Shown here in pieces: positions 1-64,000 of a stretch of 64,000 bases of DNA (the first letter of the stretch is position 1; every line of letters begins with the position of its first letter). A model generated the notes under the pieces. The model was given only the letters and a program-made list of their open reading frames with translations. It was not told where the DNA came from and did no database searches. A program made the translations under genes and the position numbers. The stretch is taken from positions 934,501 to 998,500 of the forward strand of contig JACEFZ010017425.1 of the NCBI GenBank assembly GCA_014155875.1. Direction: 5' to 3'. Origin of the DNA: Cepaea nemoralis. Taxonomy: Eukaryota > Mollusca > Gastropoda > Stylommatophora > Helicidae.

Positions 1-392
1 TTCACACCCATCTGTCCTTTATCTCACAGTGAACAGCACCTAGAGAAGCTGTGGTAAACACACCCACAGTATATCCATTATCCGGGCTGTTTGTGATATA
101 TCTTGTTCCATAATTTCAATTATGGGATGTGCACTCACACACAGCAAGAGAAAACCTGTGGGTCATGAACCAGTATCTGTGCCTACACATATCATGTGTA
201 TTACCGGTGGACTGATCTTATATAAACCCAATAACACAATGCATGGGGCGATGTGATCCTATAATATGTAGTATAACAATCAACGTTACTGACCCTATTT
301 CGTAGGGAACAGTATGAGTGAATACTTGTATTTGTAGACCTTCCTATTCTGCATACCCCATGTGCATACTGCAAGTACTACACCTACCCCCC

Positions 393-393
<1 letters not shown>
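1..393. other. Unassigned flank
   Basis: No exon, RNA gene or transposon end could be supported here. The sequence is AT-rich and of mixed composition, and it runs into the CT microsatellite that follows. Confidence 0.5.
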
Positions 394-470
<77 letters not shown>

Positions 471-481
471 CTCTCTCTCTC
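394..481. repeat. (CT)n microsatellite
   Basis: About 88 bp of nearly pure CT dinucleotides, with one CG interruption near the right end. The serine/leucine-rich reading frames across it are artefacts of the dinucleotide repeat. Confidence 0.95.
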
Positions 482-2235
482 CTTTTTCATATACACCATA
501 CACTTGTATGTATACTATTGTATGAATGTTTGTTGATGTGTGCAGATATATGTATGTGCGCCCGCACAGATCAATCCACCCAGACTTCAAAACTCGCTTC
601 GTACACACGATGCACATAATGGAGCATATAAAATAAGTTTTCTTAGTATTACCATCATACTTAGGTGCACACTTCATTGCTCTTTAATATTCGTCCACTA
701 TGGGCGACCCTCTCACTAACACCCACTCATGCATTGTACGTATATCCACTGGGACTCTCAGCTCTCACTCTCGGATAACTATCATATCTCTATTGCTTCC
801 AGTCTCCCACCTCCCCTTCCTGTCCCTTTTTTTCACGTACTACTTCCACTCATTTACCTGGGACTGTCACTGAACCATGACCACCCACTACTTTGGTATC
901 ATTCCCTACCTCGGTCCCCATGACCCACAGCTATGTATAAAAGAGGATAAAGAATACATTCATGGTAGCAGTATAGCCAGTAGTATGTCAGGAGGTATTT
1001 GATGAGGAAATGTGGGCCGTCGCTAAGGGCTGGAAGTCATATTTCCTTATATGAATGTTATACCTCCCCCAGCGGACCACATAGAAAACGGACCTCATTT
1101 TCAAAAAAATGGCGGGTATTTTCTTGGGTCCGGCTGACTACTTCAGGTCCATGGTGTGTGTCTCCCCACCGACTGCCCCGCCCATAGGTGCTTCCGCCGG
1201 CCGCCTCCGCTTTCCCCGGTCCGTCCCGCGACCACTTGAAGACAGTGATGCAAGCCCCGGGCATGTGGAATACTTATATAGATAAGTAGACCGAATAGGC
1301 GCCGGGCACCTGGGTTTGAGTCCTAGACTTGGGAGTGTGCGTGGGTGTGTGTGTACAGGGGTAGGCTGACGTGAGGGGCGCGAGGGAATAGGCCCCTACC
1401 CCGGATATTAGCCTTTGCCCCTCAAAGGGGCCACCAACCCACACCTACTGAGAGGAAATGAAGAATGATGAGCCACAATGTCCTGGCCCGATCAAATGTA
1501 ATATATACTACACTTTGATCTGAGCCAAAAGGACCATAGACGATGTCACCATTACCCCTACCCCGGTCAATCTCAAGGAGAAGCTATAGTAGGGTCCATC
1601 ACCGGCTCAGAATGATAGTCCTGTGACTAGACAGCCACCATAGCAGCTGAGTATGGGTTTACCCTCACAGTCTTATCAATCCGAAAGTGAATGTTGTCCA
1701 GATGGGGTAATGGACACCGTAGACAATGTCTATGTGTAACTCGGGTATCTTCAACTTTAGGAAAAAGTCTGAAGCCAGACTACGACTAATAATTCTATAT
1801 ATGGGTATATTACCACAATTAATAAACATGTCATAACATATAGACAGTGATTAATTCTAGAGAAATTAACACCAAAGACTAATCTCAACAGTATATATTC
1901 AATTAAATTAACATAATCAGTGAAATTTGAAAATTAATCATTAAACTATTTTTTTTAATTTAAATAACGCCAGTTATCTCCATTGCGTATTTTGGAAATA
2001 ATCTCCTTTTTCTCCAGTAACAAATAGTACTTCCGACAGGTAAAGGTCACGCGCTGACCCCAGCACGCACACGTGAGAAATACGAAAATGACCAGCGGTC
2101 ACGACCTAGCCAACGGCAGATAAACGGGCCGCATAGTGAATTTTTGGAATGTAGAGTTTGTAAATGAACGTATAACTACAAGGCGTGTCAGAAATATATT
2201 GCAGGTGTGTGTGTGTGTGCGTGCATGCGTGGGTG
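482..2235. other. Unassigned stretch containing a U2-like fragment
   Basis: No coding exon is supported. A GC-rich patch lies near 1170-1260. A weak tRNA B-box-like motif (GGTTTGAGTCC) occurs near 1313. A U2 snRNA-like segment at 1505-1540 is listed separately. From about 1780 the sequence becomes AT-rich with nothing recognisable. Confidence 0.4.
1505..1540 (-). repeat. U2 snRNA-derived SINE head, diverged copy
   Basis: Read on the minus strand, this matches the 5' end of U2 snRNA: TTTTGGCT, a short gap, then GATCAAAGTGTAGTAT. It has an extra A relative to U2 (ATCAAAGTG rather than ATCAAGTG). The copy at 23025-23059 carries the same extra A. The shared change suggests one repeat family rather than two independent U2 pseudogenes. 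Sequence after the U2 part (GATC..GCCAGGA) also resembles the second copy. The 3' end of this copy was not located. Confidence 0.6.
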
Positions 2236-3478
2236 TTATATCTCTCTCTCTCTCTCGCTCTTTCCCTCCCTCTCTCTGTCTCTCTCTCTCACTCCCTAGC
2301 TCTATCTCTCTCTCGCTCTCACCCACGCTCTCCCTTTCTCTGTCCCTCTCTCGCTCTCCCTCTCTGTCTCTCTTTCTGTCTCTCTCTCCCCCTCTCTGTC
2401 TCTCTCACCCGCTCGGTCTCTCTCTCTCTTTTCTCTCCCTCCCTCCCTATCTCTCTCGCCCACTCTCTTTCTCTCCCACTCTCTCGCCCACTCTGACTCT
2501 CTCTGTGTCTCTCTCGTCTCTCTCTCTCGCTCGCTTTGTCTCTCTCTCTCGCTCTTTCCCTCCTTCCCTCCCTTTCTCTCTGTCTGTCTCTCACTCTCTC
2601 CCTAGCTCTATCTCTCTCTCCCACTTTCACCCACTCTCTCTCTCTCTGTCCTTCTTTTGCTACTCTCTCTCCCTCTCTCTGTCTCTCTTTCTGCCTCTCT
2701 CTCGCCCTCGCTCTCTCCCTCTCTTTATCTCTCACCCGCTCTGTCTCTCTTTTCTCTCCCTCCCTCTCTATCTCTCTCGCCCGCTCTCTTTCTCTCCCTC
2801 TATCCCCCGCTCTCTCTCTCTTGTCGCTCCCCCCTCTCTCTCTCGCTCGCTTTGTCTCTCTCTTGCTCGCTTTGTCTCTCTCTCGGTCTTTCCCTCCCTC
2901 CCTCTCTGTCTCTCTCACTCTCGCTCTCTCTCTATCTATATCTCTCTCGCCCACTCTCTTCCTCTCTCTGTCCCTCTCTCGCCCTCTCTCTGCCTCTCTC
3001 TTGCCCTCACTCTCTCCCCCTCTCTGTCTCTCTCTCTCTCTTTTCTCTCCCTCCCTATCTCTCTTGCCCACTCTCTTTCTGTCTCTCCCTCTCTCCCGCT
3101 CTGTCTCTCTCTCATCACTCTCCCCCTCTCTCTCGCTCACTTTGTCTCTTTCTCGCTCTTTCCCTCCCTCTCTCTCTCCCTCTCTGTCTCTCTCTTACTC
3201 TCTCTCTCCCTATCTCTATCTCTCGCCCGCTCTCTCTCTCTCTCTCTCTGCCCCTCTCTCGCTCTCTCTCTCATTCTCTCTCTCTATTTCTCTCTCTCAC
3301 CCTCTTTCTCTCCCTCTCTCCCACTCTCTCGCCCGCTCTGTCTCTGTGTCGCTCTCCTCCTCTCTCTCTTGATCACTCTCTCTCTCGCTCTTTCCTCCCT
3401 CTCCCTCTCTGTCTCTCTCTCTCGTCGCTCTCCTTCTCTCTCTCTCTCTCTCTCTCGATCGCTCTGTCTCTCATTTTC
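2236..3478. repeat. TC-rich satellite with ~0.3 kb higher-order period
   Basis: A 1.2 kb pyrimidine-only stretch that is more ordered than a plain CT repeat. A marker phrase (CGCTCTTTCCCTCC or a close variant) recurs at about 2256, 2550, 2884, 3154 and 3386. In several units it is preceded by a GCTCGCTTTGTCTC phrase. The spacings of about 294, 334, 270 and 232 bp indicate a degenerate tandem array of roughly 280-bp units. Long reading frames here encode only Ser/Leu/Pro (or Arg/Glu on the other strand) and are not genes. Confidence 0.85.
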
Positions 3479-3707
3479 TTTTACATATTGCAGTAAAGCT
3501 TTAATGCATTGCATTTATAGGACATCGAGGTAAGCCCCAGAATTCGTGCTTCCTGGGCAAGTTTGCAGTTGTCGTTCTGAACGGCCGACACCCATGATCT
3601 TCTGTAGTGTCTGTCATCATGATTACCATCATCATCATCAACACTATAGCGCCTTTCGCCATCGTTGTCAAGCGGAGACATGAAAATCAGCATTATCCTC
3701 TCTTGCA
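3479..3707. other. Unique spacer between two TC tracts
   Basis: About 230 bp of mixed sequence with no recognisable gene or repeat, separating the two pyrimidine tracts. Confidence 0.5.
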
Positions 3708-3904
3708 ATGTCTCTCTCTCCCTCTCTCTATCTCTCTCTTTCTCTATCTCTCTTTCTCTCTCTCTCCCTCTCTCTTTCTCTCTCTTTCACTTTCTCTCTC
3801 CTTCTCTCTCTCTTATTATCTTTCCCCCTCTCTCTCTTCCCTCTATCTTTCTCTCTCCCTCTTTTTTTCTCTCACCCCTCTCTCGCTCTTTCTCTTTTCT
3901 CTTG

Positions 3905-3935
<31 letters not shown>

Positions 3936-4158
3936 ACTCTCCCCCCCCCTCTCTCTCTTTCTCTCATTCTCTCTCCTCTCTCTCTCTCTCTGCTTCTCTC
4001 CCTTTTTTCTCTCTTTTCTCTCTCTCCCTTTTTTTCTCTCTTTTCTCATCTCTCTTTTCTCTCGCTCTCTCTATTTCTGTCTCCCTCTCCCTCCCTCTCT
4101 CTCTTTCTTTCTCTCTCCTTCTCGCTTTCTCTCTCTCCTTCTCTCTCTTTTCTTTCTC
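3708..4158. repeat. Second TC-rich low-complexity tract
   Basis: About 450 bp of CT/CTTT-rich low-complexity DNA. It has more T runs than the first tract, and I could not see the ~0.3 kb phrase order in it. It is probably a diverged part of the same satellite. Confidence 0.8.
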
Positions 4159-4465
4159 GGCTCAGTGAACAGCAACCAGTTCACAATGTTACAAGTCGCT
4201 AATGGTAAGTTGGTTTTTGATAAATATTTCATATTTTCGTTTCTCTTTTATGTTTCCAATATGAATGTGTCATGTAGAAAATTAATTGTTAATTTTTGTA
4301 CAATTTTATTGTTGAAATTTTATTTTTTCGTTCAACCATAGTGACTTATTACATAAGATACATTTAATTTTCTGAAATACAGCTGTTGTTTGCATAAGGG
4401 ACAGGCGAATATCTCTAGTAGGTTGAGGATGTCAAATGACAACGTGAGATATTTTTTTTCCCCAT
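4159..4465. other. Unassigned AT-rich stretch
   Basis: AT-rich sequence between the TC tract and the AT-rich tandem array. No gene or repeat end was recognised. Confidence 0.4.
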
Positions 4466-4789
4466 TTGGTTAAGGAATTTTCCTACTTTTTATAAGTTTG
4501 GCTGAAATGTGGCTAAAATGTTTCATATTTTGTTAACAAAATTTCCTACTTTTCATAAGTTTTGGATGAAATATTTCTTTACTTGACCAAAAAAATTTTA
4601 TCTTTGGTTAACAAATTTTCCTACTTTTTTATGAGTTTGTTTGAAATTTGGTCAAACTTTTCACATCTGGACAACAAAATTTCATAATTTTCACAAGATT
4701 GGGTGAGAAATTTATGTTTGGTTGAACTTTGGTCACAATTTTTCACATTTGGTCAACAACATTTCCTACTTTTTATGGATTTGGTACTC
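4466..4789. repeat. AT-rich tandem array, ~60-80 bp units
   Basis: Five diverged units share the phrase ACAAAATTTCCTACTTTTTA followed by AGTTTGG, TGAAATTTGGTC and TTTCACATTTGG. Unit starts are near 4470, 4531, 4604, 4668 and 4749. The array ends against the 8-bp target-site duplication of the hAT element that begins at 4798. Confidence 0.75.
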
Positions 4790-5384
4790 GTCTATACCAG
4801 GGTTCACCAAACTACGGCCCGCGAGCCAAATCCCGCCTGCGACGTCAGATTATTAGGCCCACCGATGGTACTCGAATTTGCTTGGTAAAACATGGAACAC
4901 GAGACATTGTGGTACAATTTAATTTAAATATTATGTTTAGAATACTAGGAGATCTTCACACGTGCGAAGACCTAGCTGCTGTGTGTCTTAAATTTACTAT
5001 TTTAAATTATTGTAACTAGATTTTCTTTTTTATTTCAATGTGTGCTTATTTCGTGCCATCCCATGGTAGCTCCACCTACGCTTTAACGTTACCATGGTTT
5101 CCATGGCAACATACAAACACGCATCTTTCCCGCCCCAGATGCGTCCAGCTGTCAACACAAGTCCGACGCTCCAGAAATATTTACTTCTTCTTGCCTGTCA
5201 TCCATTTTATAGATATGTAACAAGGATTTATGTGTTTGACAGTGATAGGTAAGTGAATTACAAGTGTGAATAGAGGAATAAAGTAGCATACAAATGCCAT
5301 AGAAGTCTCATGTTATTACGGAAATATTATCCCCAGCTCAAAAAAATTCCCTTGTCAAAATGTTAATCGAGCTGGTCTCTAAGC

Positions 5385-5559
5385 CAGTGTTTTTCAACCT
5401 CTTACGCAAATGTTTATGTTGCTCAATGAACTCTATGCGATGATCTAAGTGTCTGTCCTACTTTATGTAATAAACCAGATGGGCAGAAATGTTGCGTTTA
5501 GGCAATTTCAGTCTGTTTAAGCGGAACCCCTGGTTGCGACTTGCGGTTGAAAAATGCCG
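5385..5559. mobile_element. Small hAT-like MITE
   Basis: About 175 bp with inverted ends: CAGTGTTTTTCAACC on the left and a right end that reads inward as CGGCATTTTTCAACC. The flanking octamers CTCTAAGC and CTCTAGGT match at 6 of 8 positions, as expected for an old hAT duplication. No coding capacity. The copy sits in the 5' non-coding part of hAT-1. Confidence 0.5.
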
Positions 5560-5959
5560 CTCTAGGTTGTTTATTTAGGCCGGTCCTATTTATATATTTT
5601 TCAAACCTTATTATGTGATATATGTACCTTTGGTGAGCTGTAGCTTCACTAATGACCCCTAGTCCTCTGCTTTTCTTGTGTTTCAATAGGTCCCCAGCAT
5701 GGCGGTTAGACATTGAACCGCTACAGCCTCTGGAATATTTATTTTTGTGGCTGCAGTTTGCATTTCGCATTTTCCCTATGTTGGACTGGTAGTATATCTT
5801 CCGTCGCTCTGCTACTGAGTGCGTGACGCGACTGTGAGCTGTGATATTCATGTGGAATGTTTCTACATGTCCGCTTTTGTTTGTACAGTGACCTGCATGT
5901 TCGGAACAATGGCTACCGGCTGTTGGTGAATTGACTGATTTGCCTTTTCGGTTCACGAA
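5560..5959. other. Unassigned part of hAT-1 5' region
   Basis: A minus-strand open frame crosses 5498-6058 but also runs through the MITE and the SINE, so I do not treat it as a gene. The sequence could be original hAT-1 5' DNA or an unrecognised insertion. Confidence 0.3.
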
Positions 5960-6325
5960 TGCATTTTTCAGGAGTCTCCTGGGAGTCAGCGCTGGAGCTA
6001 CGGAGTTCGTGCTTATGCGACGTTTTCGGTGGCTCGCCCTGCGGGTAGAGACAGCCATGTGAGAAAACCCGGCTCAATTAGGTCTTTCTGGTGACTGCCG
6101 ATTCCGTCGACGATGAACTGTGGTTTTTGTGGATGACTTTTGTGTCGGCATTCTTACGGCGGCATTATCCACAGTGTACCTGTCCGGGCTGTTGGATTGC
6201 TGAGACTCCTGTCTGTTCCACTTTTCACATTGGACAGTGGGGAGCATTTTGTGTGATATTCACAGGAACGGATCATAATGGGGACGACCTTTTGCCGTCA
6301 AATTGGAACCTCGACTAACTAACAA
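5960..6325 (+). repeat. (CTAA)-tailed SINE, copy 1
   Basis: This block is related to 28317-28670. Shared phrases include CTGGAGCTACGGAGTT, GTGACTGCC and GATGATGAACTG-like sequence. It ends in TCGACTAACTAAC, resembling the tail of the tRNA-type SINE at 29763. In this copy the internal block and the tail lie in the same direction. In the 28.3 kb copy they are opposed. The left boundary is approximate. Confidence 0.55.
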
Positions 6326-6399
6326 ACTATGATTTTAATTATGTTTCTTATTCAATGACTTTTTCATTTTCATATCCCGTTTACTTCACCCTTCATTAT

Positions 6400-6488
6400 G
6401 GCTACCAAGAAACGACAAGTTTAGTTTGTTACTAAGACTAAACATCTTTCAAAATATTCAAAGTTTTCTGGAAAGTTATGCTCTGAAT
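6400..6488 (+). pseudogene. hAT-1 transposase, N-terminal fragment
   Basis: An ATG at 6400 opens MATKKRQV, then an in-frame stop, then residues resembling the BED-finger end of ZBED5/GTF2IRD2-type transposases. The frame is cut at 6488, inside the 11-bp target-site duplication of the non-LTR element. The rest of the protein resumes at 20905, 14.4 kb away, so this fragment and 20905-22524 were one gene. Confidence 0.6.
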
Positions 6489-6499
6489 TATTGATTGAT

Positions 6500-7600
6500 T
6501 TAGGAACCGACATCACAGCATTCGGGGCATTCCCATAAGCGCTCAGCAGCCAGCGAAGAGTTCCAACACTAATAGTACCAGTAGCAATCTGATTATATGT
6601 CCGTCTCGCCTTTCCTCTGAGCGTTGATCGCCAGCCAGATCCCCTCGTCACCCCTCGCTGTCGCATTCTTGTCAGACCATGGTGATCCATTTGCTCCTCC
6701 GAGGTGTACACATGCTCCCACAAGGTCGCAACCACATCTGCATTGTCATGCACCAATACTCCACCAAGTTTTGCCGAGCCAGCCAATCTGTCCGCCTGTT
6801 CATTCACCAGCATGCCCCGGAGAAAAGATCCAGACGATGCTTGTCACCCGTGACTTCCGAAGCGATGCAAGCCACTCTGCACGAAGCTTGCCTGTCTTCA
6901 CCTAAATCAGCATGCTTTCTGAGTCAGTTACAATCTACAAAGTTACAACAGATTGTGTGTGTATCGTATTCTCCATTCAGCGGAAAGCTGCACTGACCGC
7001 CTCCACCTCCATTCTTAAGCTAGATGTTGTGGTAGCATGTGCCAGGCTCTCCTGCACCAAACATCGACCATTGGCTTTTGCTAAGAACCCCCAGGCACTT
7101 ACCCTGCCTCTCAACACCGACCCATCTGTGTAGATAATCACATCACCTCAGCGAGCATTATCCTGAATTAGTTGCTGGATTTCCACTTCCGTGGCCCCGT
7201 GCTGGCCACTCCTTGCACTCCCGGCGCAATGTGATTATAACTCTGCACAAGTCTGACTGCTCCGCTGACACTCTGACCCACTCTTCTCCTCTCCTAATGT
7301 TCTCCAAGGGGCACACCTACCTGATCGTATTCTTCGCCTGAGCCATCCATGATTTCCCTCTTATCAGTCGCTGACCCTTAACGGCGTCCAGCGACTCATG
7401 CAACGGGTGATCTGTGTCTGCAGTTACTCTGAGGTGTGCCTTCACCTGTATCACCTTGAGCCTACCTGCAACAGACGGCAAACCAAGGATGTAACGCATA
7501 CACACAGATGGGGTGTCTCTGGTGCATCCCAGAATGACTCGCATCGCTTCGTTCTGTATGCGATCTAATTTCACCAGCTGACTTGAGATAGTGAGCAGTC
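6500..7600 (-). pseudogene. Element A: thumb and RNase H region (degraded)
   Basis: Fragments in different minus frames follow the reverse transcriptase. The first (7574-7317) has KLDRIQNEAMRVILGCTRDT, conserved in all copies of this family. The second (6813-6421) has NEQADRLAGSAKLGG, the last catalytic-Asp motif of RNase H, followed by GKARRTYNQIATGTIS, a C-terminal signature seen again at 46.0, 46.7 and 58.2 kb. The middle of RNase H (YTDGS-type motif) lies near 7130 but is frame-broken. Not functional. Confidence 0.8.
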
Positions 7601-9037
7601 CTAGTCATAATCAATCACTGAGAGGATCAAGTGCTGGTATAGTGTGAAAAGCATTCTCTGCTCTGTGTCCATTGCAGCCATAGTTTTAAGTGCATTGAGT
7701 CCCTTTTGAGACCTTGTCACAACCGTCTCCACATGATCCTTGAAGGACAGGCTCCTGTCAAATGTGATTCCCAGATACTTCAGTTTGTTCTCTCTGTTGA
7801 CGCTTCTACCATCTATCGTGAGGCTTGAGACATCAGCTCTCACAATCCTGTTGTCCAGAGAGCACCACAAAACAGCTGCCTTTTCTGGGTGGATGACAGC
7901 ACTCATTTCAGTGCACCAGTCAATCACATTGTCTACTGTTGCCTGTAGCTCCTGGGCTGTTTGCTCCCTATCTCTCCCCTGCCTATATGCAAGAATATCA
8001 TCTGCAAATGTTAGTATCCTTCCGACCCCTGGTGCTTCTAGGTTTGCAATCTTGCTCGTATACACATTAAAGAGCACCGGTGAGATTGCTGATCCCTATG
8101 GCAGTCCCGGGGTTAAAATATGTGTCTCTGAGGTCCATGCACCCAGACGTAGAGCAATCCGACGAGAATGTAGGACGGCCGCTATCCAGTTCACCAACCA
8201 GGGATTGACCCTCTTCTCCATCAGTACGGTCATCAAAATATCATATCGAACTCTATTGTATGCATCCTCGCGATCAAGCGCTACCGCCATCGTTTCCTGT
8301 CTACTCTGGAACCCCTCATAAACATCAAAGACAAAAATGGCTGCATTTGACCAGGTATCTTTTCCTGGCCTGTAGCTCCCCAGGCCTATTGGAAAAAGCT
8401 TCCCCCTTTCCAAGAACTCTTGCAGCTTGACAGCGACTATCTTCTCTAGAACATTCCCAAATTTATTTTGAAGGGTGATGATCCTAAAGCCACTAAGCTT
8501 TGAATTATCCTTGAATGGTTTTGGGAGAGGGATGAGATAGCTTTGCACCCAATCCTGCGGTACTGATGCTGTCCTAATGCTATGATTAAAACAGTCGGTC
8601 ATTTCCTTCAGGTCTGCATCGCTCAAAGCCTTCATGTGGCCATACCTAACCCCGTCGAGCCCTGGTGCCGTGTCATTTGCCTTTTTCAAAATATGTTTAT
8701 CATCTTTAACCCGTATGATGTCTTCATAATGCATATTCTTCATGGTGCCAGATAATTCCTCTCTAACTGCATCTCTGGTGTCCGCATCATTATGATTAGT
8801 CTGCTCTAAAAATCTCTGGAGAAACGCCTCCCCTTTCTCTTTGTCTGTTGTCACCCGCACACCATCATCTCTATCAATTGTTCCCACTGTCATAGACCGA
8901 TCTTTTCTTTGCATTTGACTGTTCAGTTTCCAGAATTTTCGCAGTGTTTTATCACCTCCCATCTCCCTCATGAAACATTCCCATTTTGCGTTTTTGGCCT
9001 CTGCGCTTGAAGACCTCCACCTTGTCTTTCTTGACAT
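7601..9037 (-). pseudogene. Element A: reverse transcriptase
   Basis: Two in-frame minus pieces (9037-8096 and 8077-7601) are separated by a premature stop near 8095, between GLP and GSA in the conserved GLPQGS motif. Visible motifs: APGLDGVRYGHM, a palm Asp motif LDREDAYNRV, and the catalytic LTFADDILAY. Thumb residues LKYLGITFDRSLSFKDHV follow. This is a typical non-LTR RT, closest in this window to the copies at 43.2 and 59.4-60.5 kb. Apart from the stop, the frame is well kept. Confidence 0.9.
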
Positions 9038-9133
9038 TTTCCGCGGTGTCCACTTCCTCTCGTGAGCTTCGGGATGTCTGTCGCACTTTCCTTAGCTGCT
9101 TCACTGCAGCTCTCTTTGCTTTCCAAGCCTGGT

Positions 9134-9695
9134 CTACTTCTGGGGTCCACCATGGGGCTGCAAAAAAGGATTTTTAACAGCCCTGTTGTATGCCCCCTGT
9201 CTGAGGCGTCCAAGAAGGCTATCGGTCCACTCATACCGGAAGGTCTTGCGCGCTCTTCCAGCCTGAACTTTCCTGGCTTTAGAGATCAGGACAGCATGGC
9301 AAGTGATCACTCCTATGGTCATTCAAAACAGTCCACTTTACATCAAGGAATGATGACTGGGAGACAAGTGCTAAGTCAATAACTGTGTCTGCATCGCCAG
9401 GCCTCATTGCTATTCTAGTCGGCCTACCATCATTTATGCAGACCACATCGGAGTCCACCATGGCATCCGCAAGGGCAATTCCCGGTCGGTTTTCTCCACT
9501 ACTGTCCCAATCTCTGCTCCTCGCATTGAAGTCTCCACATATGAGTAGCCTATCACCTGGTAATTCCTCCAATTCCTTAAGCCAGTCCCAGTGTTCCTTT
9601 CTGAAAAAAACAGTCCACTGTAGCATATACATTTATGATGTTCCATCTTAAGCCACCAATCTCCATTTGTATACCCTGGACCTCTCTTGCACTAT
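9134..9695 (-). pseudogene. Element A: endonuclease, C-terminal part
   Basis: On the minus strand this carries the APE endonuclease motifs LLICGDFNARSRDW and NDHRSDHLP, followed by a linker toward the RT with a frame change near 9280. The part before 9695 continues across the LTR insertion: its N-terminal half is at 19971-20230. The insertion point falls in the middle of the domain. Confidence 0.88.
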
Positions 9696-12600
9696 TGTAG
9701 TCGATGGTAAAAGAACAAAGGGAGACAATCATAAAGACTTATGCTTCCTTCACTACGGTGCTAAGAGGTAAAGAGTAGTTCTGACTTCGTTACGGCCAAA
9801 GAAGAAAAATAGTGAAAAGAGAGAGAACCTCACACCGCCTCAACCGACAAAAAAAGAGGATAGTAATTAGATAAGAAGATATACGAGATCTCAGGCAGGG
9901 GCCTCAACTCTGGACTGACTGTCATATTTGAGACCCAGACATTGGATTAAGGTGTTAGATTGTGGTAGAAATATTGACTGTAAAAAGTAAAAACTAAAAG
10001 AGACTAAACAAACAAATCAAGGACAAATAAACAAGCTCTTTATTTATTTCTTCGAACAGCACATTGCATGTCAATAACAGATACAATAGACAACTGTATA
10101 TATCAAATCACCACAGTGGGTAACCCCTAACCAATCAACAGCACTTAAGACAACAGGGTACACCAAGTACCACAACACAGGTGTTCCAAACAATAGGCTG
10201 GTTAGACTGACACTATAAAGAACTTTGACACAAGCAACACTGCACAGACAATAAGGCACTACAAAAACATAGGTTACACAACATAAACCCCAAGACGCGA
10301 CATAAACAAGAGTTGTGACACAATTTACTATCCCACCAAGAACCCAGGCCTGCTGACACTAACTAGTCAGCCGCTCCTGTAACAATGGAAAACACAATCT
10401 ATGATTATCATTGTAAAGAAGACATATTAAACACATGAAGCAATGAGCACATGAATTAACCCATAGGTCATAAATGTACCTCCATCTAATTATCTATTCT
10501 GTTATTCTGAGGTAACCCTTGATGTCTATGTCATGATCATTCTTTGCTACCCCCTTCTTCAAGGTGACTACATCTCTAATTGTTAAATACAACAATCAGT
10601 ATTGCATCATCAGGTCACCCACTTTATTTTCTTCTCCAATTGTGCCACTGCTATCATGAGATTACACTTGATATTGCTAGAATGGACCACCTAATGCAAC
10701 AATGTCAATCTGCTCCACCTTTTCAGTTCAATGTAACTACACCACACAGCTCCTACATACACAAGCCGTGGAAGATTGATCTCATTTGTCCAGCTGTAAA
10801 CACATAGCTACAAACAACAGAGTACATACATCAGCCGTTGCAAACAGCCACAACATCTCAACACATTTGGTTAACATATAACAGACATTGCACACAAACA
10901 ACATATCAGCATTGATTCAGTTAACAGGCATAAGAATGACATCTTTGTTCTGGTAAATTAGGCTGTCATTCCTACCTACCAAAGTGGCTACATTTGCCAA
11001 GGAACCCATAATCAGTTCCCTGTCTACACCTTCTAGAATATTTTATACATTAATTTGTACCAAGTCACCGGTAACACCAGACAACACAATATTCCCTATA
11101 AACCACAAGTTCATGGAACACTATCAATGTTCAACCCAAGATATTGTCACAACTAAACACTACCTACTATATTCTCAGCCTAATGCTCAACAATTCCCTA
11201 TCCACTGTTACGCACACCGGCAACTGTTTTGCTAACACACCGTACTCTTTTCCCTAATATAAAACATATATTGACAGGTTGAACTCCTGTGCTCCACATC
11301 TGATAGTACACTTTACTCCTATGCAACAATACACAACATTATGAACTCTGCCACCATCAGACCCTAAGTTACCTCAACATAGGGACTTCACTGGACAACT
11401 ACCTCAACAATGTCCCAGTTTGCATGAAGAGTACCAGCACTAATATGATACTGTGCAAGTTACAGCATCTGATTAGCATTACAAACTAACAACCAGCAAG
11501 CAAAACATGTCTAACTATGAAAAGCAACAGACATACATACAATGTGGAAACACCATATCTGTAGAATGTGACAATGTAACCTTACACATAGAAGAATCAC
11601 AACATTCACAGAAAGTTAAAGATAAAGATAAACATTTATTACACAGGAACTCATTTAGGGACTCTCTGATGCCCCTAAGATAGCTCATAAAATAAACACA
11701 CAATATTACTAAGTGAAAGTACACTAAATAGTGGCCACAGTGCCTCATTCATATGAGGCAGGATCCAAGAACAACAATGTCCATGGCAGGATACAGAACA
11801 TTAGTTCTAATATAATAAACAGTGTACTATATATATTATGTCACTATTACACACTAATGACCAATAAGTGTTATTCAAGGCCCAACACAATCAGTGTAAT
11901 ATTATTTGTGAGTGGACAACAAATGTACAGTTGTGCGCTCTGTTCCCCACCATTCTTCCTATGATACACCGGTTATAAATTTTGCCTATCTTACGCTTCA
12001 TGTCACACGACAAATACATATTAATATCTCTGCGAAGGGTGGTACGCAGTACTAAATCACATTCCTCTCCCCCGTGCGACAACCGCCATGCTTAACTTAG
12101 GACAGAATCTCAGTCACTGATTCCATCAACAACTTGATACACCTACACAAACATTACTGCATTCTGGTAACAGATGTGACGCCAGACTTCACTTACTGCT
12201 GAACACCCAATTCCTGTACTATGTTGAATATTGTTGAACTGCCAAATTGTGTATAATTCTAACATTAAAGGGCACTGAAGTGATTCATTCAGGCTATTCT
12301 AGTTAACTGTGTACCTACTAAAAGTACACAGCATCAATGTATTAATTTCTCCCCAATTACTATTTATGTGGTCTAACTACATATATTAACCATTAACCCA
12401 TCATTGCCACATATAACATGTAAGTACCCTTCCCTGCTTTACACATGTTATAAATATTACACATATATTATGGTTATTTTCCCCTACTCATTGTTGCTTT
12501 GGAGTGTTCATACCCAACACTTGACCAAACATCCAATGTGATGCTCACCATTGTCACAGAATAATCCTGTAAACATATCTTGCTGCTGTATACACATACA

Positions 12601-13424
12601 CATATGATTCTCACCACTCTGTTGTTAAGTAACCTTCATTTCTAGCAACCTCACAAGCACTTACTCCCTTCCATGCCAACATGGCCTGCATGGCACCATG
12701 TGGCATTATTTCAGTCTTTACTATAAACTAATTTATGACCCCACACATTGTATATTTTGGTGAATCTCCCACATATCTATTTAGCCAGTAACACATTAAT
12801 GCCATAGGATAACCATGTAAAATAATTCCCAACAAAATAATCTTGTGCCAGCATGGCTGGCATGACATGACATCAGTCTCTATGGTACTTCACCACCATC
12901 AATGACCTATTCTACATATTTCACATCACCATTGTCTGATTGCTGACATCTCTATGAATTAAATGTTATATTCCTAAAACCTCAGGGACGTTACATTGAT
13001 CTGTAGAACAGCTCACTTTAGTAATACTCATCTACATTATCTATTTATATTTCTTTGTTCCTACCACTCTGCCTAACAGCTTTGTTCCCACACATCGGTT
13101 TTCCCACGTGAACGCTTTTCAAGCCTGTAACATGGCGTGTGCTGCGATTTAACAAATATTTATTAAATTAAACATTTTACACTTACGGCTTTTTCTTCTG
13201 ACATATGTTGTTCACTGATGAACAGATGGGAAACCCCACATATCTTGTCTCAAGGCGGGCTGGCCACAAAACTACACAGGGCCCCAGCGCCTGCCTTCAC
13301 ACCGATCTGGCTGCTACAAGGAAAAATGGCCTCCGGTCTTTGTGATAAAGTGGCGTTTCCGGCGTGGCCAGGACCGTACGGTTTTCACAGACCAAACTAA
13401 GTGCCTTGGTTTGGCGCTGTGACA
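9696..13424 (-). repeat. 3' LTR of the gag-only element
   Basis: A 3,729-bp LTR with TG...CA ends. It holds only short open frames (60-83 aa) that occur identically in the partner LTR and resemble no protein. It is AT-rich, with a GC-richer end near 13250-13420. The purine tract lies just beyond it at 13425-13445. Confidence 0.93.
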
Positions 13425-13445
13425 TATCCAACCCCCTACTTTTTT
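13425..13445 (-). other. Polypurine tract
   Basis: On the minus strand AAAAAAGTAGGGGG lies a few bases upstream of the 3' LTR start. This is the expected place for the second-strand primer. The 7 bases between the tract and TGTCAC are slightly more than usual. Confidence 0.6.
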
Positions 13446-14652
13446 GACGTCCCGTCAAAAGGAATGGACTATCGTATCCCCTTACCCCAACTATCTCTTT
13501 ACAAGTTAACATCTACACATAAACCATCATCAAAATTACCAACGCCCAAAAAAAAATAAAGCCACCTGTGACCTCATCCAAAAATAATCATCAATGAAAC
13601 AAGGATTCATTTAAATTTACACACAAACCGCCATCAAAATGACAAAGGCATAACAAATCTATGTCACATGTTACCACATCCAAAAACATAATCATCAATC
13701 AGTCAAGACACCAATGACAGTTATACGTAACCAGCCATCAAAATGACATCAGACTTCTATGCCCTAACAATTCCCTGGTCATAGAGCACAACCATCAACA
13801 ACAACAAAAACTTTTGTCACCTTTGGAGACCTTGCCCCCAAAACCTAAACTGCTGGTTATATCCCTGAAGAGTACCACTTAACAAAATAGTCTTTTTCTA
13901 TTCAATCATCACTTACAATGTGAACCAGTGTAGATTACATCACCAAGCATCAGTCTTTTCCAAATACCAATAATCTCAACACAAAAGTATAAACCATACT
14001 AGCTCAGTTGTTGGTACTAATGACTAAAATAACATCAGTGAGGAAAAATAGCTCTTCTGCTATAAGAGCACCAATTGTAACAAAATGAATACAACCCTCA
14101 CTTCTTACATAAAAATAATTAAACAAACATAAACATTAAACCAGTAACCTTTATATTGGTTACTACTTCCCTTAACTCTGGAAATTCAACACAAAATGTA
14201 TTTAAAAATAATACCTTTTGTCTCTTCAAATATAAGCTTCCTGCAGCTACTGTGGTACCTAAATGACTTGTTTTTCTATCAACCTGTATCTCTACACTAA
14301 AAAGAACATTTCATCATGTGTCACCTGTAACCTGAATATAAACATAAAGGAAAATATACCGGGCCAACAAAACATTGTTATTTCAATAATATCCCACCTC
14401 ATGAATTCACTCTGGAAGTTACTCTCTTACTGGACATGATGGTAATGACAACACCACATGAACAACAGAACCACCCCTTTCACCTGGTCTGCCTGGCGTT
14501 CTTGCACTCTAAAAGAAAGACATGTCATCACATGACACCATCTACCTGCAATCATAATATATAACAACAGCAAAACATAACTGCTAATTAACTAACTACA
14601 CTAAGGCTGTCAATCCAAAAGACTGGAATTTCTAAACGGATGAAAACAGTCT
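13446..14652 (-). other. Non-coding internal region between gag and 3' LTR
   Basis: About 1.2 kb where protease, reverse transcriptase and integrase would sit in an autonomous LTR element. No open frame of useful length and no pol motif was seen on either strand. The sequence is AT-rich and full of CA/AT words. Confidence 0.7.
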
Positions 14653-15969
14653 CTATCTTTCACAACCATGTCTAACGGGCAAAAGTTCTTGCTGGTGGTC
14701 TTTCACAATCCCCTTTTGCACAAAGTCACGAGATGACATATCGGTATGCAGAAAATTTTGGCCCACACCCGTCACAAAACACTGACCATCTGTCACATCA
14801 CTTTGACCATCTGTCACAAGTCTAACCCTCAAGTCACCCTCTAACTGTTCAGCCACACTGACACAAGGAGACTTCCATTGTCCCCTCCTCCTCCGCCTCT
14901 TCCTGCAAAAGAAATTTCTCTGGTTGCCACACATAACCATCCGGCTACCAGAAGTTGACACTGCACCCACCTGAACTGCTGGGGCTGATCCTTTAGAAGG
15001 ATCAACCTGGGGCGGACTCTGTTGTCGCTTAAGGCCCTGCTGGTCTCGGTGGCTTACGTTGGCAAATGCTTTGCTACAATTGACTCCAGAGGGGTTCTGA
15101 ATAACACCAACCCCTCTCTTCGGACACCTGTTTTGGAGGTGTGTGCGGCTTCGACAAACATTGCACCTCTTGCGTTGTACCTTGGGCTGCAGCAACGAAT
15201 CAGCTAAGGCTCTCATCCGACCTAGCTTAGCTCGAAGTTCCTCCACCACCACATCATCATGCTGGACCCCTTGACACTGACCACTGGCATTAGGCCACCT
15301 CTCTGAACTGTAATCTTGACGTTCTACATATTGGTATGTACAGACTTCTGGAGCTAACGACACACCAGCCCATCGCATGGCCAAGTCTCTAACACAAAGG
15401 AAAGTCACTGAAGGGTCATGCGATATCCTCTCCTCTGCCATTCTCCTGCTGAGAACATTATGTAGTTTTGCAACAAACCAGTCTCTTAGGATCACTGGAT
15501 CCCAAGCAACCATGCCCCTCTTTCTCTGAGCTTCCAGCACCAAACGAAAGGCTTTGTGGACCCGGTGAGAGAAATCCATGATGGATTCCTCTGCATCTTG
15601 TGTTACTTGAAAGAAAGCCGCAGCCAGTTCCACCATGCTGCGCTGCTCTCCATACACCTGCTGAATGGTCTGCAGCATCTCCTCAGGGTCATTACAAGCT
15701 GACCTAAGTTCAAGTTCCGCCCACACACTGGGAGCAACACTTTCACAAATAATGTCCACTTTATCTTCATCGCACACCGCACCAGCCCTCCAGGCAGATC
15801 TCACCTTCCTCACATACTTCTCAACAGCTGGCCCACCTTGCCGGCCAAAACAAGGTACTTCTATCTTCACAGGTGCCACTATGTACCTGACTTCACCAGT
15901 GGGCCCTGTGATGTCAGGGGCACCAACTGGGAGGGGAACTACGGTCCCTAACGTTGAAGACAGAGCCAT
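14653..15969 (-). CDS. Gag-like protein with CCHC zinc knuckle, 438 aa
   Basis: An intact 438-codon frame that fills the start of the internal region after the primer-binding site, as gag should. The N-terminal two thirds look like a helical retrotransposon gag/PNMA-type capsid: charged helices around residues 45-190, including EKYVRKVRSAW and RDWFVAKLHNVLSRRM. Residues near 268-281 form one CX2CX4HX4C knuckle, CNVCRSRTHLQNRC, which would bind packaged RNA. The C-terminal part is basic (KRRRRRG) and then low in structure. No protease or RT follows in any frame. The start ATG lies about 250 bp inside the 5' LTR edge. The intact frame fits a young insertion or selection for gag supplied in trans. 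Capsid assignment is by general resemblance only. Confidence 0.8.
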   Translation of the reverse strand: MALSSTLGTVVPLPVGAPDITGPTGEVRYIVAPVKIEVPCFGRQGGPAVEKYVRKVRSAWRAGAVCDEDKVDIICESVAPSVWAELELRSACNDPEEMLQTIQQVYGEQRSMVELAAAFFQVTQDAEESIMDFSHRVHKAFRLVLEAQRKRGMVAWDPVILRDWFVAKLHNVLSRRMAEERISHDPSVTFLCVRDLAMRWAGVSLAPEVCTYQYVERQDYSSERWPNASGQCQGVQHDDVVVEELRAKLGRMRALADSLLQPKVQRKRCNVCRSRTHLQNRCPKRGVGVIQNPSGVNCSKAFANVSHRDQQGLKRQQSPPQVDPSKGSAPAVQVGAVSTSGSRMVMCGNQRNFFCRKRRRRRGQWKSPCVSVAEQLEGDLRVRLVTDGQSDVTDGQCFVTGVGQNFLHTDMSSRDFVQKGIVKDHQQELLPVRHGCER

Positions 15970-16217
15970 CCTTGCTCTGGATAGGATACAGTGAAAGTGT
16001 ACTTAGTACTAGGAGGCAATTTATCTGAGCCCACTCACCATACAGGGGACTCCTCTCTTGTGCAGCAATGCCCGGGGGATCTCAGCAGCAAACCTGGGTT
16101 CTAATGTCACAACTCAAAGACAATGGACACCACAAACATAAACACTGACCTATCACACAAAACAATCACTAGATACTAAAACAATTCCTAACAGAACAAT
16201 TCAAAGGCTGCCACAAT

Positions 16218-16235
16218 ATCTCGTCGGGGTCGCCA
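16218..16235 (-). other. Primer-binding site
   Basis: On the minus strand TGGCGACCCCGACGAGAT begins three bases inside the 5' LTR edge. TGG complements the CCA end of a tRNA, as in LTR-element first-strand priming. The tRNA species was not identified. Confidence 0.75.
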
Positions 16236-16238
16236 TTT

Positions 16239-19200
16239 TGTAGTCGATGGTAAAAGAACAAAGGGAGAAAATCATAAAGACTGATGCTTCCTTCACTACG
16301 GTGCTAAGAGGTAAAGAGTAGTTCTGACTTCGTTACGGCCAAAGAAGAAAAATAGTGAAAAGAGAGAGAACCTCACACCGCCTCAACCAACAAAAAAAGA
16401 TGATAGTGATTAGATAAGAAGATATACGAGATCTCAGGCAGGGGCCTCAACTCTGGACTGACTGTCATATTTGAGACCCAGACATTGGATTAAGGTGTTA
16501 GATTGTGGTAGAAATATTGACTGTAAAAAGTAAAAACTAAAAGAGACTAAACAAACAAATCAAGGACAACTAAACAAACTCTTTATTTATTTCTTCGAAC
16601 AGCACATTGCATGTCAATAACAGATACAATAGACAACTGTATATATCAAATCACCACAGTGGGTAACCCCTAACCAATCAACAGCACTTAAGACAACAGG
16701 GTACACCAAGTACCACAACACAGGTGTTCCAAACAATGGCTGGTTAGACTGACACTATAAAGAACTTTGACACAAGCAACACTGCACAGACAATAAGGCA
16801 CTACAAAAACATAGGTTACACAACATAAACCCCAAGACGCGACATAAACAAAGAGTTGTGACACAATTTACTATCCCACCAAGAACCCAGGCCTGCTGAC
16901 ACTAACTAGTCAGCCGCTCCTGTAACAATGGAAAGCACAATCTATGATTATCATTGTAAAGAAGACATATTAAACACATGAAGCAATGAGCACATGAATT
17001 AACCCATAGGTCATAAATGTACCTCCATCTAATTATCTATTCTGTTATTCTGAGGTAACCCTTGATGTCTATGTCATGATCATTCTTTGCTACCCCCTTC
17101 TTCAAGGTGACTACATCTCTAATTGTTAAATACAACAATCAGTATTGCATCATCAGGTCACCCACTTTATTTTCTTCTCCAATTGTGCCACTGCTATCAT
17201 GAGATTACACTTGATATTGCTAGAATGGACCACCTAATGCAACAATGTCAATCTGCTCCACCTTTTCAGTTCAATGTAACTACACCACACAGCTCCTACA
17301 TACACAAGCCGTGGAAGATTGATCTCATTTGTCCAGCTGTAAACACATAGCTACAAACAACAGAGTACATACATCAGCCGTTGCAAACAGCCACAACATC
17401 TCAACACATTTGGTTAACATATAACAGACATTGCACACAAACAACATATCAGCATTGATTCAGTTAACAGGCATAAGAATGACATCTTTGTTCTGGTAAA
17501 TTAGGCTGTCATTCCTACCTACCAAAGTGGCTACATTTGCCAAGGAACCCATAATCAGTTCTCTGTCTACACCTTCCAGAATATTTTATACATTAATTTG
17601 TACCAAGTCACCGGTAACACCAGACAACACAATATTCCCTATAAACCACAAGTTCATGGAACACTATCAATGTTCAACCCAAGATATTGTCACAACTAAA
17701 CACTACCTACTATATTCTCAGCCTAATGCTCAACAATTCCCTATCCACTGTTACGCACACCGGCAACTGTTTTGCTAACACACCGTACTCTTTTCCCTAA
17801 TATAAAACATATATTGACAGGTTGAACTCCTGTGCTCCACATCTGATAGTACACTTTACTCCTATGCAACAATACACAACATTATGAACTCTGCCACCAT
17901 CAGACCCTAAGTTACCTCAACATAGGGACTTCACTGGACAACTACCTCAACAATGTCCCAGTTTGCATGAAGAGTACCAGCACTAATATGATACTGTGCA
18001 AGTTACAGCATCTGATTAGCATTACAAACTAACAACCAGCAAGCAAAACATGTCTAACTATGAAAAGCAACAGACATACATACAATGTGGAAACACCATA
18101 TCTGTAGAATGTGACAATGTAACCTTACACATAGAAGAATCACAACATTCACAGAAAGTTAAAGATAAAGATAAACATTTATTACACAGGAACTCATTTA
18201 GGGACTCTCTGATGCCCCTAAGATAGCTCATAAAATAAACACACAATATTACTAAGTGAAAGTACACCAAATAGTGGCCACAGTGCCTCATTCATATGAG
18301 GCAGGATCCAAGAACAACAATGTCCATGGCAGGATACAGAACATTAGTTCTAATATAATAAACAGTGTACTATATATATTATGTCACTATTACACACTAA
18401 TGACCAATAAGTGTTATTCAAGGCCCAACACAATCAGTGTAATATTATTTGTGAGTGGACAGCAAATGTACAGTTGTGCGCTCTGTTCCCCACCATTCTT
18501 CCTATGATACACCGGTTATAAATTTTGCCATCTTACGCTTCATGTCACACGACAAATACATATTAATATCTCTGCGAAGGGTGGTACGCAGTACTAAATC
18601 ACATCCTCTCCACCGTGCGACAACCGCCATGCTTAACTTAGGACAGAATCTCAGTCACTGATTCCATCAACAACTTGATACACCTACACAAACATTACTG
18701 CATTCTGGTAACAGATGTGATGCCAGACTTCACTTACTGCTGAACACCCAATTCCTGTACTATGTTGAATATTGTTGAACTGCCAAATTGTGTATAATTC
18801 TAACATTAAAGGGCACTGAAGTGATTCATTCAGGCTATTCTAGTTAACTGTGTACCTACTAAAAGTACATAGCATCAATGTATTCATTTCTCCCCAATTA
18901 CTATTTATGTGGTCTAACTACATATATTAACCATTAACCCATCATTGCCACATATAACATGTAAGTACCCTTCCCTGCTTTACACATGTCTATAAATATT
19001 ACACATATATTATGGTTATTTTCCCCTACTCATTGTTGCTTTGGAGTGTTCATACCCAACACTTGACCAAACATCCAATGTGATGCTCACCATAATCACA
19101 GAATAATCCTGTAAACATATCTTGCTGCTGTATACACATACACATATGATTCTCACCACTCTGTTGTTAAGTAACCTTCATTTCTAGCAACCTCACAAGC

Positions 19201-19966
19201 ACTTACTCCCTTCCATGCCAACATGGCCTGCATGGCACCATGTGGCATTATTTCAGTCTTTACTATAAACTAATTTATGACCCCACACATTGTATATTTT
19301 GGTGAATCTCCCACATATCTATTTAGCCAGTAACACATTAATGCCATAGGATAACCATGTAAAATAATTCCCAACAAAATAATCTTGTGCCAGCATGGCT
19401 GGCATGACATGACATCAGTCTCTATGATACTTAACCACCATCAATGACCTATTCTACATATTTCACATCACCATTGTCTGATTGCTGACATCTCTATGAA
19501 TTAAATGTTATATTCCTAAAACCTCAGGGACGTTACATTGATCTGTAGAACAGCTCACTTTAGTAATACTCATCTACATTATCTATTTATATTTCTTTGT
19601 TCCTACCACTCTGCCTAACAGCTTTGTTCCCACACATCGGTTTTCCCACGTGAACGCTTTTCAAGCCTGTAACATGGCGTGTGCTGCGATTTAACAAATA
19701 TTTATTAAATTAAACATTTTACACTTACGGCTTTTTCTTCTGACATATGTTGTTCACTGATGAACAGATGGGAAACCCCACATATCTTGTCTCAAGGCGG
19801 GCTGGCCACAAAACTACACAGGGCCCCAGCGCCTGCCTTCACACTGAGCTGGCTGCTACAAGGAAAAATGGCCTCCGGTCTTTGTGATAAAGTGGCGTTT
19901 CCGGCGTGGCCAGGACCGTACGGTTTTCACAGACCAAACTAAGTGCCTTGGTTTGGCGCTGTGACA
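16239..19966 (-). repeat. 5' LTR of the gag-only element
   Basis: A 3,728-bp partner of 9696-13424 with the same ends and near-identical sequence. For this minus-strand element it is the promoter-bearing LTR. Beyond it lies CTAT, the right copy of the target-site duplication, then the interrupted endonuclease of element A. Confidence 0.93.
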
Positions 19967-19970
19967 CTAT

Positions 19971-20502
19971 GATTCCACTGGCTCAAGTCAAGTACCACAT
20001 GTTTCACTCCTTTCTTCACCAGCAGACCTTGCCCATGTCACTTCTGCCCAGTAGGAGTTATATAACTGGCGTACCCAGGGCAATGGTATTTGTCTATATT
20101 AAGCTCCTGGAGCACGAGGACATCAAAATCATACATAAGCCTCTCCAATACAGGACCTCTCTACTTGGCACTACGACAATTCCAATATCCCACTCTTACA
20201 TGGTTGAAACCTAGTCTCTCCACTTTTCGTCTTGTTCTCCTGGCGCCTGCCCTCCTATTTCTATGTCTTCCTACACCATTTCCTCGTCTTCTCCTCCTCA
20301 CTCTCTCTTCGCTAGCCTCTGAAAGATGTGTCAAGCGCGGAGCACGTGCTCCGTAGCTCCGGCGACAATTCCCGTGTTGAATTAATTCCATAAGCAAAGT
20401 TTGGATATTGCAGGAAATAAACGGTCGCCCTAGCATTGCCTGCTTGCTAGGGAAGAGGCAGGGGATGTCCCGCAGGAGTCCATACGCCTGTTGCCGCCCC
20501 AC
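19971..20502 (-). pseudogene. Element A: basic N-terminus and endonuclease, N-terminal part
   Basis: Minus-strand reading gives an arginine-rich stretch (RRRRRGNGVGRHRNRRAGARR) leading into HVRVGYWNCRSAK, a stop, then YDFDVLVLQELNIDK. The LQE is the metal-binding Glu motif of APE endonucleases. A further in-frame stop lies before HGQGLLVKKGVKHVV. The frame reaches the LTR junction at 19970 and resumes in frame at 9691 once one copy of CTAT is discounted. This proves that the LTR element inserted into a previously continuous ORF. Confidence 0.85.
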
Positions 20503-20639
20503 ACGCCTGCCAGACGTCCAACGTTCACGACCAGTCTACCCATGGCCATCCAGTTCCTCAGCACGCTGGTCCACCTTGAACTTGGGGGTTTATATTTGCA
20601 GTTTTCCGTCTCCTAGATGGACTACTGTCAAAATCTAGC

Positions 20640-20893
20640 AGGTTCCAGCTACCCTGGGGAGAGGTTAGAGCGCCCCTGACTCGCTTGGCAGGCACATCTC
20701 CGAGCATATGAGGCATTTTCTAAGGAACTCAGAACCCACCCTGAGATCCTGCCTCGCCCTCCGTGCCCACCGCCAGTTGGTCCGCGGCTGCTTATTGGGT
20801 ATTCGCAGCTAACCTCTATATCTAGAGGTCGTTCCACGATCCGCCACCTGTGGACGCGCTGGGTTGGGGATAGTCGCCCCAGCTTTACCCCAG
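20640..20893 (-). promoter_or_regulatory. Structured 5' UTR of element A
   Basis: The first ~130 nt of the element fold into successive helices. GCUGGG (pairing with CCCAGC) encloses GGGG/CCCC pairing, which could also form an H-type pseudoknot. Next come CCAC/GTGG, ACCTCT/AGAGGT and GCTGC/GCAGC hairpins. The first element base is next to the target-site duplication, so this is a true 5' terminus. An internal promoter or RNA-processing role is plausible but not shown. Confidence 0.5.
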
Positions 20894-20904
20894 ATGCTCT
20901 GAAT

Positions 20905-22524
20905 GAGTCCATGAAACATGGTTTAAAACACAAAGAAATTTCTTCACGAGAAAGTTTGAGAATGAATCTGTCACCCGTACAAGTTACAAAATAGTGCATA
21001 AGATGGCAGAACGAGGAAAACCATTTACTGTTGGCAAATTCATCGAAACGTGTATGATGGAAGCAGCAAATGACTTGTGTCCTGAGAAAGCTGACTTGAC
21101 TTGTATGGAACTATCAGCATTTCGGCAAATTCAGTTGTGCGGAGAACAGAACAACTTAGAGAGGCTTTAGTGCTACACATGTGCGAGAAAGATAGGAACT
21201 TGTGGTATTCTTTGGCGCTGGATGAGTCTACTGATCTCTCGAGAACTTCACAACTTCTCGTGTTCATCCATGGTATCAATTTGGACTTTCAGATAACAGA
21301 AGAGTTAGCATCCGTTTGCAGCATGCATGGAACAACAACTAGAAAAGTCATTTTCGTGGAAGTGGAGACAGTTTTGCAAGACTATAACCTTCAGTGGAAT
21401 CATCTTCGAGGTGTTACAGTTGATGGAGGAACAAACATGGCTGGAGTGAGGAAGGGTCTGGTGGAGCAGATCAGGACTCGGTTGGAAGATTTGCAAATTC
21501 CGAGCGCTCTGTTCATACACTGCATCACATCATACATCAGCAAGTACTCTGTGGAAAGACTTCAATATTTCTTGTGTACTGAAACCAGTCGTTTCTGCTG
21601 TGAACTTCATTCAGGGACATGCACTCAATCACCGTCAGTTCCAGGCTTTTCTTGAAGAAAGTGATTCTGAATTCTGTGACTTGCCTTATCACTCAGCAGT
21701 GAGGTGGCTCAGCTACGGTAAAGTCCTGTTTCATTTTCACAAGCTCAGAAAACGAAATAGATGTTGTCTTACTGAAAAAGATAGAGCTGATCCACAGTTG
21801 TCAGATCCTACCTAGCTGTCAAAGTTGTCATTTTTGGTCGACATCACATGCCACATGAATGAACTAAACTTGAAACTTCAGGGACAGATTAACTTCATCT
21901 GTGATCTCCACAGAACTATAAAAGGATCTCGGAGAAAGCTGTCATTGTTTGAAGCAAAACTGGAGGAGAAAACTTTTCTCATTTCCACGGTTTCAAATAG
22001 TTTAAGTTTTGCGCTACAATCGCCGAAGATGTCAACCTCGATTTTCCGGGGGGAAAAAATTATTTCTGACTTGAAGAAGCATTTGTGGGAGTTTTTCAGA
22101 TCTTGACAGAATTGAGAGTGACATTCTTCTGTTCCAGAATCCGTTTGATTGTAACCTTGATGATGTGCCAGTTGAGCTACAGTTGGAGCTCACTGATTTG
22201 CAAGCAAATGACTTGTTGAAAGAGAAGCACAGAGAAGGAAAACTTGTTAAATTTTACCGCTGCTTACCTGATGTTGAGTTTCCGAAACAGAAGAAATTTG
22301 CCACTGGTATAGCATCAGTGCCTGGAACAACTTATGTCTGTGAGCAAACATTTTCAAAAATGAAGTATGTGAAACCGACACATCGAACGAGATTGATTGA
22401 TGAACATTTGAAAGCAATTCTCTTGATTGGATACAGCAATTCCAAACCAAACATTGATGATATCTTGAAAGCCAAACATCAGTTTAACATATCTCACAAA
22501 CCTTTTTTGCTGCTTAGTTTGTGA
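20905..22524 (+). pseudogene. hAT-1 transposase, main body
   Basis: Frame-broken + strand sequence of a ZBED5/GTF2IRD2-type hAT transposase. Pieces in order: MAERGKPFTVGKFIETC near 21003; SLALDESTDLSRTSQLLVFI (first catalytic Asp region) near 21210; GVTVDGGTNMAGVRKGL (second Asp region) near 21415; YHSAVRWLSYGKVL near 21690; and the C-terminal hAT dimerisation region with TYVCEQTFSKMKYVK and RLIDEHLKAILLIGYSNS near 22330-22440. There are at least three frame changes plus stops (for example before LSKLSFLVD and near 22105). The N-terminal exon-like start is at 6400. Confidence 0.85.
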
Positions 22525-22855
22525 GATTCGGATGTGCACACTAGGTCTGATATTACTATCTTTTTGCTAACGCCCCCTTCTTTGATAACTTTTTGTAGTA
22601 AATAAATATATTGGTTGTCTATGTTTTTTGTGCATTGCACGCCACTCTCGCATGATTAACATGGAATGCTAAACTTAGTTTTTCGTCTTTTTCCCCTCAG
22701 AGCTTTCGTTCTGGCTTGCAAGTATTGTAGAGAATGATTATGCGGCCCGCGCTCGTCATTTTATCAGTTATCCGGTCCGATGTGAACAAAGTTTGATGAC
22801 TCCTGGTCTATACCAATTTTGAGCTCGTAAAATTAAAGATCATAATTAACTGCAA

Positions 22856-23546
22856 TGTCACCAGTCATTGATTTTTCTCAAGAAGTCAAGGTTTTTTTTT
22901 TTTTTTTTTTAAATTTTTAGAAGGCTCACGGTTCCCAGAAGGGCCAGAGCCGCCCCACTAGGTCCCGCGTCCCTGTGTGTCGGTTGTGTTGGGTGATCAT
23001 CCCGGCTCCTGGCAAGATCAAGTGCAGATACTACACTTTGATCTAAGCCAAAATGCCGAAAGTTGCTGAATCACTAGGAAATTAATCCAAAACAATGTCC
23101 TGACACTAGATGTGACCATAAAAATAATAATCTGCCTTATTGGTGAAATTGTTTGGGGAAAAATGAGATAGCTCGAAATTGAGAAATTTCAACATATCGC
23201 CGGTCATTGATTTTTCTTGAAAGATCAGAGTTGCTGGATCACTAGGAAATTAGTCTAAAGCCAAAGCAATGTCCTGACACTAGATGTAACCATGCAAATG
23301 ATAATCTGCCCTAGTGGAGTAATTTTATGGGGGAAATTGAGACAGCTTAAAATTTAGAAATTTCAACACGTTTCTTGACTTTTCCCAAAAACAATCAAGT
23401 TGCCAAATTAATTTTTAAAAAATTTTTCGAAAACAATGTGCTGATACTAGATATTACCATAAAAGTAATAAACTGCACTACTGGATCAAGTTATTTGGAA
23501 AAAAACGGAGATTGCTCCAAATGTAGATATTTCAACAGGTGCGTGA
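22856..23546. repeat. ~165-bp tandem array, three units
   Basis: Units begin at CAGTCATTGATTTTTCT near 22860, again near 23202 and in diverged form near 23368. Each continues with GTTGCTGGATCACTAGGAAA, ACAATGTCCTGACACTAGAT, and ends with GAAATTTCAACA. Removing the ~180-bp SINE from the first unit restores the same period, which shows that the SINE inserted into an existing array. Confidence 0.75.
22882..23061 (-). mobile_element. U2 snRNA-headed SINE with poly(A) tail
   Basis: About 180 bp on the minus strand. It starts TCGGC, then ATTTTGGCTTAGATCAAAG and TGTAGTATCTG, matching the 5' ~35 nt of U2 snRNA with two single-base insertions. It continues with an unrelated GC-rich body (GGCGGCTCTGGCCCTTCTGG) and ends in about 20 A residues. 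Full U2 structure after the branch-site region is absent, so it is not a U2 gene. A U2 head, foreign body and poly(A) tail resemble snRNA-derived SINEs or L1-type chimeric retrocopies. Confidence 0.7.
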
Positions 23547-23741
23547 ACACTGGGAAATCAGTGTTTACACTCGATATTAGAATATAAATCATAATTTGCG
23601 ACTTCAGATGAAACAACAGATCCACCTGCAATAAATGAACTTCTATTTGCAGACGATCCGTGCTTGTTTTATAGCGACGAGAGCAGACTGCAATATCATA
23701 TTAATAATCTGAGTTCAACATGCAGCAGATACAACATGAGT

Positions 23742-23955
23742 ATTTTTTTTTTAATGTTGCAGTCAACACCAGCATTTTTCAGCTGCTATTGATGTACTAG
23801 GCAAGATTACGCTCAGTAGTTTGCCATTGCTTTCTGTGCGACCGGTTCACATACACCCGTAAGTTACCAGCACGGCCCGAACCGCTGCCGATTCTCGCGC
23901 AGCTGTATTACTCACGAGAATATACGGGATTTCGGAGAAAGACGTTAACTCCTAC
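23742..23955 (-). repeat. tRNA-type SINE S1, copy 1
   Basis: Minus-strand copy of the family that carries GCAATGGCAAACTACTGA in its middle and GATATGC-type sequence at its 3' end. The phrase CAGTAGTTTGCCATTGCTTT is visible on the + strand, with the 3' side at the left against a T run. The B-box region is diverged. Confidence 0.7.
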
Positions 23956-24078
23956 GATAAACATAGACAAAACCGAAGTAATGCAAGTTAGCAGATCTTC
24001 TGGTCCACTAACTATACAGATAAATGGCCCATCTCTGAAACAAGTTAAAGAATTCAAATATTTTGGAAGTATGATCAC

Positions 24079-24327
24079 AGAGCTGGTCTCTCTGGCCGAG
24101 GGATTACACCACTTTCTCCGTAATCCCGTTTATCACGCAGAGTCTCGTAGCGGGCGAGAACTGGGAGCGGTTCGTCCCCCGCTTGTGACTTGCGGGATAA
24201 CTGAGCCGGCCGCTCAGAAAGCAATGGCAAACTACTGAGCGTAATCTTGTCAAGAAATCAACAGACAGCTGAAAGATGCTGCTATTGACAGCGACGTCCT
24301 GTAAAAGGATATGCGTATTAAAAGAAC
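24079..24327 (+). repeat. tRNA-type SINE S1, copy 2
   Basis: A 249-bp copy flanked by the exact octamer ATGATCAC (24071-24078 and 24328-24335). It starts at GAGCTGGTCTCTCTGGCCGAG, an A-box-like region, and has GGTTCGTCCCCC as a B-box-like region. Then come GCAATGGCAAACTACTGAGC and an end in GGATATGCG. It interrupts the RTE-like reading frame at MITE, which is repeated on both sides. Confidence 0.8.
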
Positions 24328-24481
24328 ATGATCACGGAAGATGGCAGATTGAATAAAGAAATCGAAATCAGGTGTCAAAAAGCAAATTCATTTACATATC
24401 AACTATCACCCATACTGAAACATCCAAACGTACTTATGTCCACAAAACGACATATAATAAAACAGCATATTCTCGTCAACG

Positions 24482-24624
24482 CAGTGGCGACGGCTCCGGG
24501 CATCCAGCCGAGAGGGGGGCATCCACTTAGGGAGAGGGGGCCAGCACAGTGCAGTGGGAGGGGAGGAGGAATGAATTAGGGAAAGAACAATTTAGGGGCA
24601 TCAAAGAACCTCTGCACGCCACTG
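24482..24624. mobile_element. Small inverted-repeat element (hAT-like ends)
   Basis: 143 bp beginning CAGTGGCG and ending CGCCACTG. Its GC-rich interior is unlike the AT-rich RTE fragment around it. No 8-bp target duplication was found, so class assignment is weak. Confidence 0.4.
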
Positions 24625-24944
24625 CATAAATCCTAAGCTACCAATCTCAAACTTGGACATGATCCAAAATCACACTTACGCAAAATCAACGCCAATGGGA
24701 TGAGATGCATGAGGAGAGCTGACAACTTAACAATCCGAGACTGAATAAGAAATGTAATATCAGACAGACAGTGAGATCAACACCTTGTGCCACATTCATC
24801 GAAAGACAGAAGACCAAATGGTTTGGCCATCTCGTTAGAATGCAACACCATCTGGCCATACATAAAATATCATCTGCGACGAGAGCAAGAGGACGCTCAA
24901 GAAGAAAATGGATTGTCGGCATTAAAGACATTGTATGATTGTAT

Positions 24945-25117
24945 AGCAGGCCGTGTCGCTTTGTGTTATAACGTGCTGGAATAGGAGCCGGTCATTCAGA
25001 AAGCAATGGCAAACTACTGAACGTAAAAACTTGCCTAGTAGGCCCTACATCAACAGCAGCTGAAAAGTGCTGGTTTTGACTGCAATGTTCTGCAAGGGAT
25101 ATGCAACATTAAAAACA
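24945..25117 (+). repeat. tRNA-type SINE S1, copy 3 (5'-truncated)
   Basis: A 173-bp copy between perfect 12-bp duplications TATGATTGTATA (24933-24944 and 25118-25129). It contains GCAATGGCAAACTACTGA and ends GGGATATGCAACATT plus A-rich sequence. The tRNA-like 5' part is mostly missing. Confidence 0.82.
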
Positions 25118-25424
25118 TATGATTGTATAATCACATGGAGTGGCAATATACAATGCCACTCATCGGGCACTGGAACGCCAAATATTTCACCCCCACGACG
25201 CTTGACGGCAAAAGTGGGAGATGATGATGACTTATAGTGTTTGTTCTACAGTATGATATATTGTTGGCACCACATTTATCCAGTGAGTTGATTTGCCTTA
25301 TTGCACTTATTCTCGATCTCGACTTCTGATCTGCCATTTGATGATAGGCTATTCTTTCTAAGTACCTGAAACCGTCTCCCTGACTAAGAGCTTACGGACG
25401 CGATTCGTAATCCCCTATCCATCC

Positions 25425-25675
25425 ATCCATCATGTGCCATGCCGGTAAGTATGGGCGGTCATGTTTTGCCAGCTCACTCGATCACCAGAGTCGTGGATCA
25501 GCTCCGTGTTCCTGTCTCAAACATGCCACGCGGCCAAGCCATCCAGGTATTTACTTCTCGGTCTTCCCCTTAGTCTCCTCCCTTCGATCTTGCCAGTTGT
25601 CACCAAGTTCTCCGAGTAATTTCTTCTCATAACATGCCCAAAAATTTTTGGCTGTCTACGTCTAATGACTCTCGT
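25425..25675 (-). pseudogene. RTE-like 3' end fragment (family G)
   Basis: Minus-strand C-terminal remnant matching the better copy at 53.1 kb. It contains GKIEG-type residues and a GRPR..LDGL region, and ends GCATGGCACATG with an ATGG-repeat tail at 25425. Stops interrupt it. The fragment abuts a SINE at its 5' side. Confidence 0.65.
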
Positions 25676-25871
25676 ATACCCACGTAAAAACACACTGCGC
25701 GCGATCTGGCAGCAGGCCGCTTTGCGTTGGTTTCGCGTTGGTATCGGTGCCAGTTGTTCAGAAAGTTATGGCAAACTACTGAACGTAAACTTAACAAGAG
25801 ATCACAGCGGCGAAAATGCTGGTGCTGACTGCGATGCCCTGTCAAAAAGGATATGCAAATTTTTTTTTTTA
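25676..25871 (+). repeat. tRNA-type SINE S1, copy 4
   Basis: Contains ATGGCAAACTACTGAACG, GCTGGTGCTGACTGCGATG and GGATATGCAAA, followed by a T run. The 5' part is diverged, so the left edge is approximate. Confidence 0.65.
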
Positions 25872-27359
25872 AGTACTCGAAACTTGCTTCCGTGGGCGTT
25901 CTTTTAGATGCTTGATTTCGGTAAAAGTTTCGCTGGCTGTGAACTCCAGCATGAAGTCCTGTATATCGGATGAAGAGATCCTGTTGTCCAACATCAGTGT
26001 GATGTCATACAGGACCTGAGGTTTGCGTGAGTATCCGTTGTCCCATGTCTGGCTTATTGGTGTGCAGACTGGTGGCTTCTCGCCGTGCAGGAAGATACTT
26101 TCCTTCCGACTTCGGAGGAACCAGCGATCCTGCTACGTTAGCCAGGACTCCGAAGGGACCTATTGCCCAGGACACACGATTTGGACGTGTTATAGTATGT
26201 CTTGGTCAGTATAGAACCTGGCCCTGGTGCCTTGGAAACACCTCTGCGTTTTGTTCTTTTAGATGATTCCCAGTAATATAGTATATCGTGGTAAACAGAA
26301 GTATAAAAGTATAAGACTGCGAATACAAGTGAATCTACTAAGTTCCGATTTCGTCAAATTTCTCAGTCGCGAATGATAACAAGAGAACCATCACAGACAG
26401 AGACTAGAGACTAGAGACTGCTTCTTCCTGCTTCTAAAAATGATAAATGTGGTGATTTTTGTCTAAGAAGTTGCCAGTGACACTTTAGACATTAGAAGTG
26501 ATGGATATTATTTAAACATCTAAATCAAAAGTGCAAAATCCGATTTCAGAACGAAAAAAAAAGCTGTAAATAATATTAATAAATATTTAAATAATAATAA
26601 AATAATAATAATATTCTATCTAATCTATTTTCCCCCCGTAAGTTATTAAATACTCGCATACTCATACTGTGAAGTGACTGTGACTATGATAGTCATTATT
26701 AGCACTAGTAGTAGCTACTTAAGTAACATTTTCTGAATTGCTTAATTTTAGCTAGGCTGCTAGGCAACCTGCATATTTTACCTCTTGAAAAAACAAATCC
26801 AGTGGTGCCTTTTTCAAGTCTGTAGCCTACAGTGTAGGTAAATTTTAAGCGGAGATATTAATGTTTGTCACCAATTTGTGTCAATTATATTTATATGTTT
26901 ATATTTATAACATTAATAACATTTAAATTAATATGAACAAAGAGGAAAACACTGTTTTAGCACTTTGATAATGTATGGCCTAACATAACAGTTAACAGAC
27001 TAAACACTTAAATGACTATTTTTAACACACACACACACCTATGTGAACAAAGACCTTAGCAACCATCATGACAATGAGACCTAATTTAGTAAACAATGTT
27101 TGAAATATTTTATCATTTAATCACATTAATATTCAAAATGGCTACCCATGAATATAAATTGGACCAATTAATGTTATATTATGTTTATTAAAATAAAATT
27201 TAAAAACACCATTATGCCTAGGAAACAATAAGGTTTTAATTTGGAGATTTGTGAGTGGGACACGAAGGTCATGTTGCCGCTGTAATCTCATATGTTCTGA
27301 CCTGAGTGGTTCAAAATGGCTGTCAATAAATGTTTCGGGTCATTCATCCCTGATATTCA
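25872..27359. other. Unassigned stretch
   Basis: No exon or transposon end could be supported. An ATA-rich low-complexity patch lies at about 26560-26625. The segment at 25900-26250 has moderate GC but no persuasive frame. Confidence 0.4.
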
Positions 27360-27890
27360 TTCATGTCCTTCGCAGAACTTTGCTCTCATAACAACCATCC
27401 GGAAAACTTCTCGGTCATAAGCAAGATGTACCACCTCCGATACACTGATCTGGAGATCATCTACCTCATCCTGCACCCATCTTCTCTTGGGTCTTCCTCT
27501 TCTCTTCCAGGGCATTTACCCCTCCATGATTGTTCTATCCAAACTTTTATGACGTTTCAAGTGACCAAAATATTTCAATTTTCTTTGTTTTATTGTCTTT
27601 AGTAACCAACCTTCTTCAGTATTTAGTTCTTGTTGTATAGATGCATTTGTTCCATTGTGTATCCAAGATATTCTCAAGACCTGGCTATACAATTTATATT
27701 CAAAGGCATTTAATACCATTAAGCCTGTTTAGTAAGTATCCAGGCTTCACAGGCGTATGTTGCAATGGAATAGATACATGCTTTTAAAAATCAAATTTTC
27801 GTAGGTCTATCTGTCCCACTCCAAAATTTATTCAGTTTTAGTTCCTGAAGAGCAATAGATATTCGCCTTTTAATTTCCTTCATTATGTCA
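27360..27890 (-). pseudogene. RTE-like fragment, minus strand
   Basis: Degraded minus-strand RT C-terminus: QRKLKYFGHLKRHKSLDRTI followed by GREEEDPREDG-type residues, the usual FGH...GRP.RRW ending of RTE-like elements. Several stops. It lies head-to-head with the + strand fragment starting at 27905. Confidence 0.6.
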
Positions 27891-27904
27891 CCATTGTTGG
27901 TATG

Positions 27905-29010
27905 GAAAACTTCTGTGACTCACTTAAAGCAGCCAATGGCCCTACATCACCAGGCATAGTTCCCCTCCTTAGTGCAAATGGGGGAACATTGGTTACCACA
28001 GGTGGACTGGTTCTGATAGAGCAGCTTCACCAAGTCTTTACAAACATATGGAAGAACGAGACCATGCCACAAGATTTTGAGGGCGCGTCAATAGCCCACC
28101 TATACAAACATAAAGGAAACCGCCATTCCAGTAACAACCACCGAGGCATCTCCTGCTCTCATTTGCAGTCACCTCACAGCCCATCTCGGCCAAAGTCTTC
28201 CTGAGAGTCAATGTGGCTTTAGAAAGGAACAAGGAACTGTTGACATGATTTTCGCTGCAAGGTAGTTGTAAGAGAAATGTCAGGAACAGAACTCTGAAAT
28301 GTTCTCCACTTTCATTAGTTAGTTAGTTAGTCGCGGTTCCAACTTCACGGCAATGGGTCGTCCCCATTATGCTCCGTTCCTGTGCCAGTGAATATCACAC
28401 AAAATGCTCCTCACTGCCCAGTTTCGAACAGTGAATTTTTTAGGAGACTCCTGGGAGTTGTCGCTGGAGCTACGGAGTTTGTGCTTTGTGCGGCTCTTTT
28501 GGTGGGTCCCCTGTGGAGAGAGACCGAACCATATGGGATAAAACCAGGGTCAATGAAGTATTTCTGGTGACTGCCAATTCCATTGATGATGAACTGTATT
28601 TTTTATGTTGGCATTCTGGCGGCGGCATTATGCACAGTGTACCTGTGCAGGCTGTTGGCTTGCCAAGACTGCACTTTCATTGATCTTACCAAAGCTTTTG
28701 ATGCAGTTAGCAGAGAAGGACTGTGGAAGATTATGGCAAAATATGGCTGTCCAGGCAAGAGTTCAGGAAAATGGCGAATTGTCTAAGCCATTTTCTATCA
28801 CCAATGGAGTGAAGCAAGGGTGTGTACTGGCACCAACACTGTTGAGCCTCATGTTTTCAGCTATGCTGATCAATGCCTTTGAAAACAACAACATTGGAAT
28901 AGACATAAACTGTCGCATGGATGGAAACTGTTTCTTCTATGATGGCTTGGTCATCTGCAAATTTGATGACACACATTCTCTCACCATTTTAACAAACCCT
29001 CATATATTGT
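27905..29010 (+). pseudogene. RTE-like fragment (family H) split by a SINE
   Basis: Plus-strand pieces: PTSPGIVPLLSANGGTLVT, EGASIAHLYKHKGNR, ESQCGFRKEQGTVDMIF, then after the SINE DLTKAFDAVSREGLWKIMAK (palm Asp), and ITNGVKQGCVLAPTLLSLMF. These belong to the same family as the minus copy at 56.2-57.85 kb, whose frame gives AYGGTLVTDKKEFLQRWAQH and KDASIVHFYKHKGNR. Part of the N-terminal half is deleted (TLVT joins directly to GGLVLIEQ). Frames shift several times. Confidence 0.75.
28317..28670 (-). repeat. (CTAA)-tailed SINE, copy 2, internally inverted
   Basis: 354 bp between exact 10-bp duplications CACTTTCATT (28307-28316 and 28671-28680). The left edge is TTAGTTAGTTAG, i.e. a CTAA tail on the minus strand. 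Relative to that tail, the internal block (CTGGAGCTACGGAGTTT, GTGACTGCCAATTCC) points the opposite way from the copy at 5960-6325. Either this copy has an internal inversion or the older copy does. Confidence 0.7.
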
Positions 29011-29563
29011 TTTCTAGTCTGTTTACCCATCTTCTTCTCTGCATAAGCATTGAATTGTTCTATGGATAATAACCATCCTTGCCTCAATCTTTTTCAGATT
29101 AGGGCTGGACTTGGTATTCTTTCTTTGAGTGTCTATTCACCATTTGGTTTTCATGAGAAAACTTTTTTCACTTTTCTATTTTGAGTTGTCCCAAAATTGG
29201 GAAATGTTTGTCCATGGCACCCTGTCAGTTATACTATACACAGAATTACCAAAAAAATGGCTACCAAATGAAATCTTCAAATTATGGATGAAAGGAGGGG
29301 GAAAAAAAACAATAGAAGGAATAATATAAAATAATGCACAAAGAAGTTGTAAAGAAATGCAAAGAGGCTAGTGAAATCTGACTAACTAGGAATGCATGTA
29401 GATTGGAACAGATCATGGGACTTACATTCCATGTAGCAGTTTATAATGTCTTCTGTTTACTAATACATATCTTAACAGGTAGGAAAAGATGATCTACCAG
29501 TTATCATCATTATGTTGCTAGTCCTATGCAGAACAGAACTTTCATCTCAGCCCACTGGTAAGA
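29011..29563. other. Unassigned stretch
   Basis: AT-rich sequence between the RTE-like fragment and the second hAT. No recognisable gene. Confidence 0.4.
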
Positions 29564-29762
29564 CTCTAGACCAGTGGTTCCCAAGCTTTTCAAGCAGAGG
29601 GCCATATCTACTATTTTTGGTAGTTAAGTGGGCCACAACGTTATAAAATTATACAAGTCGTGCAATATTATTCTTACCTTTCTTAACTGTGGTCAACAAA
29701 ATTATAAAACTTTAAAGGCAGTCAGTATCAGTACTACACTGCGGTAATTTTTTTGGTTTACA

Positions 29763-30161
29763 ATCGGGGGGCTGCTTGATCTCGTTGTATGGTGTCTGCC
29801 TTGAGTGCTGGAGGTCCCAGGTTCAAGCCCCAGTGATGCCAGGATTTTTTCTCGTTGACTTCTAGTAATAAATTTCCTCTGGTTTCTGGGTAGTGAGATC
29901 GGACGCCTGTGTGTATTGTTGCGCACGTAAAAACTCCCTTGGCAGTTAGAAATCGAAAAAGAGTAGCCTAACGGCGCTGCCCGGGCAAAATTTCGAGTTA
30001 AAAATCTACCCAAAGTATTTCCGGATCCTCGCCGGTGCTACAGAGTTCGTGCACTGAGCTGAGTTTCTCCAGACTCAGGTTTGAGTTAGAAGGAGAACGG
30101 AGCACTTAAGGGTTGCACCCATGTGCCGTGATGTTTGTTCATCGACTAAACTAAACTAAAC
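29763..30161 (+). repeat. tRNA-derived SINE S2, full-length copy
   Basis: 399 bp between exact 11-bp duplications TTTGGTTTACA (29752-29762 and 30162-30172). The 5' part resembles a tRNA: GTTGTATGGTGTCTG in the A-box position and CCAGGTTCAAGCCCC containing a good B box. The body includes AAACTCCCTTGGCAGTTAG, and the tail is CTAAACTAAACTAAAC. Confidence 0.85.
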
Positions 30162-30679
30162 TTTGGTTTACACTCAAAATTTCATTTAACAATAAATTTT
30201 TAATCAGTTTCGAAAATCGCTATCAATGTAATTAATTTACAATTGTAACTGTTCTTCATAACCAGTTACTTAAGTTCAGATGCCAGTTTATCAATGTCTG
30301 GGCACAAATCTGTCGTGCCTAAAGTCATAAACGCAGTTAGGTTACTGTCGGTGAGTCTGGAACGTTGCTTGTTTTTATAACGGTCATTGGGGAAAATGAC
30401 TGCTCGCATCTGTAATTTGAACCAAAACGACAAATTTATCTCTGGGCGAATGAACGCAAGTGTTCAAATTGTTCAACGGGCAATAATTGCCAGAGTGAAA
30501 TCATATGATAAGTTGAAGGTGAAGCAGGCAGCTCCAGAAATTTACATCTCAGTGCAGAATTGCATTTCAAATAAATTACTTCATGCTGAAGGTTTTACTA
30601 TAAATAACAGAGCTTGGTAATAGAAAATACGAACAGATTTATGAAGAGGGCAACATTATCCTCCTCTATTGTGAACTCT

Positions 30680-32090
30680 TGAAATCTTGACTAAAAGATA
30701 TCCAGAGGAATTTCAACTTTTACTTTGTACTGTAACGTCACATTTCTTTTAACCTCTAAAATCCCTTCCGTCAGCTGTCCGATAAACAGTCGTAGTCTAA
30801 TTTCAAATGAAGAAATGTCATCGCACAAATTTGTGAATAGTTTTTTCCCCTTGATCCTCGCATTTAAAGAGTTTAAATAAGACATGATGCCCACCAAAAA
30901 TACCCAGGTCACTAAGCCAGTCATCGTTCAGTAGACATTCCCGTTCTGTCAGCAATGCATTTTTTCCCCCCGAAAGAAACAGATAGGCACTATTTTTCAG
31001 TGCCCAGAAACGGGACAGAACTTTCCCTTCAGATAGCCGTCTGACATCACAGTGTAACAGTAGCTCACCGTATTCCTCATTCAGGTCTGATAGAAACTAT
31101 CTGAACTAACGCCTGTACAGCGCCTTACTTCGAATTTAGTTCACACATCTCAGAAAAAATATCCATGACATGATTCAGATTTAATGTCTTTCCACACAGC
31201 TTCTTGGTGAATGATACAATGATATTTTAATATAGTGCGGCCAAGATACTGTTCCAATAATGCTGGACATCCGGACATTTTACCCATCAAAACTAGAGCA
31301 CCGTCGGTACATACACTGTCCAAATTGGTCCATTCCATGTTGTTTTTCTTTACACACAACTTCAGAGTTTCAAACAATCAGTCCCTTTGGTAATTGGATG
31401 CATCGATTCAAGTTCTTCAATTACTTCAAAATTATCGTTTATTGCTTGAACAAAAACTGCGACCTGAGCTGTGTCAGAAATGTCAGTGGATTCATCTATT
31501 GCCAATGAAACATTTAACAATTTTTCATATGTGCTGCTACTTGACGATAAAAATCGTTGGCTAATTCTTCGCCTCGCCTGGCGATAGTATTATTTGAGAA
31601 AGGAATCTGATCAAATTGTGTTTCACACTTTTTATCGTCAAGCATTCTAGCAGCAATTTTAAGGGAAAGCTTATTTATTTCTTCCGCATCGGTGAACGTC
31701 TTCTTTTTGCGAGCCAACAGAAGAGTGACTTCGTACGACGCAAAAACAGCACTCTTGCTCTGTTCATTAGCCTTGGTGAAAAAGACTGCTGCGTAATCAG
31801 AGAACTTTCTCTATGAAATCATTTCTTAACTCCAAATTTTTAGGATATTGAGCATTTATGTCTGAATATGTTGTCGTGAAATGTCGTTCCAGATTAAATT
31901 TCTTTTGTAACAGAAACACAAAATCCGCTGATTAAGCAAACTGGTTTACCACTACGGCTAAGCATAAACATAAATTTCTCCGTCCAATCTTCGTTGAATT
32001 TAAAACAAGCAACACCTTCACATTTTCGCTTTTTACCATTGTTTGATTTTAGATTTTCCACACTCATGTTTATAGGCTTCAACAGAAAAT
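30680..32090 (-). pseudogene. hAT-2 transposase fragments
   Basis: Minus-strand pieces of a ZBED-type transposase. They include a BED-region start, FKFNEDWTEKFMFMLSRSGK followed by PVCLI (near 32000); FTDAEEINKLSLKIAARMLD near 31690; and NLDSVCTDGALVLMGKMSG with YHCIIHQEAVW near 31320-31200. The N-terminal order and the TDGA..M motif match hAT-1 and related domesticated proteins. Multiple frame breaks and an eroded C-terminus. Confidence 0.75.
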
Positions 32091-32437
32091 TTTTATTTGA
32101 AAAAATCTAATTTCAGCACTCTGCTAAACCGACTCTGCTAAACAGTTGTAACAGATGACAACATGGTGCCTTGCACACTCTGATTGATCGACAAGGCTGG
32201 GATATGGAAACTTCATAACGTTTCGTTGTGAACTGAACAGGCGCATTAGATAATATATAAGCATAACAACCACGAGCAGGGTAAATTATCGCAAGCTGAC
32301 AGGGCGCTCTGACTGCATTTTCTTTTAAATTATTAAAACACTTTATATTAAACAAGGCGGCCTCGTGTGCCACTTTCTTACAGCTGGCGGGCCACAAGTG
32401 GCCCGCGGGCTGTGGTTTGGGAACCTCTGCTATAGAC

Positions 32438-32940
32438 CCTACACCATTTTCCCTGCCTCTAGCATTTTCATGTCCTGGATATAATTATTATCCTATTACA
32501 GTAGTCATTCCCACCTTGTCTTCCAGGAACCATGCCTTCCATTACTATAATGTTTTATGTGGCCAAAGTATTAGTTTCTGAGACATATTATTGTTTATGG
32601 GCCAGTTTTCTTTGATGTTCAGATTTGGTAAAATGTCAGCATTTCCTTCCTCCTCGATTCACATTATTGTAACAATTTATCTGTAACATTTAAGTTCAAA
32701 AGCCTCTTGAGTTCTTCTTTCGTGTCATTGAAATGATCCATGATTCACATCTGTATGTTGGCAGATTAAAGATGCATGTTCTCACTATGTTCAGTGTTAT
32801 TTATTTGCTATTGTGCCATTGGTATTTCATTTGGTTTAACCTCTACATTGTAATGGTTGGTCTCCTTCTGACTTCTTTTGAGAAGAGCCCATTATTGTTA
32901 ATTATAGAGCCACAGTTTGGTATTCACAGTTTGTGGCATG
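32438..32940. other. Unassigned stretch
   Basis: T-rich sequence between hAT-2 and the next retrotransposon. No feature recognised. Confidence 0.4.
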
Positions 32941-33053
32941 TTTTTTTTTTTTATTGATTAAAATTTTTTATTACGGTGTGATGTTACCCATGGACATCTT
33001 TGTTTTTTAATATTCAGTTCTTCTGCTTCTTCTTTCGTTCGCTTGAAATATGT

Positions 33054-34622
33054 CTATAACTGCAATGTTGTCTCTTGTATGAATCTAACAGTCTTTTTTA
33101 GTTCACTCAGCGGTCCATAGAGTTTATCTTCCACTGTTGTCTCTCTAGGCCAAAAGGTTCGCCTGGATATGTTGTAGTTTGGGCAGTCCTGGAGTATGTG
33201 CTCTGCTGTCTGTGATGCCAAACCACATGTGCACATGGTTGAGTCACAAATCTTGAATTTTGTATACATGTGGTTGCGTAATCTATTGTGTCCTGTTCTG
33301 AGGCGCAGAATAATGACCTATTCTGGTCTCTCCATAATGTGGTAGTCGTCTTGCGTAGGGTTTGGTGGCCTTCTGACTGATTTGATCATTCTTTTCTTTT
33401 GGTGGAATGTAATGGGCACATCAGGCTGTTCTTCTTTTGCTCCTTCCTTAGCCAATCGATCAGCTCTGTCGTTTCCGGGTACTCCACAGTGGGATAGTAT
33501 CCACTGTATGGTGACCTTATGCTGACTGCCAAGTTCAGAAAGTAGTGTCCTTAGAACTGGTAATTTCCCAGACAGGAGTGCCTCTATTACGGATTTTGCA
33601 TCTGTCAATATCACCACAGGTTGTCTACCATGGCTGGTATTTTGTAATTTCTCTATTGCTATCTTGATTGCCTCAATTTCAGCATCATAGTTATGGCAGT
33701 ACTTTCCTTTTGGAACTCTGGCTGTGTCCCTAGTATTATTTGGGTATTCTATATACACTCCCGCTCCTCCATTTGGAACAGCATTTTGCGCTGACCCATC
33801 TGTGTAGACTCGAATCCAGAGATCCTGTGGGTATTCGTCATCAAGGAAGCTGAGAGTGGCTGTTCTGCGCTGTACACTGTTCTGTTCTTCCTTGTCAAAT
33901 ATTCCTCTCACTTTTGTCTGGATTTGTAGCGATAGTCTATGTTCATCTTTCCATGGAGTTCGCTCTGGAATAGTTGTCAGTGGGATACCAACTGTGGGAA
34001 GATCGGTGGTTTCTCTGCAGAGTCGTTTGGCCTGGTGGATAAAACTACTTCTTTTCAACCGCCCCATAGCTAAGTTTTCAAATCGGTTCTTCATAGGGTG
34101 GCCTGGCAAGCTGAGGAACTTGTCTGCTTGTATTAGTGTTTTTGTATCTCTGCGTTCTCTCAGTGCTTGTGTCCTCCCCATTTTCTCCATTGCTACTATA
34201 GGGGTTGATCTCATCCCTCCTGTGATGACTCTAAGAGCTTGATTTTGCACCTTGTCCAGCTCTTGTAGTGTGGTTTTTGATGCTGAACACCACGCAGTTG
34301 ATCCGTATTCCAGGTGTGGTCGTATGCTCTGTTGATAAACTTTGCTAAGTATTTTCCCACTGGCTCCCCATGTGGTTCCACTTAGCTTTCTCAGGATGGC
34401 TATTTTCCTTCTGGCTTTTGCTACAGCTTTTTTGATGTGTTTTCTCCATGTCAGCCTGTCATCAAATGTTACACCAAGGTATGTTGGTTCTTTATCTTCT
34501 CTTAGGGGCGTTCCATTTATCTGGATGATCCCTGCTTTTTGTTTCGGATAGAGGGTAAATAGAGTGGTGCTGCACTTGTCAGTGTTTATGCTGACACACC
34601 ATACTATCCCCTCATGCAACAA
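33054..34622 (-). pseudogene. Element J: RT thumb, RNase H and C-terminus
   Basis: A continuous minus frame (34622-33318) carries YLGVTFDDRLTWRKHIKKAV and HLEYGSTAWCSASKTTLQEL. It then has a complete RNase H with VYTDGSAQNAV, EIEAIKIAIEKL, VILTDAKSVIEALL and GNDRADRLAKEGA (the D-E-D-D residues are all present). A single stop after MERPE (33318) precedes VIILRLRTGHNRLRNHMY and CTCGLASQTAEHILQDCPNY (33269-33054), a Cys/His motif common at the end of such proteins. A TAG in place of CAG would explain the stop. Confidence 0.88.
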
Positions 34623-36158
34623 ATAGTATCTACAGCTTTCTGTAGCAATATGGTGGCCACTGATGCATGTTCATTTGTGCTCCACAAAACCAGGTCATCA
34701 GCGTACATTGCCGCTTTAATTCCATCGGGTAGATTAGCAACAAGATCATTGATGAAGATTAGAAAAAGTGTGGGGGACAAGACTCCGCCCTGCGGAACAC
34801 CGTGACGCAATAGTACTTTCTTGCTCTTATGACAGTCTATCTGTACTCGGGCTCTTCTGTTGTGCAAGTATGCTTTCACCCATTTGTACATTCTTCCATT
34901 GACTTTACAGTTTCTCAGTTTCTTCATAAGACCTTCTTTCCAGACTTTGTCAAAGGCTTTCTTCAGATCTATCCATGCCGCAAGTACCAGCTTCTTCTCT
35001 TGGAATGCATCCTCAACTTCTTGAGAGAGATAGGTTGTCTGATCTTCCGTAGAGTAGCACTGCCTAAAGCCAGCCTGTTGTGGCACAAGGATGTTTTCAC
35101 TTTCAATGTACCACTGTAGTCTGTGATTGATGATGCGTTCCAGTGTTTTGCAGAGACAGCTGGTGAGGCTAATTGGTCTGTAGCTGGAGGCAATGGAACT
35201 ATCTTTCCCAGATTTTAGGAGGGGTATCATGATTGCTTCTCTCCAGGCTTGTGGAACACTGCCTAAGTTCCAGGTGTTATTGAAGATCTGTAACAGCTTT
35301 GCTTTGGCCTCTGTTCCTAGGTTTCTGATCATTTCATTGGAGATACCATCTGCTCCTGGTGACTTTCTCATTTTCAGTTTTGATATTGCTAGCTCCAGTT
35401 CACTGATTTTGATAGGTGCCTCCATAACCTCATGTACTATTTCCTTCTGTCCTGTATGTTGCCATTTCTCTCGAATCTCCTGTTGTTTCTCTGGACTAAT
35501 TTCTATATTGTTATCTTGTGCGAATGAGTCCGCAAAATGGTCAGCTGCTTGCTTTCCTGTTAAGATGTTTCCGTCTTTATGTAGTGCAATTTTTGAGTTT
35601 CTCCCTGAACCCTCATCGTTAAGCTGTTTTATTAGCTTCCACAACTTCCTTGTGTCTCTTTCAAAGTTCAGTGACTCTGTTTTCTCCTGCCAGCTTTTCC
35701 GTCTAGCCTGCAGCTGGGCCCTTTGAAATTTGGCTTTTGCGTGCTGGTATTTATTGTGGTGCTCTTGGCAGGGGTAAGCTTCTGCTTGCCTTCTACACAC
35801 TTCCACATCATTATGCAACTGTTCCAGTTCCCTACTCCAGTAGGGTTTATAATGTTTACAGGCTCCTCTTGGTACTGTTTCTTGTGCTGCCTGTAGTATG
35901 CATTTCCCAAACTCAACTACTTTATTTATGTCCCCTCTCAGTGTTCAGATTTCTAACCAATATGCTGGTGTGAAGCTTGTACATTGCCCAGACTGCCTTC
36001 TTGTAGTTCCACCTCGAGAGAGTGCTGCTTTCACTTACAAGCTCATTTTCTACAATTAGAAAGACTGACCAATGGTCACTGCCACCTAAAGTGTGTTTTT
36101 TTTGTTGTTGCCTCAATATAAAATTCAATATCTCAGTAACAGACCAACTAGAGATCAC
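34604..36158 (-). pseudogene. Element J: endonuclease end and reverse transcriptase
   Basis: The 404-aa minus frame 35818-34604 holds RT motifs RKSPGADGISNEMIRNLG, SYRPISLTSCLCKTLERII, AAWIDLKKAFDKVWKEGL (palm Asp), HGVPQGGVLSPTLFLIFIND and AMYADDLVLWST (YADD). Upstream, two short frames at 36158-35922 and 35916-35668 carry the end of the endonuclease and the linker, with a frame change near 35920. The RT frame leaves at 34604, and the next frame takes over at once, implying one frameshift around 34610. Catalytic residues are intact. Confidence 0.9.
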
Positions 36159-36160
36159 TG

Positions 36161-36380
36161 ATTACGTGCTTGAATGAGTCATATATAATAAGATATCAAA
36201 CATGATAAACCCAGGCTTAAACTTAGAAAGAACGCCTGTTGTTGCAAGATCAAATGATTAAGGACATGTGATCTTATTTTTGTTTTAAATTTGGTAATGC
36301 AAAGGGATTTGATAAAGTACATCTTTACAAAAATAGTGCTATATACTGGAATATACTGTAATATTACTGTTCTTTTCTAG
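36161..36380 (+). other. Intron sequence before the first recognised coding exon
   Basis: AT-rich, ending in TTCTTTTCTAG at 36370-36380, a good 3' splice site. This implies an upstream non-coding exon of the host gene, which I could not locate. Confidence 0.5.
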
Positions 36381-36604
36381 TGATATGAGATTGAGATTGA
36401 AGGACAGGATGTGGTACTTATTGGTATGCAGTGTCAGTCTTCTCACTGGATTTGTAAATTGTGTGCCAGTACCATCATTAACTCAGAAAGTACTGGAAAA
36501 CAATGGAAACAAAAATCACCAGGTTGATAATATTGAAGTTCATCATGATATTGACGTTGATCTGAAGAATCAAGAATTAGCAAATGATTTGTTACCAGAT
36601 GAAG
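36381..36604 (+). CDS. SDF4: Cab45/SDF4-like protein, first coding exon (signal peptide)
   Basis: Coding starts at the ATG at 36385; a second in-frame ATG at 36409 could also serve. The N-terminus MWYLLVCSVSLLTGFVNC is a classic secretory signal peptide, with cleavage expected after VNC or nearby. This suits a luminal secretory-pathway protein. The remaining residues are acidic and of low complexity (NKNHQVDNIEVHHDIDVDL), as in the poorly conserved N-terminal part of Cab45. The exon ends at 36604 before GTGAGT, leaving one base of a codon (phase 1) that the exon at 50054 completes as GAC. The identity rests on the downstream exons and signal peptide together. The gene continues beyond the window, so this is the 5' portion only. 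Confidence 0.75.
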
Positions 36605-36607
36605 GTG

Positions 36608-36665
36608 AGTACTTGAGTCTGTTTAGTTTTGTTGAAAGTACTTGAGTCTGTTTAGTTTTGTTGAA
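36608..36665 (+). repeat. Tandem duplication overlapping the 5' splice site
   Basis: A 29-bp unit beginning AGTACTTGAGTCTG occurs twice, at 36608-36636 and 36637-36665, with no differences. The first copy includes the end of the GTGAGT donor. The second lacks the full GTGAGT, so it does not recreate a strong donor. Confidence 0.9.
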
Positions 36666-37960
36666 TTAGGGTGAACTCTTTCTCTGCCTGCCTTTTCTAT
36701 TCTTACCACTTGTCGCATTAGTTCTAATATATAGCACTTTAACAATGTTTTTCTCACTGCACGTATTAGCTCTTCATTGATGAGTATGTGTTTAATATTT
36801 GTCCATAGCAATTCTAATGTTAATCTCTACAAAGCACCTTCCATTTGATGTTATGACTGGAAGAGGAGATTAAAAGCAGAAAACAGTTTTAGACTGTCAA
36901 AGAAATGCTGCACATAGTAGAGTCACACTAATATCATTCTAGAGCTGTTATTTTAAGCAGAGTTAAACATTAATGTAAATATCTGAAGATGCAACCTACC
37001 TTAGGACAATCTTTACAATTAGACTTCTACTGTATTTTGTTACTCTTCTTTTTTCCTAGTAAACTTCTTTTGTATCATTATGCCTGTGGTTTGTATACAT
37101 TGCCTGTATTTTTTTTATTGATGTTACAGAAACTAGAAATGTCAGATTGTCTTTGTGAGATATTGTATCTAGTTTTTATTTGCTGCTTCTCTGCAGGATC
37201 TCAACCTACTGTATGTAATATGGTTTATATTGTCATATACTGCTGCAGAAAATGCTATTCACACTTTTTCAGCACTTGATCATTTCAGTGGTAGAGTATG
37301 GACTAGGAATGCTCACTGTCTCAAAGAGTCGGCTAGTGAAACTAGAGCGCATACAGAATGAAGCAATGAGGTTGATTCTGGGTTATACAAGGGACACCCC
37401 AATAGTGTGTGTGCGATACATCCTGGCGTTGTTGATCATTGCGGATAGACGCAAGGTGTTACAGGCAAGGTCATGCCTCAAGATAGCTGCGGACTAGGAA
37501 AACCTGCATGATTCTGTGGATGCAGTCACGAGTAACAGGCTGCTATGAGGAAGGTCATGGATGGCTCAGGCAGAATATACCATCAGAGAAGTGTGCCCAT
37601 GTGTGGCAGAGGCAATGAGTGGGTCAGAATGCTGAATAGAAATTCAGACTTGTGTGCGGTTAAAATCACATTGGACTGTGAGTGTAGGGAGTGGCAAGCG
37701 GGCTCTACGGAAGCTGAAATTCGGCAATTAATTCATGACTACTCTTGTCCTGGCGATGTGATTATCTGCATCGATGGCTCTATGTTAAGAAGCAAAATAA
37801 GTTCCTGGAGATTCATAGTAAAAGAAAATGGCAGATGTCTAGCAAAGGAAAACTTGGCATATGACACCACAACCTCAAGTCTGAGAATGTAGGTGGAGGC
37901 GATTACTGCAGCTTTCCACTGGTTGGAGAACAAACTGTATATGCATGTGGTAATTGTAAC

Positions 37961-40712
37961 TAGGGTTGTACCGGATTTCGGCTCCGGCAAATCCGGAATC
38001 CGGCCATTTTTACAAATCCGGCTTCGGCTCCGGCTCCGGTCCAATTTTGCCAGATTTAGGCCGGATTTGTGTTGCCTAGTCACGTGAATTTTCTGTACAT
38101 GTTTCATGAGGCCAAGTCGAATTTTAGGCAATAGCACAGTAGCACTTCCGGTTTACTATTTCTTGCTGATGTAAATAAGAATTTTAAGAAAAAAACACTC
38201 ATTTTGAATTTTAATGGTGCATTACTTCATGAGTTTGTGGGACTTGAATATTTCTTATTTTCGTAAATTTCTTTGGTCTTGCCCATAAAATAAAATGGCA
38301 TCAAAATCTAAGTCATACAGCGCCAGTTTGGATTACTTCAAGGTTAAAGACGATGATTCAGCGAAGGTAATATGTAAGTTGTGTGACAAACAGTTATCGC
38401 GTGGACGATCAGATCGCCCCAAAGACTTCTCAACATCATCAATGCAGACCCATTTGCGATCGATGCACAGGAAAAGCTATGACGAAATGATGGAAAAGAA
38501 AGCATCACTGGAGGCCAGTGTATTGGCGACCACATCTATGATGAATCTGGGACCGTGTTTGCACAAAGCAAGCAGCAGTACCCAGCAGTCAATTGTGCAG
38601 GCATGGGACCGGGCCAAAATTTGGGACATCAACAGTCCCAATGCTAAACGCATTCATGCTGCCGTAGCCCGAATGATAGCCATAGATATGGAGCCTTTTC
38701 AAGTAGTGGAACGACCAGGTTTCAGAGAGTTGATGCATACAATGGAAAAAAGGTATGAATTGCCTTCAAGAAAGTACTTTGCTGAACATGTCATTCCTGA
38801 CATGTGTAAACGTCTGAAGGTAAAAATTGCAGCAATGATATCTGACACTGATTACATATCATTCACAACAGATACGTGGACAGCTGAACACACCACTCAG
38901 TCATTTATGGGCCTCACTGGCCATTGGTTAACAGACTCCTTCGTTCACCGCAGTGTAGTCTTCCATTGTACTGCATTTGATGAACATCACATGGCCACAA
39001 ACTTGCTTGCACATTTTGAAATGATGCTGGATGAGTGGTCAATTGCACGTGAGAAGTGCCATGTTGTTGTGAGAGACAATGCATTCAACATTGCCAAATG
39101 CTTTCGTGATGGCAGCTATTCAAGTGTTGGATGTTTTGCACACACACTGCAGCTGTGTGTGCGTGATGGTCTTTTGAGTCAAAAGTATGTTGCTGGCATC
39201 ATCAGTACTGGAAGAAAATTGGTAGGACATTTCAAACACTCTTCTTCAGCAACCAGTCGTTTGCATGAACTTCAAAATGAATTAAACCTACCACAACATC
39301 AGCTTATCCAGGACGTGACAACACGATGGAACTCAACGTTCTATATGCTACGACGTCTGTTAGAACAACGGCGCAGCATCAGCCTGTACTGTGTTGAAAT
39401 TGATTCGGTAACTGGGCTAACGGCACAGCAGTGGGCAGTCACGGAGAATGTGGTAGCTACTTTGGCACCATTTGAAGAAATCACACGTGAAATAAGTGCA
39501 GCTCAGGCATCAATATCAGTTGTGATCCCATTAGTGAAAACACTCATGGCTTTCCTCCAGAAAGAAGGTAGTGATGCTGGGATCAAAACTATGAAAGCAG
39601 CCCTGCTTGAAGCTGTTAGCAGCAGATTTGCGGACATTGAATCCAACAGTATTTACACCTGTGCCACACTACTGGATCCTCGATTCAAGCTGTGCTTCTT
39701 CTCCGAATGTGGTAGAAGTGATGCACGAGCCCATCTGCTGTTAGCAGCTAACTCCATTATTGATTCAGCAAACACAGTCAGTCCACAGGATCCATCAGCT
39801 ACTAGTAGTAGTAGTAGTACTAGTGTTTTGACTTCTGTGAGCACTGCCACACAGTACGAGTCCAGCCTATGGAGCTGTTTTGACACAATTGTCGAGGAAA
39901 ATCCCACCACAGATCGTTCTGCAAGTGCCGAAGGCAACAGCATTAACACTGAGGTGACACAGTACCTGTCAGAGCCACTTCAAACTCGACAGTCAGATCC
40001 AGTTTCATGGTGGCATGCCAATAAGCAAAGATTTCCAAGTATGGCTAGACTGGCGCAGGCATTTCTTGCACCACCACCTACAAGTGTGCCATCGGAAAGG
40101 CTGTTCAGTACTGCAGGAGACATTATCACTGACCACAGTAGTAGCCTTTTACCACAAAATGCGGAGACGTTGATTTTCCTGACATACAACTTGTCCCTTC
40201 TTGACTCTGAGAGTTCAACTTCACAGCCATAATGAAGACTGACTGACTGAAATAGTGAAATTACTGAATGAATGTATTTCAATAAATTCAATCTGTTCAA
40301 TGTACTGTTGTTGTGAGTTGTAACTGAGCTGCCAATTTGCCAACTGAAAACAATGTGAAAACTAAAAACTGAAACTGAAAACTAAAAATTAAAATTACTA
40401 AATTAGCATTATGTGCTTTCATCTTGAACTTATGGAACTTAATATTACTTAATTACTTATTCTAATGTAAATGTAATTATTTTACATTTAAATGATTTAA
40501 TATGAGTATATGTCATCATTGTCATGTCTATAGTAATGAACTGCAGTAATGAACAGTCGGGTGACTCCACTCACCTAAGTCAAGTGATGTAGTACGTTAT
40601 TTTATTTTTATTTTTTTATTTGTAAATCCGGCTCCGGCCGGATCTCACTTCATAAATCTGGCCAAATCCGGCTCCGGCCAGATTAAAAAAATTTGAATCT
40701 GGTACAGCCCTA
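37961..40712 (+). mobile_element. hAT DNA transposon hAT-3, apparently intact
   Basis: 2,752 bp between perfect 8-bp duplications ATTGTAAC (37953-37960 and 40713-40720). Terminal inverted repeats: TAGGGTTGTACCGGATTT on the left and TAGGGCTGTACCAGATTC read inward from the right. Both subterminal regions are packed with short CCGGCTCCGG / AATCCGG motifs, likely transposase-binding sites as in Ac-type hATs. It encloses a complete 645-aa transposase ORF. The insertion splits the third catalytic Asp motif (VVIVT/DSQSM) of the RNase H of element B, inside intron 1 of the host gene. Confidence 0.95.
38295..40232 (+). CDS. hAT transposase, ZBED1-like, full-length 645 aa
   Basis: An uninterrupted frame from ATG to stop inside matched inverted repeats. 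N-terminus: a BED zinc finger with C27, C30, H53 and H58, which would bind the terminal and subterminal repeats. Catalytic region: FTTDTWTAEH (Asp about 193), VVRDNAFNIAKC (Asp about 261) and EEITREISAAQ (Glu about 399), in the D-D-E order of hAT enzymes, with helical insertion between. WNSTFYMLRRLLEQR (about 350) is also typical. C-terminus: the hAT dimerisation domain with SWWHANKQRFPSMARLAQAF and SVPSERLFSTAGDI (about 572-612). The length is normal for this family. Part of the 5' leader (37961-38294) probably carries the promoter. No introns are evident. Nothing visible prevents activity, which is inference from an intact frame. Confidence 0.95.
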   Translation: MASKSKSYSASLDYFKVKDDDSAKVICKLCDKQLSRGRSDRPKDFSTSSMQTHLRSMHRKSYDEMMEKKASLEASVLATTSMMNLGPCLHKASSSTQQSIVQAWDRAKIWDINSPNAKRIHAAVARMIAIDMEPFQVVERPGFRELMHTMEKRYELPSRKYFAEHVIPDMCKRLKVKIAAMISDTDYISFTTDTWTAEHTTQSFMGLTGHWLTDSFVHRSVVFHCTAFDEHHMATNLLAHFEMMLDEWSIAREKCHVVVRDNAFNIAKCFRDGSYSSVGCFAHTLQLCVRDGLLSQKYVAGIISTGRKLVGHFKHSSSATSRLHELQNELNLPQHQLIQDVTTRWNSTFYMLRRLLEQRRSISLYCVEIDSVTGLTAQQWAVTENVVATLAPFEEITREISAAQASISVVIPLVKTLMAFLQKEGSDAGIKTMKAALLEAVSSRFADIESNSIYTCATLLDPRFKLCFFSECGRSDARAHLLLAANSIIDSANTVSPQDPSATSSSSSTSVLTSVSTATQYESSLWSCFDTIVEENPTTDRSASAEGNSINTEVTQYLSEPLQTRQSDPVSWWHANKQRFPSMARLAQAFLAPPPTSVPSERLFSTAGDIITDHSSSLLPQNAETLIFLTYNLSLLDSESSTSQP

Positions 40713-41089
40713 ATTGTAACTGATTCACAAAGCATGCTGGCAAAGGTGAAGACTGGCATGCTTCGCGCAGAATGGTTTGCTTCGATTCAGAGGTCGCGGG
40801 TTGTGAGCAGGATACTGGTGAGGTTGGAAATGAACAGGCAAGAAGATTTGCTGGTGCCACATCATTAGGGGTTAATTTTTGATGCATGATAAGGCAGATG
40901 TGGTAAAAGCCCTCTGGGAGAATGTCATTAATGCAGAAGAACATATAGACTATCATGGTCAGATTGTAACAGGCACCATTAGTATGGGAACTCGCACGCT
41001 GGCTATTGAAGATGAGGACTGAGCACTTATAGGAATGCCCCGAGTGCAATGATGTCAGTTCTTAACTCAACTCATACTGCTGCAGTCAC

Positions 41090-41390
41090 TCATCATTTCA
41101 TCTCATCTTGTACCTTGCGGTGTTGAGGTGAAGCATAAACAGCGGAAGAGTGCCAGTTTATGGGCTTCATGTATCAAGATTCCCATGGACTCTGGTATTC
41201 CCTCTGCCCGTCGTTTATGTGGCTGGACTCTTCTTCTGTCTCCATTTGGTCTGTACATTATTGCTTGTTGTGGTATACTGTTAGTTGGTAATCTAGTTAT
41301 ATGGCCAAACCTTTTAACTTGCTGTTTTCTGATGAAATATAGCGCTGCTATAACCCCCACTTTAGTCCTGACTTCTTAATTTCTGCAGTC
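41090..41390 (-). pseudogene. RTE-like 3' end fragment F3
   Basis: Minus-strand C-terminal piece FIRKQQVKRFGHITRLPTNS, with PQQAIMYRPNGDRRR and the ending FTSTPQGTR. The 3' end is a short GATGA-type tail at 41090-41105. Same family as 47.07-47.32 and 51.2-52.3 kb. It abuts the target duplication of element B. Confidence 0.75.
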
Positions 41391-41599
41391 ACTATCTCTT
41401 CTAATTGAATTGCTTGTTGCCCAGGTTATTCGTGTCACATTAACCCAGCCAGGTAGGGAAGACATGGGCAGGTTCTGGTGGTCAAGGATGGCTTACAGCA
41501 TTCAATACTGGATATGATTGGATGGAGTCAGGAAAGTAAAGAGATGTAGGGAATGCAGATTAAAATCGGAAGATCCATTGGTACCTAATAAATTTATAT

Positions 41600-41882
41600 A
41601 TTGATGATGATGATGATATATATATACTACAGGAGACAAATGAAAATCGTAGACTGATTAGAGGAATTAGACGAAGATAGTCAAAATTTTTTGGACATGT
41701 TATGAGAAGAAATGGATTGGAGAACTTATTGACAACTGACAAGATCGAGGGGAACAGACCAAGAGGAAGACCGAGAGGAAAATACCTGGATGGCTTGGCC
41801 ACATGGCATGGACGAGACAGGAACACTGAGCTGATCCACGACTCCTGTGATCGTGTGAAATGGCGAGTCATGACCGCCTACG

Positions 41883-41885
<3 letters not shown>
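41600..41885 (+). pseudogene. RTE-like 3' end fragment G3 running into (TA)n
   Basis: Plus-strand residues KFFGHVMRRNGLENLLTTDK, IEGNRPRGRPRGKYLDGL and RDRNTELIHDSCDRVKWRVM are the C-terminus of the family whose better copy is at 53.1-56.2 kb. The normal ending (SRHGT and tail) is replaced by the TA microsatellite. Confidence 0.75.

Positions 41886-41963
<78 letters not shown>
41886..41963. repeat. (TA)n microsatellite
   Basis: About 78 bp of TA dinucleotides. With the shorter TATATATATA at 42239-42250 it brackets the hammerhead-bearing segment. Confidence 0.95.
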
Positions 41964-41965
<2 letters not shown>

Positions 41966-41999
41966 ATTATTTGGTTGTTTCGGGATTTGAAATTTAAAT

Positions 42000-42240
42000 A
42001 TTGAGCACAACCCACTACTGGCAACGCCGATCGCATTCCGGCACAAACCTAAGGCCTATCCACGTCATGGAAACACTATACTCGAGTTTCGCCCTCGTTT
42101 GAGCTCGTCAGTAGTGCATATCCCTGACCGGATCCGGAAACAAGCCCCGGATCACGCGTGTGAAGCGGGTGTGTAACCACGCGGCACACACTGGACACGC
42201 CAAATTATCACACCGGAATACCACAACGCTACCCATCGTA
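42000..42240 (-). mobile_element. GC-richer segment carrying a hammerhead ribozyme, possible Penelope/retrozyme terminal repeat
   Basis: About 240 bp of clearly different composition between two TA tracts. It has no reading frame. It contains the hammerhead motif at 42069-42123. Penelope-like elements, retrozymes and some SINEs carry such ribozymes in their terminal repeats; which of these this is cannot be told from one copy. A Penelope GIY-YIG remnant exists at 52.5 kb in the same window but is not linked to this copy. Confidence 0.5.
42069..42123 (-). ncRNA. Type I hammerhead ribozyme motif
   Basis: Read on the minus strand: stem I 5' strand GCACUA; core CUGACGA (fits CUGANGA); stem II GCUC, loop AAACGA, GGGC (4 bp with one G-U); core GAAA; a very short stem III (A-U and C-G pairs) closed by loop UCGA; cleavage triplet GUA; then UAGUGU, which pairs fully with the stem I strand (one G-U). 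GGA and UCC can extend stem I beyond an internal loop. All invariant core positions are present. Predicted cleavage is between minus-strand bases at 42079 and 42078. The 2-bp stem III with a 4-nt loop is the form known from Penelope-like elements and newt and schistosome repeats. Confidence 0.82.
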
Positions 42241-42251
42241 TATATATATAA

Positions 42252-42300
42252 TTTTTTTTTGCATATCCTTTACAGGACATCACTGTCAACACCAGCATCT
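42252..42300 (-). repeat. tRNA-type SINE S1, 3' end fragment
   Basis: Minus-strand GATGCTGGTGTTGACAGTG, then ATGTCCTGTAAAGGATATGC and an A run. This is the conserved 3' end of the S1 SINE family. The 5' part is missing. Confidence 0.75.
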
Positions 42301-42309
42301 TATATATAT

Positions 42310-44372
42310 GTAAGTGGAGAGTTTTGTGTAATCCGAGAGAGTTGGGACTGGTTGAAAGGTTCACTGCATACCCCTGGTACCAGGTACCTGATATGTGGTG
42401 ACTTCAATGCATGCGCCAAAGAGTGGGACAGGTCGGGGTCGAACAGACAGGGTACTGCTCTTGCAGCAGCCTTGCTTGACTCTGATGTGGTCTGTATAAA
42501 TATGGGACACCAACTAGGCTAGTGATGAGACCGGGGACCCTGACACAGCCATTGACCTGGCACTTGTATACCAAGAGGCTGCATCAGGCATAAAATGGTG
42601 TGTCCTTGGGGACCATGGAAGTGACCACTTCCCCTGTTCTGTATTGATACCTAAGTCCAGCACAGCGAAGGCTATAAGAACCCGCAGGGCATTCAGTTAT
42701 GATTGTGACCACTCTTCGATCTTGGGGCCCTTTGATCACAAAGACGATCTACACCAACAGGAAGAATCTTTACCCAACCACCATTGTGGACACCAGAGGT
42801 GGATCAATTATGGAGGGAAAAGAGTACGGCCATGCGGTATTGGCAGAGGGTGCAAAGAGCAACCAATTCAGTTGACACAGCATTGGAGGAGGCTGAAAGG
42901 AATTTTTTAAAAAGTGAAGGTGCAGGATTTTAAACACCAGGCAGCAGAAGCAAACAAGATGAAGTTTGAACAATGTATAAATGAAGTTTGTGGGGATGTG
43001 AATTGGATAAATTCTGGAGGCTGCACTGACAGATGAATAGACAGGCAAAGTCTGGTACACATGGTACAGTTTATGATGATAACAACCAACCTATGACAAC
43101 TGACCAGGACAGAGGGGAGGCTTTTCTTGCTTGATTTCTAAAACAGGCTGATCAGCAGGACATGACCATTAGGGATATGATCAGAGAAGCCTTGTCACTG
43201 GTCACTAGGAAGGAGGACTATGAAGACATGATAAAGGTAGAGGATATTAGACTTGTGCTGAAGAGAGCTAAAGACACAGCGCCAGGCCAGGATGGGATTA
43301 GGTACATCTATATGAGGAACATGAATGATGGGGACTTGGCTCTTTGTTTCAAACTAAGCATGAAAATTGCTGAAATACCCCAGTATTGGTTGAACAGCTA
43401 CCTGGTTTCCCCCCCACCCCCCCCCCCCCCCCCCCCCCCTCCCTTCCCAAAGCCAGGTAAGGATCACTCAAGACTTAAAGGTTACAAAATCATAACCCTG
43501 CAAAACACCTTTGGCAAATTCCTCGAAAAGATAGTAGCATGCAGGCTCCAGCAACATTTTGAAAGTCATAATATGCTTCCCAAAGGACTCTGGAGTTACC
43601 GGCCTGGGAAGAACACCTGGGCCAATGCGGCTACTTTTGCATTTGATGTCTGTGAGGGCTTCCAGGATAAACAAGAGACAGGGCGGCAGCTCTTGACCTA
43701 GAGGATGCTTATAACCAGGTTAAATATGTTCAGTTGATATACACTCTGTTGAACATGGAGGTCTGCTCTTCGCTTGTCAAATGGGTTGCGGCAATTCTTT
43801 ATGAGCATAAAATTGCACTGCGCATGGGTTCCTAGACTTCTGACCCATGTATATTTGGGCTGCCACAGGGATCTGCCATGTCCCCAGTGCTCTTTAATGT
43901 CTACACCAGCAAAGTTGCAGATATTGAGACACCAGGTATTAGTAGAATCTTGACTTTTGCAGATGATGTGCTGATGTACAGGCAGGGATAAGACAGTTAA
44001 AGTTTGGCTGCAGACTTACAGATGGCAGTAAACAGGGTGACGGAGTGGTGCAGGGATGCAGGGATTGTTATAAACATAGACAAGGCATCGGTTGTGTGGT
44101 ACTTCCGGATAACCGGATCATGAAGGCAGATGCCCCATGTATTATATTCAATGGATATCCTCTTAGTAGAGAGAGTAAATTAAGTACTTGGGAATCACCT
44201 TTGACAGGTTTATCTCTTTAAAGGATCATGTGGAGGTTTTGGTGGTGAAGGCTGGTAAGGGACTTTATGCATTGAGGGCGATGGCAGCAACCAGAGTAGA
44301 GCAGAAGATGCTTTAAAGGCTTTTTCACCAATTAATACTTTCTGTCTGAAGTATTGGATGGAGCTGCTCACA
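42310..44372 (+). pseudogene. I/Nimb-like non-LTR element C: endonuclease and RT
   Basis: Plus-strand remnant. Endonuclease part: TRYLICGDFNACAKEWDRSG near 42390, then frame breaks. RT part (43162-43701): KRAKDTAPGQDGIRYIYMRN, KGYKIITLQNTFGKFLEKIV, LWSYRPGKNTWANAATFAFD; then in other frames the ADD motif (LTFADDVLMY near 43955) and YLGI-type residues near 44190. A run of about 30 C residues at 43408-43440 sits where sister copies read SYLVPLPKPGKD, inflating the proline stretch. It is cut at ~44372 by the minus-strand element D. Confidence 0.8.
43408..43440 (+). repeat. Poly-C expansion inside an RT reading frame
   Basis: About 30 nearly uninterrupted C residues encode a proline run. Related copies at 60.1 kb and 8.5 kb have only a few Cs there (PLPKP). 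This is either a slippage product or an assembly artefact. Confidence 0.8.
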
Positions 44373-46465
44373 TTATCAGTTATCAGTTATCAGTTGGAGT
44401 ATCTTCGTTGCACTCCGGACAGGTCCATAGGTGCTCATATCCTCCCCCCAGCATATGCATCAACGTCCGGTGGCTAATAGTGCCAGTTCTGTGTTGGTTG
44501 ACGAGGCACCTCGTTTTCCTGATGTACCTCTATCGTCTGGCCGTGCCGATTCTTACTTCCAAGTCTTTCATCCTGGACAGCGATGTGGATTCACTGATGT
44601 CAAAGTCCTCTGTTCTCGCCATATCTTCAAGGACGTTAATAACATCGGCACAATCCATGGGTTGGCCATCTACAGGGGGTGCAGAGCCAGCCAGTTTATC
44701 AGCTCGTTCATTTCCCTCGACTCCCGCATGTCCCGGGACGAAGATGAAGGTGACTTTACAGACAACAGACTTCCGCAGCGACTCAGTTCACTGTCTACGT
44801 ACAGATCCAGCTTCGACCTTCCGAATCATGCTCATTGAATCACTAAGTACACACACGTTGGTATAATGCTGTGATTCCAGCCATATGAAAGCCTGTGTAA
44901 CTACCATCACCTCGATCGTCATGCTGCTCGTGGTCATAGAGCGGGCACCACTGGATTCTTGAACTGTTCGGCCCGCTGAATGAGCTGTAAATGCCCACGC
45001 ACTTCTCTGCTGCTTTACAACAGATCCATCTGTATAGATGAGCACTTCGGGGCTATCTGAGTGTTCATAGATGAGCGCGTTCACCTCTGCATTGACAGCA
45101 GCAGGGTTCTGCTCTCTGCACCGTCTGTCGAGTGTGATAATGCAGGAGAAAGTGCACTTAAAAGCTGGAGGCACCGGCACCCATTCCTTGCCGGGGTTGA
45201 TACTGGTAGGACTGCAGACCTGTCTGGTGACATCTTCCGCCCAACCCATCCATGATTTGCCCCTCTTTAGCCTGTCACCCTTTTCTCTGAATATATCCTC
45301 ATGCAGAGGGTACTGCTCATCTGCACTTATTTTTATGTATGCACGAGCTTTCCAGATCTTGATCCTGTGGTTCATTGTCGGGAAGTCAAGCAGGTATCTC
45401 ATTGCTACACAGCTGGTGAATAACACTGGGTCATGAGTGCAGAGAATGGGCAGCGGGCCGAACTGAGTTTGAAGTGCAACAGCTGATCCAGAGCAACAAA
45501 CATCAAGGTGACATAGTCATCTACACCGATGGGTCAGTGGTGAGAAACAGACATAGTGGTTGGGGCTTTATTGCAAAGGCTAATAGGCGAGTCTTAAAAA
45601 AGGAGAGTCTGGCATATGAGACTACGACCTCCAGCATGAGAATGGAGGTGGAGGCAGTAACAGCTGCATTCCGGTGGCTAGAGGAGACTACTGCAACACA
45701 CGTATTCATTACGGATTCAAACAGTATGCTTAGCAGGGTGGAGAAAGGAATGTTTCGTGTGGAATGGCTCTTGTCGCTTCAGAGGTCACAGATCGTGAGA
45801 ATTATATGGATATTTTGCCCTGGCCATGCGGGTGTACGAGGGAATGAACAGGCTGATAGGCTAGAAGGGAAGGCACCTCTTGGTGGAATTTTGCCTATAG
45901 ACAAGGGGGAAGTGGTCGTGCGTTTGTGGGACCAGGTGGAGAAGGTGGAGGAACAGATTGAGAACCCATATGTGGAAAGAATGAGATTGCGGGGGATCGG
46001 CAGGGGTTCTGGAAGAATCTCAAAACTGAGAGGGAAGACCAGGAGAACTTTTTAATCAGATAGCGGTGGGAACAATTAGTAGTATGACTCTTCGCTGGCT
46101 GTTGAACGAGGGGACGGAGCATGTATGGGAATATGGGAATGTCCTGAGTGGATTTATGTTGGTTCTTAACTCAACTCAACTACACAGCTGGTGTCTCTCG
46201 TGCAGCCCAGGATGATGCGCATGGCTTCATTTTGTACCTTTTCAAGTCTTCCAATCTGTGTAGGGCTGACAGTAAGGATGGCCAGGGCATACTCAGTTGG
46301 TGAAAGTACCAGTCCTTGGAATAGAAGTATTAACAGTCTTTGCTCAATATTGGCAGTTGCCATGACTCTCATTGCTGACAAACCTTTTCGAGCTTTTGTT
46401 ATGACATAATCAACATGATCTCTGAATGACAGGCTATGATCAAACCTCACGCCAAGATATGTCAT
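44373..46465 (-). mobile_element. Non-LTR element D (RNase H family with ATCAGTT-type tail), split by C'
   Basis: Minus-strand element in two parts. 46489-46194: QMTYLGVRFDHSLSFRDHVD, KVQNEAMRIILGCTRDTSCV. 45406-44373: AMRYLLDFPTMNHRIKIW, VLIYTDGSVVKQQRSAWAF, VCVLSDSMSMIRKVEAG and later GNERAD-type sequence in shifted frames. The residues TSCV occur on both sides of the insertion because the 12-bp target site was duplicated. Its 3' end at 44373-44400 is a tandem tail of TATCAGT words, different from the CTCAA tail of C' and B, so D is a separate subfamily. Confidence 0.8.
45419..46181 (+). mobile_element. Non-LTR element C', 5'-truncated, inserted antisense into D
   Basis: Flanked by perfect 12-bp duplications ACACAGCTGGTG (45407-45418 and 46182-46193). 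It contains only the RNase H and C-terminal end: VIYTDGSVVRNRHSGWGFIA, MRMEVEAVTAAFRWLEE, HVFITDSNSMLSRVEKG and GVRGNEQADRLEGKAP, i.e. all four catalytic positions. A frame change near 46055 follows KTRRTF. It ends TTCTTAACTCAACTCAAC. Close to the copy at 58.1 kb. Confidence 0.88.
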
Positions 46466-46468
46466 CTG

Positions 46469-46786
46469 ATAGGCTGGCAGGGAATGCACCTTTTATTGGT
46501 AGATTACCTATGCACAAGGGAGAGGTGGTCGTGTGTCTGTGGGACCAGGGGAGAAGGTGGGGAACAGATTGAGAACCCGTATGTTATGTGGAAAGAATTA
46601 GATTGCGGGGGATTGGCAGAGGTACTGGTAGAATCTCAAAACTGAGAGGGAAGACCAGGAGAACTTTTAATCAAATAGCAGAGTGAACGATTAGTTGTGT
46701 GACTCTTTGCTGGCTGTTGAACGAGGGGACGGAGTGCATATGGGAATGTCCTGAATGCAGTGATGTCAATTCTTAGCTCAACTAAA
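46469..46786 (+). pseudogene. Non-LTR element E, 3' end fragment
   Basis: Plus-strand RNase H end starting at DRLAGNAPF and continuing GRISKLRGKTRRTFNQIA, with stops, ending TCTTAGCTCAACTAAACC. It abuts the 5' end of D directly. No flanking duplication was found, so the join may be a deletion or template switch. Confidence 0.7.
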
Positions 46787-47069
46787 CCACTATGAAGAGC
46801 AGAAAAGCTTCTAGCAGTGATAAAATATCAATAACAGCCCTTGAGGAATTTGGACCATAAATTATGAGGTATGAAATGATATATTCAATAGAGGTTTTGT
46901 TTAGAAGAATGACAACATTTATCAAAACATCATCTGCTGAGTGCGCATATTTTAGAATAATCAGTATTATGAACGCAACACTAAAAATACTGATTAGCAT
47001 CACAACGACTAGAATGCCAGGTTTCCATTTGGGAGAACTGGGTTTAATCCTCATTACAGTGATGGATTT

Positions 47070-47321
47070 TATTAGAAAGCAGCAAGCCAAATGGTTTGGC
47101 CATGCAAGTAGGTTACCAGTCAACAGCATACCACAACAAGCAATGATGTACAGACCAGATGGAAACAGAGGAAGAGGCCGACCACGTAAACGTTGGACGT
47201 AGGGAATAGCAGAGTCCATGGGAATATCGATATATGAAGCCCATAATCGGGCACTCTCACGAAGTTTATACTTCACCTCGACACCGCAAGGTACAAGAGG
47301 AACATGATGAGATGAGATGAG
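47070..47321 (+). mobile_element. RTE-like fragment F2 with perfect target duplication
   Basis: 252 bp flanked by 14-bp duplications ACAGTGATGGATTT (47056-47069 and 47322-47335). Residues RKQQAKWFGHASRLPVNS, RPDGNRGRGRPRKRWT, then a stop and GIAESMGISIYEAHN. It ends in ATGATGAGATGAGATGAG. Only the last ~85 codons were copied, a severe 5' truncation. Confidence 0.85.
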
Positions 47322-47786
47322 ACAGTGATGGATTTGTTTGTCTATTGGGAGCAAACAGAAAAACTTAACCTGCACAGTTTACAGAGCTTCCTTAGCCAGG
47401 TGGCCTTTATTCCTCAAGCTCAAGACCTCCATCCCCCACAATATACTATAGGCAGTAATGACAATTTTTACTGAAAATATACCCAAGATCACATATGAGA
47501 GAATAAAAAGTAAAATAAGCATTCTATTTCCAGCAGAATAGTTTGCTTTTCAAAACAGGACAGGAAGCAATATTTTGTTTGAGAACACTGACAGAAAAAT
47601 ATATCATCATGTAGCAGTTGCATTGCAGAATGTTGCTCTCATCATGGCCTGCCGAAAAGCTTCTGTATCTCTGGCCATTTCTCCAGCCTTGTGCACTCTG
47701 ATGTCCAAGTTGTCTGCAGTGTCTTGTGACTGTCTATCTATACCTCATTTCACCTCTTTTGAATAGTCCCTGTTGTTATTGATTGT

Positions 47787-47806
47787 GGGTGGGGGGGGGG
47801 GGGGGA
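47787..47806. repeat. Poly-G tract
   Basis: About 15-18 G residues interrupted by one T at the left. Low complexity, no coding meaning. Confidence 0.9.
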
Positions 47807-47878
47807 AGAAATTCAAAGTTTGTGGCATATTCAATTTCTTCTATTGATTGTGATGTTTAGTTGGTATACAAGAATGGC

Positions 47879-48112
47879 CGGTCTCCCTGGCCAAGGAATT
47901 AGCAGCTTTCTCCGTAACCCCGAATACTCTCGTGGTTGACGTGAGCGCATGAGAATTGGAAGCGGTTCGATCGCGCCAGTGATTTATGAGAGTATGAAGC
48001 CGGTCGCTCAGAAATCAATGGCAAACTACTGAGCGTAATATTGCCAAGAAATCAACAATCAGCTGAAAGATACTGATGTTGACAGCGACGTCCTGTAAAG
48101 GATATGCAAAAC
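47879..48112 (+). repeat. tRNA-type SINE S1, full-length copy 5
   Basis: 234 bp between perfect 13-bp duplications ATACAAGAATGGC (47866-47878 and 48113-48125). This is the best copy for structure: CTGGCCAAGG in the A-box position, GCGGTTCGATCGCG containing a perfect B box, then CAATGGCAAACTACTGAGCG. The 3' end reads GATGTTGACAGCGACG, then TCCTGTAAAGGATATGCAAA. The long A-to-B spacing fits a Ser/Leu-type tRNA origin. Confidence 0.88.
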
Positions 48113-48284
48113 ATACAAGAATGGCATAATGCATGTACATGGTTAAACTGTTATTAGTTACTCATTGTGATTGCTCTTTATTCCATATGTGCTGGTTAGT
48201 GCATATTTTTTTATGTGACTAGATATGTGATCATTGAATGTGTGCTTATTCATAAATCACTACTATCTTTAGAAGAAATTTCAT

Positions 48285-49745
48285 TCATCCATCATGTGCC
48301 ATGCCAATAAGCGTGGGCTGTCATGATTTGCCATCTCAGTCGATCACCAGAGTCGTGGATCAGCTCGTGTTCTTGTCTCGACCATACCATGTGGTGAAGC
48401 CATCCAGGTATTTACTTCTCTGCCTTCCCCTTGTTCTCTACCCCTCCATCTTGCCAGTTGTCACCAAGTTCTCCAATTTATTTCTTCTCATAATGTGGCA
48501 AAAAATGTTGACTGTCTACGTCTAATTTCTCTAATCAGTGTACGATTTTCATTTGTTTCTTGTAAGACTTGGTCATTGGTTTTTCTGTCTATCCATGGTA
48601 TTCTTTACATTTTCCTCAGAAAGAACACTTCCACAGCCATCAGATGTTTTTCAGCTTGTCTGCTCATTGTTTACGCTTCACATCCATACAAAAGTGCAGA
48701 TTCTATGAAGAACCTCAACACTCTTTTTCTTATTGCAATTTACATCTTTTTATCTGTCAGTATGTTTTCCATCTTGCAAAAGGCTACCTTCACCATGGCG
48801 ATTTGTTCTACTCTCTTCAGGGTATCTCCCATCAGATGTTATGACAGTTCCAAGATAATTATACCGATTCACTTGTATAAGAATATTCCAATTTACTTGT
48901 ATATTACATTATGGTGTTTCCTTCTTCCTAGTGACGACCATAATCTATGTCTTCTTACAATTTAATTATAATCCTAGTTGTTCACTGTGTGCAACAACCA
49001 CATCTACTAAATGTTGCAGATGCTGCTCATTGTCTGCAATCAATACTGTGTCAACCGCATATCTAATGTTATTGATGTTATGTCCCCCATGATGATTCCT
49101 TTCATACCTTATACATTTCTGAAAATATTTTCACTGTACAGGGAAAAAAGATCTGGAGACATTACACATCTCTGCCTCACACGGCTCTTAATAGGCTGAT
49201 ACTGACCTACTTCATTATCAATCTTTATTGCAGCTTTTTGTTTCCAATATATGGTTTTTACAAGGCTACAGTTTTTCCCATCAATTTGTAGATCTACAAA
49301 CATCCTTATCATGGTGACATATCTTGTTTTATCAAAAGCCTTTGTGTAGTCAATGGAGCTAAGATGTAGGTCTTAGTTTACTTCTATAGAACATGCAATG
49401 AATGTACTCAGCATATACACAGCATTAATTGTACCTTTACCCACATTGTTCTTCTGCTATTTGGGGTTGTATTGTTTCCTAACTTTTTGCATGATAATTC
49501 TTAGCAAAATCTTTGTGATGTGACTCATTATATTAATTATTCGATGTTGATCACATTCCAAGGCTCCTGATTTCTTTGGAATTGCAATAAATATAGAATT
49601 ACATAATTCAGGATATATCTCCAGTATCATATATTGTGTTCAGCAGTCTGGTGACTTGGTCTATTCTTCTAAGGCATTGGTAATTTCTGTTGTGGTGTTG
49701 TCTGAACTGGGGGTCTTGCCAGTTTTCAAAAGAAATTTACAGAAT
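48285..49745 (-). pseudogene. RTE-like element G2, degraded
   Basis: Minus-strand remnant with stops in every section. Recoverable: SIFIAIPKKSGALECDQHRI near 49570; DYTKAFDK near 49340; VRQRCVMSPDLFSLYSENIF near 49140; KLENLVTTGKMEG near 48480; and an end GCATGGCACATGATGGATG at 48290. It parallels the better copy at 53.1-56.2 kb throughout, so it is an older member of that family. Confidence 0.75.
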
Positions 49746-50053
49746 ATAAAAATGCAATCGTTTGCATGTAAATAATTTTTACCAATTGTTAGTAGAACTG
49801 CCTTCAAGTTGCCTCATATTTTCTAAATATTTTGTGCTTTTGATCTGTTTGGTTTTGGACATTTTGGTTTCTCTGCTTTTACCAGTTGCTCTTGTCATTT
49901 TAACAGTTAGGTACTACTATTGTTTAGTATCATTTCTCTGTAATTTAATAGTCTGTGTCTTAAATAAGTGATCAGTCTGACAGTTGTTTTGGAAGCTTAC
50001 CATATTCTGTTTTCACCTTTACAAATATTACATTTTGCTTCTTAATGTTACAG

Positions 50054-50211
50054 ACAACAATGCTATTGAAGATAAGCTATTACATCACAATGAAGGGCAA
50101 CTGCAGCCAGATTTAGCTTTACCTATTGCTGTAGATGGCAATGCAGCACAGAGATATGACACTAACAATGATGAGAAGAAGCTGGATCTCGCTTTTGTTG
50201 GTCAAATTAAG
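50054..50211 (+). CDS. SDF4: Cab45/SDF4-like protein, second coding exon
   Basis: Acceptor TTAATGTTACAG ends at 50053. The frame (DNNAIEDKLLHHNEGQLQPD and onward to FVGQIK) is open and fits phase 1 in, phase 0 out. The segment is hydrophilic and acidic with no domain, matching the variable linker before the EF-hands in Cab45. The proposed donor AAG|GTCTGT at 50212 is weaker than the others, but it gives the phase needed to join AAA at 62226. Frame continuity with both neighbours is the main support. Confidence 0.65.
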
Positions 50212-51179
50212 GTCTGTTAAATTGTGTTTAATATTATTTATTTTGGTCATTCTGTTTATACTATTATAATAATTAAATAATAATGTTGATGTCTAGTTGT
50301 GCATCATTTACTAATGGATCATATAAGTATAAACATTTCTTGTTGCTGCAGTCTCTTGAATCTTAGTCAATATTAATTATTAAAATTGTTCTTCTAAACT
50401 ATATGTTGCTTAGGATGTTAATTTGAATCACTTATCTGCCTTTATATTTATCTTGATTATTAGGACAAGTTAGACATATTATTTGCTAACTTAGGAACTC
50501 CTAGACTGTCATGAGGAAGTAATAAAAGTCCTTGTCATTTCAAAATATCTTGAAATCAGCGGGAAATGGCAATACAAAATGAAACCAGTGAAACACAAAT
50601 TCATTTACTATACCCCCAAAAAATTTCTGTAACAGGAACCGGTTTGGGTATGTGATGTATTAGGACTAACACAATTTTTTATAGCCTGAGTGCACAGAAG
50701 ATTGGGTAGTGAGTCTTTTCCTCCCACAATGAATGACAAGAGCTGACTTTGAATCCTTATCCGACCACAATCATGCCATTGTCAGCTTAACATCCTAACA
50801 ATTGCAACTGCGCACCCACTTACGTGCTGTACAACTAAGTGAATATCACAGCAATACAAATTCCACGCATACGTGATGAGAAATATATACAAAGTATATA
50901 AATATGTATATTAACAAAAAATACCAAAGAAACATGAATAAATGGTAAAATCATAACACATGTTCAATGTTTTAGCTACAATAACCTCTGTCAGGGAGAG
51001 CACAATGATTTTAAAATAAGAGCATTTAATGAATATTATACAGAGCAAAGGTAACTGAAACTAAGGAAGTGGTACACACTGGATGTGCAACTACCACTTT
51101 TAGTTAACATCCACATTTGTACAATTATTTGGATGAAAATAGGTATAATAATATCAAAAAGGAAAGTACAATTATATAC

Positions 51180-52258
51180 TATACACAGAAACAAGCTGTG
51201 GGAAATCCTTAAACAATATGGAGTGAGTACACATCTAACAAACCTATGTAGAAGCTTATACAACGACAGTGAATGCATAGTGAGAGCAACTGGGGGACAC
51301 TCAGAACCCTTCACCATAAGATCTGGAGTACGACAAGGTTGTGTCCTGTCCCCTCTCTTGTTCATAACATATATAGACAACATATGTAAAGAAACCAGCC
51401 AAACAGAGACAGCAAGAACACCACATGACGAGAACACAGAAGAAGAACTATCTGCAAATCTAACCATTAGAGAACTCCTGTTTGCGGACGACCAAGTACT
51501 AATAGCAAAATCAGAAGCTGAATTACAAGACCACATGAATAGTCTAAACGAAATGTGTGGGGAACATAACATGAAAATTAGCACAAGTAAAACAGAGGTA
51601 ATGACTGTAACTAAAAAAGGAAAAGCAACAACGATTCACCTAAACGAACATCACTTGAAACAAGTAAAGAGTTTCAAGTACCTAGGAAGTATAATGTCAT
51701 CAAATGGTAAATCAGAAGACGAGATCGAAAATAGATGAAAAAAGGCAAACCAACTCATTGGACAAATGGCATCAATACTAAAGAACGAACATGTATCAAT
51801 AACTACTAAGAAAGCACTTTACAACACAATCTTCCTACCAACTCTGTGTTGCCAATGCCAAACATAGACAGTGACAGAAAAAGAGAAAAGAAAAATCACA
51901 ACAACAAAAATGAGATTCCTGAGAAGAATACTCAATGTATCAAGAAGAGATAAGATCAGAAATGAAGAAATCAGGACTAAAGTGGGGGTTATAGCTGCAC
52001 CAGATTTTATTAGAAGGCAGCAAGTCAAATGGTTTGGCCATGCAAGTAGGTTACCAACTAACAGTATACCACAACAAGCATTGATGTACAGACCAGAGGG
52101 AAGCAGCGGAAGAGGCCGACCATGTAAACGATGGACGCAGGGAATAACAGAGTCCATGGGAATATCGATACATGAAGCCCATAAGCAGTCACTCTCCCGC
52201 TTTTTATACTTCATCTCGGGACTGCAAGGTACAAGAGGAACATGATGAGATGAGATGA
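51180..52258 (+). pseudogene. RTE-like element F1, 5'-truncated
   Basis: Starts in the RT palm: NKLWEILKQYGVSTHLTNLC, then TIRSGVRQGCVLSPLLFITY, ELLFADDQVLIAKSEAELQD (catalytic ADD), VKSFKYLGSIMSSNGKSEDE. After a stop near 51736 and one near 51867 it continues RKITTTKMRFLRRILNVSRR, RRQQVKWFGHASRLPTNS, SSGRGRPCKRWTQGITESMG. It ends in ATGATGAGATGAGATGAG. Well preserved otherwise. The 3' end matches the F2 and F3 fragments in intron 1. Confidence 0.85.
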
Positions 52259-52380
52259 GACAGAGAAAGTGAAGGCGGTCATAATGTTAAACGACATGAC
52301 AGAAATTGGAAAGGTGTAAAATTGTGACCGTGGCATTGACATCAATATTCGTTTCTGTCAAATATAGGCCAAAGTTATAG

Positions 52381-52492
52381 TTAAATGGTTTTCCATTTTA
52401 AGCCCGCGTTAAATGGCTTTCCATTTTAAGCCTGCGTTAAATGGCTTTCCATTTTAAGCCTGCATTAAATGGCTTTCCATTTTAAGCCTGGC
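52381..52492. repeat. 28-bp tandem repeat, four units, each a hairpin
   Basis: Units start at 52381, 52409, 52437 and 52465, an exact 28-bp period. Each contains AAATGGCTTTCCATTT, an inverted repeat with a 4-nt loop, followed by TAAGCCTGCG. It lies about 15 bp from the Penelope-like endonuclease remnant. Confidence 0.9.
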
Positions 52493-52505
52493 TGAACTGT
52501 CCGAA

Positions 52506-52740
52506 TTACATTATTGATGGCAGTGACACATAATTATTGACAGCCTTATGACCAGGAAAATTGAAATTATTATAATGTGATATGTCCCTAAAATGTTCCC
52601 TGAATCTGTCTGCTAAACATCTTCCAGTCTGTTCAGCATATTTCATGTCACCCCTATTGCATGCTATTGTATATGTGAGATCACAGAATGTGCAGGTAAA
52701 CACATTTTTGAAATCAAATGTGTTGTTTGTCCATCAAGAA
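52506..52740 (-). pseudogene. Penelope-like element: GIY-YIG endonuclease remnant
   Basis: Minus-strand frame: FTCTFCDLTYTIACNRGDMK, then YAEQTGRCLADRFREHFRDI and FPGHKAVNNYV. The pattern (C..C....Y.G.T.R.L..R...H..., then a short HF..PGH) is that of the GIY-YIG domain at the C-terminus of Penelope-like retroelements. The Gly of YIGET is replaced (YAEQT), so the copy is inactive. No Penelope RT was found nearby. Confidence 0.72.
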
Positions 52741-52744
52741 TGAT

Positions 52745-53085
52745 TATGATCATTCATTTCATCCAGTGGGGTTGAAAGTATAGAGCCGTGAGTTCTAAGA
52801 TGGCTGATAGGGCCTATTTTGGCTCATTATGTTCTTTGACAATGTGGGCAAAGAATGCTTGACGTTCCAGGAGGAGGATCTTCTGGAGTGGTTTTTCTGT
52901 CCAGCCTTTTCTTCACAGCACTGGTTGCTTCACAAGTGACTGCACCCTTATGTAATGATGTATGCCACGAATTACGTCTTTAGAAGCAGTCTCCCAGGTG
53001 TCAAGATGAATTCAGTGAGATTTTCAGAGTGCCATTAAAGCATTTCCTCTGGCCGCCTTGGGAGTGTTTACCACAACGCAGCTCA
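52745..53085 (-). pseudogene. RTE-like family H, 3' end fragment
   Basis: Minus-strand remnant with GGQRKCFNGTLKISL, TTPEDPPPGTSSILCPHCQR and IGPISHLRTHG in shifting frames: a C2H2-like C-terminus seen in this RTE-like family. It probably belongs to the same copy as 56196-57850, with G1 inserted between them and part of the RT lost. Confidence 0.55.
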
Positions 53086-53094
53086 TCATCATCA

Positions 53095-55050
53095 TCAAGT
53101 GCCATGCCGGCTGGCGTAGGCGTTCATGGCTCTCCACAGATCTCGGTCTTTGGTTTTCTGGATCAACTCTGCTGCTGATATTCCTCCGTGCCACCGTCTC
53201 AATCCATCCAGCATCATTTCTCTTGGTCTGTCTCTGCCTCTCTTCCCCTCGATCTTTCCAGTTGTCGCGATGTTCTCCAATGCCTCTCTTCTCATTATAT
53301 GACCAAAGAAAGTTGTTTGTCTCTTTCTTATTGTTGTATATAGTGTTCTAGTTTCATTAGCCTGTTTCAGGCAGTCGTCGTTAGTTACTCTGGCAGTCCA
53401 AGGAATTCTCAACATTCGTCTCAGGAACCACATGTCTGTTGCTTCTAATCTCTTCTTAATTTGTTCATTTACATTCCAAGATTCACTGCCATACAGAAAA
53501 ATTGGTTCTACATAGCATTTCAGCGCTCTCTTTCTTACACTCGGTGATAGTGACCTATTGCACAAGATACTCTTCATTTTCTGAAATGCGGCCTTTGCCT
53601 GCCCTATTCTGCTCTTAATCTCTGTTGTACATCTTCCATCTGATGTTATAAATGTCCCTAGGTATCTAAAATTAACCACTTGGTTAAGAATTTTTCCTTC
53701 TACTTCTATGTCACATTTTGGTGTCACCATTTTCTGTGATATCACCATTGTTACTGTTTTCTTGATATTCAAGGAGAGTCCTTTCCTTGAACTCTCTGTT
53801 ACTACAGTGTCCAATAATTGTTGTAGGTCTGTTGATTTATCTGCCACCAATACTGTGTCATCTGCATAGCGTATATTATTTATATTATAACCTCCAACTA
53901 GTATTCCTGGCATCTCTTTGATCTCTCTCATTATTACTTCGCTATATAGGGAGAAGAGATCTGGAGACAAGACACATCCCTGTCGTACTCCTAGCTTTAT
54001 GTGTTCGTAACTACCCTCTTTATTTCCAATTTTAATTGCTGCTACTTGGCTCCAGTAAATATTCTTTACGATCTTAAATCTTTCCCATTAATGTTGATAT
54101 CTTCCAACATTTTAATCAGCTCATCATGTTTTACTTTATCAAATGCCTTAGAATAATCTATGATGCATAAATATATGTCTTTCTGTTTCTCTATTGACCT
54201 TTCTATTAGTGTCCATAATGTATATATTGCATTGTTTGTGCCCTTTCCCTCCACAAATCCATACTGTTCTTTACTAATTTCCATTTTTATTTTCTTTCTG
54301 GTTCTTCTCATTATGATTCTGAGCAGAAGCTTAGTGATATGGTTTATGAGGTTAATTGTACGAAAATCATCACATTCAATTGCTCCTGGTCTTTTTGGTA
54401 TAGCTATAAATACAGATTTCAGCATATCACTGGGTAAATATCCACTGCTGTAAATATCATTTAACATTTTGGTTAATATATATACTCCAAATTCTCCCAA
54501 TACTTCTAATTCTTCTGTTGTGATTTCATCTGGTCCAGCTGTTTTTCCTTTCTTCATATATTTCATAGCGTCAGCGACTTCTTCTTTTAGGATAGGTGGA
54601 CCTTCTAAGTTACTTTCTTCTGTTAATTCTTCCCTTTCCCCATCATATAATTCTCTTATATACTCATTCCACCTCTTCATTATATCACCTTCCTCCAATA
54701 ATATCTTTCCTGTTTTTGATTTCAAACACCCTGTATTTATTCTGATTTTTCTTCCAGTGAGCTCACTGATTTGTCTGTGCATATTTTTTGTATCTTTAAT
54801 GGCATTTAATTCAATTTTTTTGCACTGCTCATTTAACCAACTTCCTTTTGCCTTCCAACATTTATCTTTTATTTCATTATTTATCTTAGCATATTCTTGT
54901 TTGTCATTTTTACTCTGTTTTCTTTTGTCCATCAGCATTAAGATTTCTTCATTCATCCATTTTTTCTTAGCTTTTTGACTTCTTTCCGGTAATATTTCTT
55001 TGCTAGTTTGATTAATGGAGTCCCTTAACATTTCCCATTGTTCATTTATA
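53095..55050 (-). pseudogene. Element G1: reverse transcriptase and C-terminus
   Basis: Frame 1 (55061-54066) holds GKTAGPDEITTEELEVLG, SVFIAIPKRPGAIECDDFRT, ISKEQYGFVEGKGTNNAIYT and CIIDYSKAFDKVKHDELIKM (palm Asp). A one-base shift near 54068 leads to LGVRQGCVLSPDLFSLYSE and then frame 2 (53970-53095): NNIRYADDTVLVADKSTDLQ (YADD), NFRYLGTFITSDGRCTTE, FFGHIMRREALENIATTGKI and RDRPREMMLDGLRRWH. The ending resembles the C-terminus of RTE/BovB-type elements. It is the reference copy here for the G2, G3 and 25.4 kb fragments. Confidence 0.88.
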
Positions 55051-55055
55051 CTCTG

Positions 55056-55733
55056 TGTCAAAGTGTTAGATAGGACATAGATAGGACAAGAGACAGAAGA
55101 GGGGTAAGGACAGATAGGACGTAGATAAGGACTTCTACAAGGGAGTAGATAGAGTAGAGACAGAACGCAAGCTATAACTTAGAACAGTCATAAGACAGGA
55201 CTTAGGTGGGGACACGGACGTGTCATATCTAGGACACCAGTAGGACCAACCCCGAGGATAGGGCGGGGGACGCTAGTTCACGGGACAACACCCGTAAACA
55301 GACTTAGCAGTAGTACAACCCAAGGTTGACATGAACAAGACTACTGTACTACGTGACGAATAGAACAGCACGGGGGTTTGCTGACCGCACGGGATTTAGG
55401 GCGACCAGACTGGCGAGTGGACTGAACTTACTCAGACGGGACAGGACAGTCTTCCAGACAGGACGTGTGTGATTTTTCCGAGAGCCAATATGTAGTTTAC
55501 GAGGGCGCAAGTTACAGATAGCGAGAGTTGAGTGTCTCTGATTCTGTATGAGTTTTGTGAAGTAAGGCGACCACTGTATATTTAGACAGGCAGTCACCGC
55601 CTGATCATGAGTGTATGAATATATCAGGTTCGCCTGAATTAAACGTGTATAAATTCCATCCACGCAACTGATGTTTTCTGTGAGGTGTGGATGAAGTAGC
55701 GAGAGTGCCTGTATGCAATATAAGATGTTGACA
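55056..55733 (+). mobile_element. Solo LTR, 678 bp
   Basis: Begins TGTCAA and ends TTGACA, a perfect 6-bp inverted terminus with TG...CA ends. It is flanked by 5-bp duplications CTCTG (55051-55055 and 55734-55738). No primer-binding site or coding follows, so only one LTR remains, the usual result of LTR-LTR recombination. It splits G1 between the endonuclease (YNTIAKIQS) and RT (INEQWEMLRDS) parts. Orientation is not certain. Confidence 0.82.
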
Positions 55734-56195
55734 CTCTGTATTTTAGCTATTGTATTGTACTTATTTTTCACAGTCACTCTGTATTGTTCTTGAATTTCTT
55801 TATCTACTTTCAGAACCTCTTTATTAAATCTCAGGTTCTTAACCATTGTTTTCCCTCTCTTTAATCTTACTTTTATTTGTCCACATAGTGGTACATGATC
55901 ACTATTACAGTCAGCACCAGGCATTGTCTTTACATTAGTTAGAGCATTTCTAAATCTTTTATTAATTAGTATGTAGTCAATTTGGTTGCGTATTTTCTTA
56001 TCAGGGCTTTTCCACGTGTATAGTTGTCTTTTATGGTGTTTAAACCATGTGTTTCCAATTATTATATCATTGATATTCGCCCATTCTATTAGCTTTTCCC
56101 CTTTCATTTCTTGTACCTAAACCATAATTCCCACTACATCCTCCATTTTCCCCTTTCCTACTTTTGCATTAAAATCTCCAAGTATTATTTTTATT
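55734..56195 (-). pseudogene. Element G1: endonuclease, C-terminal part
   Basis: Minus-strand ILGDFNAKVG (catalytic DFN motif), stop, then KLIEWANINDIIIGNTWFKH, RNQIDYILINKRFRN and MPGADCNSDHVPL (the SDH motif), a typical APE-type endonuclease end. The N-terminal half is absent: 5' truncation at 56195 against family H sequence. Confidence 0.82.
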
Positions 56196-57850
56196 TCCTG
56201 TGAGGCGATTGAGAAGAATTCTGGCGAGTATCTTCCCTGCGATTGAGAGCAAGGAGATGCCTCGGTGGTTGTTGGCGGTTTCCTTTATGTTTGTAAAAGT
56301 GGACTATTGACGCGTCCTTGAAATCTTGTGGCATGGTCTCATTCAGCCATATGTTTGTAAAGACTGTGAAGCTGCTCTATTAGTACCGGCCCACCTGCCT
56401 TGTATATCTCTGCTGGGATGGAGTCAGGACCAGGTGCCTTTCCACTGGAAAGTTCCACTATGGTTGGCAGGTCATCAAGTATATCATTAGTGGGAACTTG
56501 AGGAAGGCAGTTGATGGTTTCATCATCGAAGAAGGAAGTTGCATTTAAGATGTTGCTGAAATGCTGTGCCCAGCGTTGAAGGAATTCTTTCTTATCAGTG
56601 ACCAATGTTCCCCCATATGCACTGAGGAGGGGAATTATGCCTGGTGATGGAGGACCGTATACTGCTTTCAGTGAGTTGTAGAAGCTTTTCATATCATGTC
56701 TGTCAGCAAAGCCTTGAATTTCATCAGCTTTGTTGCTCAGCCAGGAGTCCCGCATGTGCTGAAGTTTCTGCTGCACTACTCTCCGAATGTTATTGAAGGC
56801 ATCTTTTTTTTTAATGTTGACTTCGGGTCATTCAAATGTGCCTTGAGGAGAAGATGTTTCTCGGCCAGCAATTGTTTAATATCTTCAGAATTTTCATCAA
56901 ACCAGTCTTTATTCTTTTGGGGGGCTGGACCCAGGATTTCCATAGCAGTGTTGTAAATTATGTCCTTTAGGGCACTCCACTATGTTTCCGCATCCTGTTT
57001 AGCTGCAACATTTGGCTTGAGGTGGTCTTCCAGCATGTTTTCAAATGACAGCTGCATTATTTTGCTGTTTAGGTGGGTGACATTTAGTTTTTTTTGCATT
57101 TTTACCCCTTGAGGACGCCGAGGTGGTTTGATGTGTATGTTTATTTTCGAGATAATGAGGCGATGGTCTGTCCAACACTCGGCACCACACATGGAATTTG
57201 TCACCCGAACGCCTTGTCTGTCGCTCCTCCTGACGATGACATAGTCAGTAAGGTGCCAGTGTTTCGAGCGAGGGTGCATCCATGATGTCCTATTTCTCCT
57301 GGGAAGACAGAAAATTGTGTTGGTGATCAGGAGATTGTGTTTGGAACAGGTCTGAAGGAGGAGGAGCCCATTGCTGTTACAATTTCTGACTCCGTACTTT
57401 CCAGCGATGCCATTCCAAGAGGCCCTGTCCTTGCCTATTCTGGCATTGAAGTCCCCAAGGAGTATGAGTTTGTCTCCTTTGGGAACAGATGTTAATACAT
57501 TGTGCAGGTCTTCATATAACTTGTTTTTGACGTCATCTTCATTTGACATGGTTGGTACGTAGACACTCACGATGGTTGCATGCTTCTTTCCTTTTAGCAG
57601 GGGTAACTTAATAGTCATTTATAGCCTTTGGAAATTCAGCTAGTTTGCCAACCAGGACCGACTTAATGACAAATCCTACACCGGATTGACGTCTTTCCGT
57701 ATAGGGTACCCACCAACTGCGGCTAGCTGGTTAAGTAATGATGGAGCAGACAATGTTCAGGGCACCTTTTCTAGCCCCTCCCTCATGCTATGGAGGTGAG
57801 CAGTGCTTTTCTATAGAGGGCTGCTCAGTCGCTCAGGGAGCTGCCAAATC
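56196..57850 (-). pseudogene. RTE-like family H: endonuclease and start of RT
   Basis: Minus strand from ~57700: SGVGFVIKSVLVGKLAEFPK, then (57618-56980) KLPLLKGKKHATIVSVYVPT, KLILLGDFNARIGKDRASWN, MHPRSKHWHLTDYVIVRRSD and GAECWTDHRLIISK (DH motif). After a stop comes NKDWFDENSEDIKQLLAEKH, then (56776-56339) SLKAVYGPPSPGIIPLLSAY and SSGKAPGPDSIPAEIYKAGG, and FKDASIVHFYKHKGNR before the sequence stops at 56196. The RT catalytic part is missing here. Confidence 0.8.
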
Positions 57851-58127
57851 CCACTCTGGTCAGTAGAAGACGACCATATGGCCTGAGCCGGCTGTGTGCA
57901 GGTCTGCGACTATGACTGCCAGCGCACCTACGCCTTCCGCTTTGCCGCTCGCCCATCGCCACAGGGCTTGAAGGTGATATATGAAGTTGGATGAAGAATG
58001 ATTTGCGTGATGAATTGGATTAAAGTGAGGAAGAGTTGCGCAATTCGTCGACTTCACTCTCTCGCCTGAGTCCAGTGGCAAGACAAGTCAAGACGACTGG
58101 AGATGAGTTGAGTTGAGTTGAGTTGAG

Positions 58128-58940
58128 TTAAGAACCGACATCACTGCACTCAGGACATTCCCATTCATGCTCAGTCCCCACGTTCAACAGCCAGTGAAGA
58201 GTCATACTACTAATCATTCCCACCGCTATCTGATTAAAAGTTCTCCTGGTCTTCCCTCTCAGTTTTGAGATTCTTCCAGAACCCCTGCCGATTCCCCGCA
58301 ATCTCATTCTTTCCACATGTGGGTTCTCAATCTGTTCCTCCGCCTTCTCCACCTGGTTCCACAAGCGCACGACCACCTCCCCCTTGTCCATAGGCAAGAT
58401 ACCACCAAGAGGTGCATTCCCTGCTAGCCTATCAGCCTGTTCATCCCTCTGTACACCCGCATGACCAGGGCAAAATATCCATACAATTCTCACAATCTGT
58501 GACCTCTGAAGCGACGAGAGCCATTCCACACGAAACATTCCTTTCTCCACCTTGCTAAGAATATTCTTTGAATCCGTAATGAACACAGCGTGTGTTGCAG
58601 TAGTCTCCTCTAGCCACCGGAAGGCCGCTGTTACTGCCTCTACCTCCTTTTTCAAGCCTCGCCCATTAGCCTTTGCAATAAAGCCCCAGCCACTACATCT
58701 GTTTCTCACCACTGACCCGTCGGTGTAGAAGACTATATCACCTTGATGTGTGTTGCTCTGGATCAGCTGTTGCACTTCAAACTCAGTGCGGCCCACTGCC
58801 CATTCTCTGCACTCACGATCCAGTGTTATTATTACATTGTGCCAGTCCGTCATGTCATCTGGAACTTCAACCCACTCTCTTTCACGATTGATGGTCTCTA
58901 GATCACACACCTGACTTATAAAAAGTTCTGCCTGTGCCAT
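58128..58940 (-). pseudogene. Element K: RNase H and C-terminus
   Basis: A 270-codon open frame with GDIVFYTDGSVVRNRCSGWG, KKEVEAVTAAFRWLEE, AVFITDSKNILSKVEKGMFR and GVQRDEQADRLAGNAP: the D-E-D-D catalytic set of RNase H (about residues 90-190). The sister copy has about 15 residues between GRxLKK and EVEAV (ESLAYETTTSSMRM) that are deleted here. The C-terminus GKTRRTFNQIAVGMIS and WECPECSDVGS is the family's end signature. Confidence 0.88.
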
Positions 58941-60525
58941 CAGGACCTGCCTCGTCTTAGTCTATGACCCTTTACCATATCCATTGCTACATGCAACGGG
59001 TGATCCCTGTCTGCGGCAACTCTCAGGTACCATTTGGCCTGAAGGACCCTATGTCTATCCGTCACTGTAGGTAGCGCCAGGATATGCCTCATGCAAATAA
59101 TTGGTGTGTCCTTTGTGCACCCCAGTATTAACCGCATTGCAGCATTCTGTATGCGCTCCAACCTTTCAACCTTTTTGATACTGTCAGCAGCCCCAAACCA
59201 TACTCAATGACAGAAATTATTAACTGCTGAAAGAGCCTGTACAGCATCCATCCTCTGATCTACCCTGGTTGCTGCCATAGCCCTCAATGCATTAAGTCCC
59301 CTACAAGCCTTCACCACCAAATCCTCCACATGTTCCTTAAAAGACAAACACCTGTCAAAGGTGATACCTAACTACTTCAGTTTACTCTCTTGACTAAGAG
59401 GACATCCATTCAACATAATACCTGGGACGTCTGCCTTGACGATCCGGTTATCCAGGGAGTACCACACAACTGATGCCTTGTCTGGGTTTAAAATGACCCC
59501 TGTGTCCCTGTACCACCCCGTCACCTTGTTTACCGCCACCTGTACGTCTTTCGCCAAACTGGCCCTATCTCTGCCCTGTCTGTACACCAGCACATCATCT
59601 GCAAATGTCAAGATTCTACCCACACCTGGTGTCTCAATGGCTGCGATTTCGCTGGTGTAGACATTAAAGAGCACTGAGGACAAGGCATATCCCTGCGGCA
59701 ACCCAGGTGTAATATTACAGGGGTCAGAAGTCCAGGTACCTATGCGCAGTGCAACCTTACGCTCATAAAGGACTGCCGCAACCCATCTAACAAGGCAAGG
59801 GCAGACCTCCATGTCCAACAGTGTGTGTATTAACTGATCATACCTAACCCTGTTATACGCATCCTCCAGGTCAAGAGCTACCGCCGTTTATCCTGGAAGC
59901 CCTCGTGGACATCAAATGCAAAAGTTGCAGCATTGGCCCAGGTGTCCTTTCCAGGCCGATAGCTCCCGAGTCCTTGGGGTAGCAGATTCCGACTTTCCAA
60001 ATGTTGCTGGAGCCTGCGTGCTACTATCTTTTCGAGGACTTTGCTATACGTGTTTTGCAGGGATATGATTCGGTATCCATTAAGTCTGGAGTAGTCCTTA
60101 CCTGGCTTTGGGAGTGGGACCAGGTAGCTATGCAGCCAGTCGTGGGGTATTTCGACCGTATTGATGCTTAGGTTGAAACAAAGAGCCATCTCCTCCAAGA
60201 CCCCATCATTTATGTTCCTCATATGGGAGTATCTCACCCCATCTGGACCTGGCGCTTTGTCTTTAGCCCACTTCAGTACCCATCTAATGTCCTCCACTTT
60301 AATCTCACAGTCCTCCTTCCTAGTGACCCGTGACAAGGCTTCTCTGATGTTATCTCTAATAGCCCTATCTTGCTGATCCGTCTGTTTTAAAAATCGCCCA
60401 AGTAAAGCCTCCACTTTGTCCTTGTCAGTTGTCATAGATCGGTTGTTATCATCATAAACGGTGCCATGTGTACCAGGCATCACCTGTTTCTTCATCTGCC
60501 TGTGCAGCCTCCAGAATTTTCCCAA
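58940..60525 (-). pseudogene. Element K: reverse transcriptase
   Basis: Pieces in order: 60525-59878 with KWAKDKAPGPDGVRYSHMRN, SYLVPLPKPGKDYSRLNGYR, GLGSYRPGKDTWANAATFAF; a break within the palm Asp region (the LDLEDAYNRV motif lies across 59880-59850 in another frame); 59818-59372 with GLPQGYALSSVLFNVYTSEI and ILTFADDVLVYRQGRDRASL (catalytic ADD); then KYLGITFD near 59370 and ERIQNAAMRLILGCTKDTPI at 59161-58940. Lesions are few, so this is a fairly recent copy. Confidence 0.87.
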
Positions 60526-60592
60526 TGTCGCATCCCCACCGACTTCATTGATAAACTGTTCCCACTTAATCCTCTTTGCCTCTGCTGCCTGG

Positions 60593-61330
60593 AGTTTGAA
60601 CTTCCCACCTTAGTTGGTTAATTTTCTCCTGAGTTAATCGAGCCGTATGTGGTCTTTCAGAATTCACATTGTCACCTTTCTTCTTCAAATTGGTTAAAAG
60701 CACGCCTTGACAATCCCAAAACGCTGTTAGTGTAACCTTCCCTGCTGATTGTGTAACCTTGAATTTTTGGACACAAGGCGAAGAAGGATGTTTCCATTGC
60801 ATTGAAGTATGCTTTGATTGGTGTTGGTAGTGATGCACCCATGATTCATCCCCAGTAACAATCCTGTTCAGCATGTCTTCTCCTTCATCTTCGTATCGAC
60901 AGAGATGATGCAAGGACAGGCCAAATCGGTTCATTTTGTGTTCCTTCTTCAATTGTTTGGGTACCCACCTTGAGCACACTTTCTTAAATGTCAATCGATT
61001 ATGCATTATGCTGTATGCTGAACCATGTGAGCACCCTATTGCAAATGCTACAGAGTCTATCGTTACTCGCCTGTCACCTCTAATCATCTCCTCCACCCAT
61101 ATGGATGCTTCTGTTGCAATCGCAACAAGACGACCAAATCGGATTTCATCGGCAATTTTAGAGCATCCATGAGAAAATTATTCTACCCAACTATGCACCG
61201 CTTTACGGGACAAACATTTATCAGCATAAACAGGAAGCATTTCCTTTGCAGGCAGTCCTTTTGTCCACAAAAAATGCACAACAGCCTGTTGCTCTTTGGG
61301 TGTACACTCCTAAGTACAGTTGCCATTTTT
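60593..61330 (-). pseudogene. Mariner-like transposase, internally deleted
   Basis: On the minus strand from ~61325: HPKEQQAVVHFLWTKGLPAK, AVHSWVE, stop, FSHGCSKIADEIRFG, then an open frame (61096-60597) with the second HTH (VTIDSVAFAIGCSHGSAYSI), RWVPKQLKKEHK, VTGDESWVHHYQHQSK (first catalytic Asp), VTLTAFWDCQGVLL (second Asp) and RPHTARLTQEKI. Mariner proteins normally have about 50-60 residues between GVLL and the HDNARPHT motif; here only about 15 remain and the third catalytic Asp is lost (NSERPHTA). Non-functional. Terminal inverted repeats were not found; the left side is cut by element K. Confidence 0.82.
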
Positions 61331-62225
61331 TTAATGTGCTGCTCATGCACATCAGACACCTAGCACCACCTGACGAACGGGAATATAAAGTTCGATGATG
61401 CTGTCACCTAATGACACCTGCAGAAAACACCAACTACATTTACCTGCCATCCCACAGAACCGTGTGGCTTACTTATTGACTCGCCCTCATATGTTGCATG
61501 ATTGTGTGTTACAACCCCATATTATCATAAAAAGAAGACTGTTTTTTCAGTGTGATCCAGGATGACAATAATCCCTACTGGTGAAGCTACCATGCAAAAC
61601 ACAATATGACTGATCTGGAATATCCTCCACATATTCTCCTGACCTGGTACCACATATTTTTTGTTTCTTTTTGGACCTTATTCCCCTGCCTGAAAATGGC
61701 ACAGAAAGACAGCAAGTCAAAGGTTGCTGTGACAGTGCAGCTGAGATAGGTCTCAAAAAAAGAGTTCCAGGAATGTCTGTAACGAATGTTGGAATTGTTG
61801 GCAACAAGTATGAAAACTTTCATACTTGTTGCCATTGGGAACTATTTTCAAGGAAGTGTGTGAATTGTTATATTGGTACTGATTTTTTTTTTTTTTTTTT
61901 TAACAGTAAACAAGATTTCCGGAACTTTTTGAAGCTGCCTAATATATATGTAAAAGACCTGTTTCCATGACTTCATTACTTAATGGTGTGGCTTGTATTT
62001 TCTTGACCAAATAGCATCCAGTTGGTGATGTGGGTAGCATCATTCTCAGAACATACTTTGGTACCCATTTTATGAACCTGGGATGACCTCTGAGTCATGT
62101 GATTACTAAAAAATTTGACTTTTTTAGGGATTGGTTGCTTTTATTGTTTTTTTGTTTTGTTTATATATTTCAATGCATTATTTTATGTTTTATTTTTGGT
62201 TACAATTTTTTCATGTCAACCACAG
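61331..62225. other. Unassigned intron sequence
   Basis: AT-rich with a ~20-T run near 61885-61904. No transposon end or exon was recognised before the exon at 62226. Confidence 0.4.
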
Positions 62226-62398
62226 AAATTATCCGTCGATAAACTGATTCCTGCAGACCATCTAGATGTTGTTAAAATGGAGCAAGATGGGCACATGAAT
62301 AAGGAATACCATAAAGAAATGTTTCTTGGTGAACATGATGAGTTTAAAGCAGAAACAATAGAAAATGCAGAAGTGAAGCTCAAAGAAATTATTGCCAA
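62226..62398 (+). CDS. SDF4: Cab45/SDF4-like protein, third coding exon
   Basis: Acceptor CAACCACAG ends at 62225; donor GTAAGC at 62399. The frame is phase 0 in, phase 2 out. Residues ADHLDVVKMEQDGHMNKEYH and KEMFLGEHDEF correspond to the conserved block just before the EF-hands in Cab45 (pattern DHL..VK.E.DGH.N..FH.E.FLG). AEVKLKEIIAK leads into the first EF-hand helix. This block is the strongest evidence for the family. Cab45 is a Golgi-luminal and secreted calcium-binding protein of the CREC group. Confidence 0.85.
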
Positions 62399-63566
62399 GT
62401 AAGCATATTCAATAGTATTGGCAGATCATTGAAATAATAATTACCTCTTTCTCCAGTGTTAGTAATTTAGCATATTAGCAGTTTATGTAGTGTCAGCTTA
62501 TTCATTTCATAGACAAGTTTGATGTTTTTAAAACTACACCATAAACCTATTATTCTTTGGAAATTAATGTGGTTGTTTTCTCTTGCCTTTCACATCTACG
62601 GAAAGAAATAGGTATGCTATAAATATTGTGTGTAGCTTTTCTAATCCCTGAAATTGTGCATGGGCAGTGGCAAATTACAGCCTACTCTTGGCGATTTGCA
62701 ACTGGGGACCTTTAGTGTCCACTTGAGACATCTGATTTGTTCACTCTTACGTGAGAAGTTCCACTACTCTAGGATGTGGACAAAGTAAATACCCTCAGGT
62801 TTCTCATTATATATCACTAGATTCAGATTCCTACTGTTTTAGTCAAAGGAAAATGCTGTACCTTCAAGCCACACTGTTCCTATTATCAGTTCGTAAAACA
62901 ACATTTCCCTGAATCAACATTTGTTAATCACTTCATATACTCAGTAATACATGACAAATTCACACTTAAATGTATGCGCGCAGTATGTTTGTCTGAACCA
63001 CAGTAGCCAAGAATCTGATTTGATTGATAGATTGAAAATATATTTGTTTCAGTGAAGCTGTGTTATAGTATGACATTTTTGAAAAAGGTGTGATATGATA
63101 CTGTGACTTTTAAAATGAACTGTGACAGACAGTGTGATGTTTCAAAGGAGCCATGGTGTGATAGTGTCACGTGATTTACTTTTGCTTACTTACCTCATTG
63201 CCTGTAGGATGTTTTAAAAAAACACATACTGTACAAGATTTATTTAAATTTTTAGTCAATATTGTATGTAATGTGATTTGTCAATGTAATTTGTCAATAT
63301 TTTGTATATTTTCAAGTTACATGTGAGCAATTTGCATGGGTTTCAGCTTATTTTGCATTGCTCAAACTGCATGGAGTTTAGCACTGTCAACTTATTTATT
63401 ATAGTGGTTAATGAGTTAAATTTTCTAAATGTCAGTGGTGTTTAGTAAGCTGTGTTTATTTGGTATAGGAATAGAAGTTTACATGTAAACATGAGATTGT
63501 AAACTATATATATTTAATTTTAATCATAATTCATTCATCTGTTTTTATTTTTATTGTTGTTGCTAG
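62399..63566 (+). other. Intron 3 of the Cab45-like gene, 1.2 kb
   Basis: GTAAGC to TTGTTGCTAG. AT-rich with no transposon recognised, in contrast to introns 1 and 2. Confidence 0.75.
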
Positions 63567-63697
63567 AGCTGATGTTGACAAAGATGGTTACCTGTCCAAG
63601 TCAGAAATGGAAAAATGGATACTTGAAAAGATGATGGAGCATTTTAAAGAAGCCATACATGAGAATGCTCTTATTTTTAAGCATTTGGATCCAGATG
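63567..63697 (+). CDS. SDF4: Cab45/SDF4-like protein, fourth coding exon (EF-hand 1)
   Basis: Acceptor TTGCTAG ends at 63566; donor GTATGC begins at 63698. The first codon (AAA) is completed across the junction, giving EIIAK|ADVDKDGYLSKSEMEKW. DVDKDGYLSKSE is a canonical 12-residue EF-hand calcium loop with acidic residues at 1, 3, 5 and 12. The following helix EKMMEHFKEAIHENALIF and HLDPDG match Cab45, where DPDGDG opens the second EF loop; here the exon ends inside that loop. Five more EF-hands would be expected downstream, outside the window. Confidence 0.88.
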
Positions 63698-63764
63698 GTA
63701 TGCTATTATCATTTGATTATCATTGTGTATATTGAACATTTTATAAGTTGTAGATATTATATAC

Positions 63765-63942
63765 ATTTGCATGAGATTCGGCAGCGGATCGTGTCACGTT
63801 GGTTTCTTACGGAAAGGTAAATGAGCTGGTCGTTCAGAAAGCAATGGCAAACGACTGAATGTAAAACTTGCCAAGACATCAACAGCAGCTGAAAAATGCT
63901 GGTACTGACTGCAATGTCCTGTAAATAGGATATGCAACAAAA
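63765..63942 (+). repeat. tRNA-type SINE S1, copy 6
   Basis: Contains AAAGCAATGGCAAACGACTG, GCTGGTACTGACTGCAATG, and TCCTGTAAATAGGATATGCAA followed by A residues. The 5' tRNA-like part is mostly lost. It lies in intron 4 of the host gene, 70 bp after the splice site. Confidence 0.72.
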
Positions 63943-64000
63943 AAAAATATGATGTAGGTTTTTTTTCATTATTGCATTCACATTCCAGCCAAAATAAGTT

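Follow-up and report, generated by a model that had tools for sequence, protein, structure and literature searches.

A retrozyme-like repeat with a type I hammerhead motif in Cepaea nemoralis, and its proposed mobilisation by Penelope-like elements

The hammerhead locus and its surroundings

The DNA analysed here, a stretch of 64,000 nucleotides from the gastropod Cepaea nemoralis that is referred to below as the window, carries a complete type I hammerhead motif on its minus strand, at 42117-42073, with all of the core elements and three stems located. The motif lies in an inserted copy, at 41962-42240, that exceeds it in extent and that represents part of a repeated unit of 402 nt. Positions in the window and, where relevant, in the unit are as follows.

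41885..41961, no strand: (TA)n tract, left flank of the insertion and part of its target, from flank comparison
41962..42240, minus strand: retrozyme-like copy, from position 1 (at 42240) to position 279 (at 41962) of the 402-nt unit
41964..41989, minus strand: AC-rich tail between start sites A and B, CAAATCCCGAAACAACCAAATAATCA, with A or C at 22 of its 26 positions
41990..42001, minus strand: region of the putative reverse transcription start site A, about unit 240-251 (..ATATTTAAATTT), used by 17 of 40 arms
42073..42117, minus strand: type I hammerhead ribozyme motif, unit 124-168, from profile alignment, structural descriptor and shuffles
42080..42087, minus strand: helix III palindrome ACUCGAGU, two copies of which can pair over 8 bp
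42241..42250, no strand: (TA)n, right flank of the insertion and part of its target, from flank comparison

The window copy is a one-armed insertion of 279 nt, 5'-truncated at unit position 1 and with its 3' end at start site B, the ends being placeable only to within a few bases in a target that itself consists of TA. It differs from the consensus of 35 units at a single position, unit 168 C>T (window 42073), by which a G-C pair of stem I becomes G-U. A preliminary description of the locus had placed the hammerhead in an island between TA repeats, which is borne out, and the TA tracts reflect the target of the insertion.

The immediate flanks of the copy are fragments of other repeats. Just to the right of the island, at 42259-42302, is a dispersed repeat starting about TGCATATCC..TTTACAGGAC, with four more copies in the window (48111-48067, 24314-24273, 25859-25813 and 63950-63893). 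At 41628-41884 is the 3' end of a non-LTR element that stopped short of its usual end, with the TA tract directly after it; further copies of this 3' end are found at 48564-48307 and 25672-25446. Elsewhere in the window, an LTR retrotransposon (9695-19970) has unusually long LTRs of 3.73 kb that are 99.25% identical, a 4-bp duplication (CTAT), and an interior of just 2.8 kb with a minus-strand gag-like frame (PNMA, 24.1 bits, cut-off 25). An open frame of 647 aa on the plus strand, at 38289-40229, corresponds to a hAT transposase with a BED zinc finger and a dimerisation domain, and its matches gave no information on the host. The nearest named matches of a non-LTR reverse transcriptase (RT) frame at 34607-35944 are from land snails (Candidula at 74%, covering 72% of the query, and Bradybaena at 81%, covering 46%) and from other gastropods and bivalves, which points to a gastropod as the probable host. 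A weak match to U2 snRNA lies at 22988-23067 on the minus strand (26.3 bits, against a cut-off of 46).

Every invariant hammerhead position that the preliminary description had named on the minus strand is present. The stem I strands, GCACUA and UAGUGU, occupy 42117-42112 and 42078-42073 and pair over 6 bp, the core CUGACGA occupies 42111-42105, and GAAA and GUA are also in place. Stem II consists of 4 bp (GCUC/GGGC) with a loop II of 6 nt, and stem III of two pairs, A-U and C-G, capped by the loop UCGA, again as first described. Cleavage is predicted between 42079 and 42078 on the minus strand, that is, between unit positions 162 and 163.

All 45 positions of the Rfam Hammerhead_1 model (RF00163) align with the motif, at a score of 31.6 bits (E = 6.7e-4 when the whole window is compared with 4227 families, and 3.7e-6 with a segment of 351 bases) that is slightly below the gathering score of 34. 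The check by Rfam hammerhead models proposed at the outset thus succeeds in the full-length alignment and falls short in the score, and no Rfam family reaches its gathering score in the window. A full structural descriptor, comprising the core, stems I-III and the cleavage triplet, matches a single site in the window and has no match in any of 1000 dinucleotide-preserving shuffles; the loose pattern CUGANGA..GAAA..GUH is not significant, with 12 occurrences in the window against 7.56 expected, and 12 or more in 14 of 100 shuffles. Judged from its sequence, the motif is of the RF00163 class, having the conserved core, the three helices and the open helix I. That the hammerhead consensus has been matched by chance, for which the score slightly under the Rfam cut-off and the random expectation of the loose pattern alone might be cited, is hardly credible, and as a sequence claim is already refuted by the shuffles and by the identity of the motif in all 35 aligned full units.

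The 402-nt unit and its predicted RNA

In the genome of the window (3.47 Gb, 26,579 contigs), at least 43 near-identical matches to the element were found, the best 40 of 1477 first-look candidates having been scored. Stretches of all 22 other contigs with listed matches, together with the window, provide a sample of 23 insertions, which are the best matches to the window and hold little information on older copies. Copies in tandem recur with a period of 402 bases or a few more, giving a unit of 402 nt. The 35 full units have a mean identity of 99.0% (median 99.5%, minimum 94.1%), a figure that is biased upwards because the sampled copies were chosen as best-scoring against the window's own sequence, and the hammerhead region (unit 124-168) shares its invariance with most of the remaining columns. 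Repeated head to tail, the unit has a longest ATG frame of 42 codons and a longest stop-free stretch of 94.

The many copies, many of them in tandem, agree with the initial suggestion of a retrozyme-like element with a type I hammerhead. It had also been anticipated that other copies would exist with covarying stems; the copies are there, and covariation is not apparent, both partners being altered in 1 of 141 pairs, a count that is uninformative because the copies are too alike. In one array (L016:2610-3420), two diverged units have a C-G pair of the long arm replaced on both sides by U-A, and within that helix two alignment rows have a further two pairs disrupted. Separately, one retrozyme insertion site is found on two contigs (L014 and L026), with slightly different arrays, and may represent alleles, haplotigs or a segmental duplication.

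When folded as a circle, the sense RNA of one L014 unit is predicted to reach -163.3 kcal/mol (z -5.7, with 0 of 100 shuffles as low) with 70.6% of the 402-mer paired, whereas the antisense circle has a predicted z of -2.6, with 3 of 100 shuffles as low. Retrozyme RNAs are described as 'above 70 %' paired (PMC4918200). The predicted free-energy minimum of the true 402-nt unit is without the native hammerhead fold, the single hammerhead lying 3.2 kcal/mol above the minimum in the linear monomer and the double hammerhead 3.6 kcal/mol above it in the linear 402-nt tandem. With the 237-nt island taken as the unit, the tandem fold gave a complete double hammerhead (in 4 of 5 boundary choices and 7 of 10 rotations of the native sequence, in 0 of 60 and 6 of 1000 cases with shuffled flanks, and in 4 of 120 with the outer stem I kept), a result that is withdrawn, since the true unit is 402 nt and its minimum is devoid of this structure. 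From the double-hammerhead argument, only the palindrome ACUCGAGU and a predicted cofold, in which two isolated hammerhead cores form a double hammerhead, still stand.

The unit resembles the non-LTR retrozymes of animals, which are likewise described as protein-free units of a few hundred nucleotides with a type I hammerhead, tandem copies and highly paired RNA (PMC7229834), and which are already known from a mollusc, in the case of the mussel (Cervera and de la Pena 2020, PMC7229834). Animal retrozymes are given there as about 170-400 nt with less than 45-50% GC, and the 402 nt and 51.5% GC of the snail unit, slightly above these published ranges, are counted against the retrozyme reading. 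Because the typical size and GC content are not those of the unit, it is filed here as a variant that works like a retrozyme, and not as a standard member. A further difference from animal retrozymes as described is that most of the snail arrays are double and head to head, and start at two fixed sites.

The hammerhead also appears closer in form to those of retrozymes, keeping a stem III of 2 bp, a loop II of 6 nt and, in the predicted fold, an internal loop inside stem I, whereas Penelope hammerheads usually are without helix III and loop contacts (PMC6155905, PMC7761336). Thus the short stem III that had been taken for the Penelope form is indeed present, but its attribution does not hold. 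A weak helix III with a palindromic tetraloop, permitting a dimeric hammerhead, is shared with the satellite retrozymes of newt and axolotl; the axolotl units are 330-350 nt, and the snail helix III consists of A-U and C-G within the palindrome ACUCGAGU (PMC7229834, PMC6155905). The SINE-like elements Sm-alpha and Sj-alpha of Schistosoma are similarly short, dispersed and equipped with a hammerhead, but the schistosome repeats carry a tRNA part (PMC4918200), and no tRNA-derived part was found in the snail element.

Anatomy of the insertions

The 23 insertions comprise 40 arms, 38 of which start at one of two sites, A (17 arms) or B (21 arms), that are about 30 nt apart. Starts at site A fall at unit 240-256, that is, in the A region or within 5 nt of it, and starts at site B, at the 3' end of the AC-rich tail, fall at unit 272-292. 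The two arms that start elsewhere belong one each to L018 and L033.

As assembled, 17 of the 23 insertions are head-to-head double arrays, in which units of opposite orientation have their 5' ends meeting centrally and both outer ends are 3' ends. Fifteen of the doubles combine one A end with one B end, and so have a single tail each; none combines A with A or B with B, and the remaining two combine B with an odd end. Were the ends drawn independently, such pairing would have a probability of about 5e-5, for 14 distinct sites, the 15 insertions counting as 14 because L014 and L026 share a site. The six one-armed insertions end at B in four cases (L017, L019, L020 and the window) and at A in two (L028 and L034).

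Outside TA tracts, at least 10 nt are common to both boundaries in 16 of 21 insertions, compared with 7 of 418 in a control with mispaired flanks; L021 and the window were excluded from this count because both sit in TA tracts. Fourteen of the 16 duplications are 11-13 bp, lengths that may include letters common to the element's own ends, and all are AT-rich (75-100% A+T). Double insertions have a duplication in 15 of 16 cases, the exception being L018, as against one of five for one-armed insertions. By this strict measure 5 of the 21 are without a duplication, and in the case of L019 the use of wider zones reveals a duplication of 12 bp, 17 nt away from the element.

Arm length ranges from 181 to 2437 nt, with up to six units per arm. 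The hammerhead cut site is passed at least once by all 40 arms, and a single arm (in L033) ends within 5 nt of it; the template was therefore not a monomer already cut at this site. Arms stop at unit 231-299 in 17 of 40 cases (6.9 expected, P 1.5e-4, for an interval chosen post hoc), which brings many arms close to an integral number of units, and at unit 387-394 in 7 of 40 (0.8 expected, P 1e-5, for a cluster likewise chosen post hoc), with the other 16 stopping in neither. A circular template or a block at a bound site would explain the former stops, and an RNA 5' end would explain the latter. Variants shared between units are too few to discriminate a circular from a multimeric template.

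Penelope-like elements as the proposed source of mobility

This anatomy is shared with Penelope-like elements (PLEs), for which two internal starts of reverse transcription around an AC-rich segment, a tail of about 30 nt on one side, an inverted head-to-head copy, an AT-rich target and short duplications are described (PMC11167929, PMC3846280). For instance, with purified Poseidon of Anolis, reverse transcription starts at two adjacent internal RNA sites in an AC-rich stem-loop, the segment between the two corresponds to the genomic 'tail', and both strands of the AT-rich DNA that the enzyme cuts are extended, the start site being no different between the two target strands (PMC11167929). Penelope inserts of bdelloid rotifers typically adjoin a pLTR in inverted orientation and have target duplications of 8-10 bp; one inverted pLTR may bear a tail of 31 bp, and foreign sequence can be mobilised in trans by pLTRs (PMC3846280). 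The snail unit differs from PLEs in having no RT frame, in its unit-length repeats as opposed to a pLTR-ORF-pLTR arrangement, and in its fuller hammerhead, and with no RT plus GIY-YIG frame it is not itself a PLE.

PLE frames of the autonomous type do occur in this genome, as judged by sequence. At least 107 matches to GIY-YIG are above the cut-off, the best 150 of 2019 candidates having been scored, and two long open frames have RVT_1 (27.9 and 26.5 bits, Pfam cut-off 29.6) followed by GIY-YIG. The 30 GIY-YIG loci retrieved are connected to one another by similarity, and these PLEs are presumably akin to the Neptune clade. No match of more than 15 nt to the unit was found in the 30 loci (with about 1.5 kb of flanks) or in two longer loci, and the descriptor detects no intact hammerhead in any of the 30. 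The loci examined need not include the partner of the unit, which may be another PLE. Downstream of the PLE frame, 12 of 15 aligned loci have a motif like a degenerate minimal hammerhead, and one more has it in changed form; it looks different from the hammerhead of the unit. This TTGACAAAGATTCTGAGAATCGAAACGTCG-like motif, with its core changed, follows the frame in PLEs L040-L064 (the 12 of 15 aligned), L065 and L066. On the reverse strand of L065, the first 1.7 kb consist of an array of repeats of about 90 bp, directly upstream of a PLE frame of 909 aa.

The two adjacent start sites, the AC-rich tail, the inverted arms and the short AT-rich duplications suggest mobilisation by PLEs, and the link to Penelope lies in this insertion anatomy and not in the form of the ribozyme. 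We favour, with a probability of roughly 0.78, the reading that PLEs mobilise in trans a protein-free, retrozyme-like element of 402 nt, of which the feature in the window is a truncated copy. Counted against this reading are the absence of a match of more than 15 nt between the unit and the PLE loci examined, the equal start sites of the two target strands in the Anolis study, the modest predicted fold of the AC-rich segment (-9.3 kcal/mol for 75 nt), the two odd starts among 40, the five of 21 insertions without a strict duplication, and the hidden hammerhead.

In the mechanism that we propose, retrozyme units would be transcribed as multimers or circles, the multimers presumably being cut into units by the hammerhead. 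The RT/GIY-YIG enzyme of a PLE would bind the AC-rich tail and cleave an AT-rich target on both strands, and the two cut strands would prime on retrozyme RNA at different sites, A for one and B for the other. Arms would then grow inward from both ends of the target and meet head to head, with copying covering anything from a fraction of a unit to six units, and stopping near the bound site, at a 5' end of the RNA or elsewhere. Extension of a single strand would leave a short one-armed copy, such as that of the window. We lean towards the view that retrozymes are to PLEs what SINEs are to LINEs, with both cut strands using a two-site RNA at once, one of them A and the other B. Stops near A and B and at 387-394 would then correspond to the bound enzyme and to a natural 5' end of the RNA, respectively, the latter arising from an internal promoter or a processing site. 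The novelty lies in the strict rule of one A and one B, the allocation of A and B by strand not being a finding of the Anolis study (PMC11167929).

Alternatively, the retrozyme could be moved by an ordinary LINE, with twin priming in the style of L1 making the inverted arms, and with A and B as preferred 3' ends. LINE insertions also show short duplications and 5' truncation, and LINE fragments are abundant in the window. In addition, LINE-like duplications of 15 bp are described for hammerhead repeats of Nematostella (PMC4918200). However, the insertion ends compared lack a consistent 3' tail of poly(A) or simple repeat, and the fixed internal starts, with A paired to B in 15 of 17 doubles, fit the tail of a PLE, and we regard movement by a LINE as unlikely. 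The near-identical units in tandem and inverted arrays, and the hammerhead hidden in the predicted free-energy minimum, could also be read as a satellite repeat spread by DNA-level events, in which the hammerhead is a passive remnant. This is quite improbable, given that the copies sit in distinct insertions with target duplications of their own and show fixed ends and 5' truncation, all of them marks of retrotransposition, that the predicted folds of sense and antisense RNA differ as described above, and that the hammerhead is invariant in the full units, though most other columns are as well.

A small RNA that is predicted to be highly paired and that has a ribozyme motif might, finally, derive from a viroid-like or delta-like agent, a free-living circular RNA that the genome has captured, but the many copies with retrotransposon anatomy, the absence of a long frame, and the type III form of the delta-like hammerheads described from toad and termite (PMC7936874) make such an origin very improbable. 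Two hammerhead patterns had no match in viral_contigs, and the island had none among phages, both being collections in which the agent need not occur. A pattern scan of genome_contigs gave four prokaryotic matches, all without the stems, which were set aside as chance.

PLEs have been proposed as the movers of retrozymes by Cervera and de la Pena, because of the coexistence of the two, their common type I hammerheads and their tandem occurrence (PMC7229834, PMC7761336). Among the papers listed from a mainly open-access literature, titles and the opening parts of abstracts yielded no gastropod or cephalopod retrozyme, and no listed report treats a retrozyme jointly with target-primed reverse transcription; the single paper in which hammerhead ribozymes and octopus occur together names them in its references alone. 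In the snail, the published PLE signature is seen in the insertions themselves, which bears on the question of the enzyme that moves animal retrozymes. The sampled copies are recent enough for clean ends, and the unit is without a sizeable gene; the A and B ends and the tail would therefore be cis-acting signals alone, making the family a clean substrate for studying how PLE copying starts. Such a family could show why one end has a tail, and whether each DNA strand has a start site of its own.
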